In this document: one piece after another, positions 1 through 64,000 of the stretch | Layout of the letters: each line of letters starts with the position of its first letter | Numbering within the stretch: the first letter of the stretch is position 1 | Origin: Chryseobacterium sp. SNU WT5 | GTDB taxonomy: Bacteria; Bacteroidota; Bacteroidia; Flavobacteriales; Weeksellaceae | Direction: 5' to 3' | Assembly (NCBI RefSeq): GCF_007362475.1 | Contig: NZ_CP041687.1 | Location: 2,542,001 to 2,606,000 of the forward strand | DNA: 64,000 nt | Notes under the pieces: model-generated | The model's input: only the letters and a program-made list of their open reading frames with translations | What the model was told of the DNA's origin: nothing | Database searches by the model: none | Position numbers and translations under genes: made by a program

Positions 1-338
1 CCGAATTTTCGATTGCAGCCGGGATTCGGTGTGAATTGGATTTACGAAAAGTTCCAGTTTTAAAAGAGCAATGGAAGTTGTTGGATCAATTCAATCTTTC
101 GCCTTTTGAAATTATTGGAGCAGGAAGTATGCTGATGAGCGTCAATCCCAGTAAAATTGAAGAATTACTGAATTTTTTAAATTTAAATGGAATTCAAGCA
201 ACGGTGATAGGATCTTTTCATAATAAAGAGCGTTCAACTTACAAAGACCTCAATGGAAATGTGATGGATTTAAAACCGATAGAATTAGATCCTTATTGGA
301 AAGCATTTGGGAATGCCTTAGAAAAGGAATGGTTATGA
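1..338 (+). CDS. AIR synthase-related protein, C-terminal part (5' truncated by window)
   Basis: The reading frame is open from the left edge (first full codon at base 3), so this is the 3' end of a longer gene; the TTG at base 36 is not a credible start. The visible 110 or so residues resemble the C-terminal domain of the AIR synthase/HypE/ThiL superfamily: a segment IIGAGSMLMSV matches the place where HypE-type proteins read 'xxEGxLLxxV', followed by a helix and an 'xxxxIG' strand. These proteins bind ATP and phosphorylate or dehydrate small molecules. The stop codon overlaps the ATG of the ThiE-like gene by 2 bases (ATGA), so the two are co-translated, which would suit a thiamine-related kinase, but the catalytic N-terminal half lies outside the window. 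The family is likely; the substrate is unknown. Confidence 0.5.
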   Translation, partial: EFSIAAGIRCELDLRKVPVLKEQWKLLDQFNLSPFEIIGAGSMLMSVNPSKIEELLNFLNLNGIQATVIGSFHNKERSTYKDLNGNVMDLKPIELDPYWKAFGNALEKEWL

Positions 339-934
339 AAAAAGAATTGTATCTAATATTGGATTGCAGTATTGATTTTGAATTACTGTTCTCTCAAGCG
401 AAACAAGCCTTAGAAGGTGGTGCGGACAAAATTCAGCTGTTTAATGCTCATCGTTTTACAAATTTAGAAATTGCACAACTGCTTAAACTTTGTCACCATT
501 ATCACGCATTATTGCTCATTAATCAAGATTTTGACTTTGCAATTTCAAATAATTGTGATGGAGTGCATTTCGACGAATTACCAGACTCCTGGGATTCTGA
601 TAAAGTTCCAACCTCTTTCTTAGTTGGTCTTACCGTTGGAAATGATGAAAACACCATTAAAAAAGCAATTGAGAATTCAGTTGATTATATTTCGTTTTGT
701 AGTTTGTATCCCACGAAATCTGCGACAAATTGTGAAATAATCAATCACCAAAACATTATAAAAGCGTCGGAGAACTTTAGTATTCCGATTTATGTAGCTG
801 GTGGAATAACCCCCGAACATTTAGATGAAATAAAAGATTGGCCAATAGCAGGAATCGCCATGATCACAGGAATTACTGAAGCTGAAAATATAACAGCTCG
901 CGTTAAAGAAATTAAAAAAAGAATAAACCCATGA
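335..934 (+). CDS. thiE: Thiamine phosphate synthase-like protein
   Basis: 199 residues from ATG 335, which overlaps the upstream stop; an upstream in-frame start at 296 would overlap the previous gene by 43 bases and is less likely. ThiE joins the pyrimidine and thiazole phosphates to make thiamine phosphate in the cytosol. The TIM-barrel landmarks are visible in order: LLINQDFDFAISNNCDGVHF (ThiE usually has 'liNDrvdlA...aDGVHlgq'), VGLTVGN, DYISFCSLYPTKS (usually 'aDYigfGpvfpTkTK') and YVAGGITPEHL. Several catalytic positions are relaxed compared with canonical ThiE, so it could be a diverged TenI-like paralogue rather than the main enzyme. It sits in a tight three-gene run with the AIR synthase-like gene and the Trm112-like gene. 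Confidence 0.68.
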   Translation: MKKELYLILDCSIDFELLFSQAKQALEGGADKIQLFNAHRFTNLEIAQLLKLCHHYHALLLINQDFDFAISNNCDGVHFDELPDSWDSDKVPTSFLVGLTVGNDENTIKKAIENSVDYISFCSLYPTKSATNCEIINHQNIIKASENFSIPIYVAGGITPEHLDEIKDWPIAGIAMITGITEAENITARVKEIKKRINP

Positions 935-1206
935 CTCAAGAAAAATTAGATAAAATGTGCTGTCCATTTGATAAAAATGATTTGCATTTGGAAATTTACA
1001 GAGAAGATCAAACACAGGTTTTAGAGGGTTTATTTACCTGCGCTTCTTGTAAACGATATTTCCCCATCATCTCTGGAATACCGATTATGATTCCGGATGA
1101 ATATCGGGAACTTTCATTTGAACAAGGCTTTTTAGATCGATATCAACATCAAATGCCTAAACTACAATCCAACTTTCGAGTGGATGAAATAAAAGTTTTA
1201 GGATAA
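931..1206 (+). CDS. Trm112-like zinc-ribbon protein
   Basis: A 91-residue protein whose ATG overlaps the preceding stop (ATGA at 931-934). It shows the Trm112/YcaR pattern: an N-terminal CCPFDKNDL, then CASCKRYFPIISGIPIMIPDE, i.e. two Cys pairs for one zinc followed by the typical 'YPI..GIP.mlp.e' strand. In eukaryotes Trm112 activates methyltransferases; bacterial members are small proteins of uncertain partner, often near methyltransferases or cell-envelope genes. No methyltransferase is adjacent here, so the partner is unknown. It closes the three-gene run; 160 bases of non-coding sequence follow. Confidence 0.75.
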   Translation: MTQEKLDKMCCPFDKNDLHLEIYREDQTQVLEGLFTCASCKRYFPIISGIPIMIPDEYRELSFEQGFLDRYQHQMPKLQSNFRVDEIKVLG

Positions 1207-1320
1207 TTCTTTTTCTAAAAATTAGGAACTTTCTTTAGTTTTTAGAAATCAGAAAAAGAGGAGACTTTAATTGTAATTTTATTCAACTTTTGGTTTAAAA
1301 AATAGTTGTCGACTTTTCGG

Positions 1321-1351
1321 TTGTGTTGCGATTTGTATTCGTGTATTTTTG
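1321..1351 (+). promoter_or_regulatory. Putative promoter of ada
   Basis: TTG at 1321-1323 and TATTTTTG at 1344-1351 (matching TAnnTTTG) are separated by 20 bases, the arrangement of the Bacteroidota housekeeping sigma factor. The predicted transcript would start about 10 bases before the ada ATG at 1367. Confidence 0.55.
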
Positions 1352-1366
1352 TTTTAAATTTACGAC

Positions 1367-2410
1367 ATGGAACTTTCAAACGACCTCATGTATCAAGCTT
1401 CAGTTGATAAAAACCCTGATTTTGAAGGCGTTTTTTGGATGGGCGTGAAAACAACTGGAATATTTTGCCGACCAACGTGTACCGCACGAAAACCGAAACC
1501 TGAAAATGTAGAGTTTTTTCAAAATACAAAAGATGCTATATTAAAAGGGTATCGACCTTGCAAAGTTTGTAAACCATTAGAAAATCCAGATGAAACTCCA
1601 GAGTATATTCAAAAGATTTTAGAAGAATTAAGAGAAGATCCTTCTTTGAAATTTAAAGATTTTGATTTGGTCGAGCGTGGAGTAGAGCCGGCTACAATTA
1701 GAAGATGGTTTCAAAAAAACCACGGAATGACCTTTCATGCATTTCAAAGAATGTTCCGGTTAAATACGGCTTTTAAAAAAATACAGCAAGGTGATAATAT
1801 TATGAAAACTGCTTATGATAGTGGTTTCGAAAGTTTAAGCGGTTTTAATGAAAGTTTCAAATCGATATTTGGAGTTTCTCCCAAAAATTCTAAAACGCAA
1901 AAAATTATTGATCTTAAAAGAATCGAAACTCCGATCGGAACAATGTATGCTGCAGCGGTTGAAGAAGGGATTTGCATGCTAGAATTCACCGACCGAAAAA
2001 TGTTGGAAACTGAATTCAAAGATCTCGCAAAATCACTTAATGCAACCATCGTTCAAGGTGACAATCCACATTTCAAAACTCTAGAAAAAGAGCTTTCAGA
2101 ATATTTCGAAGGAAACAGAACAGAATTCACCGTTCCACTTTCTCCGGTTGGAACAGAATTTCAAAAAAGCGTTTGGCAGGTTTTACTAAAAATTCCGTAT
2201 GGAGAAACCTGGACTTACAAAAAGCAATCTGAAGTTTTAGGTGATGCGAAAAAAGTGCGTGCAGTTGCTAATGCGAACGGATTGAATAAAATCTCCATTA
2301 TAATTCCGTGTCACAGAGTAATTGGAAGCAACGGAACTCTAACCGGTTATGGCGGAGGAATTTGGCGCAAACAAAAATTATTGGGATTAGAGAATGCCAT
2401 TCTTTTCTAA
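1367..2410 (+). CDS. ada: Bifunctional alkylation-response regulator / O6-methylguanine-DNA methyltransferase Ada
   Basis: 347 residues, the usual Ada length. The N-terminal zinc domain has the four Cys ligands C34, C38, C65 and C68 (FCRPTC...RPCKVC); the first accepts a methyl group from DNA phosphotriesters and turns Ada into a transcriptional activator. An AraC-type helix-turn-helix follows (about residues 95-180, ending FGVSPKNS). The C-terminal domain (about 185-345) is the suicide methyltransferase with the IIIPCHRVIG motif, Cys315 being the acceptor for O6-methylguanine, and the GYGGG loop behind it. In Ada systems this gene activates its own promoter and other alkylation-repair genes. 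It stands alone with its own promoter; the next gene begins 18 bases later and may be co-transcribed. Confidence 0.95.
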   Translation: MELSNDLMYQASVDKNPDFEGVFWMGVKTTGIFCRPTCTARKPKPENVEFFQNTKDAILKGYRPCKVCKPLENPDETPEYIQKILEELREDPSLKFKDFDLVERGVEPATIRRWFQKNHGMTFHAFQRMFRLNTAFKKIQQGDNIMKTAYDSGFESLSGFNESFKSIFGVSPKNSKTQKIIDLKRIETPIGTMYAAAVEEGICMLEFTDRKMLETEFKDLAKSLNATIVQGDNPHFKTLEKELSEYFEGNRTEFTVPLSPVGTEFQKSVWQVLLKIPYGETWTYKKQSEVLGDAKKVRAVANANGLNKISIIIPCHRVIGSNGTLTGYGGGIWRKQKLLGLENAILF

Positions 2411-2428
2411 AATTTAAATTAAAAAATC

Positions 2429-2791
2429 ATGAATCCAGAAGATTTAAAAAATATTGCGAAACTTTGGTTTAAAGCATTCAATGAACACGATTTAGAAAAT
2501 TTGCTTGCGTTATATGATGATCATGCCGAACATTATAGTCCAAAATTAAAAGTTCGTGAACCTGAAACTAATGGTTTGATTAAAGGGAAAGAAGCATTAA
2601 GAAAGTGGTGGAAAGATTGTTTTGAAAGATTACCGACTTTGCGTTATGAAGTCAATAAATTAACTGCCGATTCTGAGCATGTTTTCATGGAATACACCAG
2701 AAAAGTGGATGGTGAATTAGATATGGAAATCGGCGAAGTGTTGGAAATTAAAAATGGAAAAATTGTTTTTTCTCGAGTTTATCACGGCTAA
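2429..2791 (+). CDS. SnoaL-like/nuclear transport factor 2 family protein
   Basis: A 120-residue cytosolic protein with the NTF2/SnoaL alpha+beta cone pattern: an N-terminal helix with WFKAFNEHDLENLLALYDDHAEHYSP, a central GLIKGKEALRKWW segment, and a C-terminal beta sheet with GEVLEIKNGKIVFSRVYH. This fold houses ketosteroid isomerases, polyketide cyclases and many proteins of unknown activity, so no substrate can be named. It begins 18 bases after ada, which suggests co-transcription with the repair regulator. Confidence 0.8.
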   Translation: MNPEDLKNIAKLWFKAFNEHDLENLLALYDDHAEHYSPKLKVREPETNGLIKGKEALRKWWKDCFERLPTLRYEVNKLTADSEHVFMEYTRKVDGELDMEIGEVLEIKNGKIVFSRVYHG

Positions 2792-2969
2792 TTTTTCACA
2801 TTAATATTTTTTCTAAAAATAAATATAAAACTCTCGTAGATTTTGCAGATGACGCAGATTTTCCACCTTATTTTACTCTGCTTAAACTACAAAATCCGGA
2901 GGAAAATATTTTTACTTTATTTTTAAAGAACAGATAAAACTTATTTTTATCTTTGAAAAAACATCAACT

Positions 2970-3497
2970 ATGAATTTCTCAATCCAACCAACTTTAGAAA
3001 ACGACAACGTTAGATTAGTTCCTTTAAAGGAAAGTGATTTTGAACGATTATACATCGTCGCTTCAGATCCAGAAGTGTGGTCCATGCATCCTAATAAAGA
3101 ACGCTATAAGCGCGAAGTCTTCCAGAATTTTTTTACTGGAGCAGTTGAAAGCAAAGGTGCTTTTTTAATAATGGATAAAACTTCTGATGAGGTTTTAGGA
3201 AGTACGAGATTCTATGATTACGATGAAAATGATAATAGCATTTTAATTGGTTACACTTTTTACGGCACCAAATCTTGGGGCAAAAACATCAATGCAAGTG
3301 TCAAAAAAATGATGCTGGATTATATCTTTCAGTTCGTGGATAAAGTAATTTTCCATGTAGGAAAAGACAATATCCGTTCTGTAAAAGCCATGACTAAACT
3401 CGGCGCAGAAAATTTGGGCGAACTAGAAGTTGCGTATTTCGGCGAAGATTCAAAAGTGAATGTTGTTTTCCAAATCAAAAAAGAGGACTGGCAGTAA
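2970..3497 (+). CDS. GNAT-family N-acetyltransferase (RimJ/RimL-like)
   Basis: 175 residues with the layout of the RimJ/RimL branch of GNAT acetyltransferases: an N-terminal beta strand VRLVPLKESDFERLY, a central GSTRFYDYDENDNSILIGYTF strand pair, a KSWGKNINASVKKMML stretch in place of the acetyl-CoA pyrophosphate loop, and the terminal FHVGKDNIRSVKAMTKLGAE typical of this family ('N..S..a..KlGf'). Acetyl-CoA would be the donor; the acceptor could be a protein N-terminus, an amine or an antibiotic and cannot be told from sequence. It lies 178 bases after the SnoaL-like gene, so it probably has its own promoter. Confidence 0.85.
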   Translation: MNFSIQPTLENDNVRLVPLKESDFERLYIVASDPEVWSMHPNKERYKREVFQNFFTGAVESKGAFLIMDKTSDEVLGSTRFYDYDENDNSILIGYTFYGTKSWGKNINASVKKMMLDYIFQFVDKVIFHVGKDNIRSVKAMTKLGAENLGELEVAYFGEDSKVNVVFQIKKEDWQ

Positions 3498-3507
3498 TAA
3501 ATGAAAT

Positions 3508-3666
3508 CTATTTCCCTGTACAATCCTGAAATAGTTCACCGCCATAATAGAAGATAAAGAGCCAGGCGATTCCCTTCACGGTGAAGAAGATCAAGCCACC
3601 AATTCCAACACGTTTAAACCATTTTTTGAATTTTGAATTTTTATCTTCAGGTTGTAAATTTTCCAT
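3508..3666 (-). CDS. Small single-pass membrane protein, 52 residues
   Basis: A short minus-strand reading frame in what is otherwise an empty gap. It encodes 52 residues: a charged N-terminus (MENLQPEDKNSKFKKWFKR), one hydrophobic membrane helix (about residues 20-42, with GGLIFFTVKGIAWLFIFYYGG) and a short tail ELFQDCTGK. The positive-inside rule places the N-terminus in the cytosol. The composition looks like real coding sequence, and small 'alanine-poor, Trp/Phe-rich' membrane proteins of this sort are common orphan genes in flavobacteria. No function can be assigned. It is convergent with the acetyltransferase. Confidence 0.6.
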   Translation of the reverse strand: MENLQPEDKNSKFKKWFKRVGIGGLIFFTVKGIAWLFIFYYGGELFQDCTGK

Positions 3667-3884
3667 AGATAACTTTTTTCAAAATTAAGACTATTATCGT
3701 ACTCTTTAAAATTAAACTAGAAAAATAATTGGTACTTCCCTTTTTATTATGAAATCATGCTATTCATGGTATTTACGATATTGTTTTCTAAAATCCGTAA
3801 TCATTTAAAATTTAATAAAACTCTGTTTAAATTTTTCTGATTTCAGTAATTTCTCTATCTTTAAGGACAATTCAAAATAATATT

Positions 3885-5435
3885 ATGTCCCAAAAAAATC
3901 AGGATTTTGGAATAGAAAAATCCCTTTCTAATTTAGGTATTACAAAAGAAAATAAAGGCGTCTCTTCTGGCGGAAATTACTTTGCCAATGGCGATTTACT
4001 CGAAAGCTATTCTCCAACAGATGGAAAATTGATTGCCAAAGTAACTACAGGAAATTTAAACGATTACGATCAAGTAATTGAAACTGCTAAAAAAGCTTAT
4101 TTAGAATTTCGTCAAATCCCAGCACCAAAAAGAGGAGAATTGGTTCGTCAGTTTGGTTTAAAACTAAGAGAATATAAAGATGATCTAGGAAAACTTGTTT
4201 CTTATGAAATGGGAAAATCTTTGCAAGAAGGTTTGGGTGAAGTTCAGGAAATGATCGACATCTGTGATTTTGCGGTAGGATTATCTCGTCAGCTTCACGG
4301 TTATACCATGCATTCCGAACGACCTGGACACCGTATGTACGAGCAATATCATCCTTTAGGAGTTATCGGAATTATCTCTGCTTTTAATTTCCCAGTTGCC
4401 GTTTGGTCTTGGAATACTGCATTAGCATGGATTTGTGGAAATGTAACCATTTGGAAACCATCAGAAAAAGCACCACTTTGTGGCATCGCTTGTCAAAATA
4501 TCATCAACCAAGTTTTAAAAGAAAACAACCTTCCAGAAGGAATTTCGACCATGATTGTGGGTGATCATCAAATTGGTGACAGAATGGTGAATGATAAAAA
4601 TGTTGCCTTAATCTCTTTCACAGGTTCTACGAAAGTTGGAAGACTGGTTGGAACGAATGTGGCGAAAAGATTCGGAAAATCGATTTTGGAATTAGGTGGA
4701 AATAACGCAATTATTTTTACAGAAAATGCTGATTTGAATATGTCGATAATCGGCGCAGTGTTCGGCGCAGTCGGAACTGCCGGGCAGAGATGTACTTCTA
4801 CAAGACGTTTAATTATTCATGAATCTATATTTGATGACGTGAAAAACCGTTTGGTAAAAGCTTACAAGCAAATCAAAATCGGAAATCCTTTAGATGAAAA
4901 TAACCACGTTGGTCCTTTGATTGATCAGCAAGCTGTTCAACAATATTTGGATTCAATCGAAAAATGTAAAAAAGAAGGTGGAAAATTCGTTGTTGAAGGT
5001 GGTGTTTTAGAAGGAGAGGACTATGAATCTGGATGTTATGTAAAACCATGTATCGCAGAAGTTCAGAACTCTTACGAAGTCGTTCAGCACGAAACATTTG
5101 CACCCATACTTTATATCATGAAATATAAAACTTTGGAAGAAGCAATCGCCATGCAGAATGATGTTCCTCAAGGTTTAAGTTCTGCGATTATGACGACCGA
5201 TATGCGTCAGGCAGAATTATTCCTTTCTCAAAACGGTTCCGATTGTGGAATCGCCAACGTGAATATCGGAACTTCTGGTGCAGAAATCGGAGGAGCTTTT
5301 GGTGGAGAAAAAGAAACTGGAGGTGGTAGAGAATCTGGCTCCGATGTTTGGAAATATTACATGCGAAGACAAACCAATACGATCAATTATACCGATAGTT
5401 TGCCTTTAGCACAAGGCATTAAATTCGATCTATAA
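3885..5435 (+). CDS. pcd: Aldehyde dehydrogenase, probable L-aminoadipate-semialdehyde / piperideine-6-carboxylate dehydrogenase
   Basis: 516 residues of the ALDH superfamily, closest in pattern to the ALDH7 (antiquitin) branch. Key residues are present: Asn168 in SAFNFP, Lys191 in WKPSE, the FTGST NAD-binding turn near 245, general base Glu269 in LELGG and the nucleophile Cys303 in [13 protein letters not shown]7-type enzymes oxidise alpha-aminoadipate semialdehyde, in equilibrium with piperideine-6-carboxylate, to alpha-aminoadipate with NAD+. The next gene downstream is a lysine 6-transaminase, which makes exactly this semialdehyde, so the two form a lysine-degradation pair. They are 84 bases apart and probably share a transcript. 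The exact substrate is inferred from the neighbour. Confidence 0.85.
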
Positions 5436-5519
5436 AACGATTAAATAAAACTAAAAAATTAACTTCAGATTGAGGGATTAATTTCTAATTTCTTAAATCT
5501 AACTACTAACTTCTATAAT

Positions 5520-6854
5520 ATGAACAACGCAATTGCATCTCATCCGGAGCCAACCAATACGGTAAAAGAAACCTTGTCAAGACACATGCTTGCCGATGGT
5601 TTTGATTTCGTAATGGATTTCGATAAATCTCAAGGTTCTTGGATTCATGACCGATTAACAGGTAAAAACTATCTCGATATGTTCTCCATGTTCGCCTCAG
5701 CGTCCATCGGGTATAATCATCCTTATCTTGTGGAAAGATCCGCATGGCTTGGTAAATTAGCTGTAAATAAACCTACTTTGGCAGATGTTTACTCTCAGGA
5801 ATTCGCCGATTTTATGACAGTATTTGAACGAGTGGGGATTCCAAAAGAATTACAATATTGTTTCTTCATCGAAGGTGGAACGATGGGCGTAGAAAATGCT
5901 ATGAAAGCATGTTTTGATTGGAAAACCCGAAAGAATTTTGAAAAAGGTCTTGATCTGGAAGCAGGAATCTGTATTCATTTCAAACAAGCATTCCACGGTA
6001 GAAGTGGTTATACATTGAGTTTAACGAATACTTCTGACCCAAGAAAATACATGTATTTTCCAAAATTCGATTGGCCTAGAATTATCAATCCTCATTTGAA
6101 TTTCCCGATCACAGATGAAAATTTAGAGGAAACCATTAAAAATGAAAATTTAGCACTTCTAAATATTGAAGAGGCAATTCTTTCAAATCCGAATAAAGTA
6201 GCTTGTATCATCATCGAGCCTATTCAGGCCGAAGGTGGGGATAACCATTTCCGCGATGAGTTTTTTGTTGGCTTAAGAAAACTTTGTGATCAAAATGAAG
6301 TCTTATTAATTTTTGACGAAGTTCAAACAGGAATGGGACTAACAGGAAAAATGTGGGCTTATGAGCATTTCAGTATAGTTCCGGATATCATTTCGTTCGG
6401 TAAAAAAGCGCAGGTTTGTGGGGTTTTAGCCAATAAAGAAAAATTCGATCAAATTCCCAATAACGTTTTTAGAGAAAGTTCCCGGATCAATTCTACCTTT
6501 GGAGGTAACTTTATCGATATGATGAGGTTTCAACTGATCATGGAGGTTATTGAAAAAGAAAATTTAGTAGAAAATGCAAAAGTAGTAGGCGAGTATTTAA
6601 AATTAGGATTACAAGGTCTTTCGCAAAAATACCCACATATGATTTCTAACCCTAGAGGGCGTGGTCTTATGTGTGCAATTGACTTGCCAAGTGGAGGAGA
6701 GCGCGATCGTTTGCAAGCGTTAATGTATGAAGAAAATGTCATTATTTTATCTTGTGGAGATCAGTCTATTAGATTTCGACCTCATTTAAACGTGACAACC
6801 GAAGAAATTCAGATGGCTCTTGATAAAATAGAAGTTTGTATTGCGAAAATGTAA
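5520..6854 (+). CDS. lat: L-lysine 6-transaminase
   Basis: 444 residues, a class-III PLP aminotransferase of the lysine epsilon-aminotransferase type. It transfers the side-chain amino group of L-lysine to 2-oxoglutarate, giving aminoadipate semialdehyde and glutamate. Visible landmarks are FFIEGGTMGVENAMKA (PLP phosphate loop, about 116-130), FHGRSGYTLS, IIEPIQAEGGDNHF, LIFDEVQTGMGLTG (Asp266 holds the pyridine nitrogen) and SFGKKAQVCGV, whose Lys-Lys pair at 295-296 contains the PLP lysine. The 'FGKK.QVCG' form is specific to lysine 6-transaminases. The upstream aldehyde dehydrogenase would take the product on to alpha-aminoadipate. The ATG at 5520 follows a 5' region with no other plausible start. 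Confidence 0.92.
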   Translation: MNNAIASHPEPTNTVKETLSRHMLADGFDFVMDFDKSQGSWIHDRLTGKNYLDMFSMFASASIGYNHPYLVERSAWLGKLAVNKPTLADVYSQEFADFMTVFERVGIPKELQYCFFIEGGTMGVENAMKACFDWKTRKNFEKGLDLEAGICIHFKQAFHGRSGYTLSLTNTSDPRKYMYFPKFDWPRIINPHLNFPITDENLEETIKNENLALLNIEEAILSNPNKVACIIIEPIQAEGGDNHFRDEFFVGLRKLCDQNEVLLIFDEVQTGMGLTGKMWAYEHFSIVPDIISFGKKAQVCGVLANKEKFDQIPNNVFRESSRINSTFGGNFIDMMRFQLIMEVIEKENLVENAKVVGEYLKLGLQGLSQKYPHMISNPRGRGLMCAIDLPSGGERDRLQALMYEENVIILSCGDQSIRFRPHLNVTTEEIQMALDKIEVCIAKM

Positions 6855-6860
6855 TTATAA

Positions 6861-6913
6861 TAAGGATTTCAATATGTTTTAAGATAAAATATTTGAAATC
6901 CTTACTTTTTTTT
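6861..6913 (+). terminator. Rho-independent terminator after lat
   Basis: A 12-base perfect inverted repeat (TAAGGATTTCAA at 6861-6872 with TTGAAATCCTTA at 6893-6904), followed by a T-rich run. It starts 7 bases after the lat stop, so it closes the lysine-degradation transcript. Confidence 0.75.
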
Positions 6914-6976
6914 GTTTATAAGTACAGAAAGTATAATATTTTTTTGTAACTTTAGAACTCAGAAATAAAAATAATT

Positions 6977-7219
6977 ATGGAAAGAGAAACAAGAGTCGCA
7001 GTTTTTGAAAGTGAAAAGCCCTCAGAGATTCAGTTAGTGAAATCAAAACTTGAAGCTAAAAATATTACCAGTTTTTTAAATGATAACTATATGTCCTTCA
7101 CCACCACTCCAACTGCAAATACTGTTCGTTTGATGGTAAATTTGCAAGACGAGCAAAAAGCCTTTGAAATTATTGATGGCATGCTTAAGCAAACTGAATT
7201 TAATCCAAGTAACAACTAA
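6977..7219 (+). CDS. DUF2007-type putative signal-transducing protein
   Basis: An 80-residue cytosolic protein. The order VAVFESEKPSEIQLVKSKLEA...ITSFLNDNYMS...VRLMVNLQDEQKAFEIID fits the DUF2007 ferredoxin-like fold ('f.s...Ea.l.k..Le..GI...l.n........v.l.V...d...A.ell'). These proteins are common in Bacteroidota and have no established biochemical role. The gene is a single unit between two terminators. A TAACTTTA element about 25 bases upstream may be its promoter. Confidence 0.75.
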   Translation: MERETRVAVFESEKPSEIQLVKSKLEAKNITSFLNDNYMSFTTTPTANTVRLMVNLQDEQKAFEIIDGMLKQTEFNPSNN

Positions 7220-7257
7220 ATCAAATTCATATTTTTTTAAATTTTACGTTTTACAGA

Positions 7258-7290
7258 AATTGGAATCATCTTATTGACTCCGATTTTTTT
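7258..7290 (+). terminator. Terminator after the DUF2007 gene
   Basis: An imperfect hairpin (AATTGGAATCA paired with TGACTCCGATT, allowing G-U pairs) followed by seven T. It lies about 40 bases after the stop. Confidence 0.55.
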
Positions 7291-7324
7291 GTGAATTTTT
7301 TAACGGTAATAGATTTTATTACCT

Positions 7325-7618
7325 CTAGAACAGATTAAAAGTCACTAAAATCACAGATATGGAAATACATAATAATGCGGTTATAAATAAATAATCTGCA
7401 ATTTTTTCGAATTTAGATTCAAAATTTTCTTTTGTGCTTCTGATAGCCAAAAATGACATAAAACAACTGATTGATAAACAGAGACTTGCAAGTCCGGCAA
7501 TTTCATCAATAAAGGTCCGGTCACTCACTTTGGTGATCTCTAAAGAAGTGAGTATAACCAAGCAGAATCCGAGTAAACCTGATGATGCATTTAAGATATG
7601 CGGTGATTTTTTTTCCAT
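7325..7618 (-). CDS. Small integral membrane protein of unknown function
   Basis: 97 residues with three probable membrane helices: about 10-30 (SSGLLGFCLVILTSLEI), 40-60 (IAGLASLCLSISCFMSFLAI) and 76-96 (LFITALLCISISVILVTFNLF), joined by a charged loop KSTKENFESKFEKIAD-like stretch. The pattern looks like a generic 'hypothetical membrane protein' of flavobacteria; no catalytic motif is visible. An 80-codon reading frame on the opposite strand overlaps it but has no membrane or protein-family character, so the minus-strand gene is preferred. Confidence 0.65.
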   Translation of the reverse strand: MEKKSPHILNASSGLLGFCLVILTSLEITKVSDRTFIDEIAGLASLCLSISCFMSFLAIRSTKENFESKFEKIADYLFITALLCISISVILVTFNLF

Positions 7619-7737
7619 TAATATTTATATTTTGAAAGAGGGAGATACAGATTATCAAATTTATAAAATTCAGTAGGTAAAAATAAACAATTATTAATAA
7701 TTATTTTTTACAATTTTATAAATTCAATTCTATTATT

Positions 7738-7745
7738 TACCTTTG
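7738..7745 (+). promoter_or_regulatory. Putative -7 promoter element for the E1 dehydrogenase gene
   Basis: TACCTTTG matches TAnnTTTG and ends 17 bases before the ATG at 7762. No clear -33 TTG is seen at the expected distance. Confidence 0.45.
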
Positions 7746-7761
7746 TAAAAATTCACCTTTT

Positions 7762-10191
7762 ATGGAATCGACCTATATAGAAACTCAGCAGATCTCTTTT
7801 CAAGACTTTAAAAATCAAATCTTGGAAGATTATCGTCTTGGAAGAATTTCTCGCGAGATGTCTTACCTCGGAAGAAGAGAGGTTCTGACAGGGAAAGCAA
7901 AGTTTGGTATTTTCGGAGACGGAAAAGAATTACCACAGCTGGCAATGGCCAAGGTTTTCAAAGATGGAGATTTCCGTTCTGGATATTACCGTGATCAAAC
8001 TTTTGCATTTGCAATCGGTGCCGTAACGGTAGAAAGTTTTTTTGCACAGTTGTATGCAGATACAAATATTGAAAGAGAACCAGCTTCTGCGGGACGGCAG
8101 ATGAATGGACATTATGCTACCAGAAGCTTAAATGAAGACGGTAGTTGGAAAGATTTAACGAAACAGAAAAATATATCTTCAGATATTTCTCCGACCGCAG
8201 GACAAATGCCAAGATTACTTGGGCTTGCTTTGGCTTCGAAAGTTTATAAAACAGTACAGTTTGAAGGCTCAGAGAAGTTTTCTAACAAAGGTAATGAAGT
8301 TGCTTTCGGTACAATTGGTGATGCGTCCACGGCGGAAGGCCATTTTTGGGAAACTCTAAATGCTGCCTGTGCTTTACAAGTTCCTATGATTACTTCTATT
8401 TGGGATGATGGGTACGGTATTTCTGTCCCGACCCATAATCAACGAGCAAAAGCGGATATCGCAGAAATGCTTTCCGGTTTCCAAAGAAAAGAAGGAGAAA
8501 ATCAAGGTTGCGAAATCATTCAGGTAAAAGCCTGGGATTATCCATCTTTACTGGATGCTTACGCACGTGCAGAACATTTTGCAAGAACTGAAAGTGTTCC
8601 TGTGGTTGTCCACGTCATTGAAGTTACCCAACCGCAAGGACACTCAACTTCCGGTTCACACGAAAGATATAAAAACGAAGACCGCCTGAAATGGGAAGGA
8701 GAGTTTGATGGTTTATTAAAATTCAGAGAATGGATTTTGGATTATTCCATCGAAATCGAAGGCAATGAACAACAACTTGCAACCCTTGAAGAACTAGAAG
8801 CAATTGAATCCGAAGCAAAGAAGTTTGTTAAAGATGGTCAGAAAAAAGCTTGGGAAAGCTACCAAAAAACCATTACAGATTTAAAATCGTCAGTACTTCC
8901 TTTAGTGGAAAGTTTAAAAACACAAAGTGCTGATGTCGCTGCAGAATTGGAAAAATTTAATGCAGTAATTTCTATAGCTAAGAAAGATATTTTTCATTTA
9001 ATAAGAAAGTCGCTATTAGTATCCAGAGCAAATCAGACTATGGAAAGACAAAATCTTCAAACTAAATATGAGGAAATATATGTAGTAGAAAAGGATAATT
9101 ATTCTTCCCATTTATATTCTCAGTCAGAATGGAAAGCGACGAATGTACAAGAAATTGCTCCAATTTTTTCTGACGCGTCGGAAACAGTTGATGGTAGAGT
9201 AGTCGTAAGAAATAATTTCGATAAAATTTTTGAAAAATATCCCCAAACTTTAATTTTTGGTGAAGATGCCGGAAATATCGGAGATGTGAATCAAGGTTTA
9301 GAAGGACTTCAGGAAAAATATGGAGAACTTAGAATCGCAGATACTGGAATCCGCGAAGCTACAATCCTTGGTCAAGGGATCGGAATGGCGATGCGAGGTT
9401 TAAGACCAATTGCAGAAATTCAGTATTTAGACTATATTCTTTATTGTTTACAAGGAATGAGCGACGATTTGGCAACGGTTCAGTACCGAACTAGAGGCGG
9501 ACAAAAAGCACCGTTGATCATTAGAACACGTGGCCATCGATTAGAAGGGATTTGGCATTCTGGTTCACCAATGGCGGGGATTCTTAATCTTTCTAAAGGG
9601 ATTCTAGTATTGGTTCCTCGTAACTTAACCAAAGCCGCCGGTTTTTATAACACCATGCTCCAAGCGGATGAACCTGCTTTAATTATTGAATGTTTGAATG
9701 GGTATCGATTGAAAGAAAAACAACCTGATAACATCGGTGAGTTTACGGTTCCTGTTGGGAAAATTGAAGTTACCAAAGACGGTAGGGATGTTACCTTAGT
9801 AACTTATGGTTCAACCTGGAGATTGGTAATGGAAGCAGCACAGGAATTAGAAAAAATCGGAATCTCTGCGGAAGTGATTGATATTCAATCTTTAATCCCA
9901 TTTGATTTAAGTCATGAGATTTCCGAAAGTGTGAAGAAAACCAATAGATTGGTGATCATCGATGAAGACGTAGAAGGTGGAGCGTCAGCATTTATTCTTC
10001 AGCAGATTTTAGAAAAACAAAAAGCCTTTAGATATTTGGATTCCGATCCACTGACGATTTCTGCAGAAAATCACCGTCCACCGTATGCGAGTGATGGTGA
10101 CTACTTCAGCAAACCAAGTGTTGATGATATGGTAGAGAAAGTTTATGCCTTATTTACGGAAACAAATCCTACGAAATTTCCGAAAATCTAA
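7762..10191 (+). CDS. Fused 2-oxoacid dehydrogenase E1 component (alpha and beta subunits), branched-chain type
   Basis: 809 residues joining both E1 subunits in one chain, as is usual in flavobacteria. The alpha half (about 1-400) has the thiamine diphosphate site: GDASTAEGHFWETLNAA with the GD...N metal motif near 195, and the phosphorylation-loop region HSTSGSHERYKNEDR. The beta half (about 470-809) starts near VVVRNNFDKIFEKYP and contains IFGEDAGNIGDVNQGLEGL and the transketolase C-terminal domain VTYGSTWRLVMEA. E1 decarboxylates 2-oxoacids (2-oxoisovalerate or pyruvate) and passes the acyl group to an E2 lipoyl protein. E3 (lpdA) follows directly, but no E2 gene is in the window. The branched-chain assignment follows from family resemblance; the substrate is inferred. 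Confidence 0.85.
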   Translation: MESTYIETQQISFQDFKNQILEDYRLGRISREMSYLGRREVLTGKAKFGIFGDGKELPQLAMAKVFKDGDFRSGYYRDQTFAFAIGAVTVESFFAQLYADTNIEREPASAGRQMNGHYATRSLNEDGSWKDLTKQKNISSDISPTAGQMPRLLGLALASKVYKTVQFEGSEKFSNKGNEVAFGTIGDASTAEGHFWETLNAACALQVPMITSIWDDGYGISVPTHNQRAKADIAEMLSGFQRKEGENQGCEIIQVKAWDYPSLLDAYARAEHFARTESVPVVVHVIEVTQPQGHSTSGSHERYKNEDRLKWEGEFDGLLKFREWILDYSIEIEGNEQQLATLEELEAIESEAKKFVKDGQKKAWESYQKTITDLKSSVLPLVESLKTQSADVAAELEKFNAVISIAKKDIFHLIRKSLLVSRANQTMERQNLQTKYEEIYVVEKDNYSSHLYSQSEWKATNVQEIAPIFSDASETVDGRVVVRNNFDKIFEKYPQTLIFGEDAGNIGDVNQGLEGLQEKYGELRIADTGIREATILGQGIGMAMRGLRPIAEIQYLDYILYCLQGMSDDLATVQYRTRGGQKAPLIIRTRGHRLEGIWHSGSPMAGILNLSKGILVLVPRNLTKAAGFYNTMLQADEPALIIECLNGYRLKEKQPDNIGEFTVPVGKIEVTKDGRDVTLVTYGSTWRLVMEAAQELEKIGISAEVIDIQSLIPFDLSHEISESVKKTNRLVIIDEDVEGGASAFILQQILEKQKAFRYLDSDPLTISAENHRPPYASDGDYFSKPSVDDMVEKVYALFTETNPTKFPKI

Positions 10192-10228
10192 TCGGGATAT
10201 CAATTACTTCTGAACGTTTTAAATAATC

Positions 10229-10266
10229 AACCCTTTCAGCCTTTAAAAGGTTGAAAGGGTTTTTAA
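10229..10266 (+). terminator. Terminator between the E1 gene and lpdA
   Basis: AACCCTTTCA pairs with TGAAAGGGTT across a short loop, followed by TTTAATT. A strong intrinsic terminator, so lpdA probably has its own promoter despite its functional link to the E1 gene. Confidence 0.85.
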
Positions 10267-10321
10267 TTAACGCTATTAAACCTCAAAAAATTTCCGTAAA
10301 TTCGCATCAAATTTTTAAATA

Positions 10322-11713
10322 ATGAACTACGATATTATTGTCATTGGGAGTGGACCTGGTGGTTACGTTACGGCAATCAGAGCCGCACAATTAGGTTTTA
10401 AAACAGCCATTATTGAAAAAGAAAGCTTAGGCGGAATTTGCTTGAACTGGGGATGTATCCCGACAAAAGCATTATTAAAATCTGCGCACGTTTTTAAATA
10501 TTTGCAACAGGCCGAACAATACGGTTTAAATAAAGTAGAAAATCCAGGTTTTGATTTTTCTAAAGTCATCCAGAGAAGTCGAGGAGTTGCCACTAAAATG
10601 AGTGGTGGAATTGCTTTCCTAATGAAGAAAAACAAGATTGATGTGATCATGGGAACAGCCAAAATTCAAAAAGGTAAAAAAGTTTCTGTAACCGATAAAG
10701 AAGGAAAAGCAACTGAATATTCAGGTGAACATATTATCATCGCAACTGGAGCGCGTTCCAGAGAATTACCGAATCTTCCACAGGATGGAAAAAAAGTAAT
10801 TGGATACAGACAGGCTCTGAATCTTCCTGAGCAACCAAAATCGATGATCGTTGTCGGGTCAGGTGCGATAGGAATTGAGTTCGCTGATTTCTATAACACC
10901 ATGGGAACCAAAGTTACCGTTGTAGAATTCATGCCAAACATTCTTCCAGTGGAAGATGAAGATACTTCAAAACACGTTGAGAAGTCTCTGAAAAAATCAG
11001 GGATCGAGATCATGACCAATGCTTCCGTAGAATCTGTGGATACATCTGGAAACGGTGTAAAAGCAACCGTGAAAACGGCTACTGGAAACATTACTTTAGA
11101 AGCTGATATTTTATTATCTGCTGTTGGAATCGCTTCCAATATCGAAGGTCAAGGTTTCGAAGAAGTAGGAATCCAAACTGATAAAGGAAAAGTTTTAGTG
11201 AACGAATGGTACGAAACTTCTGTACCTGGTTATTACGCAATTGGTGATATTTTGGCAACTCAGGCATTAGCTCACGTTGCGTCAGCAGAAGGAATTACCT
11301 GTGTGGAAAAGATCAAAGGCCTTCACGTAGAAAAAATTGATTACGGCAATATTCCTGGTTGTACGTATGCTCATCCAGAAGTGGCGTCGGTTGGTTTGAC
11401 CGAGAAGCAAGCAAAGGAAAAAGGCTACGAATTGAAAGTAGGTAAATTCCCATTCTCAGCTTCAGGTAAAGCTACAGCAAACGGCGATACCGATGGTTTC
11501 ATCAAAGTGATTTTCGATGCCAAATACGGCGAATGGTTAGGTTGTCATATGGTCGGCGATGGCGTTACCGATATGATCGCAGAAGCAGTTGTAGCGCGTA
11601 AATTAGAAACAACTGGTCACGAAGTTCTGAAATCAATTCACCCGCATCCAACGATTTCAGAAGCCGTGATGGAAGCAGTTGCTGCCGCTTATGGCGAAGT
11701 GATTCACATCTAA
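10322..11713 (+). CDS. lpdA: Dihydrolipoyl dehydrogenase (E3)
   Basis: 463 residues, standard length. It reoxidises the dihydrolipoyl arm of 2-oxoacid dehydrogenase complexes and the glycine cleavage system, passing electrons through FAD and a disulfide to NAD+. Visible are the FAD-binding GSGPGGYVTAIRAA (residues 9-22), the redox disulfide Cys40/Cys45 in GGICLNWGCIPTKALL, the NAD-binding VVGSGAIGIEFADFY (about 178-192), the second FAD motif YAIGDI and the C-terminal catalytic His-Glu in HPHPTISEAVMEA. It probably serves the E1 encoded just upstream as well as other complexes, since it is separated from it by a terminator. Confidence 0.95.
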   Translation: MNYDIIVIGSGPGGYVTAIRAAQLGFKTAIIEKESLGGICLNWGCIPTKALLKSAHVFKYLQQAEQYGLNKVENPGFDFSKVIQRSRGVATKMSGGIAFLMKKNKIDVIMGTAKIQKGKKVSVTDKEGKATEYSGEHIIIATGARSRELPNLPQDGKKVIGYRQALNLPEQPKSMIVVGSGAIGIEFADFYNTMGTKVTVVEFMPNILPVEDEDTSKHVEKSLKKSGIEIMTNASVESVDTSGNGVKATVKTATGNITLEADILLSAVGIASNIEGQGFEEVGIQTDKGKVLVNEWYETSVPGYYAIGDILATQALAHVASAEGITCVEKIKGLHVEKIDYGNIPGCTYAHPEVASVGLTEKQAKEKGYELKVGKFPFSASGKATANGDTDGFIKVIFDAKYGEWLGCHMVGDGVTDMIAEAVVARKLETTGHEVLKSIHPHPTISEAVMEAVAAAYGEVIHI

Positions 11714-11740
11714 GATATAACTTTCATATAGAATACTAGA

Positions 11741-11771
11741 AAACCACAGCATTGTCTGTGGTTTTTTATTA
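11741..11771 (+). terminator. Terminator after lpdA
   Basis: AAACCACAG pairs with CTGTGGTTT, followed by TTTTATT; it lies 28 bases after the lpdA stop. Confidence 0.85.
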
Positions 11772-11816
11772 GGATGAAATTTTGGCTTTAAGCAAGTCTA
11801 ATCATTCTATTTATTT

Positions 11817-11956
11817 GGGCAGCTTTAACCGTCTTCCACTCTCAAAACTAGGTACTAGTTTCGACGATTCAAATTAAAATAATAAGAGGATAAAGTCAAT
11901 CTTTTTTAGCCTTCGGTTTTGCCCACCTAAAAAAGGATTTCCGTTCAAGCCAGGCT
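11817..11956. repeat. REP-like flavobacterial repeat (degenerate), in the 532-base gap 11714-12245
   Basis: Starts GGGCAGCTTTAACCGTCTTC and ends ATTTCCGTTCAAGCCAGGC, with an inner inverted pair TTTTTTAGCC ... CCTAAAAAAGG. This gggc...gcc frame with imperfect inner palindromes is the same style as the elements at 36880 and 46941. No reading frame of interest is present. The rest of the gap (11957-12178) is AT-rich and I see nothing else in it. Confidence 0.5.
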
Positions 11957-12178
11957 GCAAAACTATTTCCTTTATTGTTTAGAATGATTTTATATCTGCC
12001 ATTGAAATACTCAATTTAACCAAATTGTTAATAGTAGATTTTAGATATGAAGTAACAAAGATTAAACAGAAATTAATTAAATCTTTTATAGGGTTAAATA
12101 ACGGTTTTTTTAACAATAAATCAAATTGTAGTTAAAATTTATTAGAAAGTGTAATTTTATTTATATATTTATTTAGCG

Positions 12179-12197
12179 GTTGTAAGTTACTTACAAC
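12179..12197. promoter_or_regulatory. Perfect 19-base palindrome upstream of cassette 1
   Basis: GTTGTAAGT-t-ACTTACAAC, a perfect inverted repeat 49 bases upstream of the ATG at 12246. It is placed like an operator or a 5'-leader hairpin for cassette 1; no similar copy precedes cassette 2, whose duplicated segment begins inside the start codon. Confidence 0.35.
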
Positions 12198-12245
12198 TTC
12201 TCGAAAAACACACAACCTACATTATTAACCTCTAAAATTAGGCGT

Positions 12246-12398
12246 ATGAGAAAAACAATATTTCTTGCAATCTTCGGATTTTTACTCTTGATGGTTTCCT
12301 ATAGAACAGAGGAAACGATTACACCACATGAAGCTCAAAAAAAGAACTGGCCTCTAAATCCTTATGGGAAGAGGATCTGCTTTACATTAAAAATGTAA
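12246..12398 (+). pseudogene. N-terminal leader of cassette 1, cut off by a frameshift in an A7 run
   Basis: ATG 12246 opens a signal-sequence-like start (MRKTIFLAIFGFLLLMVSYRT) that runs for 50 codons and stops at 12396. Adding one base in the A7 run at 12337-12343 (A8) restores a continuous frame: after ...EAQKK comes ELASKSLWEEDLLYIKN, leading without a stop into the frame of the 12473 reading frame. The leader is therefore the true N-terminus of cassette 1. The position where a lipobox Cys would be expected reads Tyr (VSYRTEE). The frame loss is shared by cassette 2. Confidence 0.7.
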
Positions 12399-12472
12399 AG
12401 AAAATATTTGAAACGAATTTTAATGAAATAAAATTCGAACAAGATTTTGGAAGATTAGATTGGGATTATGCC

Positions 12473-13537
12473 ATGACTTTTGGACAATTTGATGAGAGTT
12501 TTGTGAGCGTTCCTATTATTAAAAATGAAAAAATAGTGAGTGTAATGCAAGGGATACGGAATAAAAAAACGAATAAAGTTTTTTTCAGCCATACCGAGGA
12601 TACGGAATCTATTTCATTCTTCCAAAATATCATTTTTTCTAAAAGAATTTTGAAACCGCTCAAAGATACTGCTTACCCAAGCAATAATTCCACATCAAGA
12701 GCATATTGGCAACCTGTTACCAGTTGTAGTACCCGGACTTTAATTGTGGGATGTACCCAAGATGCAAGTGGTGCAAACTGCACTCCGATAGTTTCCACTA
12801 CAACAACTTGTACGACCACCTATATCTTTACAAACGATTATGATGATAGTGATGATGGTTATTATCCACCAGATGGCTACACCTATGATGGCACAAGACC
12901 GAATGTTTCTAATGAAGAGGAAGATCCGTGTGCGAAAATGTCTAAATATGGAAAAAGTGAAAAAACTAAAAGCTTAATGAGAAATTTAAAGGCTGAAACA
13001 TCAAGTAATAAAGAAAAGGGGTATACGCTAACAGATGAAAGCAATTCTTTAGTAGAAACTTATTTTGAGGGAGAAATTGGTAATAGCTTTCTTGATATAG
13101 ATGTTTCTTCTGGAGTGAATGTTATTATTCATTCTCATTATACTGGTCTACTCTCTATATTTTCCCCAGATGATATTTTCAATATTGCTGGTGCTTATAA
13201 AGGCGGATTTATTCGAGATCCAAATAATTTCGTATTGGGGGTGGTTACAGATTCGGGTACGCAATACTATTTAATAATTGATGATTTACAGAAGTTTTCT
13301 AACTTTGCTAATATGGTTTTACAATATGGTTTTGATATTTATAATCATATGTACGCAAACTTATCTAAGGTAAATCAATCTAATACTAATATACAAAACG
13401 AATATAATTTTTTGAATTATTTAAAATTAAATAACTCTGGATTAAGTGTCATGAAGGGTGATGCTGATATGAATTCTTGGTCAAAAATTGGAAAAGGTGA
13501 TAATAAAAATGAAATTAAAGAAGATAAATGTCCTTAA
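12473..13537 (+). CDS. Cassette 1: exported leader with C-terminal JAMM-like domain (body of the frameshifted gene)
   Basis: A 354-residue open frame, the body of the gene starting at 12246; its own ATG is internal. Residues 1-90 are a conserved globular part (MTFGQFDESFVSVPIIKN...), 80-115 a Cys/Thr-rich linker, 116-150 an acidic Tyr-rich linker ending DGTRPNV, and about 155-330 the C-terminal domain. This domain has H220-S-H222, then eight residues and S231-P-D-D234, close to the JAMM/JAB metal-binding pattern HxH-x7-S-x2-D of metallo-isopeptidases; JAB domains are known in polymorphic toxins. No Glu partner is assigned. The small exported partner follows 10 bases later. It may be a silenced effector; the function is inferred. 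Confidence 0.6.
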   Translation: MTFGQFDESFVSVPIIKNEKIVSVMQGIRNKKTNKVFFSHTEDTESISFFQNIIFSKRILKPLKDTAYPSNNSTSRAYWQPVTSCSTRTLIVGCTQDASGANCTPIVSTTTTCTTTYIFTNDYDDSDDGYYPPDGYTYDGTRPNVSNEEEDPCAKMSKYGKSEKTKSLMRNLKAETSSNKEKGYTLTDESNSLVETYFEGEIGNSFLDIDVSSGVNVIIHSHYTGLLSIFSPDDIFNIAGAYKGGFIRDPNNFVLGVVTDSGTQYYLIIDDLQKFSNFANMVLQYGFDIYNHMYANLSKVNQSNTNIQNEYNFLNYLKLNNSGLSVMKGDADMNSWSKIGKGDNKNEIKEDKCP

Positions 13538-13547
13538 AAAATAAATT

Positions 13548-14105
13548 ATGAAATTAATAATAAAAACACTAATCGTACTTATGGTAACTTTTGTGGGTGT
13601 GAATTTTTCAAATTGTAAGGCACAAAATCAAAGTAAAGATTTTGCAAATGGTGATAATTATTTAAACAATAATCTCGACAAGTTTGTCGGCACTTGGAAA
13701 TGGAGTAATAATGATGACTTATTTATATTAATCTTTAAAAAAGAAAATATAAAATTACCAATAGACAATGATGTTAGAGCAGATGCTCTTATTGGATTTC
13801 ACAAATTAGTGAAAAATGGAATAACGATAGAAGATAATACCCAATTTATCTATACTAATTATAACGAAAATAAAGGCTCTCTCTTTACCTTTGGTGAAGA
13901 AGAAAAACCTAATTTAATTGATCCCACAATATTTAATATATCTCGAAATAAGAATTTGAATATGATAATTGAATATATTGATAATAATCATTTGAAAATT
14001 ACATCAATAAAAAACACACCTGGTTTGAAATTAAATTTCCCAGGAAAACCTAAGTTTGATCCAACAATTATATACCCCGAAAATATAATTCTAACTAAAC
14101 AGTAA
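13548..14105 (+). CDS. Cassette 1 partner: exported DUF6705/lipocalin-like protein, candidate immunity protein
   Basis: 185 residues, starting 10 bases after the cassette 1 stop. An N-terminal signal sequence (MKLIIKTLIVLMVTFVGVNF...CKAQ) directs export, probably to the periplasm. The mature part begins DKFVGTWKWSNNDDLFILIFKKEN, the 'GTW.w....f.l.l.k' opening of small lipocalin-like beta-barrels called DUF6705 in flavobacteria, and ends with IIYPENIILTKQ. The partners of cassettes 3 and 4 are clear relatives (GTWEW..., ...LPQNIILIKQ). Because the same family always follows the same C-terminal JAMM type, an immunity or chaperone role is proposed. No enzymatic motif is seen. Confidence 0.7.
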   Translation: MKLIIKTLIVLMVTFVGVNFSNCKAQNQSKDFANGDNYLNNNLDKFVGTWKWSNNDDLFILIFKKENIKLPIDNDVRADALIGFHKLVKNGITIEDNTQFIYTNYNENKGSLFTFGEEEKPNLIDPTIFNISRNKNLNMIIEYIDNNHLKITSIKNTPGLKLNFPGKPKFDPTIIYPENIILTKQ

Positions 14106-14468
14106 AAAAAGCACCACTATACGCAACCGATCTACTATAAGTCTTCGCTTCTCCTTTTAGTACATCGTTAGGCGGATTTCATTTGCTGATGTGTGAAGCT
14201 CTTCGCTTCACGAAGCCCCTTCTCACATCAACTAAGCTTTTTCGTTGCGTACGAAGCACGAATAATGAAACCCGGGTTGTACGGAACCGCTTCCACTTCT
14301 GCAATACAATGCATTTGTTGTAAAAAAATATCGTCTCATTACGGTTTCCCGTAATGAGGTACAAATTAGATTTGCTATTTTAGGTAAAATAAAATATTGA
14401 GCGTAAAACTCACCTATTTCCTGCTCTTTCGCTCTTAACTGTGAAGTAAAATGGAAAAATTAAAACCC
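14106..14468. other. Non-coding gap between cassettes 1 and 2 with two palindromes
   Basis: No credible gene. It contains a nested palindrome at 14187-14230 (outer TGATGTG/CACATCA, inner GTGAAGC/GCTTCAC) and a perfect hairpin at 14335-14358 (CTCATTACGG-tttc-CCGTAATGAG). Neither has a following T run. A 61-codon frame on the minus strand crosses both and has no protein-like character. Confidence 0.5.
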
Positions 14469-14694
14469 TGAGAAAAACAATATTTCTTGCAATCTTCGGA
14501 TTTTTACTCTTGATGGTTTCCTATAGAACAGAGGAAACGATTACACCACATGAAGCTCAAAAAAAGAACTGGCCTCTAAATCCTTATGGGAAGAGGATCT
14601 GCTTTACATTAAAAATGTAAAGAAAATATTTGAAACGAATTTTAATGAAATAAAATTCGAACAAGATTTTGGAAGATTAGATTGGGATTATGCC
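14469..14694 (+). pseudogene. Duplicated N-terminal leader of cassette 2, without a start codon
   Basis: An essentially identical copy of 12247-12472. The duplicated stretch begins inside the start codon: cassette 1 reads cgtATGAGAAAA, cassette 2 reads acccTGAGAAAA, so the ATG is lost. The A7 run is present at 14559-14565 with the same missing base, so the leader and the body are in different frames here too. Confidence 0.7.
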
Positions 14695-15795
14695 ATGACT
14701 TTCGGACAATTTGATGAGAGTTTTGTGAGCGTTCCTATTATTAAAAATGAAAAAGTAGTGAGTGTAATGCAAGGAATAAGGAATAAAAAAACGAACAAAG
14801 TTTTTTTCAGCCATACCGAGGATACGGAATCTATTTCATTCTTCCAGAATATCATTTTTTCTAAAAGACTTTTGAAACCGCTCAAAGATACTGCTTACCC
14901 AAGCAATAATTCAACATCAAGAGCATATTGGCAACCTGTTACCAGCTGTAGTACCCGGACTTTAATCGTGGGATGTACCCAAGATGCAAGTGGTGCAAAC
15001 TGCACTCCGATAGTTTCCTCTACAACAACTTGTACAACCACCTATATCTTTACAAACGATTATGATGATAGTGATGATGGTTATTACCCGCCAGATGGCT
15101 ACACCTATGATGGCACAAGACCTAATGTTACTGATGATGAAGATCCGTGTGCGAAAGCGAAAGCGGGTTCTACACGAGCAACTACAACTTCAAAATCTAC
15201 CGCATTTAATACTGCAAAAACAACTATTACTGGCATGAAAAATGGAAAAGAAAATGGAGTGGTTTTTGGAAATGTGAATTATGAGACAAAATCTACGTCC
15301 GTTCAAACGGGAGGAACAAGTTCTGGCACATTAACTCATACTTTTTCCGATCCAATTGCAGATTTACATAATCATCCTGGAAATAATCCACCTTCAACTG
15401 GAGATTTGTATGTTTTAATTAGTAATCAGCAACAATTTACAAATTATAGCACAAGATATGTTGTAACATTAAATGGAACAACTTATGCATTGGTTGTAAC
15501 AGATAAAACTGCAATGAATATATTTCTTAAAAATTATCCACCCAGTATTACCTCTAACCCATATGGTGGAAATTTTGTCAATTTTCCTCAACCGCTTTTC
15601 AATGAGTGGGATGATATTTCATTCTATAACAATGATAATCAAGAAATGGCACTTTCTGTTATTTTAGATAAGTATAATTCTGGAATCATGCTCACCAAAA
15701 TGGATAATAATGGAAATTTTAAAAAAGTTAATTATATTAGCAATACAGATACTGCTGGAACTACGACATATACAAATACACCATGTCCAAATTAA
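14695..15795 (+). CDS. Cassette 2: exported leader with a different C-terminal JAMM-like domain (body of the frameshifted gene)
   Basis: A 366-residue open frame. Residues 1-150 are nearly identical to cassette 1 up to DGTRPNV; the sequence then changes abruptly after EDPCAKA to an unrelated C-terminal domain. That domain has DLHNHPGNNPPSTGDLYVL: H225-N-H227, then six residues, S234 and D237, a pattern very close to RadC/JAB 'HxHP....PS..D' and to JAB domains described in polymorphic toxins. It has no start of its own upstream of the internal ATG (see the leader entry), so expression of a full-length protein is doubtful. The partner gene overlaps or follows directly at 15783/15807. Confidence 0.6.
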   Translation: MTFGQFDESFVSVPIIKNEKVVSVMQGIRNKKTNKVFFSHTEDTESISFFQNIIFSKRLLKPLKDTAYPSNNSTSRAYWQPVTSCSTRTLIVGCTQDASGANCTPIVSSTTTCTTTYIFTNDYDDSDDGYYPPDGYTYDGTRPNVTDDEDPCAKAKAGSTRATTTSKSTAFNTAKTTITGMKNGKENGVVFGNVNYETKSTSVQTGGTSSGTLTHTFSDPIADLHNHPGNNPPSTGDLYVLISNQQQFTNYSTRYVVTLNGTTYALVVTDKTAMNIFLKNYPPSITSNPYGGNFVNFPQPLFNEWDDISFYNNDNQEMALSVILDKYNSGIMLTKMDNNGNFKKVNYISNTDTAGTTTYTNTPCPN

Positions 15796-15806
15796 AAATA
15801 ATCAAA

Positions 15807-16247
15807 ATGAAAAATTTAAATAAAGCATTCACTCTTATTATAGTTCTACTTTCTTTTATGGCTTGTTCTCAAACAACTATGAAGTCTGTAAGTGATGCGA
15901 AAAAATTAGAAATTAATAAGAAAAACTTTGTTGGGAAACCTTTAAGTTATCTACTTAAAAATATAAATGTTGAAATTAAGTCAATTATTCCCTCACCAAA
16001 TAAAAATTTCAATGAAATAAATAGAATTAGTTTTTTGTTTGTTTCTAAATCTATTTATAAAAAGTCAACTGCAAAAGATATAGAAGAAAAACCAACAAGA
16101 ATTACTGTAAATTTTAATCAAAACGGTGATTTAAAAGGAGATAAATGTACTTATGATAAACCTGAATGTACAGAGTGGACAAAAGAAGATGAAAAAAATC
16201 TTGGCAAATTAATCATTTATGACATTTATGTTTCTGGTAAAAATTAA
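15807..16247 (+). CDS. Cassette 2 partner: small lipoprotein, candidate immunity protein
   Basis: 146 residues from ATG 15807. An in-frame ATG at 15783 overlaps the cassette 2 stop, but the 15807 start gives a clean lipoprotein signal (MKNLNKAFTLIIVLLSFMACSQ, lipobox Cys in MACS). The mature part reads NFVGKPLSYLLKNINVEIKSI...NRISFLF and ends LIIYDIYVSGKN; it has no resemblance to the DUF6705-like partners of the other cassettes. It begins 11 bases after the stop of cassette 2. The change of partner family together with the change of C-terminal domain supports cognate pairing. The function is otherwise unknown. Confidence 0.7.
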   Translation: MKNLNKAFTLIIVLLSFMACSQTTMKSVSDAKKLEINKKNFVGKPLSYLLKNINVEIKSIIPSPNKNFNEINRISFLFVSKSIYKKSTAKDIEEKPTRITVNFNQNGDLKGDKCTYDKPECTEWTKEDEKNLGKLIIYDIYVSGKN

Positions 16248-16428
16248 TGCCACTATAGCCAATAACTAAGCTTTCGTTTTGTCTGCAAGACAAGAAATGA
16301 ATTAACAATCACCGAATCCTTTAAAAAAAATAAATATTGAGGTAAAGCCCGTTGAACGGAACCTTCGGTGGCTTTTCAGCGGTATTTTGGTGGGTTATGG
16401 AGTTGTCGTTTTTAGAATTTAGATACCC

Positions 16429-16459
16429 AAAGCAGTTTTTTAGAAGAACTGCTTTTTTT
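16429..16459 (+). terminator. Intrinsic terminator between cassettes 2 and 3
   Basis: AAGCAGTT pairs with AACTGCTT across a 9-base loop, followed by seven T. It ends the cassette 2 transcript about 180 bases after the partner gene. The remaining stretch 16248-16428 carries no gene that I can support. Confidence 0.75.
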
Positions 16460-16499
16460 GGGAACTGATGTGAGATTTTTTGAAGCACTCGAACATTGA

Positions 16500-17248
16500 T
16501 GTGGGATGTACGGGCGATGCAAGTGACTCAAATTGCGTTCCCTTAGCTTCTTCTACAACAACTTGTACGACCACCTATATCTTTACAAACGATTATGATG
16601 ATAGTGATGATGGTTATTATCCACCAGATGGCTACACCTATGATGGCACAAGACCTAATGTTTCTAATGAAGAGGAAGTCCGTGTGCGAAAATGTCTAAA
16701 TATGGGAAGGATCCAAAAACTAAAATTTTAATGTCTGATTTGAAAACAAAAACTAACCAGACTAAGGAATATGCTTATACTTTAAATAAGGAAAATGGCG
16801 AAGTTAAAGAAACCGCATATATTGGGGAAGATAATGGTCTACATGATTTATATATAGATAACGCACCGGTAAATGCTTATATCCATTCACATGATGTTGG
16901 TGCACTTTCTATTTTTTTCTCCTGATGATTTGTTTGCAATGGCTGGTTTATACAAAAGTGGAAATATAAAAGAATTAGAAAATTTTGTAATGGGTGTTGT
17001 AACTAATTCTGGTACTCAATATTATTTAGTGATTGATAATATAGAAAACTTTGGAAATTTTGCAGAGAGCTTGTTCTTATAAAATTACAACGACAAATTC
17101 AGTATCTTCCAATGAAAATCAATTTCTAAATTATTTGTCACAAAATAGTTCTGGTCTCAAATTATTTAAAGGGTCAGACAATATGAAAAACTGGCAATTG
17201 CTAGAAAAAGATAAAAATGGAAATGTGATTCCAAAGGATTGCCCATAA
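16500..17248 (+). pseudogene. Cassette 3: truncated and frameshifted JAMM-domain gene
   Basis: Only the end of the leader remains: similarity to cassettes 1 and 2 starts at GTGGGATGTA (16500), at the Cys/Thr-rich linker. Three lesions follow: loss of one A in GAGGAAGTCCGTG (16677 region; cassette 1 reads GAAGATCCG), one extra T in the T7 run at 16912-16918, which separates the HSH from the SPDD of the JAMM motif, and a 59-base deletion after GAGAGCTTGTT near 17075 relative to cassette 4. Corrected, it would read IHSHDVGALSIFSPDDL, as in cassette 4. Four short overlapping frames result. The partner gene 28 bases downstream is intact. Confidence 0.8.
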
Positions 17249-17276
17249 GTTAAACAATAAATTAAATAAAGAATAA

Positions 17277-17786
17277 ATGAAAAATACAATAAAAATAATA
17301 ATGACCCTATTACCCATTTTAGCTTGTACTATGTGTTTTTCCCAAAAACCTGGAGATAATATTTCAGATCCATATGTTGATAAATTCATAGGTACTTGGG
17401 AATGGAAAAATGGAAATAATAATTTGGTTTTGATTTTAAAAAAGGAAAATATACTCTATCCAACTGGTATGACTTCTGATGTTATTTTGGGATTTCATCA
17501 GTTAATAGAAAATGGAAATGTAATTGAAGATAATATTAGCTTTTCAAATACAAATTTCAATAATAGAAAGTGGAGTATTTTAGGGAATTCAGATGATAAT
17601 AATTCTAATTTATTAGTAGTAGGAATAATTCATAAAGCTAAAAATAAAGGGATTGAAAGTGAAATTCAATATATTGACTCCACACATATAAAAATCATAA
17701 GCATTAAAAACTCTCCTGGTACAAAGTTAAAACCATATGATAAAACAATTTCTTTACCACAGAATATAATTTTAATAAAACAGTAG
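17277..17786 (+). CDS. Cassette 3 partner: exported DUF6705/lipocalin-like protein
   Basis: 169 residues with a signal sequence (MKNTIKIIMTLLPILACTMC, possible lipobox Cys at 17 or 20) and the family opening DKFIGTWEWKNGNNNLVLILKKEN (residues 36-58, broken here only for description). It ends SLPQNIILIKQ. Residues 1-87 are almost identical to the cassette 4 partner (one change, Thr63/Asn63), residues 88-135 are quite different, and the C-terminus is again nearly the same. It stays intact although the effector gene in front of it is destroyed, which is what a retained immunity gene would look like. Confidence 0.7.
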   Translation: MKNTIKIIMTLLPILACTMCFSQKPGDNISDPYVDKFIGTWEWKNGNNNLVLILKKENILYPTGMTSDVILGFHQLIENGNVIEDNISFSNTNFNNRKWSILGNSDDNNSNLLVVGIIHKAKNKGIESEIQYIDSTHIKIISIKNSPGTKLKPYDKTISLPQNIILIKQ

Positions 17787-17865
17787 AATACCAGTACAGC
17801 CAACAAAGTATTTGCAAAAAAATCCCCGAAATCATATGTTGAATAAGGGGCTCTCTTCGTAAGTA
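17787..17865 (+). repeat. Repeat unit behind the cassette 3 partner
   Basis: AATACCAGTACAGCCAACAA and the following 55 bases recur almost unchanged at 19180-19262 behind the cassette 4 partner, showing that the duplicated unit includes the 3' flank. Confidence 0.7.
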
Positions 17866-18641
17866 CCCAACCCTTCCCTTAGCTTCTTCTACGACAACAT
17901 GTACGACCACCTATGTCTTTGCAAACGATTATGATGATAGTGATGATGGTTATTATCCACCAGATGGCTACACCTATGATGGCACAAGACCTAATGTCAC
18001 TGATGATGAAGATCCGTGTGCGAAAATGTCTAAATATGGAAAGGATCCAAAAACAAAAGCTTTAATGTCTGATTTGAAAACAAAAACTAACCAGACTAAG
18101 GAATATGCTTATACTTTAAATAAGGAAAATGGCGAAGTTAAAGAAACCGCATATATTGGGGAAGATAATGGACTACATGATTTATATATAGATAACGCAC
18201 CGGTAAATGCTTATATCCATTCACATGATGTTGGTGCACTTTCTATTTTTTTCTCCTGATGATTTGTTTGCATTGGCTGGTTTATACAAAAGTGGAAATA
18301 TAAAAGAATTAGAAAATTTTGTAATGGGTGTTGTAACTAATTCTGGTACTCAATATTATTTAGTGATTGATAATATAGAAAACTTTGGAAATTTTGCAGA
18401 GAGCTTGTTTGATGGAAATACATTTGATAATGATATGATTAATGCATACAAAAACATGTATGTCAAAGCTTATAAAATTACAACGACAAATTCAGTATCT
18501 TCTAATGAAAATCAATTTCTAAATTATTTGTCACAAAATAGTTCTGGTCTCAAATTATTTAAAGGGTCAGACAATATGAAAAACTGGCAATTGCTAGAAA
18601 AAGATAAAAATGGAAATGTGATTCCAAAGGATTGCCCATAA
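17846..18641 (+). pseudogene. Cassette 4: truncated and frameshifted JAMM-domain gene
   Basis: Leader similarity begins near 17873 in the Thr-rich linker (ASSTTTCTTTYVFANDYDD), without a start codon; the frame is open from about 17846 through DGTRPNV and the C-terminal domain to 18259. One extra T in the T7 run at 18246-18252 breaks the frame exactly between HSH and SPDD; the second half continues in the other frame to 18641 (SPDDLFALAGLYKSGN...). It is a near-identical duplicate of cassette 3 without the 59-base deletion. Cassettes 3 and 4 thus share the T7 lesion, but the lost A is specific to cassette 3. Confidence 0.8.
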
Positions 18642-18669
18642 GTTAAACAATAAATTAAATAAAGAATAA

Positions 18670-19179
18670 ATGAAAAATACAATAAAAATAATAATGACCC
18701 TATTACCCATTTTAGCTTGTACTATGTGTTTTTCCCAAAAACCTGGAGATAATATTTCAGATCCATATGTTGATAAATTCATAGGTACTTGGGAATGGAA
18801 AAATGGAAATAATAATTTGGTTTTGATTTTAAAAAAGGAAAATATACTCTATCCAAATGGTATGACTTCTGATGTTATTTTGGGATTTCATCAGTTAATA
18901 GAAAATGGAAATGTAATTGAAGATAATATAAGATATTCTTCTTCCGGGTTTAAAGATAAAAAATGGAGCATAATAGGGAATTCTATAGATAATATACCAA
19001 ATAGTTTGTATGTTTTTTTAAATCATGATAGTAAAAATAAAAGTATTGAAAGTGAAATTCAATATATTAATTCTACACATATAAAAATATTGAGCATTAA
19101 AAATTCTCCTGGTACAAAATTGAAACCCTTTGATAAAACAATATCTTTACCTGAAAATGTAATTTTAATACAACAGTAG
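18670..19179 (+). CDS. Cassette 4 partner: exported DUF6705/lipocalin-like protein
   Basis: 169 residues, paralogue of the cassette 3 partner with the same signal sequence and the same GTWEW opening. It differs in the middle (residues 88-135, RYSSSGFKDKKWSIIGNSID... instead of SFSNTNFNNRKWSILGNSDD...) and then rejoins at IESEIQYI. It starts 28 bases after the end of the broken effector gene. Proposed role: neutralising or assisting the JAMM-domain protein; inferred only from position and co-variation. Confidence 0.7.
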   Translation: MKNTIKIIMTLLPILACTMCFSQKPGDNISDPYVDKFIGTWEWKNGNNNLVLILKKENILYPNGMTSDVILGFHQLIENGNVIEDNIRYSSSGFKDKKWSIIGNSIDNIPNSLYVFLNHDSKNKSIESEIQYINSTHIKILSIKNSPGTKLKPFDKTISLPENVILIQQ

Positions 19180-19262
19180 AATACCAGTACAGCCAACAAA
19201 GTATTTGCAAAAAAATCCCCGAAATCACTCCATGAATAAGGGCTTTCTTCGCAAATACCCAA
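19180..19262 (+). repeat. Repeat unit behind the cassette 4 partner
   Basis: Second copy of the 3' flank at 17787-17865. In the first copy cassette 4 resumes just behind this unit; here it leads into the unrelated gap 19263-19519, where I see no gene. Confidence 0.7.
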
Positions 19263-19406
19263 CGGTTGGCTGTAATTTTATCAAAATACAATGAATAAAA
19301 AAAAATCACGAGATTAAAGATCAATTTGAATTATTCGAAAACTTTGTAATGAAGACAAGATAATTCAAGATGAAAAAATTCTACTTCAACTAAAAACAAA
19401 CTAAAT

Positions 19407-19429
19407 GACGCGGATTTGTAATCCGTGTC
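19407..19429. repeat. Short palindromic repeat, left flank of the 19520 gene
   Basis: GACGCGGATT-tgt-AATCCGTGTC, a 10-base stem with one G-U pair. A related copy lies at 19932-19953, immediately behind the gene at 19520-19930. Confidence 0.6.
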
Positions 19430-19519
19430 TCTTCACCAATACTTTCCCATCTAATAATTTAACTTCAAAAGCAAAATTATAAAACCATTAGCCGAAACCT
19501 ATTAATAAATCGATTAAAA

Positions 19520-19930
19520 ATGAAAATAAATAACGAACTCCTCACGAAAGGATTTATTGTAGCTGGATTGATGAATATTTCTGGTGTTTTAACTTTTTCC
19601 AGAATTTTCACCAATCCCGTTATTACCGAATTTGACAATCAAGCAATGTCAAATTTTGGATTATTAATGATTGTGCTTTGGGGTTTTGCTTATATCACTG
19701 TTTCTAAAAATTTTTATAATTTAAAATGGCTCGTTGCCGTATTTACCCTTGAAAAATTGATTTATGCAACACATTGGACAAAATGGATGACAACAAATAA
19801 TCTTACAGATGTACTTGAAAAAGATAAAATGGCTGGAATATTTTATACAATTTACGGCATCAATGATTGGATCTTTTTTGTATTTTTTTTATTTGTTTTT
19901 ATCCGTTTAACACGTGAAAGATTAAACTAA
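19520..19930 (+). CDS. Integral membrane protein of unknown function, four predicted helices
   Basis: 136 residues with four hydrophobic segments: about 10-28 (GFIVAGLMNISGVLTFSRIF), 45-63 (FGLLMIVLWGFAYITVS), 68-84 (KWLVAVFTLEKLIYATHW) and 110-130 (YTIYGINDWIFFVFFLFVF). The ends are charged (MKINNELLTK, RLTRERLN). The pattern NLKWLVAVFTLEKLIYATHW looks conserved-protein-like, but I cannot name a family. The gene is bracketed by two copies of the GACGCGGATT palindrome, which may mark a small mobile or inserted unit. Confidence 0.65.
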   Translation: MKINNELLTKGFIVAGLMNISGVLTFSRIFTNPVITEFDNQAMSNFGLLMIVLWGFAYITVSKNFYNLKWLVAVFTLEKLIYATHWTKWMTTNNLTDVLEKDKMAGIFYTIYGINDWIFFVFFLFVFIRLTRERLN

Positions 19931-19931
19931 T

Positions 19932-19953
19932 GACGCGGATTTTAAATCCGTAC
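19932..19953. repeat. Short palindromic repeat, right flank of the 19520 gene
   Basis: GACGCGGATTT-TAAATCCGTAC, same element as at 19407-19429. It begins 1 base after the stop codon and could also act as a hairpin at the transcript end. Confidence 0.6.
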
Positions 19954-19964
19954 ATATTATACTT

Positions 19965-20137
19965 TATCCTCGCTACCGCACGAATCCTTTCATGTGTTCT
20001 CATTTAAAAAGTTACAGACTTTCTATCCAAACAAACAAAACTATAATTTAAAATTGTGGTTTTTTAATCGGTGAAATTTTCTATCTTAACACTAAGTTTT
20101 GACAAAAGATTATCAAAATTTTTCCTACATTTTTTAG
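19965..20137. repeat. About 170-base intergenic repeat, copy 1
   Basis: Begins TATCCTCGCTACCGCACGAA and ends at a TTTTTCCTACA stretch. It matches 21443-21617 over its full length with scattered differences and contains a hairpin with a T run (around 20036-20065) and the phrase CTATCTTAACAcTAAGTTTTGAC. It fills most of the gap 19931-20293. Confidence 0.65.
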
Positions 20138-20293
20138 GATGCCTAAAAAGGGAAATAGAAAAACAATAATTTAATTTTAAATTGGTGGAGATGGTTGCAA
20201 TCTAACACGTTTTCCACAAACATATCAATAGTACTATCAACATAAAAATTAAAAGTTATCTTCAAGGCGATAACTTCATTTAAAAAAAAATCA

Positions 20294-21421
20294 ATGATGC
20301 ACAAAATTACTTTTTTTATCCTGGTCTTGTTTTTTGCTAGAAGCAATGCACAAGAATTAATTATTCCTTATGAAAATCCATTTGGAATGCCTGTTGTTAA
20401 TGTATCTGTGAATGGCAGTATGCATCAATTTGTTTTTGATACCGGAGCGTATAAAACAGTAATTAATTCACAAGTTTTTTCTGGTCTTTCAATTTCAAGC
20501 AAAATAGATGATGTGGGAGGAATTAATAGTGTGAGAAAATCTATGGATCAGGTTAAGTTTTCTTTTAATTTTCTCGACAAGCAGTTTGATAAAGAAGTCA
20601 TTTATACTGATTTAAGTATGCTTTCGGAATTTAACTGTACTAATTCAACTATTAGCGGCATTATTGGACGTGATGTTATGGAAGATTATATAATTGAGAT
20701 TAATCCCGATAAAAAAGAACTTATTTTTTATAATCCCTCTAGTTTTAACGAAGATAAAATCGCTGATTTTACTAAAATAAAATTGCGAAAGTCAAATAAT
20801 CCTCGTTTTCATGTTAAAATTGGGAAACAGGGGCGATATGTATTGTTTGATACAGGAAGTGCTGGTAAATTAAGGATATCAGATTACAAACTTGACCAAT
20901 ATATAAAAACAACGAAACATATTGCATATAAGAAAAAAGGAAGTAGTTGGGGTATTCACGGATTCAATAATAAGGAGGATGTAATTCATACAATATACAA
21001 TGCAGAAGTACAAATAGGGAAACTAAAAATAGAAAATCAAACCGTAGAAACCTCTAGAAATGATCTTAATAATATGGGGTTTGGATTTATCAGTCAGTTT
21101 ATATCCTATTTAGATCTAAAAGGTAAAAAGCTATATTTAAAACAAATTGGCAAAGATTATATTAGCGAAACTCCCTTGAAAAATTTAGGTTTTTATACCA
21201 GATATGATTCTGAAAAAAAGAAAACTCATATTGTAAGTCTTTCAACAAAAAATAATCAATTGAAATTAGGGGATCATATCATTAGTATTAATGGAGAAAA
21301 ACCGCCTGTTAACAATTGTGAAATGTATTCTTTTCTTCAAAAATTCTACAACATTCCCCTTAAAATTAAACTCGAAAGAGAAAATAAGGTAATTGAAATA
21401 GCGCAATCTGTTCAAAATTAA
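20294..21421 (+). CDS. Exported retropepsin-like aspartic protease with PDZ domain
   Basis: 375 residues. An N-terminal signal sequence (MMHKITFFILVLFFARSNA, cleavage before QELI) directs export. There are two aspartic-protease motifs, VFDTGAYKTVI (Asp49) and VLFDTGSAGKLRI (Asp186), as expected for a two-lobed pepsin-like or tandem retropepsin fold, and GIIGRDVMEDYIIEINPDKKEL, which corresponds to the 'ilG.d.l....v.id' strand. The last 70 or so residues form a PDZ-like domain (LGDHIISINGEKPP). Such proteins are common in Bacteroidota and are thought to work in the periplasm; the substrate is unknown. The two copies of a 170-base repeat flank it. Confidence 0.85.
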   Translation: MMHKITFFILVLFFARSNAQELIIPYENPFGMPVVNVSVNGSMHQFVFDTGAYKTVINSQVFSGLSISSKIDDVGGINSVRKSMDQVKFSFNFLDKQFDKEVIYTDLSMLSEFNCTNSTISGIIGRDVMEDYIIEINPDKKELIFYNPSSFNEDKIADFTKIKLRKSNNPRFHVKIGKQGRYVLFDTGSAGKLRISDYKLDQYIKTTKHIAYKKKGSSWGIHGFNNKEDVIHTIYNAEVQIGKLKIENQTVETSRNDLNNMGFGFISQFISYLDLKGKKLYLKQIGKDYISETPLKNLGFYTRYDSEKKKTHIVSLSTKNNQLKLGDHIISINGEKPPVNNCEMYSFLQKFYNIPLKIKLERENKVIEIAQSVQN

Positions 21422-21442
21422 AACTTTTAATGGAAAGATAAA

Positions 21443-21617
21443 TATCCTCGCTACCGCACGAATCCTTTCGTGTGGTTTCACTTAAACCGTACAATCTTTA
21501 TATCCACTTAAACAAAACCACAACTTGAAATTGTGGTTTTTTAATTCCAAAAAATTACTATCTTAACATTAAGTTTTGACAGAGGAGTAGCAAAAGTTTT
21601 CCTTTACAATTTTTAGC
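21443..21617. repeat. About 170-base intergenic repeat, copy 2, with internal terminator
   Basis: Same element as 19965-20137, in the same orientation. It contains CACGAA/TTCGTG at its left end and a good terminator at 21515-21545 (AAACCACAA paired with TTGTGGTTT, followed by six T). It ends the transcript of the aspartic protease gene. Confidence 0.7.
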
Positions 21618-21639
21618 AGATTAATTAAAAAAAATATAA

Positions 21640-21852
21640 ATGGACACCTTGTTTTGGATCTGCGTGAAAATAATGCAGGTAATGAGAAAAATGCTTGGTA
21701 TCACCTACCAGAAATTGAATGTACTGCTTTTCGTGCTGCTTCATTCTGCAATCACATTGGTTTTATTCTATCAATATAGAAAATATAAAAAATTATATAA
21801 AGATCTTCTTGCAAAACCTAACCAAAATAAAAATTCTTTATCTGATAATTAG
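21640..21852 (+). CDS. Small membrane protein, 70 residues, unknown
   Basis: 70 residues with a hydrophobic helix at about 28-46 (LNVLLFVLLHSAITLVLFYQ) followed by a basic stretch (YRKYKKLYKDLLAKPNQNK). An amphipathic first helix (LFWICVKIMQVMRKML) precedes it. It lies between two copies of the repeat element and carries no recognisable family motif. Codon composition is ordinary for this genome; it could be real or a chance frame. Confidence 0.4.
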   Translation: MDTLFWICVKIMQVMRKMLGITYQKLNVLLFVLLHSAITLVLFYQYRKYKKLYKDLLAKPNQNKNSLSDN

Positions 21853-21880
21853 TATTTGTAATTTTTACTTTAATCAATGT

Positions 21881-21946
21881 TAAAACGGCACCACATCTTA
21901 ACATTGTGGTTTTTAATTCCCAAAAAGTCCTATCTTAACTTCAAAT
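21881..21946. repeat. Partial third copy of the intergenic repeat
   Basis: Only the right part is present: a short hairpin (ACCACA...TTGTGGT at 21889-21910) followed by TTTAATTCCCAAAAAGTCCTATCTTAAC, comparable with the same section of the 21443 copy. Confidence 0.55.
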
Positions 21947-21954
21947 TAATAGCA

Positions 21955-22851
21955 ATAAAAATTAAATACTTTTTACTTATTTTTCTTTTTTCTGACACAG
22001 CAGTTTTTTCGCAAACCAAAAGTGAAAATGTTGTTCCGAACGAGAATTTAATAACGGAGAACATTCCTGCAATTCCCAAAAGTTTAAATGAAAAAATCAA
22101 GAAATATACGGAAAGCAGAAGTGCCAACTTTACCGCAATCCACCCGAACGGAAAAGAATTGATTATGGTGACGCGGTTTGCGTCTACCATTCAACTGCAT
22201 CATTTAAACTAACCTTTAGGCAACAGAAAACAGGTCACCTTTTTTGACGAACCTGTAAATTCCGCAGATTACGAATCAACGGAAGGAAAATACTTGGTCT
22301 ATTCAAAAGATATTGGTGGAAATGAATTCGGACAACTTTTTAGATTAGATTTAAACACCATGGAATCTACATTGTTAACCGATGGCGGCAGATCTCAAAA
22401 TGGTGGAATGCGCTGGAAAAAAGATTGTTCAGGATTTTATTTTTCATCGACTAAAAGAAATGGCGGCGATCGTGATATTTATTACATGAATCCATTGAAA
22501 CCAAACGGAACCAAATTGATTCTGGAATTGAAAGGTGGCGGTTGGGGAATTTCTGATCTTTCAGCAGACGGCAAAAAAATTATTGTTAGCGAATATGTTT
22601 CAGCGAATGAATCTTACATGTATTTATTCGATACAGAAACCAAAAAACCAATGTTCATTATTCAGGGAATCAACGATGCGCGAGTTCCAGTAACAGAGGC
22701 AATTCAAATGCGTGATAAATTGAAAGCACAGGGAAATACGGTTTGGTATTTAGAAGCTAAAAATGAAGGTCATGGTTTCCGCAAAAAAGAAAATGTAGAT
22801 TTTCAGAGATTGGCGGTGATCAAATTTATGCAGGAATATCTTTTAAAATAG
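21955..22851 (+). pseudogene. S9-family (prolyl oligopeptidase-like) peptidase, decayed
   Basis: Remains of an exported S9 peptidase. The signal region KIKYFLLIFLFSDTAVFSQ is preceded by ATA (21955-21957) where an ATG would fit. The propeller part follows (FTAIHPNGKELIMVTR...), is interrupted by an in-frame TAA at about 22210, and resumes in the same frame at PLGNRKQVTFFDEPVN up to YLFDTETKKP. There it jumps straight to the end of the hydrolase domain (FIIQGINDARVPVTEAIQM...EGHGFRKKENV). The Asp (INDARVP) and His (GHGF) of the triad are there, but the Ser region is gone. About 300 residues remain of a normal 600-700. Confidence 0.85.
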
Positions 22852-22880
22852 AAAGCATAGCATCTTAAATTAATAGACCG

Positions 22881-22912
22881 AAACCACAGAATTTCTTCTG
22901 TGGTTTCTTATT
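22881..22912 (+). terminator. Terminator after the S9 peptidase remnant
   Basis: AAACCACAGAA-tttc-TTCTGTGGTTT, a perfect 11-base stem followed by CTTATTTTT. It partly overlaps the promoter of the patatin gene. Confidence 0.8.
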
Positions 22913-22916
22913 TTTG
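22909..22916 (+). promoter_or_regulatory. Putative -7 element of the patatin gene
   Basis: TATTTTTG matches TAnnTTTG and ends 14 bases before the ATG at 22931. Confidence 0.45.
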
Positions 22917-22930
22917 ACTAACTTTTAACT

Positions 22931-23716
22931 ATGGAAAAATATAATCTTGGATTGGTACTTTCTGGTGGAGGAACCAAAGGTGTCGCTCATGCTGGAGTTT
23001 TAACCTTTTTGGCAGAGAAAAATATCACCGCAGATGTTTTGGCCTGCTGTAGTGCAGGATCTATTGTTGGAGCTTTGTATGGAATTGGGAAATCTGGCGA
23101 AGAAATTCTGGACTTTTTTAAATCGGTTTATTTTTTTAACTGGCGACATTTTACCTTTAACAAACCTGGTTTGGTCTCTTCTAAAATTTTTTCAAATTAT
23201 CTTTATCCTATTTTTAAAGATATGACGATTGAAGAATTGGATATCAATTTGAAAATAATTGCTACAGAGCTGGTTTCAGGTGAACAGAAAATATTTAATG
23301 GCAAAGACAGGATCGTAGATGCCGTAATCGCTTCCTGCTCCATTCCAGGAATTACAGTTCCCTACATTGTCGGTAATGAAATGTTTAGTGACGGTGGAGT
23401 GTTAAATAATTTTCCGGCAGATATTATCCACCTGGATTGTAAAAAACTGGTTGGTGTTTATGTTTCGCCACCGCAAGACGTTGAAATTGGGGATTTGAAC
23501 ACCATAAAATCCATAACTACCAGAGCTTATGAGTTAATGTCGCATCGCACAGAGATCCATAAATTCTCTTACTGCGACTGGATCATTACTTCCAAAAAGT
23601 TAGCCAGTTATGGAACTTTCGAAAGAAATGCGACCCGATTAGAAGAGATTTTTGAGATTGGTTATCAAGCGGCAAAGTCTTCGTACGATGAAACTATATT
23701 TAAAACAGATATTTAG
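22931..23716 (+). CDS. Patatin-like phospholipase (RssA-like)
   Basis: 261 residues with the patatin layout: oxyanion loop SGGGTKGVAHAGVL (residues 10-23), nucleophile elbow CCSAGSIVGALYG (about 39-51) and catalytic Asp in FSDGGVLNNFPAD (about 155-167). These enzymes cleave acyl esters in lipids with a Ser-Asp dyad. The usual first Gly of the GxSxG elbow is Cys here, a mild deviation. The length suits the small bacterial RssA/YchK group, cytosolic and without signal peptide. The gene's last 17 bases overlap those of the convergent dgkA. Confidence 0.88.
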   Translation: MEKYNLGLVLSGGGTKGVAHAGVLTFLAEKNITADVLACCSAGSIVGALYGIGKSGEEILDFFKSVYFFNWRHFTFNKPGLVSSKIFSNYLYPIFKDMTIEELDINLKIIATELVSGEQKIFNGKDRIVDAVIASCSIPGITVPYIVGNEMFSDGGVLNNFPADIIHLDCKKLVGVYVSPPQDVEIGDLNTIKSITTRAYELMSHRTEIHKFSYCDWIITSKKLASYGTFERNATRLEEIFEIGYQAAKSSYDETIFKTDI

Positions 23717-24053
23717 AATAAATTAAAATTCCCACAAATAAGGAACTAATCGCCATGAGCAGTACGGCACCAGCAGCAACGTCTTTGATAATTTTAATTC
23801 GTGCATCAAATTTTGGTTGAATAACATCGCAAAGTTTTTCTACGCATGTATTTAGAATTTCCAGACTTAAAACGGCAGAGCACATCATCAGAATTATAGC
23901 AGCGTCTACCGCCGAAACCTTTAAATAAACAATCAAAAAGAGATTGGCCAATAAAGCAAAAACTTCAATCTGGAAATTCCTTTCGGATTTCAAAATCCAA
24001 ATAATTCCTTTTATAGCATTCCAAAAGCTATCGTGAATTGCTGGTTTTCTCAT
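23700..24053 (-). CDS. dgkA: Diacylglycerol kinase / undecaprenol kinase family protein
   Basis: 117 residues with the three-helix DgkA layout: an N-terminal amphipathic stretch SFWNAIKGIIWILKSERNFQIEV, then the hallmark SLEILNTCVEKLCDVI (usually 'E.lNTAIE..vD') and KIIKDVAAGAVLLMAI. It phosphorylates undecaprenol or diacylglycerol in the inner membrane using ATP. The Glu-x2-Asn in helix 2 and the Asp-x2-AGAV in the last part are intact. Its start codon overlaps the stop of the M28 peptidase gene by 1 base, so the two are co-translated; lipid-carrier recycling and a peptidase have no obvious link. Confidence 0.9.
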   Translation of the reverse strand: MRKPAIHDSFWNAIKGIIWILKSERNFQIEVFALLANLFLIVYLKVSAVDAAIILMMCSAVLSLEILNTCVEKLCDVIQPKFDARIKIIKDVAAGAVLLMAISSLFVGILIYSKYLF

Positions 24054-25417
24054 TACCAGTTTTTATCAATCATATAGATGAGTTGCCCCATTACGGTGGC
24101 TCCCAATAATAACTCTCTACGGTTCACTTTATCAAAAGTGTCTTCTTCTGAGTGGTGAATTTCGAAGTAGCGCTGAGAATCAGGTACTAATTCCGCCAGG
24201 GGAACACCCAAAGGTTCCATCGGTTCGATATCTGTTCCCGCATATTCCATTTCGAAATTATGAACTCCATAAGGTAAAAAGAGTGATCGCCAGGATTGAA
24301 TTTGCTTACGTTTGGTTTGATCCATTACCAAAGCAATGCCGCGCGGCGTAAAACCTCCACCATCGCTTTCAATAGCAAAGAGGTGTTTTTCATTATTCTT
24401 TTTTATATTTTCAGCATATTGATTTCCGCCTCTTACCCCGTTTTCTTCATTAGCGAAACATACTACTCTGATCGTATGGTTATTTTTAATTCCTAATTTT
24501 TTGAAAGTTCGTAGTACTTCAATACTTTGAACAATTCCGGCGCCATCATCTTGTGCTCCTTCGCCAACATCCCAGGAATCCAAATGTCCGCCAACTACAA
24601 TCACGCTTTTATCTTTGTTCCCGCTAATTTCTCCTATGACTGAATGAGACAGTATTTGCCCTTTCATGGTTGCATTAGAATTCAGTTTTGCATAAACTTT
24701 TTCAGTTTGTAAGGTCTTTTCCAATTCGTCTGCACTTTTTGGCCCAATAGCGACCGCAGGTATTTTCGTGGTGTCATCCGCATCATAGCGCATCATTCCA
24801 GTATGTGGTACGTCATCAAATGCCGAAGAAAGTGAACGTATAATTACGGCTTTCGCTCCTTTTTTTCCTGCCCATGAAGCGGATGCCCGGCGGTAGATCC
24901 CAGCGTCGCCATAAGCTTGCCCCGTAGAAATAAATTTTTGGTTAAATGCGTAATTGAAAAATACAATTTTACCTTTTACTTGCTCCGCAGACAATTGATC
25001 GAATTCTTCTTTATTTTTTACAAAAATAATTTCTGCTTCGACATCCTTACCCTTTGTTCCCTCTGAATTTCCTAAAGAAAGCATTTTTAAAAATCTCCAT
25101 TTTCCACTTTTATCTTTGATAAATAAAGATTCTTTACCTCTTTCCCAATTCGGGACCATCACTTGTTCTTTCCAGACTTTATCAGCGCCAGCATCTTTTA
25201 ATTTTTGAACCGCCCAATCAGTTGCTTTTTCGTAAGCTTGCGAACCGCTTAAACGATGTCCAATTGTTTTGGTTAATTGATGTAAATTCTGGTAAGCAGT
25301 TCCATTGACCAGGATCTCATCAGAAATATTTTTGAATTGAACTGAATCTGCTGATGTTTGTGCAAATAAAAATCCGCCTAGAAAAAGCGGAAGTAATTTT
25401 GTAATTGAATATTTCAT
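24053..25417 (-). CDS. Exported M28-family zinc aminopeptidase
   Basis: 454 residues with a signal peptide (MKYSITKLLPLFLGGFLFAQ). A PA domain insert (about 130-260) precedes the M28 zinc core: GGHLDSWDVGEGAQDDGAG gives His and the bridging Asp, FANEENGVRGG the catalytic and ligand Glu, ESDGGGF the next Asp and HHSEEDTFDKV the last His. Such enzymes remove N-terminal residues from peptides in the periplasm or outside the cell. The gene precedes dgkA in a two-gene unit. Family and zinc ligands are clear; the peptide preference is not. Confidence 0.92.
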   Translation of the reverse strand: MKYSITKLLPLFLGGFLFAQTSADSVQFKNISDEILVNGTAYQNLHQLTKTIGHRLSGSQAYEKATDWAVQKLKDAGADKVWKEQVMVPNWERGKESLFIKDKSGKWRFLKMLSLGNSEGTKGKDVEAEIIFVKNKEEFDQLSAEQVKGKIVFFNYAFNQKFISTGQAYGDAGIYRRASASWAGKKGAKAVIIRSLSSAFDDVPHTGMMRYDADDTTKIPAVAIGPKSADELEKTLQTEKVYAKLNSNATMKGQILSHSVIGEISGNKDKSVIVVGGHLDSWDVGEGAQDDGAGIVQSIEVLRTFKKLGIKNNHTIRVVCFANEENGVRGGNQYAENIKKNNEKHLFAIESDGGGFTPRGIALVMDQTKRKQIQSWRSLFLPYGVHNFEMEYAGTDIEPMEPLGVPLAELVPDSQRYFEIHHSEEDTFDKVNRRELLLGATVMGQLIYMIDKNW

Positions 25418-25543
25418 GGATGCTACAGTTAAATTAGTAAATTCAAATTTAAAGAAAAATTATAAGAAATTGGACTTTCGTCTTTTTTAAGATTCTATTT
25501 CCATAATCTGCTCTTTAAAAAACGGCTAAATTTACTTAAGTAA

Positions 25544-26785
25544 CTATTTCATATCATACATGAGCAGTGCAGTAACCAGTTTTGGTTCGATATAGGTACA
25601 TTTTGGTGGCATCTTGATATTTTGGTCAGATACTTTTAATAAGTCATTAAAACTTACAGGAAAAATACCAAAACCGACTTTTGCTTCACCAGAATCTACA
25701 CGCTCTTTAATCGTTTGTATGCCCTGAATGGTAGAATTACCTTTAAGATAAGAAATCTTATCAGTAGTTTTTGGATTTTCAATTCCCAAAATGTCTTTGA
25801 TGATATATTCCTCCAGGAGATAATGATCTAAGTCATTTAGTTCATTCGGCTGCTTTCTGAAGTCATGTTTTACATGAAGAGAGTAAAATCTACCTTTGAA
25901 ATACATCGAAATATGGAACTTCTGCGATGGAAAATAAGGCTGTATTCCTTTATCATGAATGAGAAAATTTTTCTCTATTTTTTTTAAAAATTCCTCATCC
26001 GACAAGCCGTTTAAGTCATGGATGAAACGGTTGTAATCATGAATCTTTATAGATTGGTTAGAGACAATGAAACTAAAAACATAATTATAAGGTTCTGAAC
26101 CCGTTTGCTTTTTGTTTTTATCCTGCTGCCGTTTTGCATGTAGTGCAGTAGATCCTATTCTGTGATGACCGTCCGCAATATAAAAAGAATCAATCTGCTC
26201 CAATACTTCTTTAAACTGAAGCATTTTTAGCCGGTTATCGATGCGCCAGATCTTATGTCGCGTTCCATTGTCGTCTAAGTAGTTGAGAATGGGAACGTTT
26301 TTTTCTTCGTGATTCATTAACAGCTCCACTTTAGGATTTGCCATATAAGTCAATAGAACTGGCTCTGCCTGTACATTTACTTTTTCAAGATAATAGGCTA
26401 ATTTTTCCTTTCTGTGCGTTAATGTTGATTCGTGCTTTTTTATTTTCCCATTCCAGAAATCCTCCACGCTTACTAAGCCGAGTAATCCTCTGAAAATAGA
26501 TTTATTAGGCAAAAACTGTTCATAAAGGTAATAAGAAGAGTTGTCTTGCACTAGTTTTCTTTCGGCTAAAAGTTCTTCAAAATTTGTTCTGATTTTTCTC
26601 AAATTTCGATCAAGATCCTTCGATTTACTAACCACGTAAGGTTTAACCATTTGAATGTAAGATGATTCAACTTGAGATTTTTTATTAATTTCTTCCTGCG
26701 AGAAATTATCCAGCGGATGCGTTGGGAAAATGTCAACAAATTCTTCACTCGGTCGTATTCCTCGAAATGGTTTAAATATAGGCAT
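25544..26785 (-). CDS. DUF1015 family protein
   Basis: 413 residues matching the DUF1015 pattern: start MPIFKPFRGIRPSEEF, the middle RIDNRLKMLQFKEVLEQIDSFYIADGHHRIGSTALHAKRQ with the invariant ADGHHR, and a VGFGIFPVSFNDLLKVSD section before the MPPKCTYIEPKL end. Members are often found in serine-biosynthesis operons, as here: the gene is third after serC and serA, 7 bases behind serA. The family is linked by context to serine/threonine metabolism and some members are reported to have kinase-like folds; the activity here is unknown. Confidence 0.9.
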   Translation of the reverse strand: MPIFKPFRGIRPSEEFVDIFPTHPLDNFSQEEINKKSQVESSYIQMVKPYVVSKSKDLDRNLRKIRTNFEELLAERKLVQDNSSYYLYEQFLPNKSIFRGLLGLVSVEDFWNGKIKKHESTLTHRKEKLAYYLEKVNVQAEPVLLTYMANPKVELLMNHEEKNVPILNYLDDNGTRHKIWRIDNRLKMLQFKEVLEQIDSFYIADGHHRIGSTALHAKRQQDKNKKQTGSEPYNYVFSFIVSNQSIKIHDYNRFIHDLNGLSDEEFLKKIEKNFLIHDKGIQPYFPSQKFHISMYFKGRFYSLHVKHDFRKQPNELNDLDHYLLEEYIIKDILGIENPKTTDKISYLKGNSTIQGIQTIKERVDSGEAKVGFGIFPVSFNDLLKVSDQNIKMPPKCTYIEPKLVTALLMYDMK

Positions 26786-26792
26786 ATGTTAT

Positions 26793-27752
26793 TTACAATT
26801 TCTTATTGATTGCAATAATTTGCTCCGCAAGTTCTTTGCCTATTTTTTCTTGTGCATCCTGCGTGTTTCCTCCTAAATGCGGTGAAAGTGATAAATTAGG
26901 ATTCATCAGAATAGCAAGTTCGGGAGTTGGTTCATTTTCAAAAACGTCCAGTGCTGCACCTGCAATTTTCCCTGATTCAATAAACTGCATCAAAGAAACT
27001 TCATTAATCACGCCACCTCTTGCAGTATTCACGATAAAAATACCGTCTTTCATTTTTTCAAACTGAGGTGTGTCTATAATATATTCTTTTGTTTTTGGCG
27101 TATTGATACTTAGGAAGTCAAGATCTTTTAAAAACTCTTCGGTGTTATTATTGGAGGTTATTTTAAATTCTAGTTTTTGACCGTCAAAAAAATCTAAAGA
27201 AATTGTTTCCGTTTTTGGCTGTCTAGTAAGGACTTTAACCTTCATTCCTAAAGAAATTCCAATTTTTACAACTTCTTGTCCAATACCCCCAAAACCGATT
27301 ACCCCCAAAGTTTTACCTTCTAATTCAACAGCTGATGAAAATGATTTTTTCAACGCGTTAAAATGCGTATCACCTTCTAGTGGCATGATTCGGTTGGATT
27401 CATGTAGAAAACGAGCCAAAGAGAAAAAATGGGCAAAAACCATTTCTGCTACAGATCTGGATGAAGCTTTTGGAGTATTGATGACATACAAACCTTTTTC
27501 AATCGCATATTCTACATCAATATTATCCATTCCAACTCCGCCACGTCCAATAATTTTCAACTCCGGACAGCTATCAATAAGGTCTTTACGAACTTTAGTA
27601 GCGCTACGTACCAATAAAACGTTTACTTTATTTTCGTTAATGAAATTGATAAGATGTTCTTGTGAAACCTTAGCTTCTAATAACTCAATTCCAGCATCTT
27701 GCAGCATCTGTTCTCCGGCTTTCGATATGCCGTCATTAGCCAATACTATCAT
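26793..27752 (-). CDS. serA: D-3-phosphoglycerate dehydrogenase (short form)
   Basis: 319 residues of the D-2-hydroxyacid dehydrogenase family. The NAD-binding loop is GVIGFGGIGQEVVKIG, the catalytic Arg lies in NTARGGVINE, the Glu in FENEPTPE, and the His in LSPHLGGNTQDAQEK. Together with serC directly before it and the DUF1015 gene after it, this is the first step of serine biosynthesis (3-phosphoglycerate to 3-phosphohydroxypyruvate). It lacks the C-terminal ACT regulatory domain found in the long form, so it is probably not serine-inhibited in the same way. It starts right behind the serC stop with no gap. Confidence 0.93.
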   Translation of the reverse strand: MIVLANDGISKAGEQMLQDAGIELLEAKVSQEHLINFINENKVNVLLVRSATKVRKDLIDSCPELKIIGRGGVGMDNIDVEYAIEKGLYVINTPKASSRSVAEMVFAHFFSLARFLHESNRIMPLEGDTHFNALKKSFSSAVELEGKTLGVIGFGGIGQEVVKIGISLGMKVKVLTRQPKTETISLDFFDGQKLEFKITSNNNTEEFLKDLDFLSINTPKTKEYIIDTPQFEKMKDGIFIVNTARGGVINEVSLMQFIESGKIAGAALDVFENEPTPELAILMNPNLSLSPHLGGNTQDAQEKIGKELAEQIIAINKKL

Positions 27753-28817
27753 TTATTTTAAATTTTGCATTACGTGAACTAAAACCTGAACACTCTCTAT
27801 TGGCAAAGCATTATACATACTCGCACGATATCCACCTAAACTTCGGTGCCCATTTAGACCATTGATTCCTGCTTCTTTCCAGGCATTGTCAAAGGCTTCT
27901 TTTTTAGAATCATCTGTTAGTTTGAAAGAAACATTCATTAGAGAACGGTCTTCTTTTCTACAAAATGTTTCAAACAATGGGTTTCTGTCAATTTCTGTGT
28001 AAAGTAATGCTGCTTTGGCTTCGTTTCTTGCTTCAGCTGCAGCAATTCCACCATTGTTTTCTAAATGCTGTAAAGTCAATAAGGACGCGTAAACAGGGAA
28101 AACGGGTGGGGTATTGAACATTGATTCTTTTGCAATATGCAACGAATAATCAAGGTAAGACGGAATATCTCGTCCTGTGTTGCCTAATATTTCTTTCTTA
28201 ATGACCACTAATGTTGTTCCTGCAGGACCCATATTTTTTTGTGCTCCAGCGTAGATCACATCAAATTGTGAGAAATCAATCACGCGGCTAAAGATATCTG
28301 AACTCATATCACAAACCATCAAGGTATCCACTTTTGGAAACTCTTTCATTTGAGTTCCGTAGATGGTGTTATTTGAGGTACAGTGGAAATAATCATATTC
28401 GCTTCCTACTGTATAATCTTTAGGGATAAAGGAATAATTCTCTTCTTTAGAAGAACCAACAACCTCTACAGTTCCTAGTTTTTTAGCTTCTTTGATAGCG
28501 CCTGCAGCCCAGGTTCCAGTATCCAAATAGGCAGCTTTTCCGTTTTCCTTTTTCATAAGATTGAAGGGAACCATTGCAAACTGCAAACTTGCACCTCCTC
28601 CTACGTAAATAACTTCATAATCATCACCCAGATTCATAAGTCTCTTAACGATTGCTCTGGCTTCATTCATTACAGGAACAAAATCTTTGCTACGGTGCGA
28701 GATTTCTAAAATAGATAATCCGATTCCGTTAAAATCCAAGATCGCTTCTGCAGATTTTTCAAATACTTCTTGTGGTAAAATGCAGGGACCTGCACTAAAG
28801 TTGTGTTTTTTGCTCAT
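27753..28817 (-). CDS. serC: Phosphoserine aminotransferase
   Basis: 354 residues, a class-V PLP aminotransferase. The start MSKKHNFSAGPCILPQEV is typical for SerC. PLP lysine is in YAGAQKNMGPAG, substrate contacts include EISHRSKDF near the N-terminus, and GHRSLGGYRASMYNALP at the end is the SerC/PSAT signature. It converts 3-phosphohydroxypyruvate to phosphoserine and also acts in pyridoxal phosphate synthesis. First gene of the serC-serA-DUF1015 operon. The phosphoserine phosphatase is not in this window. Confidence 0.95.
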   Translation of the reverse strand: MSKKHNFSAGPCILPQEVFEKSAEAILDFNGIGLSILEISHRSKDFVPVMNEARAIVKRLMNLGDDYEVIYVGGGASLQFAMVPFNLMKKENGKAAYLDTGTWAAGAIKEAKKLGTVEVVGSSKEENYSFIPKDYTVGSEYDYFHCTSNNTIYGTQMKEFPKVDTLMVCDMSSDIFSRVIDFSQFDVIYAGAQKNMGPAGTTLVVIKKEILGNTGRDIPSYLDYSLHIAKESMFNTPPVFPVYASLLTLQHLENNGGIAAAEARNEAKAALLYTEIDRNPLFETFCRKEDRSLMNVSFKLTDDSKKEAFDNAWKEAGINGLNGHRSLGGYRASMYNALPIESVQVLVHVMQNLK

Positions 28818-28890
28818 AAACGCTGATTTTTAAAAGAATTCAAGCGGCTACCTGTCGGTTGATATTCCTATATTGAAATATTACTAAATT

Positions 28891-28920
28891 AAAACAAAAA
28901 GCGCCCACAATAGTGGACGC
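28891..28920 (-). terminator. Terminator after the ferredoxin gene
   Basis: On the minus strand GCGTCCAC-tatt-GTGGGCGC followed by TTTTTGTTTT. It begins 7 bases after the ferredoxin stop. Confidence 0.85.
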
Positions 28921-28926
28921 GAATAA

Positions 28927-29277
28927 TTATTCTCCGTGTAAAAAAGCTTTTTTCTCGAGTAAGCTTTCTTCTGATTCTACGTGGTCTTCATCTGGAATAC
29001 AGCAATCCACGGGACAAACCGCAGCACATTGGGGTTCCTCATGGAAGCCAATGCACTCGGTGCATTTATCGGTTACAATAAAATAAACATCATCACTTAC
29101 CGGCTCCTGAGGTTCATCTGCATCTATCGCTAAGCCAGATTTTAGTACGACTTTACCTTTTAGCGCAGTTCCGTCGGAGGCTTTCCAATCCACTGCTCCT
29201 TCATAGATCGCATTGTTCGGACATTCCGGTTCACAAGCGCCACAATTTATACATTCGTCTGTTATTTTAATAGCCAT
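28927..29277 (-). CDS. 4Fe-4S dicluster ferredoxin
   Basis: 116 residues with two 4Fe-4S cluster motifs: CINCGACEPECP (residues 11-22) and CTECIGFHEEPQCAAVCPVDCC (about 74-95). The loop of the second cluster is extended, as in Allochromatium/Alvin-type 2[4Fe-4S] ferredoxins. A soluble, acidic electron carrier. It is divergent from the LuxC-like acyl-CoA reductase, with overlapping promoters between them; this neighbourhood recurs in flavobacteria and may mean a shared redox role. Confidence 0.92.
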   Translation of the reverse strand: MAIKITDECINCGACEPECPNNAIYEGAVDWKASDGTALKGKVVLKSGLAIDADEPQEPVSDDVYFIVTDKCTECIGFHEEPQCAAVCPVDCCIPDEDHVESEESLLEKKAFLHGE

Positions 29278-29292
29278 TGCTACTTTATTTTT

Positions 29293-29310
29293 TAAATTTG
29301 TACAAAATTA
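29293..29310. promoter_or_regulatory. Back-to-back -7 elements for the ferredoxin and LuxC-like genes
   Basis: TAAATTTG at 29293-29300 on the plus strand and TAATTTTG at 29303-29310 on the minus strand both fit TAnnTTTG and are only 2 bases apart, so polymerase could load on one or the other of the divergent genes. Confidence 0.5.
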
Positions 29311-29337
29311 CTAAAAATCCAGCAATTTTCCCCCATA

Positions 29338-30372
29338 ATGAAGACAGAAAAACTAATTTTAGGACTTTGTAAACTAAGTATTTATATTAAAGAATTTTTA
29401 GACAAAAATACAGAGGTTTATAATGAAGATGATGAGCGGTTGAGCGCAATCTTACGAAGATCAGAAATCGAAAATCCTTGGTTTACTATTGAAAATCAGA
29501 AATTTGCGTTGAGTCAATGGGCGGATTTATTAACAGAGAAAAATTTGAAAAACTGGCTTTCTAGCTATAAAGTTGGTACCACTTCAAAAAAGGTGGGTTT
29601 AATTTTAGCTGGAAATATACCGATGGTTGGATTCCATGATGTGCTTTCGGTTATTTTAAGTAATCATATTCCCTTGATCAAATTGTCTTCAAAAGATAAA
29701 TTACTATTGCCATTTTTATTAGAAAAATGGAATGAGTTTTCAGATGAAAATGTTCGTTATGAATTTGTGGAAAGATTGAAGGATTTTGATGCTATTATTG
29801 CAACTGGAAGTAATAATACAGCGAGATATTTAGAATATTATTTTAAAGATGCGTTGAGTGTCATCCGAAAAAATAGAACCTCAATCGCAGTTTTAAAAGG
29901 TGATGAAACGAAAGAAGAATTAGCACTGTTGGCGGACGATATTTTTAGATATTTTGGTTTAGGTTGTCGTAATGTGACCAGACTTTTTATTCCCGAAGAT
30001 TTTAAGATTGATCAGATCTTTGAAAGTTTTCTGAAATTTGAATCTGTTATAAATCACAACAAATACGCTAATAATTATGAATATAATCGTGCTATTTATT
30101 TGTTAAATCAAGAAAGATTTTGGGATAATAATTTCGTAATGCTAAAAGAGGATGCAGCCTTGTTTTCGCCGCTTTCTGTCCTGAATTTTACCCGTTACCA
30201 ACAAATAGAAGAAGTCGAAGAATTTATCGTTGAAAACGCTCAGAATATTCAAGCAATTGTTGCTAAACCTGAACTTGGATTAAATTCTATTAATTTTGGT
30301 GAAGCACAAAATCCAGGATTAGAAACCTATGCAGATAATGTGGATACAATGAGTTTCTTAGAAGTTATTTAG
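29338..30372 (+). CDS. Acyl-CoA reductase, LuxC-like
   Basis: 344 residues fitting the LuxC-type acyl-protein/acyl-CoA reductase family: WADLLTEKNLKNWLSSY near the start, GLILAGNIPMVGFHD (NAD(P)-binding region, about 92-106), IIATGSNNTARYLEYYF and YFGLGCRNVTRLFIPEDF, in which the Cys is the acyl-binding nucleophile. LuxC reduces fatty acyl groups to aldehydes in luminous bacteria; in non-luminous flavobacteria the product and role are not established. No lux genes surround it. Confidence 0.82.
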   Translation: MKTEKLILGLCKLSIYIKEFLDKNTEVYNEDDERLSAILRRSEIENPWFTIENQKFALSQWADLLTEKNLKNWLSSYKVGTTSKKVGLILAGNIPMVGFHDVLSVILSNHIPLIKLSSKDKLLLPFLLEKWNEFSDENVRYEFVERLKDFDAIIATGSNNTARYLEYYFKDALSVIRKNRTSIAVLKGDETKEELALLADDIFRYFGLGCRNVTRLFIPEDFKIDQIFESFLKFESVINHNKYANNYEYNRAIYLLNQERFWDNNFVMLKEDAALFSPLSVLNFTRYQQIEEVEEFIVENAQNIQAIVAKPELGLNSINFGEAQNPGLETYADNVDTMSFLEVI

Positions 30373-30376
30373 GTTT

Positions 30377-30691
30377 TTAAAATCTTGATTTCTTTGGGTT
30401 TAGATAGGTTGTAAACACCATTACGTTCTCTCCGAACTTAAGATGTACTCTTTCTGTAATATTTGGTAATTCAATTTGTACAAAGTCTTCGCGCTTCTCT
30501 TCGTTTTCAAAAATCAACAGTAAATTGCTGTTTTTACCTTCTGAAATCATGTTACTTTGTACTTCGGATAAAATGTATTTTTCTGCTTCCATCAGGTTTT
30601 CAACCATCTGATGAAGGTCATCGGTGAGATATTTTTCCCAGTCAGTACTTACGTTTTCGGTCGTGTGAAAAGTAATGCTTAAAACGCTCAT
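30377..30691 (-). CDS. DUF4286 family protein
   Basis: A 104-residue cytosolic protein with ferredoxin-like alternation of strands and helices: MSVLSITFHTTENVSTDWEKYL, then a helix LHQMVENLMEAEKYILSEVQ and strands NLLLIFENEEKREDFVQIEL and NVMVFTTYLNP. It fits the DUF4286 pattern, a small family found in Bacteroidota with unknown activity. It is convergent with the LuxC-like gene, 4 bases apart. Confidence 0.75.
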   Translation of the reverse strand: MSVLSITFHTTENVSTDWEKYLTDDLHQMVENLMEAEKYILSEVQSNMISEGKNSNLLLIFENEEKREDFVQIELPNITERVHLKFGENVMVFTTYLNPKKSRF

Positions 30692-30838
30692 TGTTTTTTA
30701 TTTTTTTTATGATTTAAGGTGCAGAATTTGAGGCAAAATTCGGGATTTTTTTCGTAATTTAGCACGTTATTAAAATTAGAAATGTAAGAATTTTCAAGCG
30801 TAATACTAACCGCTTGATTTTCATTTTATTAAAATATT

Positions 30839-33505
30839 ATGCATAAAGAAGGAGAAAGGTTAATTCCTATCAACATTGTTGATGAAATGAAATCCTCTTA
30901 TATCGATTATTCGATGTCGGTAATCGTTTCCAGAGCGTTACCCGATGTAAGAGATGGCTTGAAACCCGTACACAGAAGAGTCCTGTACGGTATGTACGGA
31001 CTCAACGTTTTTTCAAACAGAAAACATTTAAAATCAGCGAGGATTGTCGGAGACGTTCTTGGTAAGTACCACCCGCATGGTGATACCTCTGTTTATGATG
31101 CGATGGTTAGAATGGCGCAACCTTGGAGTTTGCGTTATCAGCTCGTTGACGGACAGGGTAACTTTGGTTCCATGGATGGCGATCCGCCAGCAGCTATGCG
31201 TTATACGGAAGCAAGAATGAAAAAGATTTCAGATGAAATCTTAGCAGACCTTGACAAAGATACCGTTGATTTTCAAAATAACTTTGATGATTCCATGACG
31301 GAGCCAACCGTTATGCCAACGAAAATCCCTAATCTTTTGGTTAATGGAACTTCTGGTATTGCTGTGGGAATGGCAACGAATATGGCGCCTCATAACCTTG
31401 CAGAATCGATTGATGGGATCTGTGCCTATATTGATAATCCAGAAATTACGGTGGACGAGTTAATGCAATTCATCATCGCACCAGATTTTCCTACTGGCGG
31501 AATTATATACGGGTATGATGGAGTACGTGACGCTTTACATACTGGTCGTGGTAGAATTGTTCTGCGTGCAAAAGTAGGATTTGAAGAAATTGGAAATAGA
31601 AATGCGATTATCATTACCGAAATTCCTTATCAAGTCAACAAGGCAGAAATGATTTCGAGAACTGCAGAACTTGTAAAAGATGATAAAATCCAAGGGATCT
31701 ATGAAATCCGAGATGAATCTGACAGACAGGGAATGCGTGTTGTTTATGAATTGAAAAATGATGCAATTCCGAATGTGGTTTTGAATATGTTGTATAAATA
31801 TACCGCATTACAAACTTCATTTAGTGTTAATAATATTGCCTTGGTTAAAGGGCGTCCGGTACAATTAAATGTAAAGGATCTAATTCTTCATTTCGTAGAT
31901 CACAGACATGAAGTAATTGTTCGCAGAACGAAGTACGATTTAAGAAAAGCTAGAGAAAGGGCACATATCCTTGAAGGGTTCATGAAAGTGATCGGTACCC
32001 AGGATGATCTTGATAAAGCAATCGCAATTATCCGTCACAGTTCTAATCCTGCGGAAGCGAAGGAGGGATTGATGAAAGAATTCGATCTTTCTGATATTCA
32101 GGCGCAGGCGATATTGGATTTAAGATTGGCACGTTTAACTGGAATGGAACTCGACAAAATCCGTGCGGAATATGACGAGATCATGGCGTTAATTAATGAT
32201 TTAGAAGATATTTTGGCAAATGAGCCAAGAAGGTATCAGATCATTAAAGACGAAATGCTAGACATGAAAGAAAAGTACGGTGACGAAAGAAGAACCGAAA
32301 TTGATTATTCAGGTGGTGAAATGTCAATTGAGGATTTAATTCCAGATGAAAAAGTAGTTCTTACCATTTCTCACGCAGGATATATCAAAAGAACTTCTCT
32401 TTCCGAATATAAAGTGCAAAGTAGAGGTGGAGTAGGAAACAGGGCTGCAACAACCAGAGATGAAGATTTCCTGGAATATATTGTAGCAGCGACCAATCAC
32501 CAATATATGCTCTTCTTTACAGAAAAAGGAAAATGTTTCTGGTTGAGAGTGTTTGAAATTCCTGAAGGATCTAAAACTTCTAAAGGTAGGGCTGTTCAGA
32601 ACCTGATTAATATTGAGCCGGGTGATAAGATCAAAGCCTATATCAGAACCAATGATTTAAAGGATCAGGAATATATTAATAAAATGAATGTGGTGATGAT
32701 TACAAAAAACGGTACCATCAAAAAAACATCCTTAGAAGCCTATTCAAGACCAAGAACAAATGGAGTAAATGCCATTGAAATCAGAGAAAATGATCAATTA
32801 TTAGGTGCAAGATTAACTGATGGAAATTCAGAGATTATGATTGCGACCAAAAATGGTAAATGTATTCGATTCCCAGAAGAAAAAGCGAGAGCGGTAGGAC
32901 GTGGTTCCATTGGAGTTCGTGGTATTTCTTTGGAAAAAGAGGACGAAGTTATTGGAATGATTGTTGTGAACGATGTTCAGAATGAAACCGTTTTAGTAGT
33001 GTCTGAACGTGGTTACGGAAAACGTACCGCTGTGGAAGATTACCGTATTACCAATCGTGGTGGTAAGGGCGTTATCACCCTAAATATTACCGAAAAAACA
33101 GGAAATTTAATTGCGATTCAAATGGTAAAAGACGATGATGGATTAATGATCATCAACAAGTCTGGTGTTGCAATTAGAATGGGAATGGATGAAATGCGTG
33201 TGATGGGTAGAAATACACAAGGGGTGAAAGTAATTAATCTGAAAAAGAATGATGAAATTGCAGCAATTGCCAAGGTAGAGATGGATAAAGAGGTTGCAGT
33301 CGAAGCTGAAGAAGACCTTAATGAGCTTCCTACAGAACATGTAGATTCTGCACATCCTGATTTTACAGACCATCCGCAAACAGGAAATAATGCTTATACA
33401 AATCTAGGAGATCCAGCAGCGCTTCAAAAAATTGAGGATGATGAAGCAAAAGATATTAATGATCTAGAAGAAAATAAGGATTCCGAAGGTGAATCCGAAG
33501 AATAA
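30839..33505 (+). CDS. gyrA: DNA gyrase subunit A
   Basis: 888 residues. The N-terminal breakage-reunion domain runs to about 500 with the catalytic tyrosine Tyr122 in [10 protein letters not shown]; the six-bladed C-terminal DNA-wrapping domain follows (repeats with RGGVGNRA near 535 and the GyrA-box-like NRGGKGVI near 740). Gyrase A2B2 introduces negative supercoils. In E. coli numbering the quinolone region reads Asp82-Thr83-Ser84...Asp87; Thr83 is the normal residue in Flavobacterium and not a resistance change. The acidic tail after about 820 (rich in Glu and Asp) is longer than in E. coli. gyrB is not nearby. Confidence 0.97.
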
Positions 33506-33535
33506 TAAATCAACCAAATTTATAATTAAAATAAA

Positions 33536-34918
33536 ATGAAAAAAATATTTTTAAGCGCAGCAATGCTTACAGTTGCATTCGCATTTGGGCAGAAAAAAGA
33601 AATAACCGCTGCAGTAAAAGCAATTGAATCAGGTGATACAACAACAGCAAATTCACAACTATCTCAAGCAGAAAGTACAATGGGCGGGAAGACTTATTTG
33701 CTGGAGCCTGCAGTTTTGGAGCAGTATTATTACGCTAAAGGTTTGTCTCTTCTGAAATCAGGGAAGACCGCTGAAGGAGCAGTTTATCTTGGAAAGATCA
33801 ATGAGTTGGCCAAAAATAAAATTTATACAGGGAAAGATTCCAGTAAAAATAAAGTTTACTTTGTAGGTAAACAGGCAGCAGATGAGTCTGGAATCAGTGG
33901 ACTAAAGGAAGAAACATATTCCCCATCGTTAACCGGAAAATTAGGATCATCTCTTAATCCTGCGATCGAGGCCGCAAATAAAATAGCAGTAAACGCTTAT
34001 AATGCGAAAAAGTACGCGGAAGCAGCGCCGAAATTTAAAGAAGTGTATAACCTACTTAATGCTGCGGGTCAGGATAACAAGAAATATCTTTATTATGCAG
34101 GTTTAACTTATGCGCTTGCCGATAATAAGAAAGAAGCTATTGAGGTATTTAGCGAATTGATTAATTCCGGATATAATGGTATTGAAACCACTTACACGGC
34201 AAAGAACAAAAAGACCAATGAAGTTGAAAATTTAGAGAGAATTAATTGGGATTTATACAAAAAAATGGGTACTGCTGGTGAGTATACTGATTTTAAAACC
34301 GAAGTTTCAAAAAGCTTAGAGCAGGAATTGTATGAAACAAATGCGGCCTTATTGGTAGAGTCTGATCGTGCGGAAGAAGCATTAGCGATTATTGAAAAAG
34401 GATTGAAGAAGTTTCCTAACAATGCTAAATTAGCAGAGTTGCAGGGTACTGCCTACTATAAATCAGGAAAAACCAATGAATTTATTGGCAATCTTAAAGC
34501 TCAGATCGCGAAAAATCCGAATGATGCGACCAATTGGTATAATTTAGCGGTATTGCAAAGTAAGGATCCTGCAACTGAAGGTGATGCACTCATTTCTTAC
34601 AAGAAAGCAGTAGAGTTAAAACCAGATTTTACACAAGCTTGGCAAAACCTTACTTATATGACAATGGGTGATGATGGTAAAGCTATTGATGATTACAATA
34701 GCGCTAAGAAAGCAGGTAAAACCGAATTAGCAAATAAAATTATTGAGGCTAGAAGAGTTAGGTTAGCTGCTACTGTTCCTTATGCTGAAAAATGGTACCA
34801 GACTGATATGAATAATATAGATGTGGTAACTTTACTCAGAGGTTTGTATTTATCAACCAAGAACGATGTGAAATTCAAAGAGTTTAAGGCGAAAGAAGAA
34901 GCAATGAAAGCGAAATAG
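33536..34918 (+). CDS. Exported tetratricopeptide-repeat protein
   Basis: 460 residues with a signal peptide (MKKIFLSAAMLTVAFAFGQ). Tandem helical repeats of TPR character are spread from about 150 to 400, for example KKYLYYAGLTYALADNKKEAIEVF, AEEALAIIEKGLKKFPNNAKLAELQG and DATNWYNLAVLQSKD...ALISYKKAVELKPDFTQAWQNL. TPRs bind protein partners. It begins 30 bases after gyrA and ends with a terminator, so it is probably co-transcribed with gyrA. Location is periplasmic or outer-membrane linked; no partner is known. Confidence 0.85.
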   Translation: MKKIFLSAAMLTVAFAFGQKKEITAAVKAIESGDTTTANSQLSQAESTMGGKTYLLEPAVLEQYYYAKGLSLLKSGKTAEGAVYLGKINELAKNKIYTGKDSSKNKVYFVGKQAADESGISGLKEETYSPSLTGKLGSSLNPAIEAANKIAVNAYNAKKYAEAAPKFKEVYNLLNAAGQDNKKYLYYAGLTYALADNKKEAIEVFSELINSGYNGIETTYTAKNKKTNEVENLERINWDLYKKMGTAGEYTDFKTEVSKSLEQELYETNAALLVESDRAEEALAIIEKGLKKFPNNAKLAELQGTAYYKSGKTNEFIGNLKAQIAKNPNDATNWYNLAVLQSKDPATEGDALISYKKAVELKPDFTQAWQNLTYMTMGDDGKAIDDYNSAKKAGKTELANKIIEARRVRLAATVPYAEKWYQTDMNNIDVVTLLRGLYLSTKNDVKFKEFKAKEEAMKAK

Positions 34919-34943
34919 ATCATAAGTAAGATCGAATATTATA

Positions 34944-34982
34944 AAAAGTATATCAAATTAATTTTGTTATACTTTTTTTTTC
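34944..34982 (+). terminator. Terminator after the TPR gene
   Basis: AAAAGTATA pairs with TATACTTTT, followed by further T (34977-34982); it lies 26 bases after the stop. Confidence 0.75.
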
Positions 34983-35072
34983 TTATTACATCAGCTATTT
35001 TTAATAAAACTTTAAGACTCATCTTTTTCTAAATTCTTATTTTCTTTGTAAATTCACTTCAAATATAATGTT

Positions 35073-36845
35073 ATGACTTCATCAGAAAAAATAGTGGCAC
35101 TTCGCCAGCAAATGGCTTTGAACGACGTAGATGCCTTTATTATATATTCCGCAGATCCGCATATGAGTGAATACTTACCTGACGAGTGGCAAGAGCGTAC
35201 TTGGCTTTCAGGTTTTACAGGTTCCGCGGGATTTGTAGTAATTACTAAACATAACGCTGGTTTATGGACCGATGGACGGTACTTTGTGCAAGCTCCCATT
35301 GAATTAAAAGGATCAGGTATTGATCTTTTTAAAGATGGTGTGGATGGAACGCCGAATTATATCGACTGGATTATTTCGGAAATTCCGGAAAATGGTACGG
35401 TCGCAGTGAATGCGATTGCAACTTCTCACTCCAACTGGGAATTATTAAAGGAAAAGCTTTCTGAAAAAAATAGAAAGTTGGTAGACTTACCTTTATTGAA
35501 AGAAATTTGGAAAGATAGAAATCGGAATGCTGCTAAGAATCCTGTTTTTGTACACCCATTAGAGAGAGCAGGGAAATCTGTGACTGAAAAACTCTGTGAC
35601 ATTCGCGATAAAATGGAGGATCTTGGCGCCTCAGTTCATATTATTTCAAGTTTAGATGATGTGGCTTGGACGCTCAATTTACGTGGGTCAGATGTTCAAG
35701 CGAACCCGGTGTTCTTAGGGTATATCATTTTAACTAAAAACGAAGCGAAATTATTTGTTGATTTAGAGAAATTAGATGTTGATTCCAGAAAGCAGATGGA
35801 TGAGGCCGGTGTCAAAATGTTACCTTATGACGATTTCTATAAAGATTTAAAAAACTTCAGTAACGAAAAAATATTGATTTCACCTGCAGGTAATCAATCC
35901 ATATTTGAGACTTTAAAAGAAGACAATACCTTCATCAAAGCAGCCGTTCCCGGAAACTTAATGAAAGCCGTTAAAAATGGGACAGAATTGGAGGGCTTTA
36001 GAACTGTAATGCAAAGAGATGGGGTTGCCATGGTGAAGTTTCTCTATTGGTTAACACACCAAGCTGGAAAGGAAACTTTAAATGAATATACAATCGGAGA
36101 GAAATTATTAGGCTTCCGAAAAGAGGGGAAAAATTTCGTGGGCGTAAGTTTCGGGAGTATTGTTGGATACAAAGAAAATGGGGCTCAAATGCATTACTCC
36201 GCAAAAAGTGAAGGAAGTAAAGAGGTGACTAATGAAGCAACTATTTTAGTAGATTCAGGGGGACAGTATTTAGAAGGAACCACCGATATTACGCGAACTT
36301 TTGCGCTTGGTACTGCTACAGAAGAATTTAAGCACAATTGTACTTTGGCGTTAAAAGGAATGATTCAGCTTTCTATGGTGAAGTTTCCGAAAGGAACCAG
36401 AGGGGTACAGCTCGATGCTTTTGCAAGAATGGCACTCTGGAAAGAAGGAAAGGATTATAACCATGGAACCGGGCACGGCGTTGGTAGTTTTATGAATGTA
36501 CATGAAGGCCCGCAGAATATTAGAAAAGATATGAATTTTCAGGAATTATTACCTGGAATGGTGTTGTCCAATGAACCTGGCTTCTATTACGAAAACCATT
36601 ATGGAATTCGTCATGAAAATCTGGTTGCAGTACAGGAAAAAGAAACTACGGATTTCGGAACGTTTTACGAGTTCGAAACTCTAACGATTTGTCCTTTTGA
36701 CCGAAATGTAATTGAAACAGAATTATTGACAGAGCCCGAAAAACAATGGCTGAATACCTACCATCAATGGTGTAAAGATAAATTAGAAAATGATCTGGAC
36801 GGCGACGTAAAAGCTTGGTTCCTGGAACAGGTCAAACCTTTATAG
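35073..36845 (+). CDS. Xaa-Pro aminopeptidase (aminopeptidase P family, M24B)
   Basis: 590 residues with the three-domain layout of the long (human XPNPEP1-like) aminopeptidase P: two creatinase-like N-terminal domains (1-310) and the M24 pita-bread catalytic domain. Metal ligands are visible: two Asp in VDSGGQYLEGTTDITRTF, His in HGTGHGVGSFMNVHEGP, Glu in SNEPGFYYE and Glu in YEFETLT; substrate His also in HENL. It removes the residue before a proline, typically with Mn2+. There is no signal peptide, so it is cytosolic and presumably recycles proline peptides. Alone in its transcription unit with a terminator directly behind. Confidence 0.93.
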   Translation: MTSSEKIVALRQQMALNDVDAFIIYSADPHMSEYLPDEWQERTWLSGFTGSAGFVVITKHNAGLWTDGRYFVQAPIELKGSGIDLFKDGVDGTPNYIDWIISEIPENGTVAVNAIATSHSNWELLKEKLSEKNRKLVDLPLLKEIWKDRNRNAAKNPVFVHPLERAGKSVTEKLCDIRDKMEDLGASVHIISSLDDVAWTLNLRGSDVQANPVFLGYIILTKNEAKLFVDLEKLDVDSRKQMDEAGVKMLPYDDFYKDLKNFSNEKILISPAGNQSIFETLKEDNTFIKAAVPGNLMKAVKNGTELEGFRTVMQRDGVAMVKFLYWLTHQAGKETLNEYTIGEKLLGFRKEGKNFVGVSFGSIVGYKENGAQMHYSAKSEGSKEVTNEATILVDSGGQYLEGTTDITRTFALGTATEEFKHNCTLALKGMIQLSMVKFPKGTRGVQLDAFARMALWKEGKDYNHGTGHGVGSFMNVHEGPQNIRKDMNFQELLPGMVLSNEPGFYYENHYGIRHENLVAVQEKETTDFGTFYEFETLTICPFDRNVIETELLTEPEKQWLNTYHQWCKDKLENDLDGDVKAWFLEQVKPL

Positions 36846-36850
36846 ATAGC

Positions 36851-36879
36851 AAAGTGTAGATTTTTCTACACTTTTTTTT
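36851..36879 (+). terminator. Terminator after the aminopeptidase P gene
   Basis: AAGTGTAGA pairs with TCTACACTT, followed by seven T; 6 bases after the stop. Confidence 0.85.
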
Positions 36880-37003
36880 GGGCGTGACCCTTGTCCTTGC
36901 TAAGGCCTTCGCTGGGGTCGGGCTATCTGTTACAATTCCTCGTTTCGGCGCTCGCTTCGCTCGCGCCTCTACTGCGGGATTTTTACGTCTATCCCTCACG
37001 CAG
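36880..37003. repeat. REP-like flavobacterial palindromic element
   Basis: Begins GGGCGTGACCC and ends TATCCCTCACGC, with inner palindromes GACCC...GGGTC and GCGCTCGCTTCGCTCGCGC. Much richer in G+C than its surroundings. The gggcgtga...tccctcacgc frame is a well-populated element of Chryseobacterium and Elizabethkingia genomes, usually in gaps as here. A short minus-strand frame across it is not a gene. Confidence 0.75.
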
Positions 37004-37095
37004 ATTGTTGCCAATTTAGAATTTTAGTTTGATAGATTTTGATTAAAAACTAAAAGGCTCTATTGCCTAATTTGGTCGCACTTCTGTTTCTTTAA

Positions 37096-37998
37096 TTAAG
37101 AATATAAGTCAGCGCCTATGCGATAGGTATTGGTATGAGCATTAATAATGGTTTTAATCTCAGCAGAATATCCACCGCCCATACTGCATTGTACTGGTAT
37201 TTGAAATTTTTCACAATTGGAGAATACGATTTCATCCCGCTTCTTGCAGCCTTCTAATGTACAATTTAAATTTCCTAATTTATCAGAATCTAAAATATCG
37301 ACGCCACTGAGATAAAAGATAAAATCAGGTTTTTCCTGGTTAATTATTTTTGGGACAAACTTATTGATAATCTTCAGATATTCATGGTCAGAAGTTCCGG
37401 TCGGAAGTCCAATATCTAGATCAGAAACTTCTTTTTTGAACGGATAATTGGTTTGACCATGTACAGAAAATGTAAAAACGTTGTTATTATTCTGAAAAAT
37501 TTCCGCAGTTCCATTTCCCTGATGTACGTCAAGATCAATGATTAGTATTTTTGAGGCTAATTTTCTTTCTAAAAGATAAGTTGCCCCAATAGCCTGATCA
37601 TTCAACATGCAAAAACCTTCACCCCGATTGGTAAAAGCATGATGCGTTCCACCGGCTATATTAAATGCGATACCACTGTCAAAGGCATTTTCACATCCTG
37701 TAATGGTCCCTTGGGCAATTCGTAGTTCCCGTTCGACCAATGCTGCTGACAGGGGAAATCCTATTTTACGTATTTCTTTTTCATCGAGAGTTAAATTTAA
37801 TAAACGGTCTACATATTCCCGATTATGAACAGCGTATATCGATTTTAAATCAGCAATTTCCGGCTTGAAAAAATCAGCCTCTTCTGCGATACCTTCTAAT
37901 ATTAATTGTTGAGGCAGTAATTCATACTTCAACATCGGGAATTTATGACCTTCTGGCACTGGATGCCTGTAAATGGGATGATAAGCAATGGACAACAT
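37096..37998 (-). CDS. Histone deacetylase-like (class II) amidohydrolase
   Basis: 300 residues of the arginase/deacetylase fold. The zinc site is visible: DLDVHQGNGT gives Asp and His ligands, GVDILDSD the second Asp; the catalytic His-His pair is in GGTHHAF, and GGGYS is the active-site loop near the C-terminus. Bacterial members hydrolyse acetyl groups from amines or other small substrates. No acetyl-utilising operon is nearby, so the substrate is unknown. Cytosolic, single gene. Confidence 0.9.
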   Translation of the reverse strand: MLSIAYHPIYRHPVPEGHKFPMLKYELLPQQLILEGIAEEADFFKPEIADLKSIYAVHNREYVDRLLNLTLDEKEIRKIGFPLSAALVERELRIAQGTITGCENAFDSGIAFNIAGGTHHAFTNRGEGFCMLNDQAIGATYLLERKLASKILIIDLDVHQGNGTAEIFQNNNNVFTFSVHGQTNYPFKKEVSDLDIGLPTGTSDHEYLKIINKFVPKIINQEKPDFIFYLSGVDILDSDKLGNLNCTLEGCKKRDEIVFSNCEKFQIPVQCSMGGGYSAEIKTIINAHTNTYRIGADLYS

Positions 37999-38198
37999 TT
38001 AATAGTTATTTTAAAATTGGATAGAAGATCACAAGTCCTTAGTCAAAGTTTAAGCTGGGCTATAGAAAGAGGGTTAGGGATTGCAAAAGGTTACTTATTA
38101 AAAGATATATCTACAAATAACTAGTGATAATGCTAAATTACTAAATATCAAGTATTTAAATGGTTGAGATTATTTCCCAAGTTCATACATATATTTGA

Positions 38199-39722
38199 TT
38201 ATAGCCAATCTGGAATCAGATCTTGGATCATTTTAGTTGATATCGGGTAGATTTTAATAATATCTGGATGATCCTTGGTTAAAAACCCCATATTCGCTTC
38301 GCCTCCAGTCATCAGGAAATCTGCAAGTGCTAAATGATACGATTTTTCTGGATCAATAGTGACATCTTTTAAAGTCCAATTTTTCGTTTCTGGATTGTAC
38401 TTAACAGCTTCAGAATATTGTAGAAAACCACCAGATCCTATATTATTTCGGCCCGCTTCTAAAATACGTTTTACCAAATTGCCTTTCATTTCCACTTCCA
38501 TGATAGAACCACCGTAAGGCAAAGTACGGATGATATCATATTCAGTAATCGGCATTTGAAGAATGTCATCCACCCGAATTGACCCGGAATTAAGAATTGC
38601 TATATCAGCTTTTGGAACCGCCTTTTCCATCGCGGAAACGATAATTCGGGTTAAGTTTGTTTTCCCGCTGCGAATCATTTCTTCCCGTCCATCTAAAGGT
38701 TCGCCAGCTTGCCGAATAACTCTTTTAGCATTAAATCCAAGCGCTTCATAATTTATTTCACCGATATCCATCCACTTCTTTACAACCAAAGCAGTTGCTG
38801 GATCATCAATAATTGCAGTATCGATCATTCGTAATTCTGGAATAACGGAAGTCTTTTTGTTTTTTACATCAATCGTAAGATAATTTACATAAGCCGATTT
38901 TGCATTGGCGTGTGCTTTAGTAATATAGAGATCACCTATTTTTTTAAACTGCATATTATGTTCATGTCCGCCCATGATCAATGCAAGCCCAGGCACCCGA
39001 CGAGCCAAAATACTGTCTTGCTCTATGGCGAGATGTGTGATCGCAACTACTGCATCACACGTTTTGTTTAATTCATTGTACAGTTTTTCGGCAACTTCAA
39101 ATTCATCTGTATAAGTAACATATTCGGCTTTATTAAATGGAAGTGTTAATCCAATAAAGCCAATTTTTGCTTTGGTGCCGTCTGCATCCTTCACGTCCAT
39201 AATATAACTTTCAGGAAAAGGTTCTTTACCGGAAGAAGTTGTTTTCACGAAAGGTGCAACGCCAGAAGCTGTTTTGTGAAAAGTATTGGATGCGATCCAC
39301 CTAAAGCTAGATTCATTGATTCTTTCTTGAAGTTCATCTTCCTTGATATCAAACTCGTGATTTCCAAAAACTGCCAGATCCAAACCTGCGGAATTCAATG
39401 ATTCTACCATTTGTCTTCCCCGAATTCGCTTACCTTCATATTTCAAACTATTGTAGACGGATGGACTTAGAAAATCACCTGCCATTACCATAAAGGTATT
39501 TGAATTTTTGGCAATCTCTTGCTTTTTTAAAGTTGAAACTCTGGCAACACCGCCCACTTTGCCGCCTTGCAGGGAAGCAATTTCATACACATCATTGATC
39601 TGAACAAAAGTTACGGCTATCTTACCGTCATCTTTAACAATAGATGAAGTTGTTCGTACCGTTTTACAGGAAGTTAAAACCAAGACAAAAATCAAAGAAT
39701 AAAAAGAAATACTCGTTTTCAT
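38199..39722 (-). CDS. Lipoprotein 5'-nucleotidase / UshA-like metallophosphatase
   Basis: 507 residues with a lipoprotein signal (MKTSISFYSLIFVLVLTSC, Cys19). The N-terminal calcineurin-like phosphoesterase domain has the metal-binding series INDVYEI, GDFLSPS, GNHEFD and GGHEHNM; the C-terminal 5'-nucleotidase domain (about 330-500) has NSGSIRVDD and the GGFLQYS/ ALADFLMTGGEANMGF substrate region. It removes phosphate from nucleotides outside the cytosol, in the outer membrane or periplasm. The gap 37999-38198 next to it holds no gene I can see. Confidence 0.93.
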   Translation of the reverse strand: MKTSISFYSLIFVLVLTSCKTVRTTSSIVKDDGKIAVTFVQINDVYEIASLQGGKVGGVARVSTLKKQEIAKNSNTFMVMAGDFLSPSVYNSLKYEGKRIRGRQMVESLNSAGLDLAVFGNHEFDIKEDELQERINESSFRWIASNTFHKTASGVAPFVKTTSSGKEPFPESYIMDVKDADGTKAKIGFIGLTLPFNKAEYVTYTDEFEVAEKLYNELNKTCDAVVAITHLAIEQDSILARRVPGLALIMGGHEHNMQFKKIGDLYITKAHANAKSAYVNYLTIDVKNKKTSVIPELRMIDTAIIDDPATALVVKKWMDIGEINYEALGFNAKRVIRQAGEPLDGREEMIRSGKTNLTRIIVSAMEKAVPKADIAILNSGSIRVDDILQMPITEYDIIRTLPYGGSIMEVEMKGNLVKRILEAGRNNIGSGGFLQYSEAVKYNPETKNWTLKDVTIDPEKSYHLALADFLMTGGEANMGFLTKDHPDIIKIYPISTKMIQDLIPDWL

Positions 39723-39835
39723 AGTAAAAAATTTAACTCAAGGTATTAATAATTAGTCATTTATGCAAACTGTAAATTGTGCTAGTGTAGGGATTTTAGT
39801 TTTCCAAATTTTCTCCTAAAGCTAAATTTTCGAAA

Positions 39836-40816
39836 TTATTTCCAAATCCGTGCGATAAAATCCAAAGCATTCTGACTGCTTATTTTATTAGTTTGGTCAA
39901 CGCCAAAATCTTTTTCTAAAATTTCATTAATTGGTGAATAATGTCCAGCATTGTCATGTTCTTTAAAATAGAATGGGATTCTTGATTTGTCCGGATTGTC
40001 CTTGGTGTAAAAATAATCAGCGCCGTAACAGATTGCGTTTTCTCCTCCTAATTCAATACCTTGAACAACGTGTTCATCCAGAGCTTCCACTTTTTCTGGA
40101 TTCACAAACGCCCGCACAAAGTTAAGTCCAATCAACCCTTTTTGATGGATGATTTCTTTCGCAATATCATCCGGTAAATTCCTTGGATGATCAAAAACGG
40201 ATCGGTAATTAGAATGACTCGCAATAATAGGAACGTTGATGTTTTCTTTTGAAATATAATTTAAAATATCGTAAGCCAAAGCATCACTCGTGTGCGAAAA
40301 ATCGATGGCGATGTTTCGGTTGTGTAGATAATCAATTAACGTTTTTCCATCATTCTTTAAGCCTGCAGTGGAGTAGTTGCCGCCACCAAATCGGTTTTCG
40401 GCATGATGCGTAAAACTGATATAAAGAACGTTTCCCACGATTTTAATAATCTTTTCCAAATGATCAAAACCTTGTTTCAAAGTCATGTTTTCATCACAAA
40501 ATGCAGAACCGCTTTCTATAGCCGCCAACATTCCGATATTTTCATTGTTGCTAAAGGTTTCTAAATGTTGTTTTCCGAAACGATACAATGCATTATCTTC
40601 CTTATTTAAGTTTTGGAAAATCTCACTTTGTTTCAAACCAAATTCATGGCTTTTTCCCTCAACAGGTGCGAAAATCGCCATGATCTGTAATTTCACATTT
40701 CCTTCTTTCAACCAAGGAATGGCACAACCGATTTCTTCTGCGTCATCAATACTGGTGTTTGGTCGGGTCAGATAAGAAAGAAGGTCGCAGTGGAGATCGA
40801 CTACAGGTTTTTTCAT
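39836..40816 (-). CDS. Membrane dipeptidase family (M19) dipeptidase
   Basis: 326 residues without a signal peptide. The zinc motif VDLHCDLLSYL (His and Asp) opens the TIM barrel, the bridging Glu is in AAIESGSAFCD, and IDFSHTSD and IIASHSNYRSVFDHPRN (His ligands and substrate contacts) follow. It cleaves dipeptides, including dehydro- or D-residue ones. Gene is separate from its neighbours by short gaps, on the same strand as MepB-like and nucleotidase genes. Confidence 0.9.
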   Translation of the reverse strand: MKKPVVDLHCDLLSYLTRPNTSIDDAEEIGCAIPWLKEGNVKLQIMAIFAPVEGKSHEFGLKQSEIFQNLNKEDNALYRFGKQHLETFSNNENIGMLAAIESGSAFCDENMTLKQGFDHLEKIIKIVGNVLYISFTHHAENRFGGGNYSTAGLKNDGKTLIDYLHNRNIAIDFSHTSDALAYDILNYISKENINVPIIASHSNYRSVFDHPRNLPDDIAKEIIHQKGLIGLNFVRAFVNPEKVEALDEHVVQGIELGGENAICYGADYFYTKDNPDKSRIPFYFKEHDNAGHYSPINEILEKDFGVDQTNKISSQNALDFIARIWK

Positions 40817-40849
40817 AAGGTTTTTTTTATTTTCCTCAATGATAGGAGT

Positions 40850-41368
40850 TTAATATATAGTTAGCAATTTTTTTGCGTGATTCAAATCAATTTTTTTAGA
40901 ATCGGAAAAATCTAAAAAATATTGCAATTGCCACGCTTGTGTTTTTTGTGCTTGTTTGCTGGTGGTCTCGTCCCAAATTGGATACACTCTTATGCCGCGT
41001 TTCCCGTCTTTTATTTCATCTGATAAAATCCGGTGTTTATGCAGTGCATTTTTTGGAAAGATAAAAACGCCCATTTGAGTTGGAGTATTGGCGACGATCA
41101 TTAAGAAATCTAAATCATCTTTGATGTCAAAAGGCGTTGTAATTCCCTTTTCATTTCTTTTCCAAATGCTTACGAATTGTCCCGTTTTCGTCGGTGTGAT
41201 TTTGGCTTTTCGAAATACAACTTTATATTCGTTGAGGTGAAAAGTATGAGCGGCATATTCCTGGCTTTCTGGTTCAGGTTCTATATTTTTTAAAAGTAAG
41301 TGACACGGTTTGAAAACCAGCTCATCAATTAATTTGATCTCGTAACAAGTGATCTTTTGGGAAATCAT
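40850..41368 (-). CDS. MepB family protein
   Basis: 172 residues resembling the MepB family (encoded next to the MepA multidrug pump in Staphylococcus): HTFHLNEYKVVFRKAKITPTKTGQFVSIWKR, then TPFDIKDDLDFLMIVANTPTQMGVFIFPKNALHKHRI and KRGIRVYPIWDE. MepB's function in resistance is not established. There is no MepA-type pump beside it here. Start and stop are well defined; it lies 33 bases behind the dipeptidase start on the same strand. Confidence 0.85.
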   Translation of the reverse strand: MISQKITCYEIKLIDELVFKPCHLLLKNIEPEPESQEYAAHTFHLNEYKVVFRKAKITPTKTGQFVSIWKRNEKGITTPFDIKDDLDFLMIVANTPTQMGVFIFPKNALHKHRILSDEIKDGKRGIRVYPIWDETTSKQAQKTQAWQLQYFLDFSDSKKIDLNHAKKLLTIY

Positions 41369-41587
41369 ATAAGTTCTAAATATTTAAATTTTATTAGCGG
41401 CTCCGTTTCCTAGGTCATTCCAAATATGCTTTATATTTAATCAACGAATTCTGTTATTATGAATGGAATGGAGCAACACTAAACGTAATGAAGAATTTCA
41501 ACTTTTAATTTTCTTAAGGGTTAGATTTCCGAGGCTGTATTGAAACAGATTTTCAGATTGATAAATTAACACATCATCAAATTAGCA

Positions 41588-42562
41588 CTAATCCATCACC
41601 AACAAAATTTTCCCAATATGTTCGCTGGTTTCCATCAATCGGTGTGCTTCGGCGGCTTCGGCTAAAGGAAACTTTTTATAAATGATCGGCTTTATTTTTT
41701 TGGAATGAAACATCGGCCAGATGTTTTTCTCAACCTGTTGAGCGATTTCTGTTTTTACTTCGTCCGTTTGGGGTTTGAGGAAACTTCCCGTTAAGGTCAG
41801 GTTTTTGGCCATGATCGTACGCAGGCTAATATTGACGTCGCTGCTTTTCATGCCGTTGATGTAAACAAGACGGCCTTTTTTATTCAAGATCTCGAGGTTC
41901 TTTTGGGTGTAATCTCCGCCGACCATATCGAGAATGACATCGATCTCTTCGTCTTTCCATACTTCTTCGAAAGCTTCTTTTTTATAATTAAGGATATGAT
42001 CAACTCCAAGATTTTTGAGAAATTCTACCTTTTCTTCTGTTCCCGCAGTGGAGTAGGTTTCGCAACCATAGGCTTTTGCCATTTGCAATCCCGTGGTTCC
42101 GATGCCGCTGGTTCCGCCGTGGATCAGTAATTTTTCACCCGGTTGAAGTTTGCCCAAATGAAAGACGTTGAACCAAACCGTAAAAACCGTTTCTGGAATT
42201 GCCGCAGCTTCGGTTAAACTGATTCCTTCCGGGATGGGAAGACAATGAGAACTGTCGACCACCACATATTCGGCATAACCGCCGTCTGCAATAAGTGCGC
42301 AAACATTATCGCCGACTTTTTTATCTTTTAAAGCAGAACCGATTTCTGTTATTTCGCCGGAAACTTCTAAGCCGGGAATTAAAGTGGTCGGCGAACCTTT
42401 GCCGTAAGTGGCTGTGTTTTGTCGCGTGATAATATCGCTGCGATTGACTCCGGCAGCTTTTACTTTAATAAGAACCTGGTTTTCTGTCGGTGATGGTTGT
42501 GGAGTTTCCTGTAATTGTAAAACTTCCGGTCCGCCGGATTTTGTGATATGGATTGCTTTCAT
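41588..42562 (-). CDS. NAD(P)H-quinone oxidoreductase (PIG3-type MDR family)
   Basis: 324 residues of the medium-chain dehydrogenase/reductase superfamily without the structural zinc lobe. The start MKAIHITKSGGPEVLQLQETPQ, the VKAAGVNRSDIITRQ segment and the NADPH-binding loop HGGTSGIGTTGLQMAKAYG (about 145-163) are typical of the PIG3/quinone reductase group. It probably reduces quinones or enones with NADPH. A degenerate copy of its first 55 bases is found again at 44352-44407, which shows an old partial duplication. Confidence 0.9.
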   Translation of the reverse strand: MKAIHITKSGGPEVLQLQETPQPSPTENQVLIKVKAAGVNRSDIITRQNTATYGKGSPTTLIPGLEVSGEITEIGSALKDKKVGDNVCALIADGGYAEYVVVDSSHCLPIPEGISLTEAAAIPETVFTVWFNVFHLGKLQPGEKLLIHGGTSGIGTTGLQMAKAYGCETYSTAGTEEKVEFLKNLGVDHILNYKKEAFEEVWKDEEIDVILDMVGGDYTQKNLEILNKKGRLVYINGMKSSDVNISLRTIMAKNLTLTGSFLKPQTDEVKTEIAQQVEKNIWPMFHSKKIKPIIYKKFPLAEAAEAHRLMETSEHIGKILLVMD

Positions 42563-42696
42563 TTATTCTTTTTATGGATTGACCTTAAAGGTAAAAAAAT
42601 GTTACTGGAATCGAAAGAAAGTATAAATGAAATTAGTAAAACTTCAAAAGGAAAACTTATGTTTTGGACTTAATTAACTGAAATAGGAGCTTAGAT

Positions 42697-43272
42697 TTAA
42701 TCTTCAGATTCGTAATCAATCCATTCAAACTTAGATTTTCCGTTTTCAGATATTGTTAGATGAAAATCATTTTCAAAATCGGTGTTGGGAATGGATAAAA
42801 TTCCTACGAAAATGAGGTCGTTATTTTCTTCATTAAGTGATTCAAACCTAAAATCTTTAATGGTGGCCTTGTTAATAAATTCGTAGAAATTCCCTTTTGG
42901 AAAGTCTTTTTTCAAAAAAGATTGATTGAAAATAACTGCGTTATCCCGTTCTATTTTAATAGTGCTTTCCATTTCGGGATAATAATTTCTGACTACAATA
43001 GAATCCGCTAAGTAAAAATCCTGATAAATATATTTTTCGTAAATATTCTTATTGGTTACGGAGATTTTCAAATTTCCTATTAAAGTATCTCGAGTTACAT
43101 TGTAGACAATCTGTTCGTTTCTTTTTAAAGTGTCAATTTTAAAAGTGTCTTTATTAAGCGTTTGAACGTTTACAACTTTTTCTTCTAGTTTCTCATTGTC
43201 GTTTTTTGAAGAACACGCAAAGATGGATAGGATCAAAAAGGAAGCAGTAAGGAGGTTGAGTATTTTTATCAT
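42697..43272 (-). CDS. Lipoprotein of unknown function
   Basis: 191 residues from the second Met (start 43272); an upstream in-frame ATG at 43296 would spoil the lipoprotein signal MIKILNLLTASFLILSIFAC (lipobox Cys at 20). The mature part is charged and soluble, with LKRNEQIVYNVTRDTL and ENDFHLTISENGKSKFEW. No family recognised. It lies in a run of three unknown genes on the same strand as two small neighbours. Confidence 0.7.
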   Translation of the reverse strand: MIKILNLLTASFLILSIFACSSKNDNEKLEEKVVNVQTLNKDTFKIDTLKRNEQIVYNVTRDTLIGNLKISVTNKNIYEKYIYQDFYLADSIVVRNYYPEMESTIKIERDNAVIFNQSFLKKDFPKGNFYEFINKATIKDFRFESLNEENNDLIFVGILSIPNTDFENDFHLTISENGKSKFEWIDYESED

Positions 43273-43320
43273 GGTCTTCGTTGAAAAATTCGTCACACAT
43301 TTTGTTTTTTATAAATACAA

Positions 43321-43767
43321 TTAGGGAATCACTTTATATATTGTATTGTCATTATTTCCAAAAACTTCTTTTTGAATAAGTTTTGCTAAATCGACCGTTT
43401 CCGTGATACTCGTGTTTGTTTTTAGACTTAGATAGGGGATTCTGTCCAGTTTTTCTGTTTCAAACATGATATTGTTTTTCGAAGCAAAATCTTCTAATAG
43501 TTGTAAATAAGGAAGCTGAATCTTTTTAAGTGCTCTAAACTCTATGTTAAAATTCTGGTCATTCCGGACAAAAAAGAGACTGTCGTATTCATTTGCAGTG
43601 ATTCCAATAAAATTAAAGTCGGTTTTTCCCTCCAGGACCAGGTTGAGTTCTTCAGCTAACTCATCCAATTGAATTTGCTTTGCCGTAAATCGATCTCTGC
43701 GTTTTTCAGTGCCAGTATTTGTAGCAAACGTTTTGACGCTGTTGATAAGGGATTTAAAAATATTCAT
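43321..43767 (-). CDS. Conserved hypothetical protein
   Basis: 148 residues, cytosolic, starting MNIFKSLINSVKTFATNTGTEKRRDRFTAK and ending DNTIYKVIP; a central patch NFIGITANEYDSLFFVRNDQNFNIEFRALKK suggests a small alpha+beta fold. I do not recognise a family. The 27-base spacing to the next gene upstream suggests co-transcription with it. Confidence 0.65.
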   Translation of the reverse strand: MNIFKSLINSVKTFATNTGTEKRRDRFTAKQIQLDELAEELNLVLEGKTDFNFIGITANEYDSLFFVRNDQNFNIEFRALKKIQLPYLQLLEDFASKNNIMFETEKLDRIPYLSLKTNTSITETVDLAKLIQKEVFGNNDNTIYKVIP

Positions 43768-43794
43768 ACTGATTTAGTTTTTAGTCGAACGCTG

Positions 43795-44343
43795 TTACTT
43801 TCTTTTTGCTTTCTGTAATTCAAGACGGAAAACCTTACTGTCTTCTAAAAGTTCTGCCTCTTTACTTTTCTTATCCATTTTAGTGAAAATCTCTTTTCCA
43901 GTTTGCTTGATTGAAAATAGTTTGGAGTTTTCAAAATAAAATCGACCTGTGTAAACGGATTCTAATTTTGTGTGATCCAATCCAGTTACTTGATTTGATT
44001 GATCTTTTATTTCTGCAAATTGATCCTGCTTTTCAAAAACGAAAATTAGTTCATCGTTTGAAAAGAAATATTCGGAGGTTTTCAATCCGTAAGAAAGTCC
44101 GATACTGTAAACTATTTTTTTTAGTTTTCCATTTTTATAATAACCGGAAAGCTCTTGTCCGCCATCAGTGGATTCGTTTTTTATGTTCACAAAATAGTCG
44201 TTATCTAATTTTTTGATCTGATAACTTTTTTCTGTGTTGATTGCTTCAACCTTTTTGCGAAATGCAGCAATTCTCTCTGCGGTTTGTCCGAAAAGCAAAG
44301 TTGTTAAAGTGAGAAATGTTAGAAGGAAGAGCTTAGTTTTCAT
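43795..44343 (-). CDS. Exported protein of unknown function
   Basis: 182 residues from ATG 44343, which gives a clean signal peptide (MKTKLFLLTFLTLTTLLFGQ). An in-frame ATG at 44550 would add 69 residues, but these are encoded by the remnant of the quinone reductase gene start (AIHITKSAGSS...), so the short form is right. Mature part: an alternating strand pattern with GYYKNGKLKKIVYSIGLSYGLKTSEYFF, resembling MORN-like or 'toxin-antitoxin YwqK-like' repeats only weakly. No function assigned. Confidence 0.7.
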   Translation of the reverse strand: MKTKLFLLTFLTLTTLLFGQTAERIAAFRKKVEAINTEKSYQIKKLDNDYFVNIKNESTDGGQELSGYYKNGKLKKIVYSIGLSYGLKTSEYFFSNDELIFVFEKQDQFAEIKDQSNQVTGLDHTKLESVYTGRFYFENSKLFSIKQTGKEIFTKMDKKSKEAELLEDSKVFRLELQKAKRK

Positions 44344-44351
44344 TGAGGTTT

Positions 44352-44407
44352 GAAGTTTCCTGTAATTGAAGATGCTCGATCCAGCGGATTTTGTGATATG
44401 GATTGCG
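44352..44407 (-). pseudogene. Relic of the quinone oxidoreductase gene 5' end
   Basis: GGATTTTGTGATATGGATTG and the pieces around it match 42502-42559 with about 80% identity. Translated on the minus strand it reads AIHITKSAGSSIFNYRKLQ, against AIHITKSGGPEVLQLQETP in the intact gene. It sits just upstream of the exported-protein gene and in frame with it. Confidence 0.75.
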
Positions 44408-44637
44408 CGTGTTTTATTTTTAACTTCGACCTCGGAATGACGTATTCTGTTTTGATAAATTTTCTTGTTGAAACTGAAAATTAATTTTAGAATAAAGAAC
44501 ACATATTGCAAATTTTGGAGTTGTTCGACAGTGCGGAAATCAAATCTCAAATCTTTAATTTTGCAAAAAAATTGAAACGAACATCTGCCGCGAAGGGCTG
44601 AAATTTGAAGTTTCTTTCCAATGCTGAAAAACCTTTT

Positions 44638-46848
44638 TTAGGCGTAGTTTATATTATAAACGTCATTTTCAAATGAATTATAGTTTAGACTTGTGTCATT
44701 TTTGATTTCATCGTAAACATTAATATTCCCATTTTCATCCATGACTTCTATAATTATAGCATAGTCTTGCTTGAAATTTACGTCAGTTATGCTCCTGGTA
44801 TATAACCTTAATGCAACTTCCCATTCTCCAGCATCAAAATTTCTAGTGAAAGATTTTTCAAATTGTAAAATTGGACTCCATTGTTTAGTATAAATATTTG
44901 AATTTGAAAGACTAATTTCTTTTAACCCAACTGCAGTGTTTTTAACCAACTTTACCGAAAGTCTCGTTTTTGAGTATTCATAATCATTATTTAAATTAAC
45001 CTCTGGATTATATACAATTGTGATTTTTAATTTGAGTTTGCTTTCTAGATTTCCATCATGAAAAATATCTGGAATGTTAAATTTTACATAATCATAGTTG
45101 TCCATGTCTAACTCCCCTTGATATAGATATGTTGCTGTCTTATTTGCATATAAAGCATTTTGAATCAAAGGTTCGCCAAATCCAGTAAATTTAAAATCGA
45201 AATCAAAGTTTTCAAAAACTTCTCTTTTTTCTGCAAAATGAATAAGCAAAGCTTTAATTAAATTTGTTTTTGCAAAGGGATAATAATCGAAAAGCATTTG
45301 AGCATGTCTTGATATAATTGGGGACGAGAAGCTAGTTCCATTATCATAAGATAAGCTTAAACCATCTTCGAATAATCCACAAGCTGAAATTCTAGGAAAT
45401 GAAGTATACGGAGACATAAGATTTCCACCGTGAGAAACTAACTCAGGTTTCAAACCACCATCTGTGCCAGGACCAATTTTTGAAAAAGGAGAAATTAAGT
45501 CTCTTTTAGTGAGTGAACCGTGATCGTCATATTTAGCGATTGATCCAACCGTTAATCCTAATAATGATTCTGCTGGTGATCCAATTCTAGCATTTACATT
45601 TGAAAAGTGATTCTCGGGATAAGTTCCAAGACTAGAATTTATATTCCCTGATGAAATAACAAATAATACATCAAATTCTTTAGATAAAAAATCAAGTGTT
45701 TTCCCTAAATGGGATCGCTCATTATCTCGTAATGAATTTGGATTCCCTAAAGATAAGTTGTAGACTTTAACTTCTAAATATAATGATTCAACTACTTCTG
45801 TAATAGCATTTGCTAAATCAAAATCATTTAATCCAAGTATATTATTAAAACTATCAATCCCGAAAACTGGAACATCAATAACATAACAATATGGTTTTAA
45901 ATTTTTAGTGGTAATTTGAAATTCTATGTCATCACCGAAAATACAACGACTTGCGACAAATGTTCCGTGGGAATATTGAGGTGATACCGAACCTGCTGGA
46001 ATATAAGAGTTAATTCTATCTCGAACAAAATTTGGAATTATTTTACCACTAGTAGTTATTCCTGAATCAAATATACAAATTGCAGAACTTGAAGATACAT
46101 CTTCGAATTTTATGTCATCTGCAATTAGTTCTCCTTTGACAGAATTTGTAATGAAGTAATTTTGATTTAAAGAAATCTCTTTAATCGAGTTAAATTCATT
46201 CAAGATAGTATTAATTTCCGAACCATTCAATCTTGTTTTAATAGTTACTATGCGATTTGAAATATTTGAAAAATTATATTCGAAATTATTCTGAAGAAAC
46301 TCTTTTCTTATTAATTTTTCTAAAGATTCAATTTCTTCTTTTTTTATTCCATCGAAGAATTGGATAAGCAAATCATACCTTAACTCTGAATTAATATCAA
46401 TATCATGAGACACTTTGGTTTCAATAGGTATTGCTTTTATATTTTCAATGGCGGAAAAGTAAGTCTTATATTTGTTTTCTGGTGTACTAATATACTCGTC
46501 TAATTTTACTTCAAATTCTTGAAATTTATCATCATTAATTTTAAAATTCGCAATAGATTTATTTTCGAAATTTAAGGAAACTAATTCAAATCCTAAATTC
46601 TCTATTTTGAGAATATGCGATTTAATATTCATGTTGTCAAGTGTTGAAAGTTGTAAGAATACATTGCTTATTACCTTCAAATCCTTTTTTGAATACTCAA
46701 TTTCTTTAAATTGATTTTTTTTATTTCGTAAAGAAATCCCATGTTCAGAATAACTGAATCTTGGTACAGATTCACCGAATCCAGTTTTATTTATCTCCTT
46801 TTTTGAAATATTATCTTTAGGAATTTCTAAATGGTATTTCTTTTTCAT
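44638..46848 (-). CDS. Subtilisin-like serine protease (S8), with long N-terminal region
   Basis: 736 residues from ATG 46848; an upstream ATG at 46992 would extend into the REP element and is rejected. The catalytic triad is complete: Asp261 (CIFDSGIT), His294 (YSHGTFVAS) and Ser506 (NGTSFSSP), with the oxyanion Asn402 in SSGN. There is no signal peptide, and the N-terminal 250 residues are a charged, helical region, unlike secreted subtilases. A C-terminal all-beta domain (about 560-736) follows. Cytosolic S8 proteases of this size with such an N-terminus are often paired with an AAA ATPase in accessory loci; no ATPase gene is beside this one. Base composition is AT-richer than the neighbours, hinting at transfer. 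Confidence 0.8.
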   Translation of the reverse strand: MKKKYHLEIPKDNISKKEINKTGFGESVPRFSYSEHGISLRNKKNQFKEIEYSKKDLKVISNVFLQLSTLDNMNIKSHILKIENLGFELVSLNFENKSIANFKINDDKFQEFEVKLDEYISTPENKYKTYFSAIENIKAIPIETKVSHDIDINSELRYDLLIQFFDGIKKEEIESLEKLIRKEFLQNNFEYNFSNISNRIVTIKTRLNGSEINTILNEFNSIKEISLNQNYFITNSVKGELIADDIKFEDVSSSSAICIFDSGITTSGKIIPNFVRDRINSYIPAGSVSPQYSHGTFVASRCIFGDDIEFQITTKNLKPYCYVIDVPVFGIDSFNNILGLNDFDLANAITEVVESLYLEVKVYNLSLGNPNSLRDNERSHLGKTLDFLSKEFDVLFVISSGNINSSLGTYPENHFSNVNARIGSPAESLLGLTVGSIAKYDDHGSLTKRDLISPFSKIGPGTDGGLKPELVSHGGNLMSPYTSFPRISACGLFEDGLSLSYDNGTSFSSPIISRHAQMLFDYYPFAKTNLIKALLIHFAEKREVFENFDFDFKFTGFGEPLIQNALYANKTATYLYQGELDMDNYDYVKFNIPDIFHDGNLESKLKLKITIVYNPEVNLNNDYEYSKTRLSVKLVKNTAVGLKEISLSNSNIYTKQWSPILQFEKSFTRNFDAGEWEVALRLYTRSITDVNFKQDYAIIIEVMDENGNINVYDEIKNDTSLNYNSFENDVYNINYA

Positions 46849-46940
46849 ATGTTGTTTTAAATTACTATTAACTAGTAAATATAGGCAAGATTTTTTTATT
46901 TCAAAAAATAAAATCTTCAATAGAAAAACCGCCCTCCATT

Positions 46941-47025
46941 CTAGCCCCGATGGGAACGGCATCCTTTTTTGTTTCGCCGACAGGCGAAACAAAAAAGATA
47001 TAGTGGACAGCGGGACGGGTCTTTG
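46941..47025. repeat. REP-like flavobacterial element with long perfect hairpin
   Basis: CTAGCCCCGATGGGAACGGC leads into a perfect hairpin at 46965-46996 (TTTTTTGTTTCGCC-gaca-GGCGAAACAAAAAA) and ends at CAGCGGGACGGGT. It may also terminate transcription in both directions. It lies between the protease gene and mnmE. Confidence 0.75.
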
Positions 47026-47069
47026 GAAGAAGCGAAATCTTGGTGCTCCTAAAAACAGGAATAATTCCG

Positions 47070-47077
47070 TAATTTTG
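47070..47077 (+). promoter_or_regulatory. Putative -7 element of mnmE
   Basis: TAATTTTG, 4 bases ahead of the ATG at 47082. A fit to TAnnTTTG this close to the start would mean a near-leaderless transcript, so the real start may be elsewhere. Confidence 0.35.
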
Positions 47078-47081
47078 CAAC

Positions 47082-48485
47082 ATGAACGTGAATTTAAATC
47101 AAGATACTATTTGTGCAATCGCCACGGCAAACGGAGTTGGAGCTATTGGAATTATAAGAATTTCGGGTAACGAGGCTTTTAAAATTGCAGCCAAAATTTT
47201 TGAAGGTAAAAATCTGGAGGAGGCGAAAACGCACACCATTCATTATGGTTTTATAAAAGATGAAGCGGAAGTGATTGATGAAGTGATGGTTTCGGTTTTT
47301 AAAGCGCCGAAAACCTTTACGGCAGAGGATTCTGTGGAAATTTCTTTTCATGGTTCACCGCATATTGCGAAGAAAATTCTGGAAGTTTTGGTGAAGAATG
47401 GAGCGCGACTGGCGAAAGCCGGGGAATTTACGATGCGTGCTTTTATGAACGGCAGAATTGATCTGGCGCAGGCGGAATCGATTGCGGATTTGATTGCTTC
47501 GGAAAATGAGGCGTCGCGGAAAGTGGCTTTGAATCAGTTGAAAGGGGGAATTACGAATGAGATTTCGATTCTTAGAAATGACCTGCTGAATTTTACGTCG
47601 CTGATTGAACTGGAACTGGATTTCGGGGAAGAGGATGTGGAATTTGCGGACCGTACCGCCATGAATAAATTGCTGCTCAACCTGCGCCATAAACTGGGTT
47701 CTTTGATTGAGAGTTTCCAATATGGAAATGCGCTGAAAAATGGAGTAGAAGTGGCCATCATCGGGAAACCGAACGCAGGGAAATCGACGCTTCTGAATGC
47801 TTTGTTGAAAGAGGAAAGGGCGATTGTTTCTGAAATTGCAGGGACGACGCGCGATACGATTGAGGAAGTGATTCATTTGAAAGGAACGGCTTTTCGGTTT
47901 GTGGATACGGCCGGACTTCGGGAAACGACCGATATCATTGAGAAAATTGGCGTGACCAAAGCGAAGGAGAAAATTGCTTCGGCGAAAGTGCTGTTGTATC
48001 TCTACGATGAACAAGATTCTACGACGGAAGAAGTGATTGCTTTTGTGAAGGAATTCCACCGCGAGGATTTGAAAATTGTGCTGGTTCATAATAAAGTAGA
48101 TTTGACCAACGACGAAGTTCCAAACGAATTTGACGCCACTTTAAACTTGGAATTGTTTGCGGATTATTGTGATGAATTGTTGCGGATTTCCGCGAAAGAT
48201 CAAACGGGAATTGAAGCGGTGAAAACGGTTTTGATCGATTACGTTGAGAATTTGAAAGATCAGGAAAGCAATGTGATTATTACGAATCAAAGGCATTTTG
48301 ACGCCTTGCAGAAATCGCTGCAATCTGTTCTTCAGGTGGAGGAAGCGGTGAGTTCTGGGATTCATACGGAATTGTTGGCGTATGAGTTGAGAAATGCGCT
48401 GGAGCAGTTGGGAGAAATTTCCGGGGAATTTACGAATGATGAGGTGTTGGGGAATATTTTTTCTAAGTTTTGTATCGGAAAGTAA
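47082..48485 (+). CDS. mnmE: tRNA modification GTPase MnmE
   Basis: 467 residues, standard length. The N-terminal folate-binding domain begins DTICAIATANGVGAIGIIRISG. The G domain (about 215-375) shows G1 GKPNAGKST, G2/G3 GTTRD and DTAGLRET, and G4 HNKVD. The protein ends with the invariant CIGK, whose Cys takes part in modifying wobble uridine 34 (cmnm5s2U) together with MnmG. Codon use is richer in G than in neighbouring genes. mnmG is not in the window; it stands alone before a terminator. Confidence 0.96.
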   Translation: MNVNLNQDTICAIATANGVGAIGIIRISGNEAFKIAAKIFEGKNLEEAKTHTIHYGFIKDEAEVIDEVMVSVFKAPKTFTAEDSVEISFHGSPHIAKKILEVLVKNGARLAKAGEFTMRAFMNGRIDLAQAESIADLIASENEASRKVALNQLKGGITNEISILRNDLLNFTSLIELELDFGEEDVEFADRTAMNKLLLNLRHKLGSLIESFQYGNALKNGVEVAIIGKPNAGKSTLLNALLKEERAIVSEIAGTTRDTIEEVIHLKGTAFRFVDTAGLRETTDIIEKIGVTKAKEKIASAKVLLYLYDEQDSTTEEVIAFVKEFHREDLKIVLVHNKVDLTNDEVPNEFDATLNLELFADYCDELLRISAKDQTGIEAVKTVLIDYVENLKDQESNVIITNQRHFDALQKSLQSVLQVEEAVSSGIHTELLAYELRNALEQLGEISGEFTNDEVLGNIFSKFCIGK

Positions 48486-48501
48486 CCACTATAAACAATA
48501 A

Positions 48502-48536
48502 AATCACCCTCTAAAATTATTTTTTAGAGGGTGATT
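48502..48536. terminator. Bidirectional terminator between mnmE and the BCCT gene
   Basis: AATCACCCTCTAAAA pairs with TTTTTAGAGGGTGATT; T runs on both sides make it usable by both convergent genes. Confidence 0.85.
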
Positions 48537-48558
48537 CATTTTAAAAATCCATAGCAGA

Positions 48559-50559
48559 TTACTGGGATCGCTCGTTTGAATCGCTGCTAATAAACATTTC
48601 GTTTCTTTCTTCAGACACAATATCTAAGAAACGATCGTAATGTTTTAAAACATCTGAGATCAATTCATTTTTTGTGAAATATTGAACGTCGTAACCTGCA
48701 CGCGTATCTCCAAAATAAGCTTTTGGATAGAAAGCTCCTTTTTCTTGAACTTCTGGAATGTTATCTTCATCTACCAGGAAACCGGATACTTTTTTAGAGG
48801 AGGTTTTCACGCCGTAAACGAAGTTATTGATCATATCATATTTGATCTCTATTTCAATTTTTGTAGGATTGGAATTTTGGTTAAGGTTGGATGCAATACC
48901 ATTTTCGGCAAACTCAGTTTGGAGTTCCATAAGAGCCTCTTTCACAACTGTGTTGATGAATTGATCGATCGATCCACGGTCTTTGGTAGCAACAATTTGT
49001 TTCAGCCGGTCTTTCCATAATCTTCCGGACCAGGGAACCGTTGCTTTTGAAAATGTCCGGTCGTAATAGGCTTGGTCGATAGTGAATGCTTTGACCAGAC
49101 TCACAATGAATAATATTAAAATGATAGAAAATGGCAAAGCCGTGATGAGCGTCATACTCTGTAGTGCCTTCAATCCTCCAGCGTTTAGTAGAAGTAAAGA
49201 TAAGCTTGCCAGTAAAGTTCCCCATAAAATAGTTTGCCATTTTGGAGATTTTGCCGCATTTTTTGTCGCTATATTATTCATTACAAAAATACCTGAATCT
49301 GCCGAAGTCACGAAGAAGATAATCACAATGAGGATCGTCATGAAACTTGCTATGGTCGAAAAAGGTAAGTATTCTAAAAACCGAAACATCAAAGCATCAG
49401 GATTGCCTGCGACAGCGCTTAGTGCTCCATTCCCCACATTTTGGTCAAACCAAATAGCACTGTTCCCAAACACGGTCATCCAGATAAAATTGAATAGTGA
49501 CGGGATCAGTAATACGGCCACAACAAATTCTCTTATAGTTCTGCCTTTTGAAATTTTTGCTATAAAAAGTCCAACGTAAGGTGACCATGAAATCCACCAG
49601 GCCCAGTAAAGGATCGTCCAGTCATAAAACCAAGGTAATTGTTCTTTGTCATAAACGTGGGTAGCAAAAGTTAGATTGAAAAAGTTGTTGATATAGTTAC
49701 CGATACCTTCTGTAAAACTTCCGATTAAAAATACCGTAGGACCCAATATTAGAACGAATAAAAGTAGTGCGACTACCATCGTGACATTAATGTTGCTTAA
49801 TATTTTTATGCCTTTGTCAACTCCAGTTAACGCTGAAATTACGGCCAGCGAAACCAAAACTCCGACAATAATAATTTGGTAAAGAAAGTTAGTGTCCGGA
49901 ACAATATTTAAAATCTGTAAACCGGAATTGATCTGAACGACTCCAAAACCCAAGGTAGTTGTGATTCCAAAAAAAGTACTGCAGAGCGCAAACACATCAA
50001 TCAGATTTCCCCATTTTCCATTTGTTTTATTTTTTAATAAGGGATAGAAGCAACTTCGTAAGGACAGGGGCAACTTAAGACGATAAGCGAAATAGGAGAG
50101 AGCTAAACCAACCAGTCCATAAATAGCCCATGCGTGAACTCCCCAATGGAAAAAAGTATAGAGCTGGGCATTTTTTGCTTTATTAACGTAATGTTCTAAA
50201 CCAAAAACATCAGCAGTATAATGCTGCATAGGTTCAGCTACTCCAAAATACATCAGTCCAATTCCCATTCCCGCAGAAAAAAGCATCGCGATCCATGAGA
50301 AAAACGAATGTTCGGGCCGGCTGTCATTATCGCCTAATCGAATGTTTCCATATTTACTAAATAACAGATAGACCAGGAAAATCACAAAACACGTAACCGA
50401 CCATACATAGACCCAATTGAGATTTACAAAAATGAAATTTTTAATGATATTCAATATCTTATCAGCCATTTCCGGATAAAGGATGGAGACAATTGATACA
50501 ATTATAATAAAACTGATGCTGGGAATAAATATCCCTTTATTTAGGGTAGTCTTAATCAT
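48559..50559 (-). CDS. BCCT-family (betaine/carnitine/choline) transporter
   Basis: 666 residues from ATG 50559; the in-frame ATG at 50634 adds 25 residues of weaker coding character. Twelve hydrophobic helices run from about 15 to 510, with the BCCT signature WAWWISWSPYVGLFIAKISKGR (here in two parts, about 325-346) and FFSWIAMLFSAGMGIGLMYFGVAEP near the start. It moves betaine, choline or carnitine across the inner membrane, usually driven by Na+ or H+. A cytosolic tail of about 150 residues follows the last helix. It is the single gene of its transcript. Confidence 0.92.
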   Translation of the reverse strand: MIKTTLNKGIFIPSISFIIIVSIVSILYPEMADKILNIIKNFIFVNLNWVYVWSVTCFVIFLVYLLFSKYGNIRLGDNDSRPEHSFFSWIAMLFSAGMGIGLMYFGVAEPMQHYTADVFGLEHYVNKAKNAQLYTFFHWGVHAWAIYGLVGLALSYFAYRLKLPLSLRSCFYPLLKNKTNGKWGNLIDVFALCSTFFGITTTLGFGVVQINSGLQILNIVPDTNFLYQIIIVGVLVSLAVISALTGVDKGIKILSNINVTMVVALLLFVLILGPTVFLIGSFTEGIGNYINNFFNLTFATHVYDKEQLPWFYDWTILYWAWWISWSPYVGLFIAKISKGRTIREFVVAVLLIPSLFNFIWMTVFGNSAIWFDQNVGNGALSAVAGNPDALMFRFLEYLPFSTIASFMTILIVIIFFVTSADSGIFVMNNIATKNAAKSPKWQTILWGTLLASLSLLLLNAGGLKALQSMTLITALPFSIILILFIVSLVKAFTIDQAYYDRTFSKATVPWSGRLWKDRLKQIVATKDRGSIDQFINTVVKEALMELQTEFAENGIASNLNQNSNPTKIEIEIKYDMINNFVYGVKTSSKKVSGFLVDEDNIPEVQEKGAFYPKAYFGDTRAGYDVQYFTKNELISDVLKHYDRFLDIVSEERNEMFISSDSNERSQ

Positions 50560-50793
50560 AGAACTTTTTTTAGGTACTTCTTTTGGTAAAGAAAATAGAA
50601 ATATGTGGTCAAAGATGGCTAAAGTGAGAAGCAATCTACAAATAATTCTTAAAACGCATCAAAAAACCTGTCTTTTTTAAAATTAAGAAGAGTAGTTTTC
50701 TACTAATATTTTTCAGGTCTATTGAAGTAGAATTACAAAGTGTTAAATAATTGATGTTTTTGACGATCACCGAAATTTTGGATAATGTTAATT

Positions 50794-52281
50794 TTAGGTC
50801 AGTTGACCACCAATTACCTCAAAATAAGATTCACTAAGTAACCGTATAGCTTCTTCCATCTCCGCGGGATTTAAGTGTGCAAAACCCAGTCTTAAAGCGC
50901 TAACTTTTCGGTTTTGATAAAGGCAGGTCATTGGAATTGAAAGTCCTTTTTTTCGCGCCTTTTTTTGCAGATCCGTTAACGAAATTGAATTTTTAAACTG
51001 AATCCAAAAAGCCAGACCCGCAACGGGAATGGTAAAAGATAATTTATTTACAAAATAAGTATTCAGCAATTCAATGAAAACTTCTTTTCTCTCGGCAATT
51101 ACTTTTGTAGATTTTCTTTGATAGCGGTGAATGTCACCTTGGTGAATGAGTTCACCCAAAGCTTTCTCCATCATGACATCGGGCTTGCCGAAAATATTCA
51201 AGTATTTTGCAGCTTCCTCCAAAAGATCTTTTGGTGCGATGATAAAATTCATTTGGAAACCGGGATTTAGAAACCTGCCAAAAGTCCCAATATATATAAT
51301 TCGATTTCCACCATTTCTACGAAGTAGTGTTTCTTTTTTGTTTTTCGTGGCTGAAAATTCAAAATCAGAATCATCTTCAATCACAATAAAATTATATTGC
51401 TCTGCTAAAATTAATAATTGTTTCTTCCGATTTTCTGATAAGCCGATCGTCGTAGGATATTGGCATTTTACATTAATATAAACCATACGGATTTCTCCTG
51501 GTTTAAAATTATTTTGAATATAATCTACATCCATTCCATCTTCATCCACAGGTATAGTTTTCAGGTGAGCACCCGCCTGACTGTAGATCATATTGGGTAA
51601 ATAGTAGCTTAGCTCTTCGACTAAAATGACATCGCCTTTGTTGACAAGCAATCGAGATAATATGGAATGTGCCTTTTCGATACCGGCAACGGGAAATAAA
51701 AAATCTCTTGAAACATGAAATCCTCTGGTCAAATTTAGATAATAGCTGAGTTGATCCTTGAAAAATAAACTTCCATCACTGGTAGCGGTAAGTATTCCCG
51801 ATTGTTTTTTTCTTCTTATGACTGAAGTATAAAAGCGCACCAGCTCTTCAGATCTAATAATTCGATAGTCAGGGGTGCCTTCTGTGAAATAAATTTTCTC
51901 TTGATTTCTTTCAAAAGGGGCATCAAGAATAAATTCCTTCCGGAAAAGAAAAGGAGCTTTTTCCGGGGGATGTAAAAAAGTTCTGTTTTCATGAACTTGA
52001 GATGTGGAAATTTCAGGATTTTTTACAAAAGAACCCACATTAGGAACGGTTTCTAACCAACCTTGATCCTTCAGCTCACCTAAAGCTGCTACCATAGTTT
52101 TGCGGTGCACGTGCAGACTTTCTGCGATAATTCTGCTTCCGGGAAGTTGATCACCATCTTCTAACAGGTTGCTTTTTACAGCGTTAATGAACTGATAAAC
52201 AATTTGTAAATAAACTGCGTCTTTTTTGCGACGGTCTATTTTAATAAAAGATTGAAAAGGGAGAATAACCGGACTATTCAT
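50794..52281 (-). CDS. MocR-type (GntR HTH + aminotransferase-like) transcriptional regulator
   Basis: 495 residues: an N-terminal GntR winged helix (VYLQIVYQFINAVKSNLLEDGDQLPGSR, residues 20-80) and a fold-type-I aminotransferase-like domain (about 130-490). MocR regulators sense a ligand with help of PLP. The region that normally holds the PLP lysine ('YiGTFSKsl.P..') reads YIGTFGRFLNPGF here, with Arg336 (AGG codon) in the Lys position, so internal aldimine formation would be impossible. It is transcribed away from the TonB receptor and bioB, which it may control. Confidence 0.85.
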   Translation of the reverse strand: MNSPVILPFQSFIKIDRRKKDAVYLQIVYQFINAVKSNLLEDGDQLPGSRIIAESLHVHRKTMVAALGELKDQGWLETVPNVGSFVKNPEISTSQVHENRTFLHPPEKAPFLFRKEFILDAPFERNQEKIYFTEGTPDYRIIRSEELVRFYTSVIRRKKQSGILTATSDGSLFFKDQLSYYLNLTRGFHVSRDFLFPVAGIEKAHSILSRLLVNKGDVILVEELSYYLPNMIYSQAGAHLKTIPVDEDGMDVDYIQNNFKPGEIRMVYINVKCQYPTTIGLSENRKKQLLILAEQYNFIVIEDDSDFEFSATKNKKETLLRRNGGNRIIYIGTFGRFLNPGFQMNFIIAPKDLLEEAAKYLNIFGKPDVMMEKALGELIHQGDIHRYQRKSTKVIAERKEVFIELLNTYFVNKLSFTIPVAGLAFWIQFKNSISLTDLQKKARKKGLSIPMTCLYQNRKVSALRLGFAHLNPAEMEEAIRLLSESYFEVIGGQLT

Positions 52282-52300
52282 GATTTATATTTCGGACTAC

Positions 52301-52308
52301 CAAAATTA
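52301..52308 (-). promoter_or_regulatory. Putative -7 element of the MocR-type gene
   Basis: TAATTTTG on the minus strand, 20 bases from the start codon at 52281, in the 85-base divergent gap to the TonB receptor gene. Confidence 0.4.
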
Positions 52309-52366
52309 GTGTTTTTATTCAAATCTTTGCAGCCTCAAATTCAAATAGTATCGTTAAAGAATAGTT

Positions 52367-54250
52367 ATGAAAAAAGTAATAGTCACTATAGGACTTATTG
52401 TTGCAGTTCCCAGCTTCGCACAAAAAAAAGATTCTGTTTCTAATCCTTTGGAGCGATCTATTGAAATACAAGAACTGCTGATCCAGGGAAATCGACTGCA
52501 AACCCCTTTCAGTGAATCTACTCGAGATATTCAAGTGATTACACAAAAAGAAATTAAGGAGCTTCCTGCCAGATCGCTAAATGAGATCCTATCTTATAGT
52601 AGTGGTGTAGATATTAGACAAAGAGGTCCATTCGGGACGCAGGCAGACATTTCGATTGATGGTGGTACTTCAGAACAAACATTAGTATTGATCAATGGTG
52701 TGAAGATGATTGATGCACAAACTGCTCATAATATGATGAATATTGCAGTTCCGCTAAGTGCGATCGATCATATCGAAGTAATAAGAGGTGCCGCCGCCAG
52801 GATTTATGGAATCAATGCGCTTACAGGAGCCGTGAATATTGTTACCAAAAAAGAAAAACACTCCTCTGTTGCTGTGGATCTTCAGGGAGGAAGTTCTTTT
52901 AAATCTAAAGAAGAAGGAGATGGTTCAGGGATTTATGGTGGTGGATCTGCTGAAGTAACCGGAATCTTCGGCACGGAAAAACAAAGTCAACTTTTATCGA
53001 TAGCCCAAAGTGACTACAATGGACAGCGATACAACTCGGGATCTAAAAATATCCGTCTTTTTTATAATGGTAACTATGATTTTAATAGCAAAAACAGTGT
53101 TCAGGCCATGGCAGGTTATTCTAAAAATCACTTTGGTGCCAACGGTTTTTATGCTGCTCCGGGTGATGTGAATTCGGAAGAACATGTCGAATCGTCAATA
53201 TTCAGTATTTCTTCCAAACATACTTTTGGTGATTTTACGATTTCTCCAAGAGTAAGCGATCGCTATGGAGAAGATGATTATCGATATTATAAAGATAATT
53301 TGAGTAAAGCGCGTTCTTTACATTATACCAATGCACTGATGCTCGAATTAAACAGTAGTCTTAAGACGCATATCGGAACTTTTGGTTTTGGATTAGAGTC
53401 GCGATTGGAAAAAATTAACAGTTCCAATATTGGTAGTCATGAACGTGATAATCATGGAGCTTACGCAGAATATAAAGGAAGTCTTGGGCAGAGATTTAAA
53501 GGAACTGCGGGTATTTATGCTAATTATAATACTGATTTCGGTTATCAGATTTATCCAGGAGTGGATCTTGCTTATATTGTGAATGATTATTGGAAGATCG
53601 CGACAAGTATTGGTTCAGGCCAACGAATCCCTTCGTTTTCAGATTTATATTTAAATCAGCGTCCGGGAAATATTGGTAATGAATCCCTTCAACCTGAAAA
53701 TGCGTGGAATTACGAAGGAAACGTTCAGTACAGTAAAGGAAATGTTCAGTTTAAAACAGGATATTTTTACAGAAATATCAGTGATTTTATTGACTGGGTC
53801 CGGGAGAATCCTTCACAGCCTTATTCTCCAGTTAATTTAGGCGAAAATAAGATGCACGGTATTTATGGAAGATTGCAGCAGGATTTTACAATATCTGCAG
53901 AACAGTCCCTGGGTTACCAAGTGACTTATAATTATATGAATCCGTCCATTGAAACTTTATCTGGAACGCAATCTAAATATACTTTAGAATCTTTGAAACA
54001 TCAGTTTGTTGCAGGAATTCAGTATAGGATCAACGATTTTTCATTACATATTAAAGACCGGTGGTTAAAGCGTGAATTGGGAGACTCCTATCATATTTCA
54101 GATATTCGTATCAATTATCAATTGCAGAAGTTTTTATTATATTCAGAAGTAACTAACTTGTTTAATGAGGTTTACAAAGAAGCTGGAGCGGTGCCAATGC
54201 CTACACGATGGTTTGGGTTTGGTATAAAATATCAATGGACGCAACGCTAA
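52367..54250 (+). CDS. TonB-dependent outer-membrane receptor
   Basis: 627 residues with a signal peptide (MKKVIVTIGLIVAVPSFAQ). The plug domain follows (about 45-165; STRDIQVITQKEIKELPARSLNEILS and IDHIEVIRGAAARIYGINALTGAVNIVTK), then a 22-strand barrel ending FGFGIKYQWTQR with C-terminal aromatic. The plug style is BtuB/FepA-like, not SusC-like (no carboxypeptidase-like domain, short). TonB energises uptake of a large or scarce ligand. The next gene, bioB, starts 37 bases later, so the ligand may be linked to biotin or its precursors. A MocR-type regulator diverges from it. Confidence 0.9.
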   Translation: MKKVIVTIGLIVAVPSFAQKKDSVSNPLERSIEIQELLIQGNRLQTPFSESTRDIQVITQKEIKELPARSLNEILSYSSGVDIRQRGPFGTQADISIDGGTSEQTLVLINGVKMIDAQTAHNMMNIAVPLSAIDHIEVIRGAAARIYGINALTGAVNIVTKKEKHSSVAVDLQGGSSFKSKEEGDGSGIYGGGSAEVTGIFGTEKQSQLLSIAQSDYNGQRYNSGSKNIRLFYNGNYDFNSKNSVQAMAGYSKNHFGANGFYAAPGDVNSEEHVESSIFSISSKHTFGDFTISPRVSDRYGEDDYRYYKDNLSKARSLHYTNALMLELNSSLKTHIGTFGFGLESRLEKINSSNIGSHERDNHGAYAEYKGSLGQRFKGTAGIYANYNTDFGYQIYPGVDLAYIVNDYWKIATSIGSGQRIPSFSDLYLNQRPGNIGNESLQPENAWNYEGNVQYSKGNVQFKTGYFYRNISDFIDWVRENPSQPYSPVNLGENKMHGIYGRLQQDFTISAEQSLGYQVTYNYMNPSIETLSGTQSKYTLESLKHQFVAGIQYRINDFSLHIKDRWLKRELGDSYHISDIRINYQLQKFLLYSEVTNLFNEVYKEAGAVPMPTRWFGFGIKYQWTQR

Positions 54251-54287
54251 CGATCTTTATAATATTAAAAACATTAAAACTTACAAG

Positions 54288-55373
54288 ATGAAACAAACCA
54301 GAAAATGGACCCGAGATGAGGTAGTTGCGTTATATAAAAAACCGATGATGGAATTGCTTTACGAAGCTGCCACGGTCCATCGTGTGTATCATGACCCAAA
54401 TAAAGTACAGATATCAACTTTGGTCTCCATAAAAACAGGAGGTTGTCCTGAAGATTGTGCGTACTGTCCGCAAGCTGCACGATATCATACGAATGTGAAA
54501 GTTGAGGCTTTGATGGGAGTTGATGAGGTTATCGCCAAAGGGTTAGAAGCAAAAAAGGCAGGAAGTTCAAGAATATGTATGGGAGCGGCGTGGCGCAATG
54601 TTAAAGATGGGCCCGAATTCGATCAGGTTTTAGATATGGTAAGGTCTCTTAACAAGTTGGATGTTGAAGTATGTTGCACGTTGGGGATGATCACCGAAAA
54701 TCAGGCGCAGCGACTTTCAGAGGCTGGGCTGTACGCTTACAATCATAATATAGATTCATCTGAGGAATATTATGAAGAGATCATTTCTACAAGAGGTTTT
54801 AAAGATCGTCTGGAAACGATTGAAAATGTGCGTAAAACGAATATCACCGTTTGTAGTGGTGGAATTATTGGGATGGGGGAAAGTATAGAGAATCGTGCCG
54901 ATATGTTGATTACCTTAGCGTCGATGACGCCTCAGCCAGAATCTGTTCCTATTAATTCCTTGGTTCCTGTAGAAGGTACACCCATAGGTGATTTGGACCT
55001 CGTAACAATTTGGGAAATGGTACGCATGGTTGCTACAGCAAGAATTCTATTGCCCGAAACTCAAGTCCGCTTATCAGCAGGACGATCCAACATGAGCCGT
55101 GAAGGGCAAGCCCTATGCTTCTTCGCCGGAGCAAACTCCATATTTGCCGGAGATAAATTACTCACCACACCAAACCCTGACGTAAATGAAGATATGAAAA
55201 TGTTTCAAGAGTTAGGATTGGTACCACAACAGCCCTTTGAAAAGCATACACAACCAAAGACAGTGGAAGTTGAGGAGCTTCACTATCATGCTTTAGGGGA
55301 AAAGCCAAAATGGTCCCGACCAAAACATACCATTCAACGGAATGTGGATGCACAGAAGAAAAGAGAAAATTAA
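54288..55373 (+). CDS. bioB: Biotin synthase
   Basis: 361 residues, radical SAM enzyme. The [4Fe-4S] cysteines are Cys53, Cys57 and Cys60 in GGCPEDCAYCPQ, and the [2Fe-2S] ligands fall in the VCCTLGMI and CSGG regions, with Arg in RLSAGRSNMS. It inserts sulphur into dethiobiotin to make biotin. No bioA, bioD or bioF gene is adjacent. It probably shares a transcript with the TonB receptor in front of it. Confidence 0.96.
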   Translation: MKQTRKWTRDEVVALYKKPMMELLYEAATVHRVYHDPNKVQISTLVSIKTGGCPEDCAYCPQAARYHTNVKVEALMGVDEVIAKGLEAKKAGSSRICMGAAWRNVKDGPEFDQVLDMVRSLNKLDVEVCCTLGMITENQAQRLSEAGLYAYNHNIDSSEEYYEEIISTRGFKDRLETIENVRKTNITVCSGGIIGMGESIENRADMLITLASMTPQPESVPINSLVPVEGTPIGDLDLVTIWEMVRMVATARILLPETQVRLSAGRSNMSREGQALCFFAGANSIFAGDKLLTTPNPDVNEDMKMFQELGLVPQQPFEKHTQPKTVEVEELHYHALGEKPKWSRPKHTIQRNVDAQKKREN

Positions 55374-55700
55374 TTATAAATTCGAAAAGAAGAAGAGTTT
55401 ATCTAGTTTTTCCTATTGAAGAAAAACGATCCAATTCTTTAATTATTTATTTTTATCTTCATGTAATGAGGATTCTGCAACCTATCTATTCTAAAATTCA
55501 TCCAAATAAAATTTTGAATTGGAATACAGAACTAATTTTAAATTGCAAAAAAAGGATATTTACTAAGAAGAAAAAATGTCTCAATATTTCAAATGATTTA
55601 GTGAGAATTCTATATTAATGAACCATTCTTAGATAGAAGGCCAAAGTAAAGACATAAGAAAAGCCGTTACAATTACAATTGAAACAGCTTTTTTATTTTG
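55374..55700. other. Gap without a supported gene
   Basis: Nothing convincing. A 102-codon plus-strand frame across 55310-55618 overlaps the end of bioB and has a low-complexity, Lys/Ile-rich translation typical of non-coding AT-rich DNA. On the minus strand a hairpin-like stretch at about 55660-55695 (AAGCTGTTTCAATTG.../CGGCTTTTCT) could end the cold-shock gene transcript. Confidence 0.4.
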
Positions 55701-56135
55701 CTATTTGATTACCTTAATATCTACTGCGACAAGTCCTTTTGGTGACTTTTCTATTTCAAATGAAACTCTATTTCCTTTTTTTACCATCTCTGAGCAATTG
55801 TTGCTGTGGAAGAAAATATTTTCCTTGCTTTTCTCTTCAGTAATAAATCCATACCCTTTTTCACTGAAAAAAGTAATAGTCCCTGATTTTACAACTTCTT
55901 CGGCTTCGATCGGGGCAGCGCCCAGCTGAATCGTACTTAGATCCACACCTTCATCATCGCTTCTGTTAGGAGGCGTACTTGTGAACTGACCATTGGCATC
56001 TACGTACATGATCATGTCGTCAAGACCTTTTCCTTTGTCATTACTTTCTTTGCGCTCTTCACGACGCATTGCCTTTTCTTTTTGCTTTTGAAGTTTTTTC
56101 TTAAAATTTTCTTTTTTGGAGAAAGAATCCGCCAT
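55701..56135 (-). CDS. Cold-shock domain protein with basic N-terminal extension
   Basis: 144 residues. The first 75 are charged and probably disordered (KKENFKKKLQKQKEKAMRRE...). The last 65 form a cold-shock domain with SGTITFFSEKGYGFI (RNP1) and NIFFHSNNC (RNP2), the RNA-binding strands. Such proteins melt RNA structure. The extension sets it apart from the 65-residue CspA type; this N-extended form is common in Bacteroidota. A TAATTTTG element on the minus strand (56172-56179) fits its promoter. Confidence 0.85.
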   Translation of the reverse strand: MADSFSKKENFKKKLQKQKEKAMRREERKESNDKGKGLDDMIMYVDANGQFTSTPPNRSDDEGVDLSTIQLGAAPIEAEEVVKSGTITFFSEKGYGFITEEKSKENIFFHSNNCSEMVKKGNRVSFEIEKSPKGLVAVDIKVIK

Positions 56136-56171
56136 ATATTTTTCTTTATTTTTTGATTATCTGATAAGGTA

Positions 56172-56179
56172 CAAAATTA
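56172..56179 (-). promoter_or_regulatory. Putative -7 element of the cold-shock gene
   Basis: TAATTTTG on the minus strand, 37 bases before the ATG at 56135. The rest of the gap to 56559 has no gene that I can support. Confidence 0.4.
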
Positions 56180-56559
56180 CTTAATATAATGCAAGAAAAG
56201 TGATAAACTTTATTTAATTTTCTAATCAACTTAGTAATTTAGTGTGATCTGACTTCTTAATAAATCCTTTTTATTAATAAAGCGACTCCAGTTCAGTTTA
56301 GTTCTCGGAAGATGTTCAATAATCGGATTCATTTTTTAAGTCATTCTCTCACATTGATTATACCACAATGTCCTATAAAATTACATTTTTGGATAATAAA
56401 ATTCTCTCTGACTTAACAGAATAGGAGAAGATTTAAATATTTTGCTTAAATTTCAATCGAAAATGTGAAAGCTAAAATAATGATGATTAATAGAGTAAAT
56501 TTTAATGACAGAATTTATACAGACTTTTTATAATAGTATCGATGTAATTGAGGGAGGTT

Positions 56560-57111
56560 CTATTTTACTTTTTCGAAGAGATACAGCTTGCCACCAGAGA
56601 ATGCATAACTCTGCATCAGATTTCCTTCTAAAACCATTGTTTTACTGGTAACATCGATAATAGAAATATAGTTGCTTGAATTATATTTCAGATAATTTTC
56701 TTTATTTTTTGTGAGCGGATTTTTACCGAATTCAAATTTGTATTTAACCCAGTCTTCCTTTTCTGTTTGACAGTGAATTGGTTGAAATTTTCCTTTATTA
56801 GATTTGAATTCTATGACCTCAAAAGTATCACCGCACTCACTTTTAAAGTTGTTTGCAGGATCGCCATCTTGTGTAAACTGTTCATAAGTTCCATTATAGA
56901 CCCCTACTACTTTCCAGATTCCGTCTAAACGATCATCATCAATTTTTCCTTCAGCTTTTTTTACTGCCCAACTCACCACTTTTACGGTTCCCTTAACTGC
57001 TGAGATACCAATTTTTGCTGTAGTAGTTACCACTTTAGCGACAGTAGAAACTACACAGGAAGTAAGTAAAACGCTCATCAGCATTAGAATTACAATTTTA
57101 TTTATTTTCAT
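56560..57111 (-). CDS. Lipoprotein with lipocalin-like C-terminal part
   Basis: 183 residues with a lipoprotein signal (MKINKIVILMLMSVLLTSC, Cys19). A hydrophobic Ala/Val-rich segment (about 25-52) follows, then DGIWKVVGVYNGTYEQF...YLKYNSSNYISIIDVTSKTMVLEGN, which has the strand pattern of a small lipocalin-like domain ('G.W.v.......'). No function known; it stands alone in its surroundings. Confidence 0.7.
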   Translation of the reverse strand: MKINKIVILMLMSVLLTSCVVSTVAKVVTTTAKIGISAVKGTVKVVSWAVKKAEGKIDDDRLDGIWKVVGVYNGTYEQFTQDGDPANNFKSECGDTFEVIEFKSNKGKFQPIHCQTEKEDWVKYKFEFGKNPLTKNKENYLKYNSSNYISIIDVTSKTMVLEGNLMQSYAFSGGKLYLFEKVK

Positions 57112-57553
57112 AATGATCTTACTATTTCCTGCAAATTACGATAAAATAAGTATGATTGTTTCCAATTAGGGATTTTTTTAAATCTATATAAACACGATTT
57201 AATTTTTATAAAAAATTATAGATAGTATGCGTTTTGAGTAAAAAATCGGTAGCCACTTACCAAATGATGCATGTAAGCGATAGAGTGTAAATAAACCCAT
57301 TATCAATTTTAAACAAAAAATTAGTAAGCAGGCACAAGCACCACAGAAAAGTCTAAACGAAAATGATGCTGTTGAAAATATTTAAAAATTAACAGGAAAG
57401 CGTTTGTCGGTTTTTTCATGACCAAAGCTGGAATTAATTTAAGTAATATATCGTATAAAATACTTGTAAAAAATAAGTAATCCATACCATTAATGAATTG
57501 GTTACTAACACTGTTTCAGAACTCTTCTTCGTAATTTTGCATTTAGAAATGTT
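57112..57553. promoter_or_regulatory. Long leader region with a -7 element of the universal stress protein gene
   Basis: No gene is seen in this stretch. TAATTTTG at 57532-57539 matches TAnnTTTG and ends 14 bases before the ATG at 57554. The remaining part is AT-rich without clear palindromes. Confidence 0.4.
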
Positions 57554-58477
57554 ATGAATAATAAAATGATGAAGATGAGCACTACTATAAAAACAATCTT
57601 ACTACCCACTGATTTTTCGAATAAATCGAAAAATGCCCTTAAGCTCGCTGTTAAAATGGCGCAAAGACATAACGCAAAGCTTATTGTAACTCATATGGTT
57701 CATACTTATTTTCTAATTGACAGAGGTGGTAAGCAAGTGATTGGTTCGCAAACGATTCAGGAAAATATCGACAGGGCAAATGAAAAAGTCCGTGCATTAG
57801 CAATCGAACTTAAAGAGAAGTATAACTTTGATGTTGAAACTAAAATTAGTAACCAAAGTATTGTAGATGGTATTAATGAGCTTGTGGTTACTGATAATAT
57901 TGATTTGGTGATCGTCGGGACTTCTGGTCGTCAGAAAATGAAGGAATTTATATTAGGTTCAAATTCTTACAATGTACTTTTGCACGCAAATTGCTCTGTA
58001 CTTTTAGTTCCACAAACCTTCAAGAGAACTACATTTAAAAAGATACTTTTTCCGGTACGTGTCCAAAATGAATTGGATCAAAAGGCAACTCTTTCTTTAC
58101 TTCTCGCAAAAAAGAATAAAGGAGGCATTAATATTTTAGGAGTTGGCGATCCAGACCGAATGGTTTCTGTGAGAACATCTTTTTTGGAAATGAAAAGGGA
58201 GCTAGCAAAATCAGTGGACTGTATCTCGGAATTCAAACTTTCCCATGATAATGCACAAATTATATCAGAAGTTGCTAACAGTAAAGAAAGTGATATTATC
58301 ATGCTTGCTGATTATGACGAGGATATCTGGAAGTCATTCCTATCGGATAATTTCTTTAAGAAAATGATCAATAATACAGATGTTCCATTGTTTATAGTAA
58401 AATCGAAACTCAACAAAATAAAAAATAATCCGGAAGAAATGACTGGCTATGATTTAACATTGCCAATTCCGGGATAA
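57554..58477 (+). CDS. Universal stress protein, two-domain
   Basis: 307 residues holding two UspA-like domains. The first starts KTILLPTDFSNKSKNALKLAVKMAQ (about 11-35) and ends with the ATP-loop-like DLVIVGTSGRQKMKEFILGSNSYNVLLHANCSVLLVP; the second starts KKILFPVRVQNELDQKATLSLL and ends SDIIMLADYDEDIWKSFLSDNFFKKMINNTDVPLFIV. The first domain keeps the G-x2-G-x9-G(S/T) pattern in part. A cytosolic stress protein. The GNAT gene follows after 9 bases, and then a racemase-like gene, so it is the first gene of an operon. Confidence 0.9.
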   Translation: MNNKMMKMSTTIKTILLPTDFSNKSKNALKLAVKMAQRHNAKLIVTHMVHTYFLIDRGGKQVIGSQTIQENIDRANEKVRALAIELKEKYNFDVETKISNQSIVDGINELVVTDNIDLVIVGTSGRQKMKEFILGSNSYNVLLHANCSVLLVPQTFKRTTFKKILFPVRVQNELDQKATLSLLLAKKNKGGINILGVGDPDRMVSVRTSFLEMKRELAKSVDCISEFKLSHDNAQIISEVANSKESDIIMLADYDEDIWKSFLSDNFFKKMINNTDVPLFIVKSKLNKIKNNPEEMTGYDLTLPIPG

Positions 58478-58486
58478 AATAAAAAT

Positions 58487-58933
58487 ATGATTAAAATTTA
58501 TACTTATACCGATCAAGAAATTGCGGATGCTTCTACAAAAAAAGAAATCATTGATTTTCTTTTTGAAAGTCTTGAGCAATATGGTGATCCAAAATCAGAT
58601 ATTGAAAAGGCAATTGATTATGCCTTTGCGGAAGATAATAAACCGGGTGGAGTAGTTCTTTCTGCTGTAAATACTGAAACTAAAAAAATTGCAGGTGCAG
58701 TAGTCGTGAACAAAACAGGAATGGTAAGCTATATTCCAGAAAATATTTTGGTATATATAGCAACAGATAAAAACTTGCGAGGTCAGGGAATTGGAAAACA
58801 ATTAATGCAGAAAGCAATCGAATCTTCAGAAGGAGATATCGCCCTACACTGTGAGCCCGATAATCCTGCAAAGCATTTGTATGAAAAGTTAGGTTTTACC
58901 AGTAAATATCTCGAAATGAGATTGAAGAAATAA
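58487..58933 (+). CDS. GNAT-family N-acetyltransferase
   Basis: 148 residues with the GNAT acetyl-CoA loop LRGQGIGKQLMQKAIES (about 103-119, the R/Q-x2-G-x-G/A pattern) and the C-terminal YEKLGFTSKYLEMRL. It transfers acetyl from acetyl-CoA to an unknown acceptor. It lies 9 bases behind the universal stress gene and 1 base before the racemase-like gene, so all three are one transcript, which suggests that the acceptor is an amino acid or a related metabolite. Confidence 0.9.
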   Translation: MIKIYTYTDQEIADASTKKEIIDFLFESLEQYGDPKSDIEKAIDYAFAEDNKPGGVVLSAVNTETKKIAGAVVVNKTGMVSYIPENILVYIATDKNLRGQGIGKQLMQKAIESSEGDIALHCEPDNPAKHLYEKLGFTSKYLEMRLKK

Positions 58934-58934
58934 G

Positions 58935-60053
58935 ATGTCATATATTACATTACACGCGACAAAACTTCAACATAACTTTAAAGTTCTTGATCAAGTTTTT
59001 AAGTCTAGAAATATAGAGTGGGCAATAGTTGCCAAGCTTTTATGTGGCAATGAAAAATTTCTTAATATTCTGCTTGATTTATCAGATAAAGAGATCTGCG
59101 ATTCAAGATTGAGCAATTTGAAAACCATCAAAAAACTATCACCCAAAACCCAAACCATCTATATAAAACCGCCAGCGAAACGGTTGGCGAAAAGTATCGT
59201 TCAGTTTGCCGACGTTAGTTTTAATACTGAGCTATCTACCTTAGAAGAACTTTCTGCTGAAGCTGTAAAGCAAAATAAGATACATAAAGTAGTCGTCATG
59301 GTAGAAATGGGTGAGTTACGAGAAGGGGTCATGGCACGAAATCTAATGAGTTTTTATGATGACGTTCTTGCTTTGCCTAATATTGAAGTAGTTGCGATTG
59401 GAACCAATTTAAATTGCTTAAATGGAATCTTGCCGGACGAAAAAAAGTTGGTTAAACTAAGCAGTTTTAAACAAATTATTGAGGAACACTCTGGTCATAC
59501 CATCCCGTATATTTCTGGTGGGTCTTCTGTTACAATTCCCTTAATTTTCAAAGATGAAATACCGCTATCCATTAATCATTTCCGGATTGGTGAAACTTTA
59601 TTTTTTGGAACAAATGTTTACACAGATTCTTTAATTAAAGGGATGTATCACGATGTTTTCACGCTCACTGCAGAAATTATAGAAATGCAGGAGAAACCAA
59701 CGATACCTTCTGGTACCGCAGGAACTAATTTAACAGGTGAAACTCCAGTCTTTTCAGCGGAAGATAAAGGAAAATCTTCTGTGAGAGCAATTGTAGATAT
59801 TGGCTTGTTAGATATTGATTACCATGATATTGTGCCGTTTGTTAGCGGAATCGAAATGATTGGTGCGAGTTCAGATATGCTTATTCTGGACTTAGGGGAA
59901 AACGAACAAGATTTTAAAGTTGGAGATACTTTGGATTTCAGCATGAATTATATGGCAGTGCTACGTGCGATGAACAGCGATTATGTAGATAAAAAGGTGG
60001 AAACGGTAATTTTAAAAAATAAACTTCCAATAGGTAAGATTAATGTTAATTAA
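58935..60053 (+). CDS. Alanine/ornithine racemase-family PLP enzyme
   Basis: 372 residues. The fold-type III barrel starts with the PLP lysine, Lys34 in WAIVAKLLCGN (Orr/Alr-like proteins have '.AVtKa..G'), and continues through VVVMVEMGELREGVM, IGTNLNCLNG, YISGGSSVTIP (phosphate-binding) and NHFRIGETLFFG. It is of the YhfX/ornithine-racemase group without the Alr C-terminal Tyr domain in its usual form. It would racemise an amino acid, perhaps ornithine or another basic amino acid. The stop of the GNAT gene is 1 base in front of it. Confidence 0.85.
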   Translation: MSYITLHATKLQHNFKVLDQVFKSRNIEWAIVAKLLCGNEKFLNILLDLSDKEICDSRLSNLKTIKKLSPKTQTIYIKPPAKRLAKSIVQFADVSFNTELSTLEELSAEAVKQNKIHKVVVMVEMGELREGVMARNLMSFYDDVLALPNIEVVAIGTNLNCLNGILPDEKKLVKLSSFKQIIEEHSGHTIPYISGGSSVTIPLIFKDEIPLSINHFRIGETLFFGTNVYTDSLIKGMYHDVFTLTAEIIEMQEKPTIPSGTAGTNLTGETPVFSAEDKGKSSVRAIVDIGLLDIDYHDIVPFVSGIEMIGASSDMLILDLGENEQDFKVGDTLDFSMNYMAVLRAMNSDYVDKKVETVILKNKLPIGKINVN

Positions 60054-60095
60054 TTCCTTCTGTACATTTATAGTCACTTAAAGAAAAGGTTGTTT

Positions 60096-60103
60096 TATCT
60101 TTG
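60096..60103 (+). promoter_or_regulatory. Putative -7 element of the AraC-type gene
   Basis: TATCTTTG, a match to TAnnTTTG, 24 bases before the ATG at 60128. Confidence 0.45.
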
Positions 60104-60127
60104 TTAAAAAAGTAAAACGAACCACGG

Positions 60128-61018
60128 ATGTATGACAATCAAATTAAATCTTTATCGATTAACGCGTTAAAAAAGCCATTTACATTTGATGGTGATTTCT
60201 TGCACACTACAGTAAATGATCTTATCTGTCTCTTTTCTGGTGAGAACACGCTAAAAACTAAATTCTACACTTTATTGCTTGTTCATAAAGGTTCGGGTAC
60301 TTTTACCATCGATAATTACAGTTATGATATAGTTAAAGGACGAGTCTTTTTTGTGAACTACAACCAGATTTGTCAACTTTCAGATTTAAAAGAATTTTCT
60401 GGTGAAGCAGTACTTTTTACTCAATCGTTCTATAATTTAATTTATACAGGTAATAGAAAAATAAAAGATGATACCGCTTTCAATCAAATTGCCTCCTATA
60501 TCGATTTTAATAAAAACGAAAACGCCGATTTTTTATTAAGTTTTGCAGATATTAAAAAAGAGGTTTTAAAATCTGAGGTTTTAAGTAAAGAAATTATCTG
60601 TCTTTTATTAAAGGTTTCAATGCTGAAATATATTCGTAAAACGAAGAATATCAACACAATTAATTTAAAAACAAGTCGAAAAAACTCCTACTTAGAGAAT
60701 TTTGGAAAACTTGTTAACCTTTATTTTAAAGAGCTCAAAAGAACTTCGGATTATGCAGAGAAAATGCATATTTCTGCCAATTACCTCAATGCTTTAGTAA
60801 AGGAGAAGTTCGAAATTTCTGCGGAAACTTATATTCAGAATAGAGTGGTACTTCAAGCAGAACGGTTATTGTTGAATACCGATTTGTCTGTAGCTGAGAT
60901 CGGGTATGAATTAGGTTTTTCAGATAAATCACACTTTGGCAAGTACTTCAAAAAAATAGCTTCAGAGAGTCCTAATAATTTCAGAAAAAAATTTCAGTCA
61001 ACGAACAATAATTTTTAA
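60128..61018 (+). CDS. AraC-family transcriptional regulator
   Basis: 296 residues. An N-terminal cupin-like ligand domain (about 20-150, with TFYTLLLVHKGSGTFTIDNYSY-like strands) is followed by two helix-turn-helix motifs at the C-terminus (about 215-290): DYAEKMHISANYLNALVKEKF and SVAEIGYELGFSDKSHFGKYFKKIASESPNNFRK. The last matches the AraC consensus well. It lies 74 bases after the racemase-like gene with its own probable promoter and may control that operon. Confidence 0.9.
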   Translation: MYDNQIKSLSINALKKPFTFDGDFLHTTVNDLICLFSGENTLKTKFYTLLLVHKGSGTFTIDNYSYDIVKGRVFFVNYNQICQLSDLKEFSGEAVLFTQSFYNLIYTGNRKIKDDTAFNQIASYIDFNKNENADFLLSFADIKKEVLKSEVLSKEIICLLLKVSMLKYIRKTKNINTINLKTSRKNSYLENFGKLVNLYFKELKRTSDYAEKMHISANYLNALVKEKFEISAETYIQNRVVLQAERLLLNTDLSVAEIGYELGFSDKSHFGKYFKKIASESPNNFRKKFQSTNNNF

Positions 61019-61360
61019 TCAAACAAATTTATATTAATGAAAACATTTAAACACGATACAATAATGATAAAGCCAATTTCTTTTTTAACAGGCATAAGAT
61101 CTTTAACGCAACGGCGGATCGGATCGATCAATATTTTAACCAATGAGCAAATTTTACTGGAGAAAACCAAGGTAAAAAACATGAGAAATGGGAAAGTTCG
61201 CTCCTAAAAATCGTAAAGGATTGTAGTATAATGTGGTTGAGAGGTGACTTTTTGAATTAAGTTTGATGCAGTACCTATTTCGCAATTATGGATATTTAGG
61301 ATAAAAAAAAAACAAAATACGACGGGCGCATTTTGCTTTTTAGAGTGATTTTCTAAGATA
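61019..61360. other. Gap with a weak 56-codon frame and the pepD terminator
   Basis: A frame from ATG 61037 to 61207 encodes 56 basic residues (MKTFKHDTIMIKPISFL...RNGKVRS) with no family resemblance; I do not count it as a gene. On the minus strand CAAAATGCG-cccgt-CGTATTTTG plus ten T (61303-61336) forms a good terminator for pepD. Confidence 0.5.
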
Positions 61361-62803
61361 TTACTTCATTGGAATATTTGCTAAAATCTCTTTTAAGAAT
61401 CCCCAGTATTTTTGAACGGACGGGATACTGGCTTTCTCATCCGGCGAGTGTGCCCCACGGATCGTCGGTCCGAAACTTACCATTTCCATTTCAGGATAAT
61501 TAGCGCCAATAATACCACATTCTAAACCAGCATGACATGCAACCACTTGTGGCTTTTCACCGAAGTCTTTTTCGTAGATCTTCTCCATTACCTGTACGAT
61601 TTCAGAACCTGGTTTCGGTTTCCAACCTGGATATGAACCATTAAACTCCACTTCCATTCCTGCCAGTTCATAAACTGATTTTAATTGCTCTGCAACTGCA
61701 TATTTTGAAGAATCAACAGACGAACGTGAAAGATTTAGAATCTTCAATCCTCCATTTTTTAATTCTACTCTTGCAATATTGTTAGAAGCCTCTACCAGAT
61801 CTTCGACATCGGGTGACATTCTATAAACACCGTTGTGCGCTGATTTTAAAGCTAAAATAATTTTTTTAGAATCTTCTTCAGAAATCGCTTTTTCAGCGGA
61901 GGTGAAATTCTCGATATTAATAAGTAAATCTTTTTCAACAGACTCAAATTCTTGCATTATTGCAAATTTCATTTCATTTGCCTGCTCGATAAATTCCACT
62001 GCATTTCTTACGGATAAAACTGCATTCCCTTCTCTAGGGATGGCATTTCGTAAACTGCCGCTGTCGATAGAAATCAACTGGATGATTTGGTTTTCAAGCC
62101 CAGAATATAATAATCTTCCTAAAAGAACATTGGAGTTTCCGAAACCTTTATGAATATCCATTCCTGAATGTCCACCTTGTAAACCTTTAACCGTGATTTT
62201 TACGATTTGCCCTTTTGCATCTTGTAATCCGTAATTTTGTGATGCAGTTACATCAATTCCGCCTGCACAACCAATATCGATTTCATCATCTTCCTCAGTA
62301 TCCAGATTTAATAGTATTTGACCTTCAAGCTCACCAGGTTTTAAACCGAATGCACCAGTCATACCCGTTTCTTCATCTATGGTAAAAAGTGCTTCCAAAG
62401 CTGGATGAGGAATATCATTGCTTTCCAAAATACTCATTATCGATGCAACTCCCAATCCATTATCTGCTCCTAAAGTAGTCCCTTTTGCTTTTACCCAATC
62501 TCCAACAACTTCCATCTGTATCCCTTCGGTTTCAAAATCGAAATTCACATCATTATTTTTCTGACAAACCATGTCCAGATGAGACTGTAAGATGATTGAT
62601 TTTCGATCTTCCATTCCTGATGTCGCAGGTTTTTTGATGATTACATTTCCTACTTCATCAACTCTGGTTTCTAAACTGAGCTTTTCGCCAAAATTCTTGA
62701 TAAATTCAATCACTTTTTCTTCTTTTTTTGATGGTCGGGGAACTGAATTCAGAGCTGAAAAATTTTTCCAGATAATTTGCGGTTCGAGTTGTGATAATTC
62801 CAT
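61361..62803 (-). CDS. pepD: Aminoacyl-histidine dipeptidase (PepD-type, M20)
   Basis: 480 residues of the M20 family in the PepD (beta-Ala-His dipeptidase) branch. Zinc ligands: His75 and Asp77 in ILQSHLDMVCQ, Asp in TLGADNGLGV, Glu-Glu in DEETGMTG and Asp in LNLDTEEDDE, plus the terminal His in GAHSPDEKAS. It cleaves Xaa-His dipeptides in the cytosol. It has its own -7 element (TAATTTTG, minus strand, 62822-62829) and terminator. Confidence 0.93.
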   Translation of the reverse strand: MELSQLEPQIIWKNFSALNSVPRPSKKEEKVIEFIKNFGEKLSLETRVDEVGNVIIKKPATSGMEDRKSIILQSHLDMVCQKNNDVNFDFETEGIQMEVVGDWVKAKGTTLGADNGLGVASIMSILESNDIPHPALEALFTIDEETGMTGAFGLKPGELEGQILLNLDTEEDDEIDIGCAGGIDVTASQNYGLQDAKGQIVKITVKGLQGGHSGMDIHKGFGNSNVLLGRLLYSGLENQIIQLISIDSGSLRNAIPREGNAVLSVRNAVEFIEQANEMKFAIMQEFESVEKDLLINIENFTSAEKAISEEDSKKIILALKSAHNGVYRMSPDVEDLVEASNNIARVELKNGGLKILNLSRSSVDSSKYAVAEQLKSVYELAGMEVEFNGSYPGWKPKPGSEIVQVMEKIYEKDFGEKPQVVACHAGLECGIIGANYPEMEMVSFGPTIRGAHSPDEKASIPSVQKYWGFLKEILANIPMK

Positions 62804-62821
62804 TTTATAATTTATTTAGTC

Positions 62822-62829
62822 CAAAATTA
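62822..62829 (-). promoter_or_regulatory. Putative -7 element of pepD
   Basis: TAATTTTG on the minus strand, 19 bases before the ATG at 62803. It lies just outside the terminator of the next gene. Confidence 0.45.
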
Positions 62830-62833
62830 CGAA

Positions 62834-62865
62834 TAAAAAAACGCTCTTGAAATTTTCAAAAGCGT
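62834..62865 (-). terminator. Terminator after the 62888 lipoprotein gene
   Basis: ACGCTTTTGAAAA pairs with TTTCAAGAGCGT (one mismatch) on the minus strand, followed by seven T; 22 bases behind the stop. Confidence 0.75.
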
Positions 62866-62887
62866 AATATTTTATATTTAAGAGTAT

Positions 62888-63382
62888 TTAACAACCACAT
62901 TCTCCATAAATCGAGGTAATGGTTTTTTCGCCCTTTTTATTTTCGACGGTCATCGTTCCTTCAAACATCATTACCTCTTCCATTTCTTTGATTTTCTTTC
63001 CATCAATGGTAATCGTAACATCATCGTTTTTGATAGTTTTACTGAAGTTCTCAGGATCAAAATCACCTTCTTTCATTGGGATTTTTACCATTTTATCATC
63101 AATTTTTACATATGCAGTGTTGCCGTAATCATCAATATAAATATATTTTTCTTGGTCGAAATCTTCTTTGTTTTTAGAGAAATAACAGGAGCAACCATTT
63201 ACTTCAGCAGGAAATTTAAAAATTCCCAGATTGATCTCATTAGGCGTTCCCGACCCGTGGATATCTGCAGAATCAACTTGAATCGCCGCAGAATCATTTT
63301 TAATAAGAATGTTATCTACGGTTTTACTTTCTTTCTGGCATGAAAACAACATTACCAAAGGAATTAGAAATAATTTTTTCAT
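62888..63382 (-). CDS. Small lipoprotein of unknown function
   Basis: 164 residues with a lipoprotein signal (MKKLFLIPLVMLFSC, Cys15). The mature protein has two Cys pairs: NGCSCYFSK in the middle (about residues 62-70) and GECGC at the very C-terminus, which may bind a metal or form disulfides. Between them is a charged strand-rich region (YIYIDDYGNTAYVKIDDKMVKIP, DDVTITIDGKKIKEMEEV). I do not recognise the family. A single gene between two other minus-strand genes. Confidence 0.75.
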   Translation of the reverse strand: MKKLFLIPLVMLFSCQKESKTVDNILIKNDSAAIQVDSADIHGSGTPNEINLGIFKFPAEVNGCSCYFSKNKEDFDQEKYIYIDDYGNTAYVKIDDKMVKIPMKEGDFDPENFSKTIKNDDVTITIDGKKIKEMEEVMMFEGTMTVENKKGEKTITSIYGECGC

Positions 63383-63407
63383 TCGAAATATTTATAAAGT
63401 TACTATT

Positions 63408-64000
63408 TTATCCACGCGACCTTTCAAGTAATACCATCATTAAGAATGATAAAACCACTAAGGACTCATCTTGATCATCAATATCTTTTAGACGGTCTAA
63501 CTGAAATCTTCTACCAATTAAAGAGGGCATTTTTTTTAATTTGAAATATTCTGTGCCATTTGCATCCTTTACAGTGTAAGATGGGTTTAAAAAATAGCCG
63601 GTGAACATACCAATAACTGGTATCTCACCTACAATGCCATCAAATATTTTCACCCAAGCATTGTCCTCGCTTATTTGAAATTTTGTCTGGTCGTTTTCGT
63701 CTAAAATGTCGTAGTGAGATTTCCAAAAAGAGCGCATTCCTTTTCGGGCAAGCCTACCATAATTCTGTTTATTCACAAGATCTTGCATGGAATAACTTGC
63801 ATTAAAATCTAACCAACGATCTGCTTTAATTCTAAACAGTTCTTTAGATTTTGATTCATCATTAAAAACGATCACATCTTCTTTAAGTTTGAACATTTTC
63901 TGACGAACATAAGCAACATAATTACCATTTTTATCGGTAATATTAAAGTCACTTGAAAGCGTTGTAATTTTGAATTTGAAGTCAAGCGGATAATTGAGGT
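63408..64000 (-). CDS. LURP-one/phospholipid-scramblase-like protein (5' end outside window)
   Basis: The frame continues past the first ATG (63896) to the right edge without a stop, reading LDFKFKITTLSSDFNITDKNGNYVAYVRQKM in front of it, so the gene starts outside the window. Repeated beta elements of the type 'f.v.D.nG..ly.vr.k' (DFNITDKNGNYVAYVRQKMFKL, YDILDENDQTKFQISED and YTVKDANGTEYFKLKKMP) fit the LURP-one-related / scramblase-like fold. Ends VVLSFLMMVLLERSRG, a short hydrophobic tail. The function of bacterial members is unknown. Confidence 0.7.
   Translation of the reverse strand, partial: LNYPLDFKFKITTLSSDFNITDKNGNYVAYVRQKMFKLKEDVIVFNDESKSKELFRIKADRWLDFNASYSMQDLVNKQNYGRLARKGMRSFWKSHYDILDENDQTKFQISEDNAWVKIFDGIVGEIPVIGMFTGYFLNPSYTVKDANGTEYFKLKKMPSLIGRRFQLDRLKDIDDQDESLVVLSFLMMVLLERSRG

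What the first reader, a model, noticed from the sequence alone, without database searches (positions are those of the whole stretch)
12246..19179. Four-cassette array of exported JAMM-domain proteins, each with a small exported partner
Four units in the same direction combine a common leader (Cys/Thr-rich linker, acidic Tyr/Gly linker, DGTRPNV) with a C-terminal domain having an HxH...S..D pattern, followed 10-30 bases later by a small exported protein. A constant leader, a swappable C-terminal domain with a metalloprotease-like site and an adjacent small gene are the signature of polymorphic effector/immunity systems; JAB domains are known among such toxins. The leader lacks known PAAR, Rhs, T9SS or LXG elements, so the delivery route would be new to me.
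Basis: partly seen in the sequence, partly recalled or inferred. Interest (0 to 1): 0.82.

Follow-up and report, generated by a model that had tools for sequence, protein, structure and literature searches.

The report
Broken array of surface toxin-immunity pairs
This flavobacterial genome carries four neighbouring units, each pairing a broken gene for a likely surface-anchored, metalloprotease-like toxin with an intact small gene that would protect against it; relatives keep unbroken versions with swapped toxin tips and are predicted to use them against neighbouring bacteria.

Summary
Units 1 and 2 share a 95%-identical leader but carry different C-terminal domains (24% identical). Both tails have the E...HxH...SxxD pattern; JAMM-A was modelled with a JAMM/MPN-like fold, and JAMM-B is its profile homologue. 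Units 3 and 4 keep only the end of the leader. All four toxin genes are broken: in units 1-2 the signal-peptide piece lies in another frame and has Tyr at the lipobox position; in units 3-4 the frame breaks inside the JAMM motif. All four partner genes are open. In 246 family genomes the leader recurs in 56. Tails found with the JAMM-A profile are followed by a DUF6705 gene in 29 of 30 loci, JAMM-B tails in 0 of 30. Intact relatives are lipoproteins with acidic residues at +4/+5 after the lipid cysteine; +4 resembles surface SusD more than BamD. I conclude: a Bacteroidota class of lipoprotein-anchored, mostly JAMM-tipped polymorphic toxins with exported immunity proteins (DUF6705, a predicted lipocalin-like barrel). 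This copy is a decayed accessory island. Toxicity, metal binding, delivery and target are untested.

The parts
12246..12398 (+). U1 signal-peptide piece (50 aa), out of frame with the rest of the leader; Tyr at the lipobox position
12332..13537 (+). U1 open frame: leader rest, Cys/Thr-rich and acidic linker, JAMM-A tail from 12926; first ATG at 12473 (354 aa)
12337..12343 (+). run of seven A near the U1 frame change (same run in U2 at 14559)
13548..14105 (+). U1 partner, DUF6705, 185 aa, exported, predicted immunity
14468..14620 (+). U2 signal-peptide piece, out of frame, CTG at the place of the ATG
14554..15795 (+). U2 open frame: same leader, JAMM-B tail from 15145; first ATG at 14695 (366 aa)
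15783..16247 (+). U2 partner, 154-aa exported protein, not DUF6705
16480..17248 (+). U3 leaderless JAMM-A tail, broken in several frames with a deletion near 17075
17277..17786 (+). U3 partner, DUF6705, 169 aa, open
17867..18641 (+). U4 leaderless JAMM-A tail, frame broken inside the JAMM motif
18670..19179 (+). U4 partner, DUF6705, 169 aa, open; first ~240 nt nearly identical to U3, rest diverged
11714..21880 (.). variable, low-GC segment between conserved lpd and S9-peptidase/patatin genes; array absent from this site in 6 of 6 same-genus genomes examined

Best explanation
The four units are the broken remains of what is likely a polymorphic toxin-immunity array, whose intact relatives are predicted to be surface-anchored lipoprotein toxins tipped with a JAMM metalloprotease-like domain. 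Inferred working model: in intact relatives the leader (signal peptide, lipid Cys, acidic export signal, linker) would display the protein on the outer membrane. The JAMM tip would reach the envelope of a neighbouring cell on contact or membrane transfer and cut a protein or peptide bond there. The exported partner (DUF6705, a predicted lipocalin-like barrel, or another family for JAMM-B tips) would bind and block the cognate tip in the producer's own periplasm. New tips arrive as tail-plus-partner cassettes that likely recombine at the conserved linker before the tail. In this genome all four toxin frames are broken and all four partner genes are open, so the array now could serve, if anything, as protection. 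Shown: sequence anatomy, tail-partner linkage, tail swapping, broken frames. Predicted: both folds, surface display. Inferred and untested: toxicity, metal, target, delivery, immunity.
Confidence: 0.72

Rival explanations
1. Secreted housekeeping or nutritional proteases with a dedicated inhibitor. The JAMM lipoprotein digests external protein or peptidoglycan for the producer, and the small partner is a self-protection inhibitor, as staphostatin is for staphopain.
Against: Partner kind differs between JAMM-A and JAMM-B; tails of similar leaders are often under 30% identical; leaderless tails and up to four partner genes in a row; patchy spread.
Confidence: 0.15
2. Phase-variable locus. The breaks near runs of seven A or seven T are reversible switches (or are read by slippage), and units 1-2 are switched off at present rather than dead.
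For: U1/U2 frame change near an A-run at 12337/14559; U3/U4 break at a T-run at 16912/18246; units share each break pairwise.
Against: Other lesions are not at runs: Tyr at the lipobox position, CTG at the U2 start, U3 deletion and U3/U4 leader loss. 36 A/T runs of at least 7 lie unbroken in 31 long window ORFs (4 of these are in the two array ORFs).
Confidence: 0.12
3. Assembly or sequencing error makes the genes look broken; they are intact.
For: The U1/U2 and U3/U4 breaks fall at homopolymer runs.
Against: Each break is present in two copies about 1.3-2.2 kb apart; long ORFs around hold many such runs intact; lipobox, start-codon and deletion lesions are not run errors.
Confidence: 0.07
4. 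Not a conflict system: structural or adhesive surface lipoproteins that carry an inactive MPN-like scaffold domain.
For: MPN domains without catalysis exist (recalled knowledge).
Against: E, both H, S and D of the JAMM site are invariant in both tail alignments.
Confidence: 0.06

Closest known systems
SitA/SitI of Myxococcus (lipoprotein polymorphic toxins moved by outer-membrane exchange; PMC5562445 passages, PMC8546572 abstract)
   Same: Lipoprotein leader of several unrelated families, swapped C-terminal tip, immunity gene downstream, several cassettes per genome
   Different: SitA tips described are nucleases acting in the cytoplasm; here tips are JAMM-like and partners carry signal peptides; no TraAB or SitB equivalent was looked for
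Tox-JAB-1 with Imm65 (Zhang 2012, PMC3482391, passages)
   Same: JAB/JAMM tip in Bacteroidetes with an exported (lipobox) immunity partner
   Different: Tox-JAB-1 sits behind RHS repeats; PF15659 does not match the window proteins or own genome; leaders here are short lipoproteins. Imm65 was not compared with DUF6705 beyond Pfam naming
Tox-JAB-2 / DUF4329 (PF14220)
   Same: E, HxH, S, D pattern; one JAMM-B relative (L052) shows a weak match (20.7 bits)
   Different: Below the 28.6-bit cut-off and no match for the window proteins
TANFOR/BaCT polymorphic toxins of Bacteroidetes (PMC7073777, passages)
   Same: Bacteroidetes N-terminal delivery region with swapped toxin tips and downstream immunity
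   Different: Large proteins proposed as T9SS substrates, DNase tips; no TANFOR match here
Bacteroidetes lipoprotein export signal, LES (PMC5080379, passages)
   Same: Acidic residues at +4/+5 after the lipid Cys
   Different: Here +3 is mostly N, S, H or T rather than K; display not tested

Membership tests
Polymorphic toxin system (Zhang 2012) | Shared N-terminal region with exchanged C-terminal domain | tested here: met
   74 of 128 leader-similar pairs have tails under 30% identical; window pair 95%/24%; exchanged tails stay almost all within the JAMM superfamily
Polymorphic toxin system (Zhang 2012) | Partner gene directly downstream and specific to the tail type | tested here: met
   DUF6705 after 29 of 30 JAMM-A-profile loci, 0 of 30 JAMM-B; finer specificity among JAMM-A variants not tested
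Polymorphic toxin system (Zhang 2012) | Stand-alone toxin cassettes and runs of immunity genes | tested here: met
   Seen in some of 13 fetched stretches chosen for clustered hits, e.g. L177, L178, L181, L185
Polymorphic toxin system (Zhang 2012) | Tail is toxic and partner neutralises it | not testable with these tools
   needs expression and competition assays
Polymorphic toxin system (Zhang 2012) | Complete exported toxin gene in the window | tested here: not met
   all four toxin frames broken
JAMM/MPN superfamily | E, HxH, S, D site | tested here: met
   invariant in 12 of 12 and 9 of 9 sequences
JAMM/MPN superfamily | Fold | tested here: met
JAMM/MPN superfamily | Zinc binding and peptidase activity | not testable with these tools
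   no ligand modelling or assay
Tox-JAB-1 (PF15659) | Profile match | tested here: not met
   no match for window proteins or own genome (1 of 100 relatives matches)
Tox-JAB-1 (PF15659) | RHS repeats before the toxin | tested here: not met
   no RHS family listed for the window proteins or relatives scanned
Tox-JAB-2 / DUF4329 (PF14220) | Profile match over cut-off | tested here: not met
   only L052 at 20.7 of 28.6 bits
SitA-type lipoprotein toxins | Type II signal peptide on the toxin | tested here: met
   in relatives: 97 distinct sequences with signal plus Cys, 31 without, 4 repeats dropped, of 132 taken, by a simple rule; window copies lack it
SitA-type lipoprotein toxins | Homology of the leader to SitA escort domains; TraAB transfer | not tested
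   not compared
LES surface lipoproteins | Acidic +4/+5 after Cys | tested here: met
   +4 0.90, +5 0.69 of 97; SusD +4 0.79, +5 0.03 of 29; BamD +4 0.27, +5 0 of 30
DUF6705 (PF20448) | Profile over cut-off | tested here: met
   88.4, 85.4, 78.5 bits against 24.4
TANFOR toxins | TANFOR domain (TIGR02542) | tested here: not met
   no such NCBIfam match in 9 toxin-type proteins scanned

The most novel reading that the evidence does not exclude
Bacteroidota carry an undescribed, widespread class of contact weapons: small surface lipoproteins with about a dozen interchangeable lipoprotein leaders and JAMM metalloprotease tips that attack the envelope of neighbours, each disarmed by an exported barrel protein (DUF6705) that inhibits its tip; the window shows such an arsenal after the weapons have decayed and the shields were kept.
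Probability: 0.55. Interest if true: 0.8.

Novelty: new variant of a known kind. Interest (0 to 1): 0.62.

Why it matters
It gives a testable function to DUF6705, a family for which one search found no paper in the held library. It points to lipoprotein-displayed, JAMM-tipped toxins as an antagonism system in a phylum where (from recall and search listings) mainly T6SS, BSAP-type and proposed T9SS toxins are discussed. It also offers many natural tail-partner pairs for learning what a JAMM domain cuts outside the ubiquitin world, and the window shows partners kept open beside broken toxins.

Tried and rejected
Prok-JAB (PF14464) in the own genome: 0 matches. Pfam and NCBIfam on window proteins: only DUF6705 above cut-off; the rest are weak chance-like hits; ten relatives gave nothing above cut-off in Pfam. 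The one match of JAMM-A to PDB sequences (8ozh, E 0.87) and none for JAMM-B were set aside. P0009 tail: I read it by eye as a permuted papain-like domain, but Pfam gives no support, so it is not counted. Named-genome scan: 9 loci; by the window-only profile 5 of 9 have DUF6705 downstream, L079 looks broken with no partner found, L081 has a 665-aa gene instead, L082 and L083 have GTW/EGEW-type partners below threshold. L075 and L078 are the same contigs by length as L011 and L012, so those are not independent. The DUF6705 profile was built from alignment A6, which holds the three window proteins, partners of two tested JAMM-A loci (L075, L078) and L082, which I added by eye; the profile from window proteins alone gives 27 of 30. 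The 30 JAMM-A loci include variants far from the window's tail (E down to about 1e-13). The signal-plus-Cys rule is crude: at least P0022 is probably a false hit. dN/dS of U3 versus U4 partner (3' part dN 0.20, dS 0.77) fits purifying selection but may predate the toxin decay, so it is not used as proof of retained function. Single-linkage clusters (13 leader clusters, 1 tail cluster) are biased because most proteins were collected by tail. tRNA and Rfam scans of the region were empty. Literature: searches listed no paper that I could see describing this leader family or DUF6705 as immunity; of the papers I saw listings, passages of four and the outline with abstract of two, and the library lacks most subscription papers.

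Full report
What is in the window. Four tandem units lie on the + strand between 12246 and 19179. U1 has a signal-like piece (12246-12398), an open frame from 12332 holding the rest of the leader, and a JAMM-A tail that ends at 13537; a DUF6705 gene follows at 13548-14105. U2 repeats the leader (93-100% identical DNA per 60-nt block, 12278-12877 against 14500-15099), then switches at the linker end to a different tail, JAMM-B, and a 154-aa partner that is not DUF6705 (15783-16247). U3 and U4 begin inside the Cys/Thr-rich linker and carry JAMM-A-type tails and DUF6705 partners (17277-17786, 18670-19179).

All four toxin genes are broken. In U1 and U2 the signal piece and the leader are in different frames, with the change near a run of seven A; the residue at the lipobox position is Tyr, where the relatives with a complete N-terminus have Cys; in U2 the codon at the start position is CTG. 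In U3 and U4 the frame changes at a run of seven T inside the JAMM motif, and U3 has further breaks and a deletion. Intact relatives exist; some relatives are broken too (L014, L017, L085). The four partner genes are open. As a control against a general homopolymer artefact, 31 ORFs of at least 250 aa in the window hold 36 runs of at least seven A or T without a break (4 of the 36 lie in the two array ORFs).

Modularity. Of 121 distinct proteins taken, 99 could be split into leader and tail. Among 128 pairs with leaders at least 50% identical, 74 have tails under 30%; conversely 143 pairs have tails at least 50% and leaders under 30% identical. The same leader type in two species of one genus (L012, L047; leader 61%, tail 25%) carries JAMM-A with DUF6705 in one and JAMM-B with the U2-type partner in the other. 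Against a broad-spectrum polymorphic system: of 29 leader loci, 25 have an ORF over 300 aa; 24 of these end in a JAMM-like domain and one (L088) in a SprT-like domain. Thirteen stretches, chosen mostly because hits cluster there, include complete genes followed by shorter, apparently leaderless tails (L178, L181) and up to four DUF6705 genes in a row (L177, L185). In the window, U3 and U4 share near-identical toxin remains and about the first 240 nt of the partner gene, after which identity drops to 65-92% per block, as recombination inside the partner gene would give.

Where the intact proteins would sit. Of 132 relatives taken, 97 distinct ones have a signal peptide and Cys by a simple rule (31 do not, 4 repeats dropped). 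After the Cys, acidic residues stand at +4 in 90% and +5 in 69%. SusD (surface) of the same family has 79% at +4 but 3% at +5, with 55% at +3 and 62% at +6 (n=29 of 30); BamD (periplasmic side) has 27% at +4, 0 at +5 and 80% at +6 (n=30). Two or more acidic residues at +2 to +6: 69 of 97, 26 of 29 and 6 of 30. The +4/+5 placement matches the lipoprotein export signal described for Capnocytophaga (PMC5080379, passages), except that +3 is rarely Lys. Surface display is therefore predicted, not shown.

Setting. The array lies in a low-GC stretch (27-35%) between conserved lpd and S9-peptidase/patatin genes. In 6 of 6 same-genus genomes examined (of 35 searched besides the own) the array is absent from this site and the gap differs in length and content. 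This is an accessory island at a variable site. The window's genome falls in the same family group as contigs that match Epilithonimonas tenax and Chryseobacterium lacus by length, i.e. Weeksellaceae.

Interpretation. Steps shown: anatomy, broken frames, linkage, swapping. Predicted: JAMM fold, barrel fold, surface display. Inferred: toxicity, envelope target (because the partners are exported), delivery by contact or membrane transfer (by analogy with SitA, PMC5562445 and PMC8546572), inhibition by the partner, residual protective role of the window's partners. Confidence 0.72 for a toxin-immunity system in the lineage with decayed toxins here.

Noticed in passing
L052 1189-2124, L057, L058, L062: JAMM-B-like tails behind a 4Fe-4S ferredoxin domain (Pfam Fer4 shown for L052; the others by similar N-termini) with no signal peptide, partner gene -6 to 4 nt downstream; a cytoplasmic relative of unknown meaning.
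   Followed up: partly
L088: The same leader family carries a SprT-like zinc metallopeptidase tail (PF10263, 28.7 bits, cut-off 25.6) instead of JAMM.
   Followed up: partly
window 21877-22851: An S9-type peptidase gene (name recalled) is split and about 1 kb shorter than the single 647-aa ORF of a relative (L218 2031-3974).
   Followed up: partly
window 20013-20126 and 21490-21603: An 80% direct repeat of 114 nt flanks a 375-aa aspartyl-protease-like ORF (20294-21421, named by eye), perhaps another mobile or exchanged unit.
   Followed up: no
L179 4093-4758 and L075 5310-5699: Leaderless ORFs begin with a recurring MDNPxxTWEQFxN motif, one of them before a JAMM-A tail; perhaps the linker of another delivery family.
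   Followed up: no
L081: A Sphingobacterium JAMM-A-like gene is followed by a 665-aa gene instead of DUF6705.
   Followed up: no
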